The notes below the pieces were generated by a model. The model searched no databases. It was not told the origin of the DNA and saw only the letters and a program-made list of their open reading frames with translations. Shown in pieces: positions 1 through 36,669 of a DNA stretch of 36,669 nucleotides; position 1 is the stretch's first letter; each line of letters opens with the position of its first letter. Source of the stretch: Hyphomicrobiales bacterium (GTDB lineage: Bacteria > Pseudomonadota > Alphaproteobacteria > Rhizobiales > Rhizobiaceae); assembly GCA_002400845.2 (NCBI GenBank), contig NVRK02000067.1, positions 1 to 36,669 on the forward strand, read 5' to 3'. The translations under genes and the position numbers were made by a program.

Positions 1-911
1 ACTGCAGTTTTTTCAGCATGGAAAATTGATGAATGTGGGTCGTGGTTAAAGTCAGAAGAAACAAGTTTTTCTTCTGTGTAACCAAGAATGCCTTTAAGTG
101 GGCCGCTTTCAGAAGCCGCTTTAATCACAGCATTTATTTCTTCAACGCTGGTATCGCGTTTTGCGATGAATTTCAAATCAACCACAGAAACGTTCGGGGT
201 AGGGACGCGGATTGAAATGCCGTCTAGCTTGCCGTTTAGGTCTGGCAATACAAGGCCAACCGCTTTAGCCGCGCCTGTTGATGTTGGGATCATTGAAAGT
301 GCCGCCGCACGTCCACGATATAAATCGCCATGCATGGTATCAAGCGTTGGCTGATCGCCAGTGTATGAGTGAATGGTTGTCATCATACCTTTTTCGATGC
401 CAATTTCGTTGTTAAGAACGAAGGCAACAGGTGCAAGGCAGTTGGTTGTGCAAGATGCGTTAGAAACAATAAGATCTTCTTTTGTAAGAACATCGTCGTT
501 TACACCGTAAACGATTGTTTTATCTGCGCCAGATGCAGGCGCAGAAACTAGAACGCGTTTTGCGCCAGCTGCAAGATGTTTTGATGCGCCTTCTTTAGAA
601 GTAAAGAAGCCTGTGCATTCCATTACGATGTCGATGTCCATTTCCTTCCAAGGAAGGTTTGCTGGATCACGCTCTGATAAAACTTTAAAGCTTTCGCGAC
701 CAACATGGATGCGATCGTCAGAAACAGTTATTTTACCTGGGAAACGACCATGTACTGAATCATAACGCATTAAATGCGCATTTGTTTCAACTGGGCCAAG
801 ATCGTTGATAGCAACAATGTCGATGTCTGTACGTCCAGATTCGAAAATTGCGCGTGCTACATTACGACCAATGCGGCCAAAACCATTAATAGCTATTCTT
901 ACTTTAGTCAT
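1..911 (-). CDS. gap: Glyceraldehyde-3-phosphate dehydrogenase, type I (C-terminus outside window)
   Basis: Cytoplasmic glycolytic enzyme that oxidises glyceraldehyde 3-phosphate with NAD and phosphate to 1,3-bisphosphoglycerate. The reverse strand reads [20 protein letters not shown] from the ATG at 911, the N-terminal Rossmann motif GFGRIG. The active-site signature [12 protein letters not shown] follows, with the catalytic Cys at about residue 154 (codon 450-452). About 303 of the expected ~335 residues are inside the window; the open frame runs off the left edge, so the gene is cut by the window and not broken. A GGAG ribosome site lies 12 bases upstream of the ATG. It lies 154 bp downstream of tkt on the same strand, an arrangement common in rhizobia where tkt, gap and often pgk form one cluster. 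Identity is very secure. Confidence 0.97.
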
Positions 912-966
912 TTAATTATTTCTCCAGAAATGCACATTTTATCAGTATGTATTTAAATAATTTGTT

Positions 967-1017
967 TTGTGCTGGTTATCAATCAAAGTTTGGATTTTAA
1001 TCGATTTACCAGCACAA
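967..1017. repeat. Long imperfect inverted repeat (20-bp stem) between tkt and gap
   Basis: TTGTGCTGGT (967-976) pairs with ACCAGCACAA (1008-1017) perfectly. After a small internal loop, ATCAATCAAA (978-987) pairs with TTTAATCGAT (996-1005) with two G-U wobbles, leaving an 8-nt loop. In the tkt-to-gap transcript this is a 20-bp hairpin with no U-tract after it. It is therefore more likely a processing, stability or attenuation element, or a protein-binding site, than a simple terminator. Confidence 0.7.
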
Positions 1018-1065
1018 CTATTTTGTGTCGGTTACAAAGTGTCGTTTTAACTATTCTAGTTTAGC

Positions 1066-3048
1066 CTACTTTAACTTAGCTTGTGCCGCCTTTGTAATTG
1101 CCTCTGGCGTAATGCCAAAGTGCTCGTACAATTCTTTATACGGACCAGAAGCGCCAAAGCCACTCATGCCAATGAAGATACCATCTTCACCAATGAAACG
1201 TTCCCATCCTTGAGAAACGGCCGCTTCGACCGCGATGCGCACTTTTGATGAACCGATAATTTCTTTACGGTATTCTGTAGATTGCGCTTGGAACAATTCA
1301 AAGCAAGGCACAGAGACAACACGAACAGATGTTCCAGCTTCGTTAAGCTGTTCTTTGGCTAGCATAGCAATTTCAACTTCTGAACCAGAAGCAAAGATTG
1401 TAACGTCTGCATCGTCTGCATCAGATAAAACATACGCGCCTTTTGCACATAGGTTTTCTTCTACATATTCTGTACGTAGTGTTGGAAGCTTTTGGCGAGT
1501 AAGCGCGATTGCAGAAGGTGTTTTTTCTGCTTTTAGTGCAATTTGCCAGCACTCGGCTGTTTCCATTGTATCGGCTGGGCGCATTACATATAGATTTGGA
1601 ATTGCGCGCAATGCCGCCACTTGTTCAACAGGTTGGTGTGTTGGGCCATCTTCGCCAAGGCCGATTGAATCGTGTGTGAATACATGAATGACACGAATGC
1701 CCATAAGGGCTGCCAGACGAATAGATGGGCGGCAATAATCTGAGAAGATTAAGAACCCACCTGAATAAGGAATTAAACCACCGTGTAGCGCAATGCCGTT
1801 CATGGCGGCTGCCATGCCGTGTTCGCGAATGCCGTAGTGCAAATAACGACCAGAAAAATCGTCTGGTGTAATGCTTACCATTTGCGATGTCTTGGTGTTG
1901 TTAGAGCCTGTTAGATCGGCAGAACCGCCAACAGTTTCGTCAATAATTTCGTTGACAACTTCAAGCACCATTTCTGATGAATTACGTGAGCCAAGTGTTG
2001 GTTGGGTTTTTGCAATTTCCTTTTTCAAAGTTAAAATTGCATCGTCAAAGCCTGAAGGCAACTCGCCGCGCATACGGCGTTCAAATTCGCCTTTAACTTC
2101 TGGGTCTAGCGCATTAAGGCGTTTTTGCCATTCTTTGCGTTCTGAAGCAGAATTTAGACCTGCAATGCGCCAAGAATCTAATGTTTCTGCGTCTATTTTA
2201 AAGGGAGGGTTTTTCCAACCTAAAGCTTTTCTCGTTGCTTTGATTTCATCTTCGCCCAACGGTGAACCGTGTACTTTATTAGTACCTGCTTTTGTTGGTG
2301 AACCGTAACCAATTGTTGTTTTACAAGCGATCATGGTTGGTTTTTCAGATTTTTGAGCTTGTGCAATTGCATCTGAAATTTCTGATGATTTGTGGCCATC
2401 GATACGAATTGTTTTCCAGCCAGATGCTTTAAAACGTGCAATTTGGTCTGTTGAATCAGACATAGAAACAGAGCCGTCGATTGTGATGTTGTTGTCATCC
2501 CAAAGCACAATTAATTTGTTTAGTTTTAGGTGGCCTGCAAGTGAGATCGCTTCTTGCGAAATGCCTTCCATCAAGCAGCCATCACCAACAAGGCAATACG
2601 TTCGGTGATTCACAATGTCGTCGCCAAATTCGTCGTTTAGCTTGCGTTCAGCAATCGCCATGCCGACAGCATTGCCAATACCTTGCCCAAGTGGGCCTGT
2701 GGTTGTTTCGATGCCTGCGGCGTGACCATATTCTGGATGGCCTGCAGTTTTAGCACCTACTTGACGGAAGTTTTTAATCTCATCAATTGTGATGTCTTCA
2801 TAGCCAAGCAAGTATAGTGCAGAATAAAGAAGCATAGAGCCGTGACCAGCAGACAGAACAAATCTATCACGATCAGGCCAATTTGGGTTTTTAGGGTCGA
2901 ACTTCATAGTTTCGGTAAAAAGAACCGCTGCAATATCTGCCGCGCCCATTGGTAAGCCTGGGTGTCCAGAATTAGCCTTTTGAACTGCATCCATTGAAAG
3001 AAAACGAATTGCATTTGCCATTTCTGGCAATTTGGCCCTAGTATTCAT
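1066..3048 (-). CDS. tkt: Transketolase
   Basis: Thiamine-diphosphate enzyme of the non-oxidative pentose phosphate pathway that moves two-carbon units between sugar phosphates. The 660-residue length is normal for the family. Visible marks are the N-terminal [18 protein letters not shown] segment (substrate/TPP histidine), the TPP-binding GDGCLMEG motif near residue 155 followed by the DDNNITIDG stretch, and the central pyrimidine-domain signature [14 protein letters not shown] with its glutamate and histidine. A third transketolase C-domain completes the protein. It reads leftward with gap immediately downstream, which suggests one carbon-metabolism unit. The start at 3048 is preceded by TAGGT and fits the family's N-terminus. 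The 512-bp region upstream carries a cluster of TGTCAT/ATGACA boxes that may control it. Confidence 0.97.
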
Positions 3049-3560
3049 ATTTTTACCTATTCTAAAAGTTTATACGTGACTAAATTATAGTGTTGGATGA
3101 TTTTGCTCTAACAATAAAGAGCAGAGGTAGTCTTGTTTTATATTTGCGAAAACTGAATCAGTACTATTGTTTCGTTTCGTCCCAAACCTCGTTAATTTCG
3201 AAATTGTCATGGAATGACAGCGCGATTGTCATATCATTTGGGAGACTGGAGTCAATGACAGTATGGGGATTTGTGTGGGGGATTGCGTGACTATCAGACA
3301 ATGAAAAGTGTGGAGAAGCTATTGGACAGCTTGTATTGTGTACGAGCAGTCTTGCAAGCGCGCCATTCACGTATCTTTCTGGCTATCTATCCACAGTGAA
3401 TTTGCATAGATAGGGTGCATTTCTTAAAAGCTTGGATACTGCGATTGACGTTTTGTTAGTGTAACGGGTAAAGTTTTAAGTCTAATCATTTGTCTCGAAT
3501 CGCGATTTGTGTCATTTGGTGAGGTGATTTTAGTATAAATGAGAGAGTAATGAGAATATA
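3049..3560. other. Divergent intergenic region between tkt and the zapA cluster
   Basis: 512 bases with no convincing gene. The one 66-codon frame on the plus strand (3090-3290) shows no family features. Visible structures are the TGTCAT/ATGACA box cluster at 3205-3260, a weak inverted repeat CTATCTAT/ATAGATAG (3383-3390 with 3406-3413) and a 10-bp palindrome AATCGCGATT (3498-3507). The promoters of tkt (leftward) and of the DUF4164-zapA unit (rightward) must lie here; I cannot fix their -35 and -10 boxes with confidence. Confidence 0.6.
3205..3260. promoter_or_regulatory. Cluster of four TGTCAT/ATGACA boxes upstream of tkt
   Basis: TGTCAT at 3205-3210 and 3227-3232 and ATGACA at 3214-3219 and 3255-3260 alternate in orientation within 56 bp. 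The first two form a perfect inverted repeat with a 3-bp spacer. The cluster lies 157-212 bp upstream of the tkt start. It is a plausible regulator-binding cluster; the protein is unknown. Confidence 0.4.
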
Positions 3561-3833
3561 ATGGGAAGCGAAATTTCTTCTGCATTAAGTAAGTTAGATC
3601 TGGCGATAGATGCGCTTGATAAAGCAGTCGATTCTAGAGTTCTTAGAGAAGAGGGCTTGTTAGAGGCAGAGTCTGAAGTTCAGCGCATGGGCGCGGACAG
3701 AACACGCTTAGCTGAATCTCTTGATGGCGCAGAGGCTAGGGCTCAAGTGTTGGAAAACGCAAATAGAGAAGTCTCTAAGCGGTTGGTCGATGCGATGGAA
3801 AATATTCGCGCAGTTTTAGACAAACAAAAATAA
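3561..3833 (+). CDS. DUF4164-type small coiled-coil protein
   Basis: A 90-residue cytoplasmic protein that is almost entirely charged and helical, with heptad-like spacing from about residue 10 to 88 (for example RTRLAESLDGAEARAQVLE), so a coiled coil is likely. It has no signal peptide, membrane segment or catalytic motif. In rhizobia a short coiled-coil protein annotated as DUF4164 sits directly upstream of zapA, and this gene occupies that place (41 bp before zapA, same strand). A role with ZapA in cell division is inferred from position only. A GAGAG element lies upstream of the ATG. The family assignment comes from context and size and is fairly but not fully certain. Confidence 0.75.
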   Translation: MGSEISSALSKLDLAIDALDKAVDSRVLREEGLLEAESEVQRMGADRTRLAESLDGAEARAQVLENANREVSKRLVDAMENIRAVLDKQK

Positions 3834-3874
3834 TATCATTTCTTTCAATGTCTTAGTTGGTTCAGGATTAAATA

Positions 3875-4231
3875 ATGGCATCAGTTTCGGTAACAATAAA
3901 CGGTAAAACCTATCGTATGGCATGTGATGAGGGGCAAGAATCACACTTGGTTTCACTGGCCGAGAAGTTAGATTCGTACGCTGGACAGCTTAAAGGTTCT
4001 TTTGGCGAAATTGGCGATCAACGCCTTACCGTAATGGCAGGCATTATGGTAACCGACGAACTTGTTGAAATGGAAAAGAAAATAGCTGGACTTGAAGCTA
4101 AAATTGCCAAACTTGAACAGACTAACACCAGCGTTACAGGGGAAATGTCTAGTGCAGAAACTGATGCTGCCAAGCAAATATCGCAATTGGCGAATAAATT
4201 AAACGCAATTGTTGGAAAATTGAACGGCTGA
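3875..4231 (+). CDS. zapA: Cell division protein ZapA
   Basis: Small FtsZ-binding protein that bundles FtsZ filaments at mid-cell. The 118 residues begin with the family's beta-strand module ASVSVTINGKTYRMACDEGQ, followed by HLVSLAEKLD and the LTVMAGIMVTDEL helix typical of ZapA. A long coiled coil fills the C-terminal half (EKKIAGLEAKIAKLEQ). Its neighbours are diagnostic: the coiled-coil DUF4164 gene upstream, and the 6S RNA and fau downstream, the same zapA-ssrS-fau order known from E. coli and many proteobacteria. The start at 3875 gives the expected N-terminus. Confidence 0.93.
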   Translation: MASVSVTINGKTYRMACDEGQESHLVSLAEKLDSYAGQLKGSFGEIGDQRLTVMAGIMVTDELVEMEKKIAGLEAKIAKLEQTNTSVTGEMSSAETDAAKQISQLANKLNAIVGKLNG

Positions 4232-4289
4232 ATTTCATAAAAACTAATTTTGTGCTGGTTAAATACCTAATGACACCTTATATTGTTAT

Positions 4290-4450
4290 TGCGAGCTGGC
4301 TGGCCCGTTAGACATTTATTTCTCGGGGCCTTACTTATCCTTAGGGAGCTGTCACTGACTAAACCCGTGGGTTTTATTATACGGCGCCCACCTAAACTTA
4401 GGTTTTTCGGGATAGAAATTTGTCGACGACCAAGGTGGCCGCACTTTTGA
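4290..4450 (+). ncRNA. ssrS: 6S RNA (approximate ends)
   Basis: The 337-bp gap between zapA and fau holds a segment with the alphaproteobacterial 6S pattern. It starts with a G-C-rich arm (GCTGGCTGGCCCG, 4295-4307), then TCTCGGGGCC and GGGAGCTGTCA. Two compact hairpins follow, AAACCC-GT-GGGTTT (4361-4374) and ACCTAA-AC-TTAGGT (4390-4403), then TTCGGGATAG and the closing GTCGACGACCAAGGTGGCCGC. 6S RNA binds sigma70-holoenzyme and down-tunes transcription in stationary phase. The zapA-ssrS-fau position is the classic location. A TATATTG element (4280-4286) may be the -10 box. Both ends are estimates, and the assignment rests on remembered family sequence plus synteny. Confidence 0.8.
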
Positions 4451-4460
4451 TTTACACATG

Positions 4461-4500
4461 CTTTGCGCAGATTAAACATTCTTTGCGCAGATTAAACATT
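4461..4500 (+). repeat. Perfect tandem duplication, 2 x 20 bp
   Basis: The 20-base unit CTTTGCGCAGATTAAACATT is present twice without any difference, immediately after the 6S RNA. A degenerate fragment (GTGCAGACTAGATG) follows. It may represent recent slippage in the leader of fau. Confidence 0.95.
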
Positions 4501-4580
4501 GTGCAGACTAGATGTTTTTGTTTGTAGATGGTTTTTTTGACATATACTTTTATTCTTAAGTTAAAGTAGTGCAGGGATAT

Positions 4581-5207
4581 ATGGCATTGAGCGAACACAG
4601 TTCGAGCGAAGATAGTTTAAGCAAGCAAAAAGCTGAAATCCGCCGCGACATTTTAATCAAGCGCAATGAATTGCCTGCGCTTCGCCGAATTGAAATGAGC
4701 TTGAGTGCTGGTGATATTGGCAGCAAAGCCATTCGATTTGAAGAAAATACAATTATTTCAGGCTTTTTTCCTATTAGATCAGAAATTGATGCGCGCCCAT
4801 TGATGGATGCATTGGCGCAAAGGGGCGCAAGGCTGTGTTTGCCTGCTGTGATTGACAAAACCACGATTGAATTTCGTGAGTTAAAGCGCGGTTGCGCTAT
4901 GGTAGATACTGGTTTTGGCACTAGAGGGCCTGGGCCCGATGCCGAAATACTTGATCCTGATATTATGATAGCACCCTTAGCGGCGTATGATATGAAGGGT
5001 GGGCGCGTTGGCTATGGTGCTGGGTACTATGATAGGGCAATTGATAAATTGATGCGTAAAAATGCGCCGCCCTTCCTAATTGGGCTTGCTTTTGCCATGC
5101 AAGAAATGGTTCATGTGCCCGTAGAAGCGCATGATATCCCATTAAATGCCATACTGACTGAGATAGATTATAAATTAATTTCTACTGGAAAATTAAATGA
5201 AAAATAA
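4581..5207 (+). CDS. fau: 5-formyltetrahydrofolate cyclo-ligase
   Basis: Cytoplasmic enzyme (MTHFS, YgfA) that converts 5-formyl-THF to 5,10-methenyl-THF using ATP. The N-terminal basic helix has the pattern KAEIRRDILIKRNEL, with RSEIDARPLM in the middle. The C-terminal nucleotide/folate loop GGRVGYGAGYYDRAIDK matches the family signature. The frame is open from a GTG at 4569; I place the start at the ATG at 4581, behind AGGGA (4573-4577), giving 208 residues. The short spacing leaves the GTG possible. It follows 6S RNA, as in many proteobacteria, where the two are co-transcribed. The YmdB-type gene begins 39 bp downstream. Confidence 0.92.
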   Translation: MALSEHSSSEDSLSKQKAEIRRDILIKRNELPALRRIEMSLSAGDIGSKAIRFEENTIISGFFPIRSEIDARPLMDALAQRGARLCLPAVIDKTTIEFRELKRGCAMVDTGFGTRGPGPDAEILDPDIMIAPLAAYDMKGGRVGYGAGYYDRAIDKLMRKNAPPFLIGLAFAMQEMVHVPVEAHDIPLNAILTEIDYKLISTGKLNEK

Positions 5208-5246
5208 TATGAATGTATCGTTGATTGCAAAGAGGTTTTTACAGCT

Positions 5247-6068
5247 ATGAGATTGCTCTTTTTAGGAGATATGGTTGGTCGCGTCGGTAGAAATGCTGTT
5301 TTTGACCAACTTCCAGGTTTAGTGGATAAGCTGAAAACAGATTTTGTGATTGTTAATGGGGAAAATTCTGCTGGTGGTTTTGGCATTACCGAAGATATTT
5401 ACAATAAAACGCTTGAGGCCGGAGCAGATGTAGTTTCCACTGGAAATCATGTTTTCGACCAGAAAGAAGCTTTGGGCTTTTGTCAGCGTGAAGATCGATT
5501 CTTGCGCCCAGCAAATTATCCTAAAGGTACGCCTGGTAAGGGAGCAAACCTTTTTGAAGCTAAAAATGGCGCACGTATATTGGTAATGAATATTATGGGT
5601 CGTGTTTTTATGCATCCAGAACTTGATGATCCCTTTGCATGTGTTGAACAACAACTAGATGGTTGGGAATTGGGTCTGACGTTGGACGCATGTTTTATTG
5701 ATTTTCATGCAGAAGCTACTTCTGAGAAGCAATGTTTTGCCCATTTTGTCGATGGTCGTGTAAGTGCTGTTATTGGTACTCATACGCATGCACCCACCGG
5801 CGACCACCAGATTTTAAATGGTGGTACAGCCTATATGTCAGATGCTGGCATGTGCGGAGATTATGATTCTTCGCTTGGCATGGAAAAAGAAGAACCGATT
5901 AATCGGTTCACCAGCAAAGTTCCTAAGAATAGATTTGAGCCAGCTTCCGGTGAAGCGACTATTTGCGGTGTTGGTATAGAAATTGATGATAAAACAGGAT
6001 TGGCGACTTATATTAAGCCATTGCGTGTTGGGCCGCGCCTTGAAAATGTTTTGCCTTGGGGAGAATAG
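5247..6068 (+). CDS. TIGR00282/YmdB-family metallophosphoesterase
   Basis: 273 residues, the usual length for this family of dinuclear-metal phosphoesterases. Bacillus YmdB hydrolyses 2',3'-cAMP. Metal-binding motifs are all visible in order: FLGDMVGRVGRNAV (residues 4-17), NGENSAGG, STGNHVFDQ, DFHAEATSEK, IGTHTHAPTGDH and SDAGMCGDYDSSLGM. It has no signal peptide and is cytoplasmic. It lies 39 bp after fau on the same strand and probably shares its transcript; the fau-ymdB pair is common in rhizobia. A ribosome site (AGAGG) precedes the ATG. The biochemical family is secure; the physiological substrate in this organism is unknown. Confidence 0.93.
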   Translation: MRLLFLGDMVGRVGRNAVFDQLPGLVDKLKTDFVIVNGENSAGGFGITEDIYNKTLEAGADVVSTGNHVFDQKEALGFCQREDRFLRPANYPKGTPGKGANLFEAKNGARILVMNIMGRVFMHPELDDPFACVEQQLDGWELGLTLDACFIDFHAEATSEKQCFAHFVDGRVSAVIGTHTHAPTGDHQILNGGTAYMSDAGMCGDYDSSLGMEKEEPINRFTSKVPKNRFEPASGEATICGVGIEIDDKTGLATYIKPLRVGPRLENVLPWGE

Positions 6069-6117
6069 GGGCTTGGCTGGTTGATTTGTTTTCTTTTGGA
6101 AAGTAAAAAATCGGCGT

Positions 6118-6144
6118 AAAAAAGAGGGCCGATAAACGGCCCTC
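6118..6144 (-). terminator. Rho-independent terminator of the lipoprotein gene
   Basis: GAGGGCCG (6124-6131) and CGGCCCTC (6137-6144) form a perfect 8-bp stem with a 5-nt loop. Read leftward it is followed by six Ts (6118-6123). It ends the leftward lipoprotein gene and probably also blocks readthrough from the rightward ymdB gene. Confidence 0.85.
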
Positions 6145-6167
6145 AAAAATTCGTATTGTATCAGCGA

Positions 6168-6869
6168 TTATTGTGCTGGTTTAACAACTTCTTTAACTAT
6201 TTTCTTAACAGCGTCAGTTGCCATTTCTTTGGCACCTTCAACTGCTTTATCAGTCGTTTCTTTAACCATATCAGATGCAGCATCTTTAGCGCCTTCAACA
6301 GTTGTTGATGCAGCGTCTTTTGCCATATCAGTCGCTGCGTCTGTTGCTTTTTCCATTGTAGTGGTCGTAGCGCCTTCAACTGCGTCTGTCGCAGCATCTT
6401 TAGTTGCGTCTACTGCATCAGTTGCCATTTCTTTAGCACCTTCAGTTACGCTAGAAGCAGCGTCTTTAGTTGCTTCCATTGCCCCAGAAGCAGCATCTTT
6501 AGTTGCTTCCATTGCGTCGGATGCAGCGTCCTTAGTTGCTTCCATTGCACCAGAAGCAGCATCTTTAGTTGCGTCTACTGCATCAGTTGCCATTTCTTTA
6601 GCACCATCAGTTACGCTAGATGCAGCATCTTTAGTTGCATCTACTGCATCGGTAGCCATATCTTTAGCGCTATCTACTACACCAGAAGCGGCATCTTTAG
6701 TCGCTTCCATAGCTTCGCTTGCTTTTTCCTTAAGTTTTTCTGTGATTGAGCTTGCGCCCTCTTTAACTGCGTTACCAGTTTCTGCTGCTGTTTTTTCAGC
6801 ATTGTCATTGCAGCCGACAAGTACCAAAAGAGATATTGCAGATACAGTGGAAATTAAAATGCGTTTCAT
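6168..6869 (-). CDS. Lipoprotein of LEA-like 11-residue repeats
   Basis: 233 residues. An N-terminal lipoprotein signal (MKRILISTVSAISLLVLVGC, lipidated Cys20) is followed by about 200 residues of Ala/Lys/Asp/Glu/Thr-rich repeats such as DATKDAASGAM and EGAKEMATDAV. The 11-residue period resembles group 3 LEA proteins and apolipoprotein-like amphipathic helices. No enzyme motif is present. The repeats are also near-identical in DNA: 50 bases at 6391-6440 recur exactly at 6556-6605, 165 bp or five 11-residue units later, implying recent internal duplication. It is monocistronic, with AAAGGA upstream of the ATG and a strong terminator. A role in envelope or desiccation/stress protection is an inference from composition; the function is unknown. 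Confidence 0.85.
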   Translation of the reverse strand: MKRILISTVSAISLLVLVGCNDNAEKTAAETGNAVKEGASSITEKLKEKASEAMEATKDAASGVVDSAKDMATDAVDATKDAASSVTDGAKEMATDAVDATKDAASGAMEATKDAASDAMEATKDAASGAMEATKDAASSVTEGAKEMATDAVDATKDAATDAVEGATTTTMEKATDAATDMAKDAASTTVEGAKDAASDMVKETTDKAVEGAKEMATDAVKKIVKEVVKPAQ

Positions 6870-6900
6870 TATATGAAATCCTTTCGCGAATTCCTAATAA

Positions 6901-6943
6901 GTGCGCCCCGCGCACGAAAGTTATGTCCGATGTATTGATCGGA
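6901..6943. promoter_or_regulatory. Two inverted repeats in the lipoprotein leader
   Basis: GTGCG (6901-6905) with CGCAC (6911-6915), and TCCGAT (6926-6931) with ATCGGA (6938-6943). Both lie within 75 bp upstream of the lipoprotein ATG and could be operators or leader hairpins. No known regulator motif is recognised. Confidence 0.35.
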
Positions 6944-7161
6944 TGGGTGCTACTTACTCTTTTTTCAAGTTATTTCAATTGGGAAAAAAGTCCTTATCCA
7001 TAATAATAATTACAGACTGCAACAATTTGTTCTCGTAATATTCTAGAGGGCGGATTTAATTAGGCTTTTATAAATTTCACCAAGGGTAATGAGGCACTAC
7101 TAGATGTGAAGATTTTAACTTTTAAAAAAGATGACTAAAGAAAATATTAGAGATCATTACA

Positions 7162-7242
7162 GCTGATGCACCTTTGAGAAAAGACACATCAGCCATAAGG
7201 AGGTTTTAAAAGACATAATTGTCTTTTTGGGGTGGGGCCTCC
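7162..7242 (+). other. Candidate structured RNA, nested hairpins (strand uncertain)
   Basis: GCTGATG (7162-7168) pairs with CATCAGC (7187-7193). Next to it GGAGG (7199-7203) pairs with CCTCC (7238-7242), enclosing a perfect 8-bp hairpin AAAAGACA-TAAT-TGTCTTTT (7208-7227). The purine-rich AAGGAGG and its CCTCC partner resemble a Shine-Dalgarno/anti-Shine-Dalgarno pair, yet no open frame follows. It may be a small RNA; expression cannot be judged from sequence. Confidence 0.35.
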
Positions 7243-7306
7243 CTAAGGTTCAAATTAGTAAAACGGCTGTGTTTTACAACAATGAAAAATAGGGGGTTAG
7301 TTTTAA

Positions 7307-7331
7307 CCTAAGGAAGTTATTTTTCCTTAGG
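7307..7331 (-). terminator. Hairpin across the stop codon of the dehydrogenase gene
   Basis: CCTAAGGAA (7307-7315) and TTCCTTAGG (7323-7331) form a perfect 9-bp stem. The TAA stop of the leftward gene sits in the loop. The sequence after it (TTAAAAC on the reverse strand) is only weakly U-rich, so this may be a weak terminator or an mRNA 3'-end stabiliser. Confidence 0.5.
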
Positions 7332-8228
7332 GGTTAAATCCACTCCATTTATGTCACCAATGTATTTTATCATATGGGGAACATAGTCTTGGGCACCGCC
7401 ACCACTGGCTGAAACCGCCATGGCAAAGGCGTTTTTAGTCGCATTTCCTAACGGATTTGAGATACCAGCGTCGTCTGCCATTGATTCAAGATAGCGCATA
7501 TCTTTAAGGGCATTGGTCAAGGTGAACTTGTGTGCGTTGACATTGCCCTCGATCGCGTAGCCCATGAATGTTTGATAAAAGCCACAATCCATGCGACTTC
7601 CGCGAATCACGCTGTCAAACCTTTCAGGTGTAATGCCAACTTTTTGAGCTAGAGCTAAAGCTTCTGAATAGATTGAAGCATAGCCAAGTGATATGAAATT
7701 GTTGAGAAGTTTCATTCTATGGCCATCACCAACACCGCCAATATGAACAATTTTTTCTGCCCAAGCTTTCACAACAGGTTCTATGCGTTTAAACACATCG
7801 TCTTTTGCGCCAATCATTGCGCTTAATGTGCCTTCTGCCGCTTGCACAGGCGTTCCGCCTAAAGGCGCATCTGCATAATCAACACCCATTTGAGACAATT
7901 CCTCTGCAATGGAAACTGTAGAAATTGGATCAGCCGTTGAGCAATCGATAATGACTGACCCAGACTTTAAACCTTCTATTAATCCGTCTTTTCCTCGTAC
8001 GGTAGCCTCGATTTGTGGTGAACCTGGCAGGCACATAAACACAATGTCAGATTTTTCTGCTAATATGCGAGCAGTCTTAGCTTCGGTAGCACCTTTTTTG
8101 ATTAGGTCTTCTACAGGCTCACGATTTCGGTTTCCTAATACTGTTAGTTCATAGCCAGCTTTTAATAGGTTGGCTGCCATTCCGTGTCCCATCAAGCCGA
8201 CACCGATGAATCCAATTTTCTCACTCAT
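7317..8228 (-). CDS. NAD(P)-dependent beta-hydroxyacid dehydrogenase (3-hydroxyisobutyrate dehydrogenase family)
   Basis: Cytoplasmic oxidoreductase of 303 residues, normal for the family (MmsB, GarR, GlxR, sulfolactaldehyde reductase). The N-terminal Rossmann motif is FIGVGLMGHGMAANLL (residues 7-22). The substrate-binding segment is DAPLGGTPVQAAEGTL (about 120-135), a variant of the usual DAPVSGG. The catalytic lysine is in GHRMKLLNNF (Lys173), followed by the all-helical C-terminal domain. AAGGAT precedes the ATG. It lies 59-60 bp downstream of the YghZ-type aldo-keto reductase on the same strand and is probably co-transcribed, so the pair may reduce or oxidise a small sugar-derived aldehyde. 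The exact substrate cannot be read from the sequence. Confidence 0.9.
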   Translation of the reverse strand: MSEKIGFIGVGLMGHGMAANLLKAGYELTVLGNRNREPVEDLIKKGATEAKTARILAEKSDIVFMCLPGSPQIEATVRGKDGLIEGLKSGSVIIDCSTADPISTVSIAEELSQMGVDYADAPLGGTPVQAAEGTLSAMIGAKDDVFKRIEPVVKAWAEKIVHIGGVGDGHRMKLLNNFISLGYASIYSEALALAQKVGITPERFDSVIRGSRMDCGFYQTFMGYAIEGNVNAHKFTLTNALKDMRYLESMADDAGISNPLGNATKNAFAMAVSASGGGAQDYVPHMIKYIGDINGVDLTPKEK

Positions 8229-8287
8229 AGTGAATATCCTTCTCCATTTGAGATAGTTTTTGATTGTGCGCCAAAATTTGCTTTGAT

Positions 8288-9316
8288 TTAAGCATCAGAC
8301 GATCTTGCCCATAAATTGATCGCTTCGCTTTTTGCGTATTTATCAATTTCTTTGAGTTCTTCTGACGTGAAATCTAGATTGTTAATTGCGCCCGCACAGT
8401 CTTCGACTTGTGAGGGTTTAGAAGCGCCAATAAGTGCCGTTGTTATGCCACCATCGCGTAATACCCATGCAATTGCCATTTGCGCCAACGTTTGGTCGCG
8501 GCCTTTTGCTATTTCATTAAGTGATTTCACATTGGAAATTACTTCTTGCGTTAGGAAAGATTCCTTTAGGGTTTTGCCTTGTGTGGCGCGGCTATTTTCT
8601 GGAATGCCATTTAGGTATTTACTTGTTAACATGCCTTGCGCAAGTGGGGTGAAGGCAATTGAACCAACGCCTTCTTCTTTTAGTGTTTCTTTAAGTCCGT
8701 CCGTCTCTATCCAGCGGTTAAGCATATTATAGCTTGGCTGATGAATTAAGCATGGCGTTCCAAGATCTTTTAAAATGGCTACGGCTTGCTTGGTGCGTTC
8801 AGAATTATATGAAGAAATACCAACATAAAGTGCTTTGCCCGCACGAACGATAGAATCAAGTGCGCCCATTGTTTCTTCAAGCGGTGTATCGGGGTCGTAT
8901 CTGTGTGAATAGAAAATATCCACATAATCAATGCCCATGCGTTTTAAGCTTTGGTCGCATGATGCGGTTAAATATTTTTTGCTGCCCCATTCTCCGTATG
9001 GGCCAGGCCACATAGGGTAACCTGCTTTTGAGGAGATGATAAGTTCATCTCGGTAGCCAGCAAAGTCTGTGCGTAGAATCTCGCCAAATGCTTCTTCAGC
9101 GCTTCCAGCAGGAGGTCCATAATTGTTAGCAAGGTCAAAATGCGTGATGCCGAGGTCAAAAGCTTTGCGGCAAATATCTTGTTTAGTTTTATGTGGAGTG
9201 TCATGTCCAAAATTATGCCAAAGGCCCAATGAAATAGCTGGCAATTTTAATCCGCTATTGCCACATTTATTATATATCATTGTTTCATAACGGTTGGATG
9301 CAGGTACATAAGCCAT
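8288..9316 (-). CDS. Aldo/keto reductase, L-glyceraldehyde 3-phosphate reductase (YghZ/Gpr) type
   Basis: 342 residues, colinear with E. coli YghZ throughout. That enzyme reduces L-glyceraldehyde 3-phosphate and methylglyoxal with NADPH and is related to the Kv-beta subunit. The catalytic tetrad is visible: Asp61 and Tyr67 in FDLANNYGPP, Lys97 in SSKAGYPMWPG, and His138 in FYSHRYD. The NADPH-binding end (IGASKPSQVED) is present. The family N-terminus (MAYVPASNRYETMIY) fixes the start at 9316 instead of the ATG 15 bases further upstream (9331). The dehydrogenase gene follows closely and an AraC/GyrI regulator is divergent. A detoxification or sugar-aldehyde role fits the enzyme family. Confidence 0.92.
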   Translation of the reverse strand: MAYVPASNRYETMIYNKCGNSGLKLPAISLGLWHNFGHDTPHKTKQDICRKAFDLGITHFDLANNYGPPAGSAEEAFGEILRTDFAGYRDELIISSKAGYPMWPGPYGEWGSKKYLTASCDQSLKRMGIDYVDIFYSHRYDPDTPLEETMGALDSIVRAGKALYVGISSYNSERTKQAVAILKDLGTPCLIHQPSYNMLNRWIETDGLKETLKEEGVGSIAFTPLAQGMLTSKYLNGIPENSRATQGKTLKESFLTQEVISNVKSLNEIAKGRDQTLAQMAIAWVLRDGGITTALIGASKPSQVEDCAGAINNLDFTSEELKEIDKYAKSEAINLWARSSDA

Positions 9317-9656
9317 GTCACGTTCTTTCATGCTAACTCGATCATTTTAGTCTTAAAACTTAATTTCACGATAAGTGGTTGTGATATTTGAATTTTTGGG
9401 GTCTACTTTAAAACTCAATCAGAAAATTTTACTTACTATCTAGTATTCTAGTATATCATAATTTAAAATGATATAGATAACAATAAGCTATATGTGTCAA
9501 CTTTAGTTGAGGCACACACCTGAATTAACAGGCGGTGCTTTAAGTTCTTAATTTTCAATTTTTTCAGAAAATGTTAGCAAGCAAACTTAGCAAGATTTGT
9601 GAATTAGCCTTGTGCAATGTTTCGCTTGAAACAAAATAAGAGAGTGTTCTTTATAT
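9317..9656. other. Divergent promoter region between the aldo-keto reductase and AraC-type genes
   Basis: About 340 A/T-rich bases without a gene. An inverted repeat TATATCAT (9452-9459)/ATGATATA (9468-9475) lies at the centre, preceded by a short direct repeat of CTAGTAT. A bulged hairpin (TGTGTCAAC at 9493-9501 with GTTGA..CACA at 9506-9516) lies on the AraC side. These are reasonable operator candidates; no assigned motif matches. Confidence 0.45.
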
Positions 9657-10508
9657 ATGCCTGCAACATCCAAGCGTAGTGATTATGAAAAGCGCATATT
9701 ACGTGTTCTTCAATATATCTACGAAAACCCAACGGGCGATTTGTCGTTAGATAATTTGGCAGATATTGCCGCAATGTCTAGGTTTCATTGGCATAGGGTA
9801 TTTCTTGGGCTAACAGGCGAGACATGTGCGCAAGCAGTTCGCAGAATTAGATTGCACCTTTCTGCAAGCATGTTGTGCCATAGCGATTTGCCAGTTGGCG
9901 AAATTGCAAAGAATATTGGCTACCCAAGTTCACGAAGTTTTATTCGTGTGTTTAGCGAGCGTTATGGTTTCTCTCCTGGTGTGTTTCGTAAAATGGGCCG
10001 TGTTGGTCCTTTAAAGAGCAAGTTAATTGCAGGAGAAACAAATATGTTTAAGATTGAAATTGTTGACGCGCCAAAACGCAGACTGGCAGCAATTTTTCAC
10101 AAGGGGTCCTATATTGGTATTGCGAAACATTTTGAGACCTTAGCCACAATTGCAGGCTCAAGAGGGCTTTGGCCGCAAGTGAAAAATGTTCTGGGTGTGT
10201 ATTGCGATGATCCAAATGCTGTGGCAGAGGCAGATTTGCGTAGTTATGCTGGGCTTGAAGTAGACGATAACTTTGAAATAATGGAAGAAACACAGGAGCT
10301 TGTTTTAAAAGGCGGTGCTTATGCCGTGCTACATTTTAAAGGCCCTTATACGTCTATGCAGCCAGCCTACAATTATTTGTTTGGTGAGTGGTTAGCTAAT
10401 AGTGTTCGTGAATTGAGAGATGAACCTGCATATGAAGTCTATTTAAACAGCCCAAGTGATACAAAACCGGATGATTTGATAACAAAGATCTACATGCCGC
10501 TTGTTTAA
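9657..10508 (+). CDS. AraC-family regulator with GyrI-like effector domain
   Basis: 283 residues. The N-terminal ~110 residues hold two AraC-type helix-turn-helix motifs: LSLDNLADIAAMSRFHWHRV, then VGEIAKNIGYPSSRSFIRVF with the typical ending RYGFSPGVFRK. Residues from about 125 form a GyrI-like (SbmC/Rob C-terminal type) small-molecule-binding domain, seen in EIVDAPKRRLAAIFHKGSY and YAVLHFKGPYTSM and ending in IYMPLV. This order (HTH first, GyrI second) is that of Rob, and such proteins usually respond to amphipathic or toxic compounds. The gene is divergent from the aldo-keto reductase and probably controls it or itself; that link is inferred. GAGAGTG precedes the ATG. It ends 5 bp from the convergent ScfR-type gene. 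Confidence 0.9.
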   Translation: MPATSKRSDYEKRILRVLQYIYENPTGDLSLDNLADIAAMSRFHWHRVFLGLTGETCAQAVRRIRLHLSASMLCHSDLPVGEIAKNIGYPSSRSFIRVFSERYGFSPGVFRKMGRVGPLKSKLIAGETNMFKIEIVDAPKRRLAAIFHKGSYIGIAKHFETLATIAGSRGLWPQVKNVLGVYCDDPNAVAEADLRSYAGLEVDDNFEIMEETQELVLKGGAYAVLHFKGPYTSMQPAYNYLFGEWLANSVRELRDEPAYEVYLNSPSDTKPDDLITKIYMPLV

Positions 10509-10513
10509 CGTTT

Positions 10514-11929
10514 TTAATTTTTAAAATTGAAATTGGATATGCTTGAGCCTGCCTCGTCTAATGCTAATGTTCTGGCAAGCGGCGCGGCAGCGCGCATTAA
10601 ACAAGCTTCACGTTCGCAAAGGCGGCAATTAGAACCAATTTCGTTCGGTGAGTTTTTCAAAGCAGGGGCGTAAATTGTTACATCAGCTTCGCTTGCATCA
10701 ATGCCAACTAGAATAGCAGTTTTTCGAGGTTTTATGCCATAAGCGCCGGCTGGCCCGTCGAGTGTTTTGGTTATGGTTATAAATTGATTATCATTAGTTT
10801 GAATATTATTTTCCACAAGCAAGTAATTTGGTTGAGAGAACGCTGAGAATACATCAAGTTTTGGGCAGGCACCGCCAAATTTTGATCGTGGATAGCCAGA
10901 GCGGCCTGATCTCCTTACTAAATTACCAGCTTGATCGACCTCCATCATAAAGAAGTCAGGTCCTTTTGCTTTTTTGCGGCCCAATGTTGTTAGGCGATTG
11001 GCGGCTTGTTCGAATGACACATCAAATCTACCTGCAAGAACGTCAATATCGTATTTCATGCGTTTGGCAGATTGTAAAAATTTTGTGTAAGGCATCATAA
11101 TGGCATGCGCGGCATATCGGGCAAATTCTAAACGGGCTAGCCGTTTTGCTTCGTCTGCTTTTAGGTCGAGGTGTTGTACTTCTTCGTCAATTCTTTCAGT
11201 AAGGCCTAATAAAACAACTTCGGTCGCTAGTTCTTGTAATTGGTCATGGGGTGAAAGGCGTTCGGATATAAAGATACGCATTGAATGTTTGTCAAAGCGC
11301 CTTCTCCAATCTGGCATGGTTTCAATTGGCAACGTTTGAACTGAAATTCTGTGTTTCTCAAAAAGCCAATTGGTGAGCGATGTAAACAAATTAGCATTGC
11401 GGTCAAACTTGGAAGCAAATTCTTCTGCCGCATGATCTAGATATTCAAAATGGTTAGGTTTGGTTTCTAAGATTTGACGCAAAGCATCCGCTGGTACACC
11501 GGTTTCATCAAGATTTGTGCCTTGTCCTTTTTCAACCAGCAGTGTGTTCAGCTCAGACAGCCTAGAAAGGGCCTCTCTATAACCGCGATGGAGTTTTAAT
11601 ATGCCATTTGCAACATTTGGGGATAGGTCTGCCATCTCGAACAATTCATCAAAGCTGGAAAGTTCGCCTTGTAATAATGGATCAGAAAAGACTTCTTTTA
11701 GGTCACTAACAACCCCGTCTGTATCCCCTTGCAATTGATCGGGGCTAATGTCGTAAACAGAAGAAAGTTTAACAAGTATTTGAACCGTTATGGGCCGTTG
11801 ATTGCGTTCAATCAAATTTAGATAGCTTGGTGATATTTCTAATTCTTGCGCCATTACTGTTTGCGTGAGGTTTAAAGACAGGCGTATGCGCTTTACTTTA
11901 GGGCCAGCAAATATCTTTTGATCGGACAT
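10514..11929 (-). CDS. ScfR/RamB-type XRE transcriptional regulator of short-chain fatty acid / acetate metabolism
   Basis: 471 residues. An N-terminal XRE helix-turn-helix (KRIRLSLNLTQTVMAQELEI, then SPSYLNLIERNQRPITVQIL) is followed by a middle region resembling IrrE/ImmA proteins. The C-terminal segment ends with the cysteine motif CRLCEREACLMRAAAP. This is the short-chain fatty acyl regulator architecture. RamB controls the glyoxylate cycle in corynebacteria, and relatives next to aceA act on isocitrate lyase in alphaproteobacteria. Here it is divergent from aceA with repeated TTTACAAA boxes between, which strongly suggests the same job. The ATG at 11929 has AAGGA 6 bases upstream; the overlapping TTG at 11932 is less likely. 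Confidence 0.9.
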   Translation of the reverse strand: MSDQKIFAGPKVKRIRLSLNLTQTVMAQELEISPSYLNLIERNQRPITVQILVKLSSVYDISPDQLQGDTDGVVSDLKEVFSDPLLQGELSSFDELFEMADLSPNVANGILKLHRGYREALSRLSELNTLLVEKGQGTNLDETGVPADALRQILETKPNHFEYLDHAAEEFASKFDRNANLFTSLTNWLFEKHRISVQTLPIETMPDWRRRFDKHSMRIFISERLSPHDQLQELATEVVLLGLTERIDEEVQHLDLKADEAKRLARLEFARYAAHAIMMPYTKFLQSAKRMKYDIDVLAGRFDVSFEQAANRLTTLGRKKAKGPDFFMMEVDQAGNLVRRSGRSGYPRSKFGGACPKLDVFSAFSQPNYLLVENNIQTNDNQFITITKTLDGPAGAYGIKPRKTAILVGIDASEADVTIYAPALKNSPNEIGSNCRLCEREACLMRAAAPLARTLALDEAGSSISNFNFKN

Positions 11930-11962
11930 CAATTTTCCTTCAATAATCTAATGAACTTTATT

Positions 11963-12010
11963 TTTACAGAATTTACAAATTTACAAAGTAAATTTACTAG
12001 AATTTACAAG
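11963..12010. promoter_or_regulatory. Array of TTTACA(A/G) boxes near the ScfR-type gene
   Basis: TTTACAG (11963), TTTACAAA (11972), TTTACAAA (11980), TTTACT (11993) and TTTACAAG (12003) recur every 8-13 bp. Family members RamB and PccR bind TTTGCAAA-like boxes, so these variants are good operator candidates for the adjacent regulator, probably for autoregulation. Basis is pattern plus family knowledge. Confidence 0.55.
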
Positions 12011-12098
12011 ATAACATCAATTTTGGCTTCTTTTGTCAATATTACTTTGCTAATTCCTGTTAATTTAGTCACATTATGACAAGAAATTATGCAGAAAT

Positions 12099-12155
12099 TG
12101 TAAATTAGAATTAGCCGCATGAGGTTATTCTTAAATTTTTGTAAAGAAATTACAA
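12099..12155. promoter_or_regulatory. TTTGTAAA / TTACAA boxes upstream of aceA
   Basis: TTGTAAA (12099-12105), TTTGTAAA (12138-12145) and TTACAA (12150-12155) lie 20-75 bp before the aceA start. They are the reverse complement of the boxes at 11963-12010 and probably bind the same ScfR-type regulator to control aceA. Confidence 0.5.
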
Positions 12156-12173
12156 TAAATTTGGAGATGCACG

Positions 12174-13766
12174 ATGTTGCAGGAAAACGAAATCAAAGGC
12201 TCTATTACAAAGCTAAAAGAAACATTTGGTAATGCATGGAAAGATATCAGTCCTGAAAGTGTAGCACGTATGCGGGCGCAGAATAAATTTCAAACTGGTT
12301 TGGACATTGCTAAATACACTGCCGCGATTATGCGTAAAGACATGGCAGCTTATGATGCAGATTCGTCTCAATATACGCAGTCACTTGGTTGCTGGCATGG
12401 TTTTATTGCCCAACAAAAAATAATTTCTATTAAGAAGCATTTTAAATCAACGGATCGTCGTTATTTGTACCTTTCTGGTTGGATGGTAGCTGCGCTTCGC
12501 TCAGAATTTGGTCCTTTGCCAGATCAGTCCATGCACGAAAAAACTTCTGTTCCTGCATTGATCGAAGAATTATACACATTCTTACGTCAAGCGGATGCAC
12601 GTGAACTTGGTTTGATGTTTAAAGATTTGGATAAAGCAAGAGCTGCTGGCGCCACTGCAAAAGCTGAAGAAATTCAAAACGAGATTGAAAATCATCAAAC
12701 GCATGTTGTTCCAATCATTGCTGATATTGATGCTGGCTTTGGTAATGCCGAAGCTACTTATCTATTAGCTAAGAAAATGATTGAAGCGGGTGCTTGTGCG
12801 CTACAAATTGAAAATCAGGTTTCTGATGAAAAGCAATGTGGTCACCAAGATGGTAAAGTTACAGTTCCACATGAAGACTTCGTAGCAAAAATTCGCGCTT
12901 GTCGTTATGCATTCTTAGAGCTTGGTATTGAGGATGGTGTTATCGTTACACGCACGGACAGCTTGGGTGCTGGCCTTACAAAACAGATTGCTGTTTCGCA
13001 TGAAGCAGGTGATTTGGGCGACCAATATAATTCATTCTTGGATTGTGATGAAGTAACTGAGAAAACCATTAACAATGGCGATGTAATTATTAAACAAGAC
13101 GGCAAGTTAAAGCGTCCTAAGCGTTTGGCTTCTAACCTTTATCAATTCCGTCCTGACACGGGTGAAGAGCGTTGTATTTTGGACAGTATCACGTCGCTAC
13201 AAAACGGTGCAGATTTACTTTGGATTGAAACTGAGAAGCCTCATATTGGCCAAATTGGTGGCATGATGAACGAAATTCGTAAAACAATTCCTAATGCGAA
13301 GCTGGTTTACAACAATTCTCCTTCGTTCAACTGGACACTTAATTTCCGCCAGCAAGTATTTGATGCATGGGCTGAAGATGGCAAGGATGTTTCGTCTTAT
13401 GACCGCGCAGATTTGATGTTTGAAAAATATGATGCAACTGATTTATCAGCTGAAGCCGATGAGCGTATTCGTACCTTCCAAGCAGATTCTTCTCGTGAAG
13501 CAGGTATTTTCCACCATTTAATCACGTTGCCTACTTATCACACGGCCGCATTAAGCACCGATAATTTGGCGAAAGAGTACTTTGGCGATCAAGGCATGCT
13601 TGGTTACGTACTAGGCGTTCAGCGTCAAGAAATTAGACAGGGTATTGCCTGCGTTAAGCACCAGAATATGGCTGGTTCTGACATTGGTGATGAACATAAA
13701 GAATACTTTGCTGGTGATGCTGCACTTAAAGCATCTGGTGATGACAATACAATGAACCAATTCTAG
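12174..13766 (+). CDS. aceA: Isocitrate lyase (long AceA type)
   Basis: First enzyme of the glyoxylate shunt, splitting isocitrate into succinate and glyoxylate so that acetate and fatty acids can feed biosynthesis. The 530 residues match the longer form known from Pseudomonas and many alphaproteobacteria, not the ~430-residue E. coli form. The active-site region reads DEKQCGHQDGKVTVPHEDF with the catalytic Cys at about residue 222, after the Mg-binding IADIDAGFGNAEATY stretch. NNSPSFNWTLNF carries further substrate-binding residues. The start has GGAG 7 bases upstream. The divergent ScfR-type regulator and boxes suggest induction on acetate or short-chain acids. No malate synthase gene is in the window. 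Confidence 0.97.
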   Translation: MLQENEIKGSITKLKETFGNAWKDISPESVARMRAQNKFQTGLDIAKYTAAIMRKDMAAYDADSSQYTQSLGCWHGFIAQQKIISIKKHFKSTDRRYLYLSGWMVAALRSEFGPLPDQSMHEKTSVPALIEELYTFLRQADARELGLMFKDLDKARAAGATAKAEEIQNEIENHQTHVVPIIADIDAGFGNAEATYLLAKKMIEAGACALQIENQVSDEKQCGHQDGKVTVPHEDFVAKIRACRYAFLELGIEDGVIVTRTDSLGAGLTKQIAVSHEAGDLGDQYNSFLDCDEVTEKTINNGDVIIKQDGKLKRPKRLASNLYQFRPDTGEERCILDSITSLQNGADLLWIETEKPHIGQIGGMMNEIRKTIPNAKLVYNNSPSFNWTLNFRQQVFDAWAEDGKDVSSYDRADLMFEKYDATDLSAEADERIRTFQADSSREAGIFHHLITLPTYHTAALSTDNLAKEYFGDQGMLGYVLGVQRQEIRQGIACVKHQNMAGSDIGDEHKEYFAGDAALKASGDDNTMNQF

Positions 13767-13818
13767 GGAACCAAATCTAGGGAACCAAATCTAGGGAACC
13801 AATTCAAAGGAACTAATT
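13750..13818 (+). repeat. 14-bp tandem repeat at the end of aceA
   Basis: The unit TCTAGGGAACCAAA occupies 13762-13775, 13776-13789 and 13790-13803 (last copy with one change), with degenerate copies on either side (GAACCAAT before; AAGGAACTAAT after). The first unit contains the aceA stop codon. Because 14 is not a multiple of three, the TAG triplets at 13764, 13778 and 13792 fall in all three frames. Confidence 0.9.
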
Positions 13819-13935
13819 CTCAAGAGCTGATTTTAGAGAAACGATTTGGATAGTCTATTTGGATTATCCAATTCAAATAATCAACCAACTGCAAACAATA
13901 ATGAATTGTTTGCTAATAATGAAAAGGAGAGTGCC

Positions 13936-14181
13936 ATGACTAAAACAATGCCAAAGACTGCTGAGATTACTAGCATAAAAGCGACTGAGGATGATCGTCA
14001 AGTTGATGCTTCAGATACAGCAATCAGAATGCTTGCCACCGACCTTCATAGGTTAAACCAATCGGTAATGCGGGCAGTTGATGCAGGCTTATCAGTAGAA
14101 TTAATCCGTTCTTCTCGGCACCACGGTGGCGATGGTACATGGGGCGATCTATTGGTTCCGGTAATTACTAAAAAATCTTAG
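13936..14181 (+). CDS. Small conserved protein downstream of aceA, function unknown
   Basis: 81 residues starting at the ATG behind a near-perfect AAGGAGAG ribosome site (13924-13931). The frame is open upstream to 13846, but that start would be a TTG with no ribosome site and an Asn-rich low-complexity leader. The protein is soluble and mixed, with a helical middle (DTAIRMLATDLHRLNQSVMRAVDAGLSVELIR) and a conserved-looking HHGGDGTWGDLLVPVI ending. No motif is recognised. I recall small genes in this position after aceA in rhizobia, so it may act with isocitrate lyase, but that is only positional inference. A terminator follows it, so aceA and this gene probably form one operon. Confidence 0.75.
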   Translation: MTKTMPKTAEITSIKATEDDRQVDASDTAIRMLATDLHRLNQSVMRAVDAGLSVELIRSSRHHGGDGTWGDLLVPVITKKS

Positions 14182-14209
14182 AGTACTATTATAAGTTCTC
14201 CCTAAGTTG

Positions 14210-14233
14210 CGAGGAGTGTCCTTTCTCTCCTCG
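14210..14233 (+). terminator. Hairpin preceding the aceA-operon terminator
   Basis: CGAGGAG (14210-14216) pairs with CTCCTCG (14227-14233), a perfect 7-bp stem with a 10-nt loop. There is no U-run directly after it; it probably works with the terminator at 14242-14279. Confidence 0.5.
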
Positions 14234-14241
14234 TTCCTCCT

Positions 14242-14279
14242 AAAGCTTCCTCTCATTGGTCTGTAGAGGGAGCTTTTTT
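14242..14279 (+). terminator. Rho-independent terminator of the aceA operon
   Basis: AGCTTCCTCT (14244-14253) pairs with AGAGGGAGCT (14265-14274) with a single wobble, and six Ts (14274-14279) follow. AAA precedes the stem, so it can also serve the convergent LysR gene from the other side. Confidence 0.85.
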
Positions 14280-14286
14280 AGTTTTT

Positions 14287-15186
14287 CTAAGGTGTTTTTT
14301 CGGGGTAGGCCTGCTCTAGATATATTGCGACATTTTGGGTGAAATGAACAAGTAAGCCACTCAGAAGGCTATGTTCTTTCGAGAGCCACTTAGCTTTATA
14401 GTGTATTTGTATTTGTGTATTTGATTTATGTAATTTTTGGGTGTGCATATGTGCTGCAGTTTTACTCTTTGGTAAAATTGCAAGGCCCAGTCCATTTAAG
14501 GCCCAGTCAGCTAGAACCTGATAGCTTAGGGCTTTTCCTTTGTATTCATTAACGCTTTTTGAGGTCGTTTGTAATATCGCGCGCGTGATAGTAGAAAGGC
14601 CGCATGAGTCAGGTACCATAATAAATGTTTTATCCCTGATTGCACTAACAAGAACATGCGATTTTTGTGGTTGGGATGGCACTACAACGACTAGATCTTC
14701 ACTATAGAGTAGCATTTCATTGTTTTTGGATGTTTTTTCAGTGATAGGTACCAGTATAAGATCGAGCTCACGGTTTGCTAATTTCAACTCAAGTTGATTT
14801 AGATTGTCCTCTGTAAAGATGATCTCAATATCTTTGTTATTCATTTTATAGGACGCAATAAGTTTTGTGAAAACATGGCTATCGATCAGCGGTGAAAAAC
14901 CAATTTGGATGATTTTTCTTTTATTTTGTCCTGATGATTTGGCATCGCAATAGATGGCGTTTTGTATACTTAATATACTTGAAATTTTGGGCATCAGCGT
15001 TTGGCCAAACTCGGTAAGGCCCACAAATCTTGTTGTTCTATTGAATATCTTGTTATTTAACTCGGTCTCTAACTTTGAAATTCCGTTAGATAATGTAGGT
15101 TGCGTGACATTGCACGCATGAGCGGCCTTGGTGAATGAACCAAGCTCATATGCTGCTTTAGTGAAGCGGAGTTGTGAGAAATTCAT
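14287..15186 (-). CDS. LysR-family transcriptional regulator
   Basis: 299 residues, standard LysR length. The N-terminal winged helix-turn-helix reads FTKAAYELGSFTKAAHACN then VTQPTLSNGISKLETEL, with the expected FNRTTRFVGLTEFG ending. The remainder is the two-lobed effector-binding domain (from about residue 90, IIQIGFSPLIDSHVFTKLI). The recognition-helix pattern (SFTKAAxxCNVTQPTLSxxIxxLE) resembles OxyR/CysB-like members, but no redox cysteine pair can be assigned. It is divergent from the secreted protein/cupin pair, with a perfect T-N11-A inverted repeat between, so it very likely regulates them. Its effector is unknown. Confidence 0.92.
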   Translation of the reverse strand: MNFSQLRFTKAAYELGSFTKAAHACNVTQPTLSNGISKLETELNNKIFNRTTRFVGLTEFGQTLMPKISSILSIQNAIYCDAKSSGQNKRKIIQIGFSPLIDSHVFTKLIASYKMNNKDIEIIFTEDNLNQLELKLANRELDLILVPITEKTSKNNEMLLYSEDLVVVVPSQPQKSHVLVSAIRDKTFIMVPDSCGLSTITRAILQTTSKSVNEYKGKALSYQVLADWALNGLGLAILPKSKTAAHMHTQKLHKSNTQIQIHYKAKWLSKEHSLLSGLLVHFTQNVAIYLEQAYPEKTP

Positions 15187-15261
15187 ATTTTTATATATTT
15201 CTAAATACTATTAATAATATTTTTTTAAGTGATTTTTCTTATAAGTCAAGGTGATTTATAT

Positions 15262-15286
15262 CTTTGGTAGTTAATCGAAACCAAAG
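15262..15286. promoter_or_regulatory. LysR-type T-N11-A inverted repeat overlapping a ribosome binding site
   Basis: CTTTGGT (15262-15268) and ACCAAAG (15280-15286) are perfect inverted repeats separated by 11 bases, giving the T-N11-A core of LysR-type binding sites. The right arm overlaps the AAAGGAA ribosome site of the gene starting at 15295, so it could equally act as an mRNA hairpin that hides that site. Confidence 0.6.
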
Positions 15287-15294
15287 GAATAATT

Positions 15295-15660
15295 ATGAAA
15301 AAAAATCTACTTATTGCAATCTCACTTATGATATTTCAAGCCTTCAGTTCTGTGAATGCATTTGCTGGTGAAGAGGCTAAGGCATACCTTGAAATTACTT
15401 TGGAGATTGCTGAAACGAACCGTGGCGCGGCTGTTAACGTTTATAAAAAATATAAACAGCCATTTTTAAATAAGGCAAAAGGAGCTGCATCTAAAAACCT
15501 GTTGGTTCGCAAAGAAGATGTTCAGGTTCTTCATGGATTTATGAGCGTAGCTGATGCTGAGGCTTATTTAGAAAGCTCCCTTTTTAAAGATGATGTAGTG
15601 GGTGAACTGGGGCCATTGTTGGCTAGCTCTCCCAAAATTCGTATTTATGAAGCGTTTTAA
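15295..15660 (+). CDS. Secreted small protein, possible ABM/dimeric alpha-beta barrel fold
   Basis: 121 residues. A Sec signal peptide (MKKNLLIAISLMIFQAFSSV, then NAFA before GEEAK) predicts export to the periplasm. The mature part is about 97 residues. Its second half (VLHGFMSVADAEAYLESSLF, then LGPLLASSPKIRIYEAF) resembles the pattern of antibiotic-biosynthesis-monooxygenase-like dimeric ferredoxin folds, where a strand, a helix with xxAxxYLxSxxF and a last strand IRIYE follow each other. That reading is an inference; no catalytic residues can be named. It is divergent from LysR and 70 bp upstream of the double-cupin gene, so the two are probably one LysR-controlled unit. Confidence 0.75.
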   Translation: MKKNLLIAISLMIFQAFSSVNAFAGEEAKAYLEITLEIAETNRGAAVNVYKKYKQPFLNKAKGAASKNLLVRKEDVQVLHGFMSVADAEAYLESSLFKDDVVGELGPLLASSPKIRIYEAF

Positions 15661-15730
15661 TAAATAAGGTTGATGGTGTGTTTGTGACACATCATCAAGC
15701 ACTATAATTATCTGAATATTGGATTTATTG

Positions 15731-16399
15731 ATGAAAATTAATGCTAATTTCAATGAACGAGTGGTTATCAGACCAAACGACTACAAATGGGTAAACTCTC
15801 CTACAAGTGGTGTCACAAGAGTGATACTTGACCGGATGGGAGGGGAGGTCGCTAGAGCTACATCGATTGTACTGTTTAAGCCAAATAGCGCATTTCCAGA
15901 ACATTACCATAGTGGGGGAGAGGAGTTTATTGTATTGGAAGGTGTCTTTAGTGATGAGCATAAGGACTATCCAGTTGGAAGTTATGTCAGGAACCCTATT
16001 GGGACAAAACATAGCCCAAAGATAGGAAAAGAAGGGGCTATAATTTTTGTAAAGTTGCGTCAGTTTGATCGTGGTGACGTGCTTCAGAAAAATATAAACA
16101 CTAAAAAAGCCAGTTGGTATCAAGGGGCTGTTCCTGGGTTGCAGGTGATGCCACTCCACACATTTGAAACTGAAAATGTGGCTTTGGTAAAGTGGGCACC
16201 AAATACTAAATTTAATTCACACAAGCACTTTGGGGGAGAAGAAATTTTTGTACTTGAAGGGAGCTTTCATGATGAACATGGAACTTACAAGAAAGGAACG
16301 TGGATCAGAAGTCCTCATTTAAGTTGTCATCAGCCTTTTAGTTTGGATGACGGTGCGACAATATTTGTTAAAACGGGGCATTTAAATTGTTACACTTAG
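15731..16399 (+). CDS. Double-cupin (ChrR-like) protein
   Basis: 222 residues with two consecutive cupin domains of similar sequence. The first metal motif is HYHSGGEEFIVLEG with a later His in IGTKHSP; the second is HKHFGGEEIFVLEG with a later His in LSCHQP. Each keeps the HxH, Glu and His ligands, so both sites should bind a metal. The pattern is that of the cupin domain found in ChrR anti-sigma factors, but the N-terminal zinc anti-sigma domain is absent and no sigma factor is adjacent. It is more likely a stand-alone dioxygenase-like or sensor protein. No signal peptide is visible. Start chosen at the ATG 15731; the frame is also open from a TTG at 15719. Confidence 0.88.
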   Translation: MKINANFNERVVIRPNDYKWVNSPTSGVTRVILDRMGGEVARATSIVLFKPNSAFPEHYHSGGEEFIVLEGVFSDEHKDYPVGSYVRNPIGTKHSPKIGKEGAIIFVKLRQFDRGDVLQKNINTKKASWYQGAVPGLQVMPLHTFETENVALVKWAPNTKFNSHKHFGGEEIFVLEGSFHDEHGTYKKGTWIRSPHLSCHQPFSLDDGATIFVKTGHLNCYT

Positions 16400-16530
16400 C
16401 AGGCCCAAGACAATATACTCTAAGTATAGAGCGCCCCAATAAGGCGAGGCATGTTCTCATGATTGGTGAATATATGAAGCTACGTTTCTTTTTACTTTGA
16501 AATAAATCGTACTTTTCAAATTGACGTGAT

Positions 16531-16548
16531 GCCTAAATGGCCTTAGGC
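16531..16548 (+). promoter_or_regulatory. Hairpin just before the methyltransferase start
   Basis: GCCTAA (16531-16536) pairs with TTAGGC (16543-16548). The AGG in the right arm is the only ribosome-site-like sequence before the ATG at 16556, so the hairpin might limit translation. The stem is short and this is tentative. Confidence 0.3.
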
Positions 16549-16555
16549 AAGCTTC

Positions 16556-17755
16556 ATGCAAAATGAAGAACGAAATATATTTATAAGCGAATGCGAAGCC
16601 GCATTAAAATCCAACACATTTAAACGTGTGGTCTTTTCTGCACCAATTGCTGGAACGGGCCAAAGTGCGGGTAAAAAAGATGATAAGTTTAAAGTAAATT
16701 TTGAACTTATTGCGGGTGGCAGAAAACAACTTATCAAATACAGTGATAATCGAGACAGCTCTTATACGAGCGATCTAAATATTGATGCATTGATGGCGCG
16801 TTTTGCAGATGATGCAATCGCTGATTTTAGAGCAGCAACATTATACACTGATAATGCTGATTTTATCTATTCTGAAAACCGTAAAGGTGTGCCGCGCCTG
16901 CAAAAAACTAAGCCTAGCATGAAGGGCAAAGTGCAAACGCATAATCGCCAAAAGAATTATGTGTTAAGCGAAAATCGTCCATATTTGCAAGGTTTAGGCG
17001 TTACCAATCAATCTGGTAATGTTGTTAAAAAGCATTATGCAAAATTTCGCCAAATTGCTAATTTTGTTGAAATTATCGACCGCGATATTCGTGAATTTGT
17101 TGAAACAAAAGAAACGCCAATTGGCATTTTAGATTTGGGTTGCGGTAAGGGTTACCTTACTTTTGCGACTTACGATTATGTGCGTGAGCGCGCCAAAGTT
17201 GAACCCAAGGCCATTGGCATAGATATTAAAACCAATGTGATCGACCTTTGTAATGATCTTGCTGATAGCCTTGATTTTGATGGTTTAAATTTTAGAAATG
17301 CGCGTATTCAACCTACCAAGCCAGAAGACGTTGATATTTTAATCGCGCTTCATGCTTGTGACACTGCCACCGATGATGCGTTGGCACTTGGTCTTAGATC
17401 AAACATGAAATATCTGTTTTGTGCGCCTTGTTGCCAAGCCGAAATTGCGGCTCAATTGATGAATGCAAATACAAGCTTTGAAACGATCAATGCCTATCCG
17501 CTGATGCAACGCAGACAAGCCGATATTATAACCGATGTTTGCAGAGCACTATTGCTTACAGCGCTTGGTTATGAAGTTAAATTCTTAGAATTTACCGCGC
17601 TTGAACACACTGCAAAAAACGTGATGTTGGTCGGTAAGAAAAATGATAAGGTTGATCGCAAAAAAGCCTATCAAGACTATTTAGATCTTAAAAAATCTTA
17701 TGGCTTTGAAAAACATTCACTGGAAGAAAATGTAAAAGATTTACTAGAAGTGTAG
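16556..17755 (+). CDS. SAM-dependent methyltransferase (Methyltransf_32/PF13679 type)
   Basis: 399 residues. The C-terminal two thirds is a class I methyltransferase: motif I is GILDLGCGKGYLTFA, motif II-like AIGIDIKTNVIDLC. The pattern LIALHACDTATDDAL followed by FCAPCCQAEIA is typical of the PF13679 family (the GSTCD, RRNAD1 and METTL25 relatives), where HAC and PCC are conserved. The N-terminal ~150 residues (KRVVFSAPIAGTG, then GGRKQLIKYS) look like a separate substrate-recognition region, and a KxxNYVLSENRPYLQGLGVTN linker leads into the fold. The substrate is unknown; an RNA or protein target is possible. It stands alone between unrelated genes. No good ribosome site is seen. Confidence 0.85.
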   Translation: MQNEERNIFISECEAALKSNTFKRVVFSAPIAGTGQSAGKKDDKFKVNFELIAGGRKQLIKYSDNRDSSYTSDLNIDALMARFADDAIADFRAATLYTDNADFIYSENRKGVPRLQKTKPSMKGKVQTHNRQKNYVLSENRPYLQGLGVTNQSGNVVKKHYAKFRQIANFVEIIDRDIREFVETKETPIGILDLGCGKGYLTFATYDYVRERAKVEPKAIGIDIKTNVIDLCNDLADSLDFDGLNFRNARIQPTKPEDVDILIALHACDTATDDALALGLRSNMKYLFCAPCCQAEIAAQLMNANTSFETINAYPLMQRRQADIITDVCRALLLTALGYEVKFLEFTALEHTAKNVMLVGKKNDKVDRKKAYQDYLDLKKSYGFEKHSLEENVKDLLEV

Positions 17756-17792
17756 AAAATTTATTCGTAGAAATTTACTTCTAATTATTGCT

Positions 17793-18404
17793 TCATAACT
17801 TTTGTATGTCTTTATTTGATTTTTGCAACTTTGGTGGTTTGGGGCGTGGTGGTTGCATGTGGCCCGGCAATGCACCGCGTTCCTTTATCCATGGGTGAAT
17901 TTTAACAGCGTTTTGCAAGATTTTAAAGGCTACTTTGTTACGGTTCATTAAGCGTAAAACATGGAACATACCAGACATCGCTCCAAAATGGCGCGGTTCT
18001 AATTCGAGTGCTTTTTCTAAATCTTGCAAAGCCCCAGAAAAGTTTTCACGTAAAAATCTAACAAAGGCACGTTGGTTATAGCCCTCTGCAAAATTAGGCG
18101 CGGCCGCCACCACTTTATCAAAAGAAATTTCTGCTGCCACATAATCATATGCCTCACGGCGTTTGCGACCATATTCTAAGTCGGTTTTAATTTCTTTGCT
18201 TGGTGCTTGATTAAACCAATAATGCCAAATTTCGGCTTCTGCTTCTCTGCCTGCTTGCCTCGTTTGTGCTTTGGCTAATTGCTCGAATAGAAAGATGCCC
18301 AACTTTTCATTAATTGTTAGATTGTCAGACTGAGTGTTTTGTGCGGCGAAAAGTGGGGAGGCAGTTAAGAGTATAATATATGAGAGGATGATTAAATGAC
18401 GCAT
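17793..18404 (-). CDS. Exported tetratricopeptide-repeat protein
   Basis: 203 residues. An N-terminal signal peptide (MRHLIILSYIILLTASPLFA, cleavage after AFA-like LFA-A) predicts periplasmic location. The middle has TPR-type helices: YDYVAAEISFDKVVAAAPNF, then AEGYNQRAFVRFLRENFSGA, then LQDLEKALELEPRHFGAMSG. TPRs mediate protein-protein contacts. The C-terminus is Pro/Lys-rich (MQPPRPKPPKLQKSNKD). It is divergent from yebC with 168 bp between, and no partner is obvious. Proteins of this type next to yebC are found in other rhizobia. Function unknown; the export and TPR calls are firm. Confidence 0.82.
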   Translation of the reverse strand: MRHLIILSYIILLTASPLFAAQNTQSDNLTINEKLGIFLFEQLAKAQTRQAGREAEAEIWHYWFNQAPSKEIKTDLEYGRKRREAYDYVAAEISFDKVVAAAPNFAEGYNQRAFVRFLRENFSGALQDLEKALELEPRHFGAMSGMFHVLRLMNRNKVAFKILQNAVKIHPWIKERGALPGHMQPPRPKPPKLQKSNKDIQKL

Positions 18405-18572
18405 GGCTTATGATAACGCACTTGATGGATGTGTCCATTTGGCTTTGGTCTAAGCGAAAAGTCATTGTAGCTGAGAATTTATTATTCCTCTCTAACTCAA
18501 TTGACCCATGCCTCAATTACAGATAAAAGCTGATTTAAAGAAATTTCATAAATTATAATAAAGAGATGTGAC

Positions 18573-19331
18573 GTGGCAGGCCATTCAAAATTTGCAAATA
18601 TTAAGCACCGTAAAGGTCGCCAAGATAAATTACGTTCTAAAGTTTTCTCCCGTTTGTCTAAAGAGATAACGGTTGCAGTGAAAATGGGCGGTGGCACGAC
18701 TGATCCTGATATGAACCCGCGTTTGCGTTTGGCAATTCAAAATGCCAAAGGCCAATCTATGCCTAAAGACAATATATCTCGCGCCATCAACAAAGGCTCT
18801 GGTGTTGGCGGTGAAGACTATAAAGAAATGCGTTATGAGGGTTATGGTCCTGGTGGTGTAGCGGTAATTGTAGAATGTCTTACAGACAATCTTAATCGCT
18901 CTGCTTCTACTGTTCGTTCGACTTTTACCAAGAATGGCGGACAACTTGGTGAAACAGGTTCTGTTGGATTTATGTTCGACCGCATGGGCCAGATTACTTA
19001 TAAGTTTGAAGTAGCAAGTGAAGACGAAATGATGGAAGCGGCGATTGACGCTGGCGCAGATGATTGCGAAAGCCATGAAGAGGGCGGCCACATAATTTTA
19101 ACTTCGTTTGAAGATATGATTGATGTGTCTAAAGCGCTGGAAGCAAAGTTTGGCGAAGCCGAAAGTGTTGCTGGTACTTGGCGTCCACAAAATACTGTTC
19201 CAGTTGAAGAAGCCAAAGCGGCTACATTGCTTAAACTGATTGATATCTTAGAAGAAGATGATGACGTGCAAAACGTTTATGCCAACTTCGATATTTCTGA
19301 TGAAATAATGGAAAAACTTTCTGCTGAATAA
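18573..19331 (+). CDS. yebC: YebC/PmpR-family transcriptional or translational regulator
   Basis: 252 residues, full length for the TACO1/YebC family. The N-terminus [18 protein letters not shown] is the family signature and requires the GTG start at 18573. [24 protein letters not shown] and [19 protein letters not shown] segments are the other hallmarks (here beginning [10 protein letters not shown]). YebC proteins act as DNA-binding regulators, and recent work also links them to relief of ribosome stalling. In rhizobia yebC usually sits before ruvCAB; here an EamA transporter and an ECF42 unit separate them. Confidence 0.95.
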
Positions 19332-19409
19332 TTTTACCGCAATATCCAAGAATAATTAATTTGGTAGTGCCGTCTGATTAAGTTAGCTGTTTTTAGTGAG
19401 CCCAATTAA

Positions 19410-20330
19410 ATGAGTAGAATTTCGCCAAGATTAATTCCCTTTATTGGGCTTCTTATTATCGGTATTGTTTGGGCGACGACCATCCCTCTTATCAAAATAG
19501 CGGTGTCTGATGGGTTGCAGCCATTTGGCATAACGTTTTGGGAAGTTGTGGTTGTTGCCAGCATATTATTCTGCGTAATTTTAATACGCGGCTATAAAGT
19601 TAGCTTAAAACGCGCGCATCTAAAATATTGCTTTGTGCTATCTTTAACGGGCACTTTATTTCCAAATGCATTCTCATATATTGCAGCGGCTGAACTGCCT
19701 GCTGGGATTATGGCAATTATCATCGCAACAGTACCCATGTGTGTGTTGGTAATTGCTCTTTTATTGAGAACAGAGCGGATTGCTGGAAAACGAATTTTTG
19801 GAATATTGTTGGGCGTTTCGGCAATGGCGTTACTGGCAGTTCCAAACTCTAGCCTGCCCGATCCAGAAAAAGTGATCTACATTTTGATCGCATTTGTTGC
19901 GCCGCTTAGTTACGGAATTGAAGGAAATTATATCTCGCTAAAAGCGCCTAAGGATTTGCACCCAGTTGCGGTGCTATTTGTCGCGTCACTTATTGCTTTG
20001 CCAATTTCTGGAATTATTTCAATTGTATCAGGCCAGTTTTTTGTACCAAATATTTTAGTTGGAAATGCGTTTAGTAATGCTGAATTGTCGATACTTGCTT
20101 TTGCCAGTGCGCATGCTTTTGCCTATGCTGGTTATATGTGGCTGGTTGGTTTGGCTGGTCCGGTTTTCACTTCTCAAATTGCTTATATCGTAACCATTAC
20201 GGCTGTTACTTTATCGTGGTATTTCTTAGGTGAAGAATATTCAAATTTTGTTTGGGTAGCGTTGATAATGATGCTGGGTGGTTTGGCTCTAGTTCAACCA
20301 GATGCAAGACAATCAAATGCTAAATCTTAA
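19410..20330 (+). CDS. EamA-family (drug/metabolite superfamily) inner-membrane transporter
   Basis: 306 residues with about ten hydrophobic segments, arranged as two EamA repeats of five helices each. The first opens with LIPFIGLLIIGIVWATTIPL and the second with APLSYGIEGNYISLKAP. The glycine- and small-residue-rich helices and the ending LIMMLGGLALVQPDARQ match DMT exporters. Substrates are metabolites or amino acids in general; none can be named here. It overlaps by its stop codon with the convergent sigma-factor gene (the two stops share bases 20328-20329), so the pair is very compact and may interfere antisense. Confidence 0.9.
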   Translation: MSRISPRLIPFIGLLIIGIVWATTIPLIKIAVSDGLQPFGITFWEVVVVASILFCVILIRGYKVSLKRAHLKYCFVLSLTGTLFPNAFSYIAAAELPAGIMAIIIATVPMCVLVIALLLRTERIAGKRIFGILLGVSAMALLAVPNSSLPDPEKVIYILIAFVAPLSYGIEGNYISLKAPKDLHPVAVLFVASLIALPISGIISIVSGQFFVPNILVGNAFSNAELSILAFASAHAFAYAGYMWLVGLAGPVFTSQIAYIVTITAVTLSWYFLGEEYSNFVWVALIMMLGGLALVQPDARQSNAKS

Positions 20331-21592
20331 TGACTTATTTTTTGAATTAAGAAATCTTTTTCTTGTTGATTGTTAGATAATTTAATCGCTATTTTGAAGC
20401 TGAGTTTAGCTTGGGTGGTATTTCCCATACGGCTAAGTAAATCTGCTTTTGCCGCATGAAAAGGTTGATACTTGTCTAGCTTTCCAGCCTCATTTGCGTC
20501 CATTAACATTGTTAGTGCTGCTTGTAATGACTGGCTGTAAGAAACTGCCATTGCCTGATTAATACGAATTACAGGCGAGGGCTGCATTGCGTAAAGCAAA
20601 TTATAAAGCGCTGAAATTTGTGCCCAATCTGTTTGTTCCCAAGTCTTTGCTTCGGCGTGTACCGCGCTAATGGCGGCTTGTAATTGATAAGGGCCTAAGC
20701 GTTGTTTGGGCAGGGCGGCTTTAATAAGTTTAATGCCTTCGGAAATTTTTGCATTATCCCAACGTTCACGATTTTGATCTTCTAATGAAATCATTTCACC
20801 TGATTTTTCACCACTGCTTGTGGTACGTGCTTGTCGCCTTGAATCGTGTAAAAGCATTAGGGCCAAAAGGCCCGTAATTTCTGTTTCTTCAGGCGAGAGA
20901 TTTTTGATAATCCTAGCGAGCCGAATTGCTTCATCGCTTAAATCTGCTCTGGTTACACTGTCTCCAGAATTGGATGAATAACCTTCGTTGAAAATTAAAT
21001 AAATGACATTTAGTACGGATGATAATCGCTCTGGCAGGGCTTGCTTATCTGGTATTTCGTAGGGAATATTTGCGATGGCTATTTTCTTTTTTGCCCGCAC
21101 CAAGCGCTGTGCCATCGCTTCTGGGTTATCTAAAAAGGCATTGGCAATTTCTTGCGTGCTTAAGCCGCCAAGGGTGCGCAGTGTAAGGGCGATTTTTGTC
21201 TTTTCTTCAAGGGCTGGATGACAACAGGTGAAAATCATTTCGAGGCGTTTGTCTGGAATCACATGTTGCATTACATCTCTTTCACCTTCAATATTTTTCT
21301 GATTTTCCAATTCTATTAAATAGGAAATTTCATTTTGCTTGCTAGCAAAATTTTGATCGCGCCTAAGGCGGTCTATCGCTTTGCGCCGCGCTACTTTAAT
21401 AAGCCATGCAGGGGGAGATTTTGGCAGACCATTTTTTTGCCAATGGTTCATGGCAGAAATGACAGCTTCTTGCAGGCAGTCTTCAGCCAATTGCATGTCA
21501 CCCAAGTTTTTAGTCAATGATGCTAAAATGCGCCCCCATTCTTCACGAACGGTTTTTTCAATTACATGTGTAAGTTTGAGCGGGGGCAACAT
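20327..21592 (-). CDS. ECF42-type RNA polymerase sigma factor with long C-terminal extension
   Basis: 421 residues, about twice the length of an ordinary ECF sigma factor. Region 2 is LGDMQLAEDCLQEAVISAMN followed by PKSPPAWLIKVARRKAIDRL; region 4 is ALTLRTLGGLSTQEIANAFL. The long remainder includes the DUF6596-like IYLIFNEGYSSNSGD segment and a TPR-like end (SRMGNTTQAKLSFKIAIKLS). This is the ECF42 group, which is typically encoded next to a DGPF/YCII protein, as here (5 bp upstream gene end). There is no anti-sigma factor; the C-terminal extension is thought to control activity. The transcript probably starts at the candidate ECF42 promoter at 22032-22060. Confidence 0.93.
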   Translation of the reverse strand: MLPPLKLTHVIEKTVREEWGRILASLTKNLGDMQLAEDCLQEAVISAMNHWQKNGLPKSPPAWLIKVARRKAIDRLRRDQNFASKQNEISYLIELENQKNIEGERDVMQHVIPDKRLEMIFTCCHPALEEKTKIALTLRTLGGLSTQEIANAFLDNPEAMAQRLVRAKKKIAIANIPYEIPDKQALPERLSSVLNVIYLIFNEGYSSNSGDSVTRADLSDEAIRLARIIKNLSPEETEITGLLALMLLHDSRRQARTTSSGEKSGEMISLEDQNRERWDNAKISEGIKLIKAALPKQRLGPYQLQAAISAVHAEAKTWEQTDWAQISALYNLLYAMQPSPVIRINQAMAVSYSQSLQAALTMLMDANEAGKLDKYQPFHAAKADLLSRMGNTTQAKLSFKIAIKLSNNQQEKDFLIQKISH

Positions 21593-21597
21593 GGAGT

Positions 21598-21951
21598 TTA
21601 TTTATCAAAAACCATCACGGGACGAACCTCAACACGGCCATATTCGGCTGACGGAATTTGCGCTGCATATTTAAGTGCTTCATCTAAGTCTTTGCAATCT
21701 AGAATGTAATATCCTCCAAGTTGCTCTTTAGTTTCTGCAAATGGGCCGTCCATGGTTTCTACTTTACCATTTTCTCTTGTGACAGTTGTTGCCGACGCGA
21801 CATCTTCTAAAGCTTCGCCACCAACAAAAACGCCGTCTTTTGTTACCGTTTCACTAAATTCTTGATAGCCTTGCATTAGACCACCAAATTCAGCTGTTCC
21901 TGGTTGCGGGCCAGCACCTTCACGGGCATAAATTAGACACATATATTGCAT
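21598..21951 (-). CDS. DGPF/YCII-domain protein partnered with the ECF42 sigma factor
   Basis: 117 residues. It starts MQYMCLIYAREGAG and carries the eponymous motif in MDGPFAETKEQLGGYYILD. The fold is a YCII-like ferredoxin barrel. Genes for such proteins are the regular targets and neighbours of ECF42 sigma factors; their biochemical role is not settled. The frame extends upstream through the 36-bp tandem repeat to 22029, but AAAGGAG 6 bases before the ATG at 21951, and the family N-terminus, fix the start there. It is the first gene of a two-gene operon with the sigma factor. Confidence 0.93.
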   Translation of the reverse strand: MQYMCLIYAREGAGPQPGTAEFGGLMQGYQEFSETVTKDGVFVGGEALEDVASATTVTRENGKVETMDGPFAETKEQLGGYYILDCKDLDEALKYAAQIPSAEYGRVEVRPVMVFDK

Positions 21952-21963
21952 GGTATTCTCCTT

Positions 21964-22035
21964 TAAGATCAGAGGCGTTGTGCTTCTGTACACTATAGAT
22001 AAGATCAGAGGCGTTGTGCTTCTGTACACTATAGA
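21964..22035 (-). repeat. Perfect 36-bp tandem duplication in the leader of the DGPF-ECF42 operon
   Basis: Bases 21964-21999 are repeated without change at 22000-22035. The upstream copy (with respect to the leftward genes) abuts and partly overlaps the candidate -10 box. The duplication lengthens the untranslated leader between promoter and start codon and accidentally keeps the frame open. Confidence 0.97.
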
Positions 22036-22060
22036 CGAACGGGGATTAGTGAAAACGACA
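22032..22060 (-). promoter_or_regulatory. Candidate ECF42-dependent promoter
   Basis: Read leftward, TGTCGT (22060-22055) is followed after 17 bases by CGTCTA (22037-22032). As I recall, ECF42 promoters have TGTCGA at -35 and CGA/TC at -10, so this fits well with one mismatch and a normal spacing. It would give autoregulation of the DGPF-sigma operon. Confidence 0.55.
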
Positions 22061-22148
22061 TTTTTTATTAAAAATAAATTCTATTGTTTGTTTCCCTTTT
22101 GTTCACATTTCGTTAGTATGAAAGCGTAAAGAAGGTTAGGGTGAAAAT

Positions 22149-22661
22149 ATGACAAGCGCGATTCGAATAATTGGTATTGATCCAGGTTTAAGAAATACTG
22201 GTTGGGGTATTATTGAACAATTGGGCAATTCGCTTAAATTTGTAGCGGCTGGTACTTTGCATTCTGACGGTAAAGCAGATTTGGCAACACGGCTGTGCCA
22301 AATTTATGATGGGCTTGAAGCTGTGTTGCATGAGCAAAAGCCCGATGAGGCGGCAGTGGAAAATACATTCGTAAACTCTAGTGGAACAGCAACACTTAAA
22401 CTGGGGCAAGCGCGAGGTGTGGCTATGCTTGCGCCCGTTAGAGCTGGTTTGCCAGTTGCAGAATATGCGCCAAATGCGGTTAAAAAAGCTGTTATTGGCG
22501 TTGGGCATGGCGATAAAAATCAAATTAAAATGATGGTGAATATGCTTTTGCCAAAATGTAAATATGACAGCGATGATGCGGCAGATGCTTTGGCAATTGC
22601 GATTTGTCATGCGCATAGCAGAGCAGGCGCGATTTTAGCTAAAAGAGTTGCGGCTTTATAA
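22149..22661 (+). CDS. ruvC: Crossover junction endodeoxyribonuclease RuvC
   Basis: Holliday-junction resolvase, 170 residues, the family's usual length. It starts [20 protein letters not shown] with the catalytic Asp in [28 protein letters not shown] contains the second acidic residue (Glu), and the end carries the [17 protein letters not shown] signature with the last aspartates. It acts with RuvAB on recombination intermediates. ruvA follows after 27 bp, and the operon continues through the membrane protein and ruvB. It is divergent from the DGPF gene. Confidence 0.97.
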
Positions 22662-22688
22662 TATAGTCATTGAATTGAGGGTGAAAAA

Positions 22689-23306
22689 TTGATCGGTAAA
22701 CTTAAAGGTACAATTGACGAAATTGGCGAGGATCATGTTCTGCTAGATGTGCATGGCGTTTGCTATGTTGCATTTTGTTCGGCTCGTACATTGGGCAATA
22801 TTGGCGCGGTGGGCGAAGCTTTGGTTTTATTCATAGAGACTTATGTGCGTGAAGATCAATTAAAACTGTTTGGTTTTTCAAGTGTATTAGAACGCGATTG
22901 GTTTAGAATTTTACAAAGTGTGCAAGGCGTTGGTGCAAAGGTGGCACTTGCCATTCAAGCAACACTTGCGCCAAACGAATTGGCTTCTGCCATTGCATTG
23001 CAAGATAAGGCTATGGTTTCGCGTGCGCCTGGTGTTGGGCCAAAAGTTGCACAGCGTATTGTAACCGAACTTAAAGACAAAGCGCCTGCATATTCTGGCG
23101 CAGCGGCGGCTGAAATTGGTTTGCAACAAGATATTGGTTCAGGCCATGCTAATTCTGCTGTTGTAGATGCGGTTTCTGCGTTAAGTAATTTGGGCTATTC
23201 ATCACAGCAGGCATCAAGCGCGGTTTCAAAAGCTTTGGCAGGTGCTGGTGAAGATGCAGATAGCGCGAAATTAATTAGACTCGGATTGAAAGAATTAGCA
23301 GGTTAG
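22689..23306 (+). CDS. ruvA: Holliday junction branch migration protein RuvA
   Basis: 205 residues. The start [20 protein letters not shown] matches RuvA's OB-fold and requires a TTG start at 22689, with GAGGGTG upstream. The two helix-hairpin-helix motifs follow ([13 protein letters not shown] and [19 protein letters not shown]). A flexible linker and the C-terminal RuvB-binding domain end it ([20 protein letters not shown]). The tetramer holds the four-way junction and loads RuvB. It lies between ruvC and the membrane protein gene with only a few bases between. Confidence 0.97.
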
Positions 23307-23310
23307 ATAA

Positions 23311-23757
23311 ATGAACGATAAAGCTTCTAACAAGCAGACTATTATTTTTATTATGCTTGGTTTCACAATTGTATTCGCAGTATTCTTAGCGGTTTTGCGA
23401 GTACTATGGACACTTTATAATGCAAAAGAAGGCGGCGGCACAGGCTCAGCTGGTGTGCCTTTAAGCATGCTTTTAAACTGTCTTATGCTTGGCATGCCTG
23501 CAGGATTTATCACGCTTTTCATATTAAACGCGAAGCGCAAAGTTTTAGAAATCAATTCGCTGGTGCGGTTTTTATCGACTGTGCTTGTTGCGATGATTGC
23601 TTATTGGGCAATTTTTGCCATGTATGGTTTTGTGATTGGTGATTTTAATTTGGTTAAACATTTCGCCGTTTTGGGCGCGGGTATTCCTGTAATTGGAATA
23701 TTGGCTGGTGCATTTTTGTGGCAAATTCGTAAGAGCTTTGGAATTAAATCTTTATGA
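23311..23757 (+). CDS. Unknown integral membrane protein encoded between ruvA and ruvB
   Basis: 148 residues with four strongly hydrophobic segments: [20 protein letters not shown] near the start, [40 protein letters not shown], and [20 protein letters not shown] near the end. Basic residues follow the second and last ([14 protein letters not shown]), consistent with an inner-membrane four-helix protein having both ends in the cytoplasm. I recognise no family. It starts 4 bases after ruvA's stop and its own stop overlaps the ruvB start (ATGA at 23754-23757), so it is translationally coupled within the ruv operon. A role in recombination is not implied by its sequence. Confidence 0.85.
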
Positions 23758-24836
23758 GTGAAACTGACAATGAACATGAAAATGAAACTCGCATCATTGA
23801 CGCTAAGAAAAAGGGCGAAGATGAAGTCGCACCTGTTGTTGGTAATGCTGACGTAGCATTGCGCCCGCAAACGCTTGATGATTTTGTCGGACAAAAACAA
23901 GCGCGCGAAAATTTAAAAATATTCATCGAAGCTGCTAAAAAACGTGGTGATGCGCTGGACCATGTTTTGTTTGTTGGGCCTCCCGGTCTTGGTAAAACAA
24001 CTTTGGCTCAAATAATGGCAAAAGAATTGGGCGTTAATTTTCGTTCGACCTCTGGTCCTGTGATTGCAAAAGCTGGAGACCTTGCGGCATTGCTCACAAA
24101 CCTTGAAGATGGTGATGTTTTATTCATTGACGAGATACATCGCTTGTCGCCAGCCGTTGAAGAAATATTATATCCTGCGATGGAAGACTTTCAACTGGAT
24201 TTAATCATTGGCGAAGGGCCAGCCGCACGTTCTGTCAAAATTGATTTAGCGAAGTTTACATTGGTTGCGGCAACTACAAGATTAGGTCTTTTGACAAATC
24301 CGTTGCGCGATCGTTTTGGTATTCCTGTTAGACTAAATTTTTATACGGTTGAAGAATTAGAATTCATTGTGTCGCGTGGTGCACGTTTGTTACGCCTGCC
24401 AATGAATGAAGCAGGGGCAAATGAAATAGCGCGGCGCGCGCGTGGTACACCACGCATTGCTGGCAGGTTGTTGCGCCGTGTTCGTGATTTTGCAAATGTT
24501 GGTGAAGCTGAAATTGTTGATGCAAAAGTGGCTGATGCCGCACTTACCCGTTTAGAAGTTGATAAAATGGGCCTTGATGAGTTGGACCGAAGATATTTAA
24601 ATCAGATAGCCAAAAATTTTGGTGGTGGGCCTGTCGGAATAGAAACCATTGCGGCTGCATTGTCTGAACCGCGCGATGCGATTGAAGATATTATTGAGCC
24701 GTATTTAATTCAGCAGGGCTTTATTCAGCGTACCCCTCGTGGTCGCACCATGACGGCTAATGCTTGGAAACATATGGGGCTTACTATGCCAAAAAGCGCG
24801 GCAGGCTCTCAAAACGAATTGTTTGACGAGGAGTAA
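23754..24836 (+). CDS. ruvB: Holliday junction branch migration ATPase RuvB
   Basis: 360-residue hexameric AAA+ motor that drives branch migration with RuvA. Walker A is GPPGLGKT (residues 75-82), Walker [10 protein letters not shown], sensor 1 [20 protein letters not shown], and the arginine finger region [17 protein letters not shown] follows. The winged-helix C-terminus ([38 protein letters not shown]) is complete. The acidic ~30-residue N-terminal extension ([12 protein letters not shown]) is longer than in E. coli. The ATG overlaps the upstream membrane protein's stop. It ends 12 bp from the convergent MOSC gene with no terminator visible. Confidence 0.97.
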
Positions 24837-24848
24837 TTAGCGAGCTTT

Positions 24849-25931
24849 TTATCTAATCTTCCCATAAGGGCCGCTGACTAAGATTTTCTGGCCGTTTACT
24901 AAGTCCAATTCATTTGCTACTGTAATTGTGATTGCATCGGCATCAATCTTTTCAATATTAGCAGTTACAATATTATCTGCACCCAAATGTAGCCGCATGC
25001 GTTTTCCATTTGTTTGGGGCGTTTCGAGCAAAGGCCAAGGGCTAGCGCTTTTTAATGTTATATGAGTGCCTTCACTGTTAGGCGTAACGTTAGAGATGAT
25101 AGCGAATTTAGGCCAAGTTTGATGAGCGGGTGCATTGGAAACTTGATGGTCTGTGTGCTTTGCTTGTGCAACTCCAATTTCTATCAATTCATCATCAGGC
25201 TTTATGAGGCCTGACTTTACAATATGCGCGCCCATGCCAAAATAACCATGTCCTAAGCGCTCTGCTAAAAGTGCTGGTGTTCTTACATCACGATCTCCAG
25301 TTTTTGGATTAATAGTCGTTGCTGGGCATCTGTCGATTGGGCGGGTGAAAGCAATTTCAGCTTCGCCCAAAGAAAAGAGTTTGCCAGCAAAGCCAAATTC
25401 TTCCCAAGCTGGCAGCCCCTCGATGAGTAAATTTCCTCTGAAGCGATGGGGTGATAATTCGACACCAATAGTTTTAGAAAATTCTCTAACGCTTTCTAAG
25501 TTAGTGACTGACAAAAACGTATCTGAATAATCCCACATACCCAGCGTATGTTTAGTAGATGTACGTTCGATCAAATTTGGAACAAAGTCGCCTTGAGTAA
25601 TGTCGTTCAAAAATTCTGGCAGTATTATAGTGGCTTGGGCGACACTGCTTTTGTTATTGGGATTGAAAGACAGTGATGCGCCATCTGGTTTTGTAATAGT
25701 CCAAAGATTAGCTGATCTATCTAGTTGGAGTTTTTGCATATTGTCATGACGAGAATTGACCATGAAGGCTCGGTTACGCAACCATTTTGTGCCGTCTACC
25801 TCTGGTGAAATTGCAATCGAAAATCTTCTGTCATCGATTAAGCCTGAACCAATTTCTAAATTTGCAGAGTTTAGGTTTTCGCCAATAAAGCTTTTGATTG
25901 GAAATATTGAGATAGATTTTAAGTGTACCAT
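24849..25931 (-). CDS. MOSC domain protein with extra C-terminal domain
   Basis: 360 residues. The N-terminal beta-barrel begins MVHLKSISIFPIKSFIGENL, the usual start of MOSC_N proteins, and the MOSC domain follows (RFRGNLLIEGLPAWEEFGFAG, then AFTRPIDRCPATTINPKTGD), with the conserved Cys in DRCPAT. MOSC domains carry sulfur on a cysteine or bind molybdenum cofactor (moco sulfurase and mARC relatives). About 80 further residues (from about 275, IISNVTPNSEGTHITLKSAS) are beyond the usual MOSC protein end and look like a small beta-rich domain. GGAG lies 7 bases before the ATG at 25931, which is preferred to the open frame's earlier start. The substrate is unknown. Confidence 0.85.
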   Translation of the reverse strand: MVHLKSISIFPIKSFIGENLNSANLEIGSGLIDDRRFSIAISPEVDGTKWLRNRAFMVNSRHDNMQKLQLDRSANLWTITKPDGASLSFNPNNKSSVAQATIILPEFLNDITQGDFVPNLIERTSTKHTLGMWDYSDTFLSVTNLESVREFSKTIGVELSPHRFRGNLLIEGLPAWEEFGFAGKLFSLGEAEIAFTRPIDRCPATTINPKTGDRDVRTPALLAERLGHGYFGMGAHIVKSGLIKPDDELIEIGVAQAKHTDHQVSNAPAHQTWPKFAIISNVTPNSEGTHITLKSASPWPLLETPQTNGKRMRLHLGADNIVTANIEKIDADAITITVANELDLVNGQKILVSGPYGKIR

Positions 25932-26029
25932 TATTTTCTCCGAACAGAATAAAAGCATAAAGTGTGATTTTGCTTTTTGAAGTAGAAAATAGTGACCGAA
26001 ACAATTTTATAGCTTATTTCATATTCTAT

Positions 26030-26353
26030 TTATTTGAGGTCAGCGTGTTTTTCGCCCCAATCTCTAAGAGCAATGAGTGCAGGTCTTAAGTCATGACCCT
26101 TTTGCGTTAAAATGTATTGCGCACGCGGAGGATGGTCTGAATAAAACTGTCGTTCAACAATTTTGTGCTTTTCTAACTTTTTTAAACGTTCAGATAGGGT
26201 GCTAGCACTTAGCGAGGGCAGACTGTTTAATAAGTCTTGGTAGCGCTTTGGGCTTTCAAGTAATAATTCTCGAAGTATTAAAGGCGTCCATTTTTCGCCG
26301 ATAATATCTAAAGCACAGGCCAGCGGACAAGTTTGATTGTAAGATTTTGTCAT
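26030..26353 (-). CDS. HxlR-family winged-helix transcriptional regulator
   Basis: 107 residues from the ATG at 26353; no clear ribosome site is seen, and a TTG at 26368 is also possible. The family pattern is clear: CPLACALDIIGEKWTPLILR at the N-terminus with the conserved Cys9, then the wing helix SLPSLSASTLSERLKKLEKH and YSDHPPRAQYILTQKGHDL. HxlR proteins often sense aldehydes, quinones or oxidants through that cysteine. It is divergent from the MAPEG gene, with a perfect inverted repeat in between, so it probably regulates that gene and itself. Confidence 0.92.
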   Translation of the reverse strand: MTKSYNQTCPLACALDIIGEKWTPLILRELLLESPKRYQDLLNSLPSLSASTLSERLKKLEKHKIVERQFYSDHPPRAQYILTQKGHDLRPALIALRDWGEKHADLK

Positions 26354-26404
26354 TGTATTTTTTAACAAGATAAGTGCAGAAAATAAATAGACTTTTAAAA
26401 TAAA

Positions 26405-26429
26405 AGTAACTAGTAATTATGGAGTTACT
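26405..26429. promoter_or_regulatory. Inverted repeat between HxlR and MAPEG genes
   Basis: AGTAACT (26405-26411) and AGTTACT (26423-26429) are perfect inverted repeats with an 11-bp spacer, located 52-76 bp upstream of the HxlR start. This is a typical layout for a winged-helix dimer operator, and HxlR itself is the natural candidate. Confidence 0.5.
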
Positions 26430-26548
26430 ATGTAATGAATAATATATTGGACTAAATTGTATGATTCTGGGCAAGCAATTTTACGATTGTGTAGCTTGAA
26501 TAAAGTGATGTGAGCCTATTTTAAGACCAAAAATTCATGGAGAGTAAA

Positions 26549-26944
26549 ATGACATTACCAATTACAACCCTTTTAGCTGCTGTACTTGGTCTATGGCTTA
26601 TAATGTTGAGCATGCGTGTTGTAAGTATTCGCCGAAAGCAAAAGATATCAATTGGACATGGAAATAATGATGAACTACATCGTAGGCAAAGAGGGCATGC
26701 AAATTTAATTGAATATGCACCGCTGACAATTGTATTGTTTGCATTAGCTGAAATTCAAAACCAAAATATATACTTTTTAATTGTACTGGCAGCTATGTTT
26801 TTTATAGCTCGTATTGTCCATGGCTGTGTATTTTCATTTTTCAAACCAAATTTAAAACTTCGTACTTATAGTATGCTCGCTACTTTTCTATGTATCGCTG
26901 CACTTTCAATCAGTAATATAATTTTGGTAGTGATGAGCTTTTAA
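26549..26944 (+). CDS. MAPEG-family membrane protein
   Basis: 131 residues with four membrane helices, matching the MAPEG family (membrane-associated proteins in eicosanoid and glutathione metabolism; bacterial members include YecN). The start is MTLPITTLLAAVLGLWLIML, and the family signature is in DELHRRQRGHANLIEYAPLT with the conserved RxxRGHxNxxEYxP pattern. The third and fourth helices follow (FFIARIVHGCVFSFFKPNLK, then MLATFLCIAALSISNIILVV). GGAGAG lies four bases before this ATG (26549), which is preferred to the ATG at 26537. Divergent HxlR gene suggests induction by an electrophile or oxidant. Substrate unknown. Confidence 0.9.
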   Translation: MTLPITTLLAAVLGLWLIMLSMRVVSIRRKQKISIGHGNNDELHRRQRGHANLIEYAPLTIVLFALAEIQNQNIYFLIVLAAMFFIARIVHGCVFSFFKPNLKLRTYSMLATFLCIAALSISNIILVVMSF

Positions 26945-27027
26945 TCGCCTTAATTGTTACAGCCTTAAATTTGTCGTTGTTTAACGCGTGAAATGATATA
27001 TTTTATGCTAATGATAATTGTTTAAAG

Positions 27028-27480
27028 GTGAGCAAAGTGCGCAATACAGTAGAGCTTTCAAATAAGTTGATTGAAAATGGGCACGAAATGCAAGTGCGTG
27101 TCTATTATGAAGATACTGACTTTTCAGGCGTTGTGTATCATTCTAATTATTTGAAATATATGGAGCGTTCTCGCACAGAATGGCTAAGACACCTAGAGGT
27201 GTTTCATACTGATTTAGAAAAAGAGAAATCCGCTTTTGCTGTTCATAAAATGAATTTGCATTTTGGTCCTCCAGCCGTGATTGATGATCTCTTGACCATT
27301 CGTACCATTCGTAAAAAAATGGGTGGTGCTAGAACCTTTTTGCGCCAAGAAGTCTTGCGTAAAGAAGAAGATGGTTCTGAAACATTATTACTAGGCGCTG
27401 ATATAGATGTTGCCTTTATTCATCATGGTGGTGGGGCGAAACGTTTCCCTGATGAGTTGCGTAAAAAGCTAGGTGGTTGA
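27028..27480 (+). CDS. ybgC: Tol-Pal-associated acyl-CoA thioesterase YbgC
   Basis: Hotdog-fold thioesterase that opens tol-pal clusters; the E. coli enzyme hydrolyses short acyl-CoAs and associates with phospholipid enzymes. The active-site segment VRVYYEDTDFSGVVYHSNYL (residues 23-42) has the catalytic Asp and the conserved Tyr/His. The rest, MERSRTEWLRHL and KRFPDELRKKLGG*, is complete at 150 residues. The start is a GTG at 27028; a second GTG at 27037 has AAAGG upstream and is possible. Unlike the usual arrangement, tolQ does not follow directly: the last 82 bases before the final codons (27395-27476) are duplicated at 28503-28584, on the other side of an unknown gene. The reading frame of ybgC itself is intact. 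Confidence 0.95.
   Translation: MSKVRNTVELSNKLIENGHEMQVRVYYEDTDFSGVVYHSNYLKYMERSRTEWLRHLEVFHTDLEKEKSAFAVHKMNLHFGPPAVIDDLLTIRTIRKKMGGARTFLRQEVLRKEEDGSETLLLGADIDVAFIHHGGGAKRFPDELRKKLGG
27395..27476 (+). repeat. Left copy of the 82-bp direct repeat (in ybgC 3' end)
   Basis: Bases 27395-27476 are identical to 28503-28584 (offset 1108). The copies then diverge: here GGT TGA ends ybgC, in the right copy GGC TAG would end it. Both thus encode the same final residues Gly-Gly-stop with different codons. Confidence 0.97.
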
Positions 27481-27501
27481 TTTTAAAGCTTAAGGTTGTG
27501 A

Positions 27502-27543
27502 ATTAGAATTCATTAAGTAATAGTGTTTTTTAGGAATTCTAAT
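27502..27543. repeat. 10-bp inverted repeat at the start of the inserted segment
   Basis: ATTAGAATTC (27502-27511) and GAATTCTAAT (27534-27543) are perfect inverted repeats 22 bp apart, with a T-run in the spacer. They lie between the ybgC stop and the inserted gene and could be a hairpin, an operator or part of an attachment region. Confidence 0.6.
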
Positions 27544-27557
27544 ATCAAGAGGTTGTA

Positions 27558-28514
27558 ATGGGCTGGCGCGGAACTTTAAGAACAATAAATTCGGTTGCTA
27601 GGGCAGCTGAGAAAGAAGTTCAAAGACAACATAAGCAAAACCTAAAACTACAAATTTCAGAAGATGCCGCTGATGCTGTTCTTGTGTGGGAGCAACATAT
27701 AAAAAATCTGATGACAATCCACACTAACCTTGATGACAGTATAAATTGGCAAGAGGTTTTGATATCTGATCCCCCTCAAAAAAATCAACCTTCAGTTCTG
27801 CACCGTAATCCGATTATTCCTAAGGTTAAGTCATTTGAACCTAGTATTCTTGATTTTCTTTCTGGGGGGACTGAAAAAAGAAAAGCAAAGTTAATTTCGG
27901 CCTATAAAGCAGCAAAAGAAAAAGATGCAGAAGAAGATATAAAATCTAACAATAAATTTGAGCTTGAATTTTCAGAGTGGAAAAATGATGTTGATATGGC
28001 ATCTAGATTGATTGCTGGTGACATAAGTGCATTTCGTGAAGTGATTGATGAAATGATGGATGTATTCGCTAAAGACTTGATCGGAAGTAAGATAAACTTT
28101 TCATTTGATGAAAATTTAATTCACGCTGAAGCGGATGTGCATTCTGATGAAATTATTCCAAGCTTTAGGAGAAAGCAGCTTGCAAGTGGTAAGTTATCTG
28201 AAACTAAAATGCCTATTGGTCAATTTAATGAGATATATCAAGATTACGTTGCAAGTGTCTCAATAAAAATTGCAGGTGACTTGTTCCATATTACTCCGCT
28301 AGATGAAGTGTATGTTACTTGCAAATCGAGAATGCTGAATACACAAACAGGCCACCAAGAGTCTAAGCCAATTTTATCTGTTAAATTTGTTAGAGATACA
28401 TTTAGGGGATTAGATTTAGAATATATAGATCCCTCAGATTCATTAAATAACTTTATTCACAATATGGATTTTAAGAAGGCCAAAGGATTCTTACCAGTTG
28501 ATGCGCTGATATAG
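27558..28514 (+). CDS. Unknown 318-residue protein carried by the inserted segment
   Basis: I cannot name a family. The N-terminus (MGWRGTLRTINSVARAAEKE, then VQRQHKQNLKLQ) is basic and helical, probably coiled-coil. The middle (residues 110-160) is also charged and helical (KLISAYKAAKEKDAEEDIKS). The C-terminal half is a mixed alpha/beta region with patterns such as IYQDYVASVSIKIAGDLF, LNTQTGHQESKPILSVKF and FIHNMDFKKAKGFLPVDAL. I recall unnamed proteins with the same two C-terminal patterns and end, so the gene is probably full length. It has no signal peptide or membrane helix. Its stop codon (28512-28514) lies inside the duplicated ybgC sequence, in another frame. AGAGG precedes the ATG. 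Context suggests an accessory cargo gene; function unknown. Confidence 0.8.
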   Translation: MGWRGTLRTINSVARAAEKEVQRQHKQNLKLQISEDAADAVLVWEQHIKNLMTIHTNLDDSINWQEVLISDPPQKNQPSVLHRNPIIPKVKSFEPSILDFLSGGTEKRKAKLISAYKAAKEKDAEEDIKSNNKFELEFSEWKNDVDMASRLIAGDISAFREVIDEMMDVFAKDLIGSKINFSFDENLIHAEADVHSDEIIPSFRRKQLASGKLSETKMPIGQFNEIYQDYVASVSIKIAGDLFHITPLDEVYVTCKSRMLNTQTGHQESKPILSVKFVRDTFRGLDLEYIDPSDSLNNFIHNMDFKKAKGFLPVDALI

Positions 28515-28584
28515 ATGTTGCCTTTATTCATCATGGTGGTGGGGCGAAACGTTTCCCTGATGAGTTGCGTAAAAAGCTAGGTGG
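28503..28584 (+). repeat. Right copy of the 82-bp direct repeat (detached ybgC 3' end)
   Basis: A non-translated copy of the ybgC 3' end, followed by GGC TAG, which would finish a YbgC protein identically (...KKLGG). It supplies the last codons and stop of the inserted gene in another frame. It probably marks the original junction between ybgC and the tolQ leader. Confidence 0.95.
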
Positions 28585-28632
28585 CTAGTGGTTTGATCTA
28601 ACCAGGCTAAAAATAGCCTAATTATAAGTATT

Positions 28633-28654
28633 AAGCGTTAGAATCCTAACGCTT
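28633..28654 (+). terminator. Perfect hairpin after the inserted segment
   Basis: AAGCGTTAG (28633-28641) and CTAACGCTT (28646-28654) form a 9-bp stem with a 4-nt loop. No U-run follows (CGTTTACC), so it may be a weak terminator, an mRNA-stabilising hairpin or a relic of the original ybgC-tolQ spacer. Confidence 0.5.
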
Positions 28655-28842
28655 CGTTTACCATAATTCTTTATTAAATTAATCAATTGGTTTGGCTTTT
28701 GGCTGAGCTTTAGGCCTTTTTTGGGTTTGATGTTCAATCACGCCATTGTTTGACCAAGTTTTTCAGGTTTTCGTAGCCTAGCCATTGTTGCGCGAATTAG
28801 CGTTGTGCAAATAAGCAACATGAGCGGGGCTTTTCTTATAAG

Positions 28843-28862
28843 TGGTTTCTGCTTGGAAACCA
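28843..28862 (+). promoter_or_regulatory. Hairpin immediately before the tolQ ribosome site
   Basis: TGGTTTC (28843-28849) pairs with GAAACCA (28856-28862) over a 6-nt loop, and the AAAGGA ribosome site (28863-28868) follows directly. It could set the mRNA 5' end or modulate tolQ translation. Confidence 0.4.
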
Positions 28863-28874
28863 AAAGGACTTTAA

Positions 28875-29627
28875 ATGGACGTGACGACTATATTTGCGAT
28901 TTCTTCGGCATTTGCCCAAGGCGTTGAAACAGGTACGCTTGAAGCTGCTGGAGATCATTCTTTAATTGGTTTGTTTATACAAGCTGGCTTTATCGTAAAA
29001 TTTGTTATGATTGGTCTGTTGATTGCTTCTGTCTGGAGCTGGGGTGTGATGGTGGATAAATACATTTTATTCGCAAAGACAACACGCCAGTTTAACCGTT
29101 TTGAAGATGTCTTTTGGTCGGGTCGTTCGTTAGAAGAATTGTATCAGTCTTTGGCTGATAAAAATCCAACTGGTATGGGTGCGCTGTTTATGGCGGCCAT
29201 GAAAGAATGGAAAAAAAGCTTTGAACGCGGAGCGCATTCGCAAATTGGCTTGCAAACAAGAATAGACAAAGTTTTAGATGTTTCGCTTGCAAGAGAAAGT
29301 GATAGTCTTGAAAAGCGCTTGGGCTTTTTAGCAACGGTTGGTTCTGCCGCACCTTTTGTTGGTTTGTTTGGTACGGTTGTGGGTATCATGACATCGTTTC
29401 AGGCGATTGCGGGTTCTAAGTCGACAAACCTTGCTGTTGTTGCACCTGGTATTGCCGAAGCATTGCTTGCGACAGCACTTGGCCTAATGGCTGCTATTCC
29501 AGCGGTTATAGCTTATAATAAATTCTCGTCAGATGCAGGCAAATTAACATCTCGCTTAGAAGGTTTTGCAGATGAATTTTCAGCCATACTTTCGCGTCAA
29601 ATTGATGAAAAAACATCTAAACGTTAA
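28875..29627 (+). CDS. tolQ: Tol-Pal system proton-channel protein TolQ
   Basis: 250-residue inner-membrane protein of the MotA/TolQ/ExbB family; with TolR it turns the proton gradient into force on TolA for outer-membrane constriction at division. Three membrane segments are visible: LFIQAGFIVKFVMIGLLIAS near residue 40, then the pair LGFLATVGSAAPFVGLFGTV and AEALLATALGLMAAIPAVIA near residues 155-215 with the conserved small-residue faces. The extended N-terminus before helix 1 is typical of rhizobial TolQ. It starts the contiguous tolQRAB run, although the inserted segment now separates it from ybgC. AAAGGA lies 6 bases upstream of the ATG. Confidence 0.97.
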   Translation: MDVTTIFAISSAFAQGVETGTLEAAGDHSLIGLFIQAGFIVKFVMIGLLIASVWSWGVMVDKYILFAKTTRQFNRFEDVFWSGRSLEELYQSLADKNPTGMGALFMAAMKEWKKSFERGAHSQIGLQTRIDKVLDVSLARESDSLEKRLGFLATVGSAAPFVGLFGTVVGIMTSFQAIAGSKSTNLAVVAPGIAEALLATALGLMAAIPAVIAYNKFSSDAGKLTSRLEGFADEFSAILSRQIDEKTSKR

Positions 29628-29686
29628 AACCAATATTAGCTGTACGATTTTAAAATACTCTTAGGTGGTATTTAAGGAAAACTATA

Positions 29687-30127
29687 ATGGGCATGTCTAC
29701 AGGAAGATCTGGTGGTAGTCGCAGAAGGCGCGGCAAACGTAACCAAATTATGAGCGAAATTAACGTTACACCCTTTGTGGATGTGATGTTGGTGCTGTTA
29801 ATTGTTTTTATGGTTGCTGCACCACTTTTAACCGTTGGGGTGCCTATTGATTTGCCCGAAACACAGGCAAAGGCACTTAGCTCGCAAACACAGCCAATAA
29901 GTTTGTCTGTAAATAATAAAGGGCAAATTTTTCTACAAGAAACTGAAATTCCAATGAATGAGATTGTAGCGAAATTAAGCGCGATTGCCAAAAATGGGTA
30001 TGAAGAGCGTATCTATGTGCGCGGTGATAAAACAGCGGATTATGGCGCTGTAATGCAAGTGATGGGGTTGATTTCGCAAGCGGGTTATAAGCGCCTGGCG
30101 ATGGTTACTCTACAAGAACAAAAATAG
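29687..30127 (+). CDS. tolR: Tol-Pal system protein TolR
   Basis: 146 residues with a basic cytoplasmic N-terminus (GGSRRRRGKRNQIMSEINVT), a single transmembrane helix (FVDVMLVLLIVFMVAAPLLT) containing the ion-path Asp at residue 32, and a periplasmic ExbD/TolR domain (LSVNNKGQIFLQETEIPMNE). TolR forms the stator with TolQ. A ribosome site AAGGAAAA precedes the ATG. It is 59 bp after tolQ, and tolA follows after 14 bp. Confidence 0.96.
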   Translation: MGMSTGRSGGSRRRRGKRNQIMSEINVTPFVDVMLVLLIVFMVAAPLLTVGVPIDLPETQAKALSSQTQPISLSVNNKGQIFLQETEIPMNEIVAKLSAIAKNGYEERIYVRGDKTADYGAVMQVMGLISQAGYKRLAMVTLQEQK

Positions 30128-30141
30128 GTCTGCTGGTTTAA

Positions 30142-31197
30142 ATGAAAATTGGTGTTGTACTTTCTAGCGTTGCACATGCGGCACTCCTTTCTTGGGGATT
30201 GCTTAGCATAAAAGCGCCTGCGCCATTGGAAGTTGCCGAAGTAGAATCCATTAGTGTAGAAATCATTTCTTTTAGTGATATATCAGAAGCTGTGCAGGGT
30301 GAAAAAGAAGCAGACTTGCGTGATACGCCTGCACCTATTCCGACAAAAAGACCAGATGCTAATTTAGAGGCAAAAAATGTTGGCGATACAAAAGTTGATG
30401 TAAAAACGGAACGTGAAGAAAAGCTCGTTGAAAAAATCGTCGAAGTGAAAAAGGCCGCACCGCCAGCGCCCACCCCAACACCGCGCCCAGAAGTTGCGCC
30501 AGATCCTCAAACAACAAAAGAAGAAGCGCCAGCACCAACGACAGAAGTTGCCGCTTTAACACAGCCTGCTGTCCCAATTTCTGCTCAGCCAATAGCAGAA
30601 GAAACACCGATTGTTGAAAAAGGCGAGCAATTTGCAAAATTGCCTATAAGTGTTGCGGCTCCTGCAAAACGTCCTTCGCCCCCCAAACCAAAAAGCGCAG
30701 AAACGACTGATCGTAAAAAATCAAAAGAGCCTGCAAAAAAGAAAACGGCTACGTCTGATAGTAAAAATAAATCTAAGGCAGATGCTTTAGCCGCTTTAAT
30801 TAATAAGCAAAAACCTACAGCAGCAGGTTCTAAAAGCACAAAAAAACAAGCATCGCTTGGCACTAAAAAACCCTCTAAAGGCAAGAAATTAAGTCGCAAC
30901 GAGATGGATGGTTTGCGATCTGCAATTGAAGGGTGTTGGTCTGTGCCAGCTGGCCTTGCCGAAGCAGAAAATTTGCGTGCCACAGTTATCATGAATTTGA
31001 AAAAAGATGGTACAGTTAATGGTAAACCGATTGTAACAGTAAGTGGTGGCAGTAAAAGACAACAACGAACGTTTGCAGGGAGCGTAAAGCGCGCTGTTCT
31101 AAATCCTCGTTGTCAGCCTTATTCTCTACCAAAAGATAAGTATGATACGTGGTCAGAAGTTGAAGTAAACTTTAGCGCTGCTGATATGTTTGATTAA
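30142..31197 (+). CDS. tolA: Cell envelope integrity protein TolA
   Basis: 351 residues. An N-terminal hydrophobic helix (VVLSSVAHAALLSWGLLSIK) anchors it in the inner membrane. A long Pro/Ala/Lys/Glu-rich middle region (about residues 60-260, for example KKAAPPAPTPTPRPEVAPD) spans the periplasm. The C-terminal globular domain is the energised end contacting Pal (IEGCWSVPAGLAEAENLRAT, then AVLNPRCQPYSLPKDKYDTW) with two cysteines. The low-complexity middle is shorter than in E. coli, as in other rhizobia. It links the TolQR motor with TolB/Pal. Only a weak ribosome site is seen, so translation may be coupled to tolR. Confidence 0.95.
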   Translation: MKIGVVLSSVAHAALLSWGLLSIKAPAPLEVAEVESISVEIISFSDISEAVQGEKEADLRDTPAPIPTKRPDANLEAKNVGDTKVDVKTEREEKLVEKIVEVKKAAPPAPTPTPRPEVAPDPQTTKEEAPAPTTEVAALTQPAVPISAQPIAEETPIVEKGEQFAKLPISVAAPAKRPSPPKPKSAETTDRKKSKEPAKKKTATSDSKNKSKADALAALINKQKPTAAGSKSTKKQASLGTKKPSKGKKLSRNEMDGLRSAIEGCWSVPAGLAEAENLRATVIMNLKKDGTVNGKPIVTVSGGSKRQQRTFAGSVKRAVLNPRCQPYSLPKDKYDTWSEVEVNFSAADMFD

Positions 31198-31243
31198 TTA
31201 AATAAATTTTGTTCAATTTAGAGCGGAAATAGGAAGTTATACT

Positions 31244-32593
31244 ATGAGTATTAAAGTGAATAGCCAGAATTTAAATTCACATATGTTCTTGATGATTAAG
31301 CTTACAACGGCCTTGATGCTTGCTATATCAATGTTGATGGCTACCTATTTGTCTTCTCACGCTAAAGTTGTCGTTGATATTACAAAGGGTAATGTTGAAC
31401 CTTTGCCGATTGCTGTTTCTAGTTTTAGCGGTGAATTGGGACCTGAAATTAGCTCGATCATTGAAGCTAATTTACGTGGTTCTGGCCTGTTTCGCCCGAT
31501 CGATCAAGCGGCTTTTATTCAAAAAATTGACGATCATAATGTCATTCCACGTTTTGAAGATTGGCGCGTGATATCTGCTCAAGCGCTTGTTTCTGGGACT
31601 GTTGTTACAGAAGCGGACGGCCGTTTAAAAGCAGAGTTTCGTTTGTGGGATGTGTTTGGTTCAGAGCAATTGCTTAGCGCTCAGTATTTTACTGGTTCTA
31701 ATAATAAGCGGCGCTTGGCCCATATTATCTCTGATGCAATTTATAAAGAATTAACGGGTGAAGGTGGCTACTTTGATAGCCGTATTGTATTTATTGATGA
31801 GTCTGGGTCTAAACTGCGCCGCGTAAAACGCTTGGCAATTATGGATCAAGATGGTGCAAATTTGCGTTATTTGTCTAATGGTGACGATTTAGTGTTAACA
31901 CCGCGCTTTTCGCCAACACGCCAAGAAATTACTTACATGTCGTTTGGTACTGGTGAACCAAAAGTTTACCTTCGCCAAATCGAAACAGGACAATTTGATG
32001 TTGTTGGAAAATTTCCAGGAATGACATTTAGCCCAAGGTTTTCGCCTGATGGTCAAAAGATTATTATGAGCTTAAATCAAGATGGTCGTTCAAATATTTA
32101 TTCATTGGATTTACGGTCGCGCACCACAACCCGTTTAACAAATTCTTCGGCTATTGATACTAGTCCTTCCTATTCGCCAGATGGTTCGCGCATTGTTTTT
32201 GAATCAGATCGTGGCGGCAGGCAGCAGCTGTATGTAATGAATGCAGATGGTACAAATGCACAGAGAATTTCGTTTGGGCAAGGTAGTTATTCTACACCTG
32301 TATGGTCACCACGTGGTGATTTAATCGCCTTTACAAAGCAGACTGGTGGACAGTTTCAAATTGGCGTAATGAAAATTGACGGCAAGAAAAAAGAACGTAT
32401 CTTGGCTGACGGGTTTCATAATGAAGGGCCAACATGGTCTCCAAATGGTCGGGTGATAATGTTCTTCCGCGAAACACCAGGTGCCAAGGGTGGTCCAAAA
32501 TTATATTCGGTTGATTTAACGGGCCGCAATGAACGTTTAATCAAGACACCAAATTTTGCATCGGACCCTGCTTGGTCACCTCTTTTAAATTAA
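31244..32593 (+). CDS. tolB: Tol-Pal system beta-propeller protein TolB
   Basis: 449-residue periplasmic protein that binds Pal and is released by TolA. An N-terminal signal sequence (residues ~14-40, [20 protein letters not shown], then ending near [10 protein letters not shown]) is followed by the TolB N-domain ([20 protein letters not shown]) and a six-bladed PD40 propeller with repeats such as [26 protein letters not shown] and [14 protein letters not shown] ribosome site (AGGAAG) lies before the ATG at 31244. The signal sequence is preceded by an unusual ~13-residue hydrophilic stretch, so an internal ATG (31283 or 31292) cannot be excluded. pal follows after 268 bp. Confidence 0.96.
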
Positions 32594-32861
32594 ATAGGCG
32601 TTTGATTAAATGGTGATAATTTAAGTTGTCGAATTTTTGCCTTATTAGCGTGTTGTATCTTTCTCGCAAGATAATATTGAAAGTGAACGCACGCTTTTAT
32701 TTTCACAAAGAAAAGATAAGAATTTTTGTAGAGGATTGATCTGCAATAAACAGTCTATTCGAGCAAAATAGTAAGGCATTGTTAACCAATAATCTTGAAC
32801 ACAAATTAACCGTTTAATGGTTAGTTATGTCTAAGTATATTCATTAAAGGAGTAGACAAAT

Positions 32862-33377
32862 ATGTCTACAGGTCATTCAATATTAAAATCACCTGCAATC
32901 GTTGCAGTCGTCTTAGGTCTAGCTTTGGCTGGCTGTGCATCGAAACCAAAAATACCTACCAATGCTGGTGGGTTAGGGCTTAACAGTTCTAATATTAATG
33001 GTGCGGTTGCAGGTTCTCAGCAAGATTTTACGGTTAATGTTGGTGACAGAGTATTCTTCACAACAGATTCTACAAGTTTAACAGATGTTGCTCAGCAAAC
33101 ACTGGCTGGACAAGCATCTTGGTTGCTTAGATATCCTAACTATCCAATTACAGTTGAAGGCCATGCAGATGAGCGCGGAACACGCGAATACAATTTAGCG
33201 CTTGGTGCAAGACGTGCAGCAGCTACAAGAGATTATTTGGTTTCTAGAGGCGTGCCGCGTAGCCGCATTAGAACAATCTCATTTGGTAAAGAACGCCCAG
33301 TTGCTGTTTGTAATGATATTTCTTGCTGGTCGCAAAATCGTAGAGCCGTTACCTTGTTAACAGCGCCTACTGGCTAG
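32862..33377 (+). CDS. pal: Peptidoglycan-associated lipoprotein Pal
   Basis: 171-residue outer-membrane lipoprotein. The signal sequence ends in the lipobox LAGC (Cys25). The OmpA-like peptidoglycan-binding domain is clear: VFFTTDSTSLTDVAQQTLAG, then NYPITVEGHADERGTREYNL with the conserved Asp and Arg ligands, followed by ALGARRAAATRDYLVSRG and ISFGKERPVA. AAAGGAG lies upstream of the ATG. The 268 bp before it (two TTAACC boxes and an inverted TAACC/GGTTA pair near 32807-32825) probably hold its own promoter, so pal may be made in excess of TolB. A strong terminator follows. Confidence 0.97.
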   Translation: MSTGHSILKSPAIVAVVLGLALAGCASKPKIPTNAGGLGLNSSNINGAVAGSQQDFTVNVGDRVFFTTDSTSLTDVAQQTLAGQASWLLRYPNYPITVEGHADERGTREYNLALGARRAAATRDYLVSRGVPRSRIRTISFGKERPVAVCNDISCWSQNRRAVTLLTAPTG

Positions 33378-33404
33378 TACGTTTAAAAGTTTTAAGTTTA
33401 TTTC

Positions 33405-33434
33405 AAACGGCTCGTTTATACGGGCCGTTTTTTT
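33405..33434 (+). terminator. Rho-independent terminator after pal
   Basis: AAACGGCTCGT (33405-33415) pairs with ACGGGCCGTTT (33420-33430), 11 bp with one wobble, over a TTAT loop. Seven Ts (33428-33434) end it. It separates the tol-pal transcript from cpoB. Confidence 0.92.
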
Positions 33435-33566
33435 GTTACTGTTTTTTGGCTGTTTATTTATTACACCATAGTTTAGCCACCATAATTTGGTCAGTATTTG
33501 GTGTGTATGAAAATCAATATTTTTAAGATATAAAACTGTAAGTTTAATAATAATTCAGATTGGGCA

Positions 33567-34745
33567 ATGATAATGAAACGAATAAAACTTTTATCGGTGG
33601 CGCTAATTCTTGGCTGTGCAAGTTCAATTGCGCATGCTGATGTTAGATCATCAACTATTTCTAATTATGGCCTGAAGCAATTAGTGCCTGTTGAGATTAT
33701 TCCCAATGTGAAAAAATTGCCTGATGTGCCATTATTATATGCTCAAAGCACAGACGGCATTAGAATTCATCAATTAGAAGAGCGGGTTCGGTTCTTAAAT
33801 GGTCAAGTTGAAGAAATGCAGTTTCAACTTTTACAAATGCAAGAGCAATTTCGTAAAATGCAGGAAGACAATGAATACCGTTTTCAGGAACTAGAAAAAA
33901 CTAGCTTGGAAAATGGTGGGCAAGAGAACTTGGCGAGTGTTGCCAGTGAAAAAAATGTTGAGAGCGGAGAAGAACGCTTGGGAAAGTCACAACCGTCTGA
34001 CTCTGCTTTAACAGAAGATGCAGACGGAAAAGAATTAGATGTTATCGAATTGATAGAAGCGCGCAATTTCGGTGAGGGCAGACTTCTTAAAACATTAGAT
34101 GGCGCTCAAACTAAAGTTGCGAATAGAACAATTGATGGGGTTGAGATATTTGATCCTAATAAGGATAGAAGCGCAGATGAGCTTGGAGCAAACCCAAATA
34201 TCAAATTTGGTGAATTTAAATTTGATCAAAATGGAAATGTAATAACCAATACAATTAAGCCCGCAACTGGAGCGCCAATTAGATTAGGCAAGCCGTTAAA
34301 CTTTGGCGGCACAATTCAATCTGGGCAATTTGGGCAATCGGGCGAGGTTTTTCCAATCGTTGCTAAAGAGCTATTTGATCTTGGCTATCAATATGTTCAA
34401 GCAGGGCAATATTCGCAAGCGGTTACCGTATTTGAAGAATTTGTCCATCAACACCCAACAGATTATAGGCTTGCGTCTGCTCAATTTTGGTTGGGCGAAA
34501 GTTATTTTGCGATAAACAGATATGAAGATGCGGCTCAAACTTTTCTGCAAAATCATAAAGAACACCCTAATGCAAAACTAGGCGCGCAAAACCTGCTCAA
34601 ATTGGGTGTTTCATTGGCAGGGCTTAATCAGCGTGAGCTTGCTTGTGCTACTTACGCAGAAGTGCCAAAGAAATATCCGCAGATATCAAGGTCAGTGAAA
34701 AAACGAATTATGATTGAGCAACAATCAGCAAAATGTAAGAATTAA
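33567..34745 (+). CDS. cpoB: Tol-Pal coordinator protein CpoB/YbgF
   Basis: 392-residue periplasmic protein, longer than E. coli CpoB (~260) because of a low-complexity linker (residues ~115-250), as is common in rhizobia. It has a signal peptide (KRIKLLSVALILGCASSIAHA), a coiled-coil trimerisation segment (HQLEERVRFLNGQVEEMQFQ, then LLQMQEQFRKMQEDNEYRFQ) and a C-terminal TPR domain (LFDLGYQYVQAGQYSQAVTV, then EDAAQTFLQNHKEHPNAKLG). CpoB coordinates PBP1B activity with Tol-dependent constriction. It is transcribed after the pal terminator, so it has its own promoter within 33435-33566. Start at 33567; a second ATG lies two codons on. Confidence 0.93.
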   Translation: MIMKRIKLLSVALILGCASSIAHADVRSSTISNYGLKQLVPVEIIPNVKKLPDVPLLYAQSTDGIRIHQLEERVRFLNGQVEEMQFQLLQMQEQFRKMQEDNEYRFQELEKTSLENGGQENLASVASEKNVESGEERLGKSQPSDSALTEDADGKELDVIELIEARNFGEGRLLKTLDGAQTKVANRTIDGVEIFDPNKDRSADELGANPNIKFGEFKFDQNGNVITNTIKPATGAPIRLGKPLNFGGTIQSGQFGQSGEVFPIVAKELFDLGYQYVQAGQYSQAVTVFEEFVHQHPTDYRLASAQFWLGESYFAINRYEDAAQTFLQNHKEHPNAKLGAQNLLKLGVSLAGLNQRELACATYAEVPKKYPQISRSVKKRIMIEQQSAKCKN

Positions 34746-34752
34746 ATAAGTG

Positions 34753-36120
34753 ATGCAATTATCTCAAACGTGTTTTCAAGATATACCAACCCATGCGCCA
34801 ATAATTGTGGCTGTATCTGGTGGCAGTGATTCAATTGCACTTTTACTGCTGGCAAATGCTTGGGCTGTTAAAAAGAATGCTGAATTACAGGTCGTAACCA
34901 TCGATCATGGTTTAAGGCCAGAAGCTGCTGCAGAAGCAGCTTTTGTGGCGAGTATTTGTGCTGGGCTTAATCTTTCGCATGTCACTTTGATATGGGAAGG
35001 ACAAAAGCCTATCTTGGGTATTCAAAATGCAGCCCGTCAATCTCGATATGCTTTACTAGATCAATTTGCCCATGAAATTGGTGCTAATATCATCTTAACG
35101 GGACACAATTTAGACGACCAAGCAGAGACGGTTTATATGCGAATGCAACGTCATTTATCAGATAGTGATGGTAAGGGGCTTGCTGGCATGTCACGAACAA
35201 CTTGGCTGTATGGCGGTACAAGAATTGTTAGGCCATTGCTTGGTTGTAGTAGGCAGACATTACGCAGTGTTCTGAACGAATTTTCGCAGGGCTGGATTGA
35301 AGATCCAAGCAATTTTGACGAGAGCTATGAGCGCGTTGTGGTTCGTAAGCATCTAACTAAAAAACCAGAACTTGCAGTTCAAATTTTATCACTTGCCAAA
35401 ACGTGTAGTGATTTTCGCAGGGTTGAAGCACGTGATTGTGCTGTGTTTCTAACAAAATTTGCAAAGCTAAAGCATGGCGGTGTGTTCGATTTAACATTGG
35501 ATTTATCTTCTAACTTGAATGGTAAGCATCCTGTTTTTCTAAATGCAATTCAGGTGTTGATTGCAATCACAGGCGGACAGGAATATTTTGTTCCACGCAA
35601 ACGGGTTAAGCCGTTGGTCAGTGAATTGTTTAATGAAGAAAAAAAGCGTGTCACAATTGGCGGCTGCGTGATTGAAAAAATTAAATCTGGATTCAGATTT
35701 TACCGTGAGAAACGTAATTTAACATCCCTTGTTTTGGACCCCGGTGAAACAGCAATTTGGGACGGGCGTTTATATATTCATAATGAGACTTCTAAAACAG
35801 TATTTATTGAGGCGGTAAAAAGAGACTTAATCAAAGAAATTGAAACTAGACGTGGTGAGAAATTTAGGGTGGAACCACGTCAGGCGTTATGGTCTAGCCC
35901 TGTGTTTCATTTGCAAAAAAGTGAAACGCAAATGTCTTCAAATAAAGCTGATTCAATATGTTTACCGATGATAGATGCAACTCAATTACCTAATGGGTTG
36001 CATGTAAGGTTGGCATCGCCAGCGATTGAACATTTTTGCCCCGATTTTGATACACCAATTCGTGATTGGCTATTGTCATTGGATAGGCACGTTTCGGCGT
36101 CCATAGCTCCAAAAAGCTAA
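34753..36120 (+). CDS. tilS: tRNA(Ile)-lysidine synthetase
   Basis: Essential enzyme that attaches lysine to C34 of the CAU-anticodon tRNA-Ile, changing its reading to AUA. The PP-loop ATPase motif SGGSDSIALLLL is at residues 22-33. HGLRPEAAAEAAFVASICA and LTGHNLDDQAETVYMRMQRH with the active-site His/Asp follow, then GRQTLR-like and EDPSNFDESYERVVVRK elements. 455 residues fits TilS; the C-terminal domains (from about 225) are divergent, as usual in alphaproteobacteria. It begins 7 bases after cpoB (ATG at 34753; a GTG directly before it at 34750 is possible), so translation is probably coupled. ftsH follows 295 bp downstream, a conserved tilS-ftsH order. Confidence 0.95.
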   Translation: MQLSQTCFQDIPTHAPIIVAVSGGSDSIALLLLANAWAVKKNAELQVVTIDHGLRPEAAAEAAFVASICAGLNLSHVTLIWEGQKPILGIQNAARQSRYALLDQFAHEIGANIILTGHNLDDQAETVYMRMQRHLSDSDGKGLAGMSRTTWLYGGTRIVRPLLGCSRQTLRSVLNEFSQGWIEDPSNFDESYERVVVRKHLTKKPELAVQILSLAKTCSDFRRVEARDCAVFLTKFAKLKHGGVFDLTLDLSSNLNGKHPVFLNAIQVLIAITGGQEYFVPRKRVKPLVSELFNEEKKRVTIGGCVIEKIKSGFRFYREKRNLTSLVLDPGETAIWDGRLYIHNETSKTVFIEAVKRDLIKEIETRRGEKFRVEPRQALWSSPVFHLQKSETQMSSNKADSICLPMIDATQLPNGLHVRLASPAIEHFCPDFDTPIRDWLLSLDRHVSASIAPKS

Positions 36121-36196
36121 GAAAGCAGGTTTTTTACTGATTTGAATGGTGAAAACGTCGAAAGTTACTGTTGGCATTCACTATCTTTTAAAAAAA

Positions 36197-36211
36197 ATGC
36201 TAATTTAGCAT
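36197..36211. repeat. Palindrome upstream of ftsH
   Basis: ATGCTAA-T-TTAGCAT is a perfect 7-bp palindrome around one central base, in the tilS-ftsH spacer. It could be an operator site; no known regulator is matched. Confidence 0.45.
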
Positions 36212-36229
36212 CAAATATTGGGTCTACTC

Positions 36230-36259
36230 CTTGGCATTCGAGGTGTTTCTACCTATCTT
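36230..36259 (+). promoter_or_regulatory. Candidate RpoH (sigma32) promoter of ftsH
   Basis: CTTGGC (36230-36235), then 16 bases, then CCTATCTT (36252-36259). The alphaproteobacterial heat-shock consensus is CTTG(AC)-N16-18-CYTATNT, so all key bases match apart from one in the -35 box. ftsH is a classic RpoH target in this group, which supports the reading. Confidence 0.5.
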
Positions 36260-36271
36260 ATGAGTAATCAA

Positions 36272-36295
36272 TGCAAAGTGGCGTGCAAAGTGGTG
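36272..36295 (+). repeat. Tandem 12-bp repeat in the ftsH leader
   Basis: TGCAAAGTGGCG (36272-36283) is followed by TGCAAAGTGGTG (36284-36295), 11 of 12 identical. It lies between the candidate promoter and the ftsH start. Confidence 0.8.
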
Positions 36296-36415
36296 TGTTT
36301 TGGTAAAACCTGAAAATTCATTAGTCGTGACGCAATGCAAAATTTTAGGGTTGCAAACGGTGTTAGAGCCTCTAGCGACGCAAGGTCCGGTTAAAGGACA
36401 AAATAGGAAAAGTAT

Positions 36416-36669
36416 ATGAATTCCAATATTCGTAATCTAGCACTTTGGGCACTTATAGCGGTTCTGCTGGTTGGTTTATTTAGTGTTGTGCAAAGCCCAA
36501 CCCAGCGCACTGCGGCAAAAGATATTGCCTACTCTCAATTTTTAGATGAGGTTGGTGAGGGCCGTGTGCGTGATGTTGTGATCCAAGGTAACGATATTTC
36601 GGGTACCTATAATGATAATAGTGGTAGCTTTGAAACTTATGCTCCATTTGATCCGGCGCTTATTAGTAA
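36416..36669 (+). CDS. ftsH: ATP-dependent zinc metalloprotease FtsH (N-terminus; gene continues beyond window)
   Basis: The frame from the ATG at 36416 (TAGGAA upstream) encodes 84 residues up to the right edge. The start MNSNIRNLALWALIAVLLVG with a first membrane helix (LALWALIAVLLVGLFSVVQ) and the following periplasmic FtsH extracellular-domain segment (IAYSQFLDEVGEGRVRDVVI, then GNDISGTYNDNSGSFETYAP) are typical of alphaproteobacterial FtsH. The AAA+ and zinc-protease domains would lie outside the window. FtsH degrades misfolded membrane proteins and regulators. tilS precedes it, as in many relatives, and a candidate RpoH promoter lies upstream. Confidence 0.93.
   Translation, partial: MNSNIRNLALWALIAVLLVGLFSVVQSPTQRTAAKDIAYSQFLDEVGEGRVRDVVIQGNDISGTYNDNSGSFETYAPFDPALIS

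What the first reader, a model, noticed from the sequence alone, without database searches (positions are those of the whole stretch)
27395..28588. A 1.1-kb insertion splits ybgC from tolQ and duplicates the 3' end of ybgC exactly
The last 82 bases before the final codons of ybgC (27395-27476) recur without any change at 28503-28584. Just after the repeat the copies differ (GGT TGA against GGC TAG), yet both keep the same protein end Gly-Gly-stop. The element thus restored the end of an essential-neighbourhood gene while placing a new gene in between. This is the geometry of integration at a gene's 3' end, but the insert has no integrase and only one gene. It could be a minimal satellite element mobilised in trans, or a product of homologous exchange with a related strain carrying the extra gene.
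Basis: partly seen in the sequence, partly recalled or inferred. Interest (0 to 1): 0.75.

Follow-up and report, generated by a model that had tools for sequence, protein, structure and literature searches.

The report
One-gene integrase-less island at ybgC
A 1.1-kb piece of DNA carrying one gene of unknown function sits between two bacterial genes, ybgC and tolQ, and is flanked by two identical 82-base copies of the end of ybgC; it is likely a tiny genomic island that entered at ybgC by site-specific integration, and it carries no recognised integration enzyme.

Summary
An exact 82-bp direct repeat (27395-27476, 28503-28584) brackets one gene, X (27558-28514, 318 aa), between ybgC and tolQ. 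The right copy is the native ybgC end, because a tolQ-upstream motif shared with relatives follows it. X is absent at this site in all 18 of the 23 closest loci that hold both genes.

X belongs to a sporadic, unnamed family. Two other X loci, in more distant genomes, have the same layout: intact target gene, X facing the same way, then a displaced copy of the target's 3' end, with no integrase recognised. They are at tRNA-Thr (1.3 kb) and tRNA-Pro (8.9 kb). Three further chromosomal X loci lack such a repeat. Papers name ybgC as an integrase attachment site in Bradyrhizobium, same order.

My best reading is a site-specifically integrated mini-island without an integrase (CIME-like), perhaps with a defence gene as cargo; confidence 0.55. 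Short-homology recombination, exchange with a strain carrying X, or misassembly remain possible. No circle or empty conspecific site was seen. Whether the Bradyrhizobium att core lies in the 82 bp was not tested.

The parts
27028..27480 (+). ybgC (thioesterase), complete; its 3' end from 27395 on is the left repeat copy and its last base and stop are insert-borne
   Evidence: ORF; Pfam 4HBT 1.2e-9
27395..27476 (+). left 82-bp copy, attL-like, completes the ybgC reading frame
   Evidence: exact direct repeat
27477..28502 (+). insert between the two copies, 1,026 bp, GC 34.3% (window 40.6%)
   Evidence: a match in 1 of 21 genomes searched, its own
27558..28514 (+). gene X, 318 aa, unnamed accessory family; last codons and stop lie in the right repeat
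   Evidence: ORF; 681 homologues; no Pfam, NCBIfam or PADLOC family at E <= 1; PHROG 38135 of unknown function 5.2e-37
28503..28584 (+). right 82-bp copy, attR-like: displaced native ybgC 3' end
   Evidence: exact direct repeat; followed by the conserved tolQ-upstream motif
28640..28667 (+). motif conserved upstream of tolQ in relatives; marks the native ybgC-tolQ spacer
   Evidence: beats all 200 shuffles in 16 of 18 relatives
28875..29627 (+). tolQ
   Evidence: Pfam MotA_ExbB 1.9e-35

Best explanation
The 1.1-kb segment is a one-gene insert flanked by an exact 82-bp duplication of the 3' end of ybgC, likely left by site-specific integration of a small genomic island that carries no recognised integrase. 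Shown: the exact repeat; the left copy completes ybgC with the same Gly-Gly-stop; the right copy is the displaced native end; X is the only gene recognised between them; two other X loci have the same layout at tRNA genes. Inferred: a tyrosine integrase acting in trans, or one since lost from the island, joined an element att site carrying a ybgC 3' end to the chromosomal one. This regenerated ybgC on the left and left a displaced fragment on the right. The element is thus CIME-like: att sites kept, recombination genes missing. Recombination between the 82-bp copies, by an integrase or by RecA, is predicted to remove X and restore the empty site. X is probably cargo, possibly a phage-defence gene (untested).
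For: Exact 82-bp repeat at a gene's 3' end that restores the protein end. The right copy is native. X is absent at this site in the 18 of 23 closest loci that hold both genes. [quoted passage not shown] the order is the same. The same layout recurs with other X genes. G200: tRNA-Thr, 42 bp exact and 49 bp at 96%, copies 1,337 bp apart, X the only gene recognised between them. G1086: tRNA-Pro, 21 bp exact and 61 bp at 88.5%, 8.9 kb, holding a large gene that matches candidate-defence family PDC-S37 and Hhe, plus X. In all three X faces the same way as the target gene and is the recognised gene nearest the displaced copy (in G1086 a 105-aa ORF of no Pfam family, on the other strand, lies between). 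No integrase stood out in the ORF lists of G200 and G1086, and tblastn with the four tyrosine recombinases of the own genome found none there. In S. meliloti the 37 prophages and 51 islands in tRNA genes carry 12-98-bp repeats (PMC11476347, passage). The own genome holds two further tyrosine-recombinase matches besides XerC/XerD-like ones, one of them below the Pfam cut-off.
Against: No integrase lies in the insert. No clear second copy of the ybgC 3' end was seen in 130 other family genomes, 124 of them with a YbgC hit, or in 60 relatives, 57 with a hit, so ybgC is not a busy site in this family; a diverged 28-residue fragment could have been missed, and G048 has YbgC in two contig pieces that could not be told apart. 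Three of six chromosomal X loci (G004, G663, G945) show no such repeat in the stretches fetched. The 82 bp are 100% identical, so the att would have to come from the same or a very close strain. The passages on Bradyrhizobium do not say where in ybgC the site lies, and its core was not compared with the 82 bp. The G200 X is frameshifted and a short SIR2-like stretch (my reading) precedes it, so G200 may be a decayed island.
Confidence: 0.55

Rival explanations
1. Illegitimate, short-homology insertion: an incoming DNA fragment with X was joined to the chromosome at two points staggered by 82 bp, duplicating the stretch between them. No site-specific recombinase took part.
For: The X end can overlap the start of the right repeat: the Leu codon CTG inside the repeat sits where 96 of 113 homologues have Leu, as expected if native X and ybgC share a few bases there. 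In G663 X entered right after a stop codon with no repeat, as compared with relative G841. dprA and a GTA-type gene are present, so uptake of host DNA is plausible. The process is proposed for other loci (PMC5361080, passages), and in E. coli and two other species 10-18% of small variable segments are flanked by direct repeats, most of them below 30 bp (PMC2884548, passages).
Against: An immediate in-frame stop after the last Gly on the left side would be luck (3 of 64 codons are stops). It does not explain the same layout at the tRNA genes of G200 and G1086. An 82-bp repeat is longer than most in PMC2884548.
Confidence: 0.25
2. Homologous exchange with a conspecific strain in which X already lay downstream of ybgC, with unequal crossing-over leaving a second ybgC end.
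For: The 82 bp are identical, as expected within a species. A same-species-like X (P0009, first 169 of 184 residues identical to X) exists in another JGI assembly.
Against: Equal exchange would leave no duplication, and this only moves the question to how the donor got X. No donor arrangement was found in the 23 closest loci.
Confidence: 0.12
3. Assembly artefact: the metagenome assembler joined an X-bearing molecule to ybgC-tolQ through the 82-bp word.
For: The genome is a draft in 130 contigs and the repeat is short enough to confuse short-read graphs.
Against: X would still have to be flanked by the ybgC end in the reads. X keeps a full-length frame across the right junction, with a plausible C-terminus (318 aa, the same length as P0001).
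Confidence: 0.08

Closest known systems
CIME (cis-mobilizable element), as defined in PMC5704250 (passage)
   Same: att-like repeats kept at a gene's 3' end; no integration or transfer genes recognised
   Different: only 1.1 kb and one gene; descent from an ICE or IME and mobilisation are not shown
Bradyrhizobium symbiosis ICE small B element at ybgC (attBY)
   Same: integration at ybgC in the same order of bacteria
   Different: that element has its own integrase and is about 0.05 Mb in one account; another paper describes a 4,160-bp island bounded by an integrase and ybgC; att cores not compared
Islander-type genomic islands in tRNA genes (PMC4383910, passages)
   Same: regenerated target gene plus displaced fragment mark the island ends
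   Different: Islander requires an integrase gene and a tRNA or tmRNA target; neither holds here
Homology-facilitated illegitimate recombination displacing old genes or 3' parts (Vibrio T6SS, PMC5361080, passages)
   Same: new gene inserted, old part displaced downstream
   Different: no flanking direct repeat is described in the passages read; here the displaced end is an exact 82-bp copy

Membership tests
CIME / integrase-less integrated element | direct repeats (attL/attR) at the target gene's 3' end with the gene regenerated | tested here: met
   82-bp exact repeat; ybgC complete on the left, displaced end on the right
CIME / integrase-less integrated element | no integration or transfer genes inside | tested here: met
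   one ORF of 60 aa or more is listed in the insert, X; no Pfam, NCBIfam or PADLOC family for X
CIME / integrase-less integrated element | excision or mobilisation by an integrase that recognises the att sites | not testable with these tools
   no reads and no experiment; two candidate recombinase matches on other contigs
CIME / integrase-less integrated element | descent from a decayed ICE or IME | tested here: inconclusive
   no ICE gene in the insert; G200 shows a decayed look with a frameshifted X
Bradyrhizobium attBY-type integration | crossover within the same ybgC att core | not tested
   core sequence and its place in ybgC not in the passages read
Insertion sequence / transposon | terminal inverted repeats | tested here: not met
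   longest exact inverted match between the outer 60 bases: 8 bp for the insert alone, 10 bp (a palindrome inside the repeat) with both copies; no inverted repeat of 20 bp or more in 26000-30500
Insertion sequence / transposon | a transposase gene | tested here: inconclusive
   X matches no family at E <= 1 in Pfam or NCBIfam, but its function is unknown
Phage satellite | phage-related genes or presence in phage collections | tested here: inconclusive
   no X relative in the phage or viral collections at the sensitivity used; a PHROG profile of unknown function matches X

The most novel reading that the evidence does not exclude
Gene X is itself the integration factor of a one-gene integrative element that targets 3' ends of tRNA and protein genes: a new class of element of about 1.1 kb with an unknown kind of recombinase. 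X is the only gene recognised in two of the three flanked elements (one copy frameshifted), and in all three it is the recognised gene nearest the displaced att copy and points towards it.
Probability: 0.07. Interest if true: 0.85.

Novelty: new member of a known kind. Interest (0 to 1): 0.45.

Why it matters
It is a very small, recent and apparently reversible island at a protein-gene att-like site next to the tol operon. Its gene family recurs in islands without a recognised integrase at other att-like sites, in places beside candidate phage-defence genes. If mobilisation in trans is real, single genes can travel on the integrases of other elements, and the ybgC 3' end is an integration site outside Bradyrhizobium as well.

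Tried and rejected
A first reading, that no other X locus carries flanking repeats, rested, which left out L070 and the plasmid loci. with 12 loci overturned it.

The 41-bp repeat around X on the Nostoc plasmid (L078) was rejected as an att site. It is part of an older tandem duplication (299 nt at 82%, then 120 nt at 78%) with X inserted in the first copy only.

Rows dropped: the weak or partial family hits G1062, G879 and G865 were left out; G1108 (L105, 20.7% identity) was in the 12 loci but not in the six chromosomal loci. In the C-terminus count 7 of 120 listed proteins without the GF motif near the end were dropped. L071 (same site as L070) was not counted apart; L104, L106 and L107 were not used in the final counts. 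Nine more plasmid records (23-31% identity) were seen as a listing only.

Full report
WHAT IS THERE. The 82-bp repeat is exact and at the stated coordinates, 1,108 bp apart, and these are the only two matches in the own genome. Between the copies lies 1,026 bp with one recognised gene, X (27558-28514, 318 aa). The left copy runs into GGT TGA and completes ybgC. The right copy runs into GGC TAG. The stop codon of X lies inside the right copy.

WHICH COPY IS NATIVE. In relatives, a 28-bp motif lies upstream of tolQ. In the window it is 52 bp past the end of the right copy (28640-28667). It beats all 200 shuffles in 16 of 18 relatives with both genes on the locus; the exceptions are L010 (46 of 200 shuffles as good) and L013 (3 of 200). 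So the right copy is the original ybgC end and the left copy continues into inserted DNA. In 21 relatives the 82 bp are 65-80% identical to the window, so an exact pair is recent or homogenised.

RELATIVES. The nearest named relatives are metagenome-assembled Hyphomicrobiales labelled Nitratireductor, Salaquimonas, Rhizobiaceae and the like. Of the 23 closest loci (L003-L025), 18 hold both genes. In 15 the gap is 199-416 bp, in three it is 641, 2,573 and 3,795 bp; X lies in none of these, nor in the fetched part of the other 5. G004 and G006 have gaps of about 4.9 and 4.2 kb, without X. The five larger or open gaps that were read hold ordinary genes by eye, with Pfam names for genes from three of them. 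None of 22 loci tested has a second ybgC end in the gap; short chance-like hits in four lie elsewhere. In the three such loci measured (L003, L005, L011) the added genes lie between ybgC and the motif, so the spot tolerates insertions.

GENE X. X has no Pfam, NCBIfam or PADLOC family at E <= 1; its C-terminal part matches PHROG 38135 of unknown function. The homologue search found 681 proteins, of which 120 were listed; the closest full-length one is 87% identical (P0001), a 184-residue one shares its first 169 residues (P0009), and most of the others listed lie near 50%. X is sporadic: 2 of 101 relatives, 3 of 394 family genomes, 2 of 385 class genomes, and 7 of 398 phylum genomes with an alignment, four of these weak or partial; each count includes the own genome. 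Neighbours of X elsewhere include a large helicase-nuclease gene matching PDC-S37 and Hhe in G1086 and G945, and a gene with DUF4041 and T5orf172/MUG113 domains on a Fibrella plasmid. A defence role is a guess from company kept. The AlphaFold2 model has no clear match in the PDB.

THE SAME LAYOUT ELSEWHERE. Twelve X loci, the window included, were tested for exact direct repeats within 1.5 kb. Besides the window, two have one over 20 bp. G200 has a 42-bp copy (49 bp at 96%) of the 3' end of tRNA-Thr, 1,337 bp away, with only X, frameshifted, recognised in between; X faces the same way as the tRNA. A stretch before X there reads like the start of a SIR2-type protein (recalled, not searched). 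The Nostoc plasmid repeat is an older tandem duplication and not an att site. Reading further out, G1086 has a displaced tRNA-Pro 3' end (21 bp exact, 61 bp at 88.5%) 8.9 kb away, bounding the Hhe-like gene and X; a 105-aa ORF of no Pfam family lies between X and the displaced copy. No integrase stood out in these ORF lists, and tblastn with the own genome's four recombinases gave none. So three of six chromosomal X loci are flanked in this way; the window is one by choice, so two of five are independent. G004 (beside tRNA-Arg), G663 (right after a stop codon) and G945 are not, in the stretches fetched. In a control of 965 random intervals, one had a repeat of 20 bp or more within 1.5 kb.

ybgC AS AN ATT SITE. 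Passages of PMC9174649 and PMC9239051 say that the small element of the bipartite Bradyrhizobium tRNA-Val symbiosis ICE integrates near ybgC, at a site in ybgC called attBY, and that each element has an integrase gene bordering an att site. PMC11218460 describes a 4,160-bp island bounded by an integrase and ybgC (passage). Bradyrhizobium and Nitratireductor are both in Hyphomicrobiales. The place of the att core in ybgC was not given in the passages read and was not compared with the 82 bp. In the family of the window no other genome among 130 (124 with a YbgC hit) showed a clear second ybgC end, nor did 60 relatives (57 with a hit). The other second hits there are of 27-38% identity and look like paralogues or, in G048, one gene cut over two contigs; a diverged 28-residue fragment could have been missed.

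MECHANISM. I read the window as an integrated mini-island without its own integrase, close to the CIME definition in PMC5704250 (passage). Shown: the repeat, the regenerated gene, the displaced native end, the single gene. Inferred: the integrase, acting in trans or lost. The own genome has XerC- and XerD-like recombinases and two further tyrosine-recombinase matches (L110 above the Pfam cut-off, L111 below it), none of them tested. Main rivals are short-homology illegitimate insertion, exchange with a strain carrying X, and misassembly; their cases are set out in the rival section.

VERDICT. It is a small new example of a known kind of structure, with an interesting cargo family. Interest 0.45. 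The bold reading, that X is its own integration factor, is not excluded but has little direct support.

Noticed in passing
27476-27481 and 28497-28502: The hexamer GTTGAT occurs at both ends of the insert, directly at the repeat borders; possibly chance, possibly a trace of how the insert was joined.
   Followed up: no
27438-27447 and 28546-28555: Each 82-bp copy holds a perfect 10-bp palindrome, GAAACGTTTC, a possible crossover core for a tyrosine recombinase (speculative; the stretch also codes for YbgC residues).
   Followed up: no
P0009: A JGI protein agrees with X for its first 169 residues and then ends in an unrelated tail: another assembly in which X is interrupted or joined to other DNA.
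   Followed up: partly
26537-26944 and L012:4527-4889: A MAPEG-family gene lies just upstream of ybgC in the window but a MAPEG gene lies just downstream of ybgC in L012, so accessory genes may move around ybgC in this group.
   Followed up: partly
L113:9588-17425 and L114:2754-10561: X lies directly beside a 2,211-2,212-aa gene matching PADLOC PDC-S37 and Hhe in two genomes, in opposite order.
   Followed up: partly
L075:4327-7011: On a Fibrella plasmid the X homologue starts 43 bp after a gene with DUF4041 and T5orf172/MUG113 domains.
   Followed up: partly
L078:5300-7737: On a Nostoc plasmid X sits inside the first copy of a diverged tandem duplication and is missing from the second, a natural empty-site comparison.
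   Followed up: partly
L074:9903-10181 and 10171-11958: Beside X in G004 a short stretch of a solute-binding-protein gene appears to be repeated in inverted orientation.
   Followed up: no
window 6391/6556 and 4461/4481: Other exact direct repeats in the window (at least 30 bp and 20 bp), unrelated to X.
   Followed up: no
G000:C22:4442-5344: A gene-transfer-agent TIM-barrel gene (PF13547) is present in the own genome.
   Followed up: no
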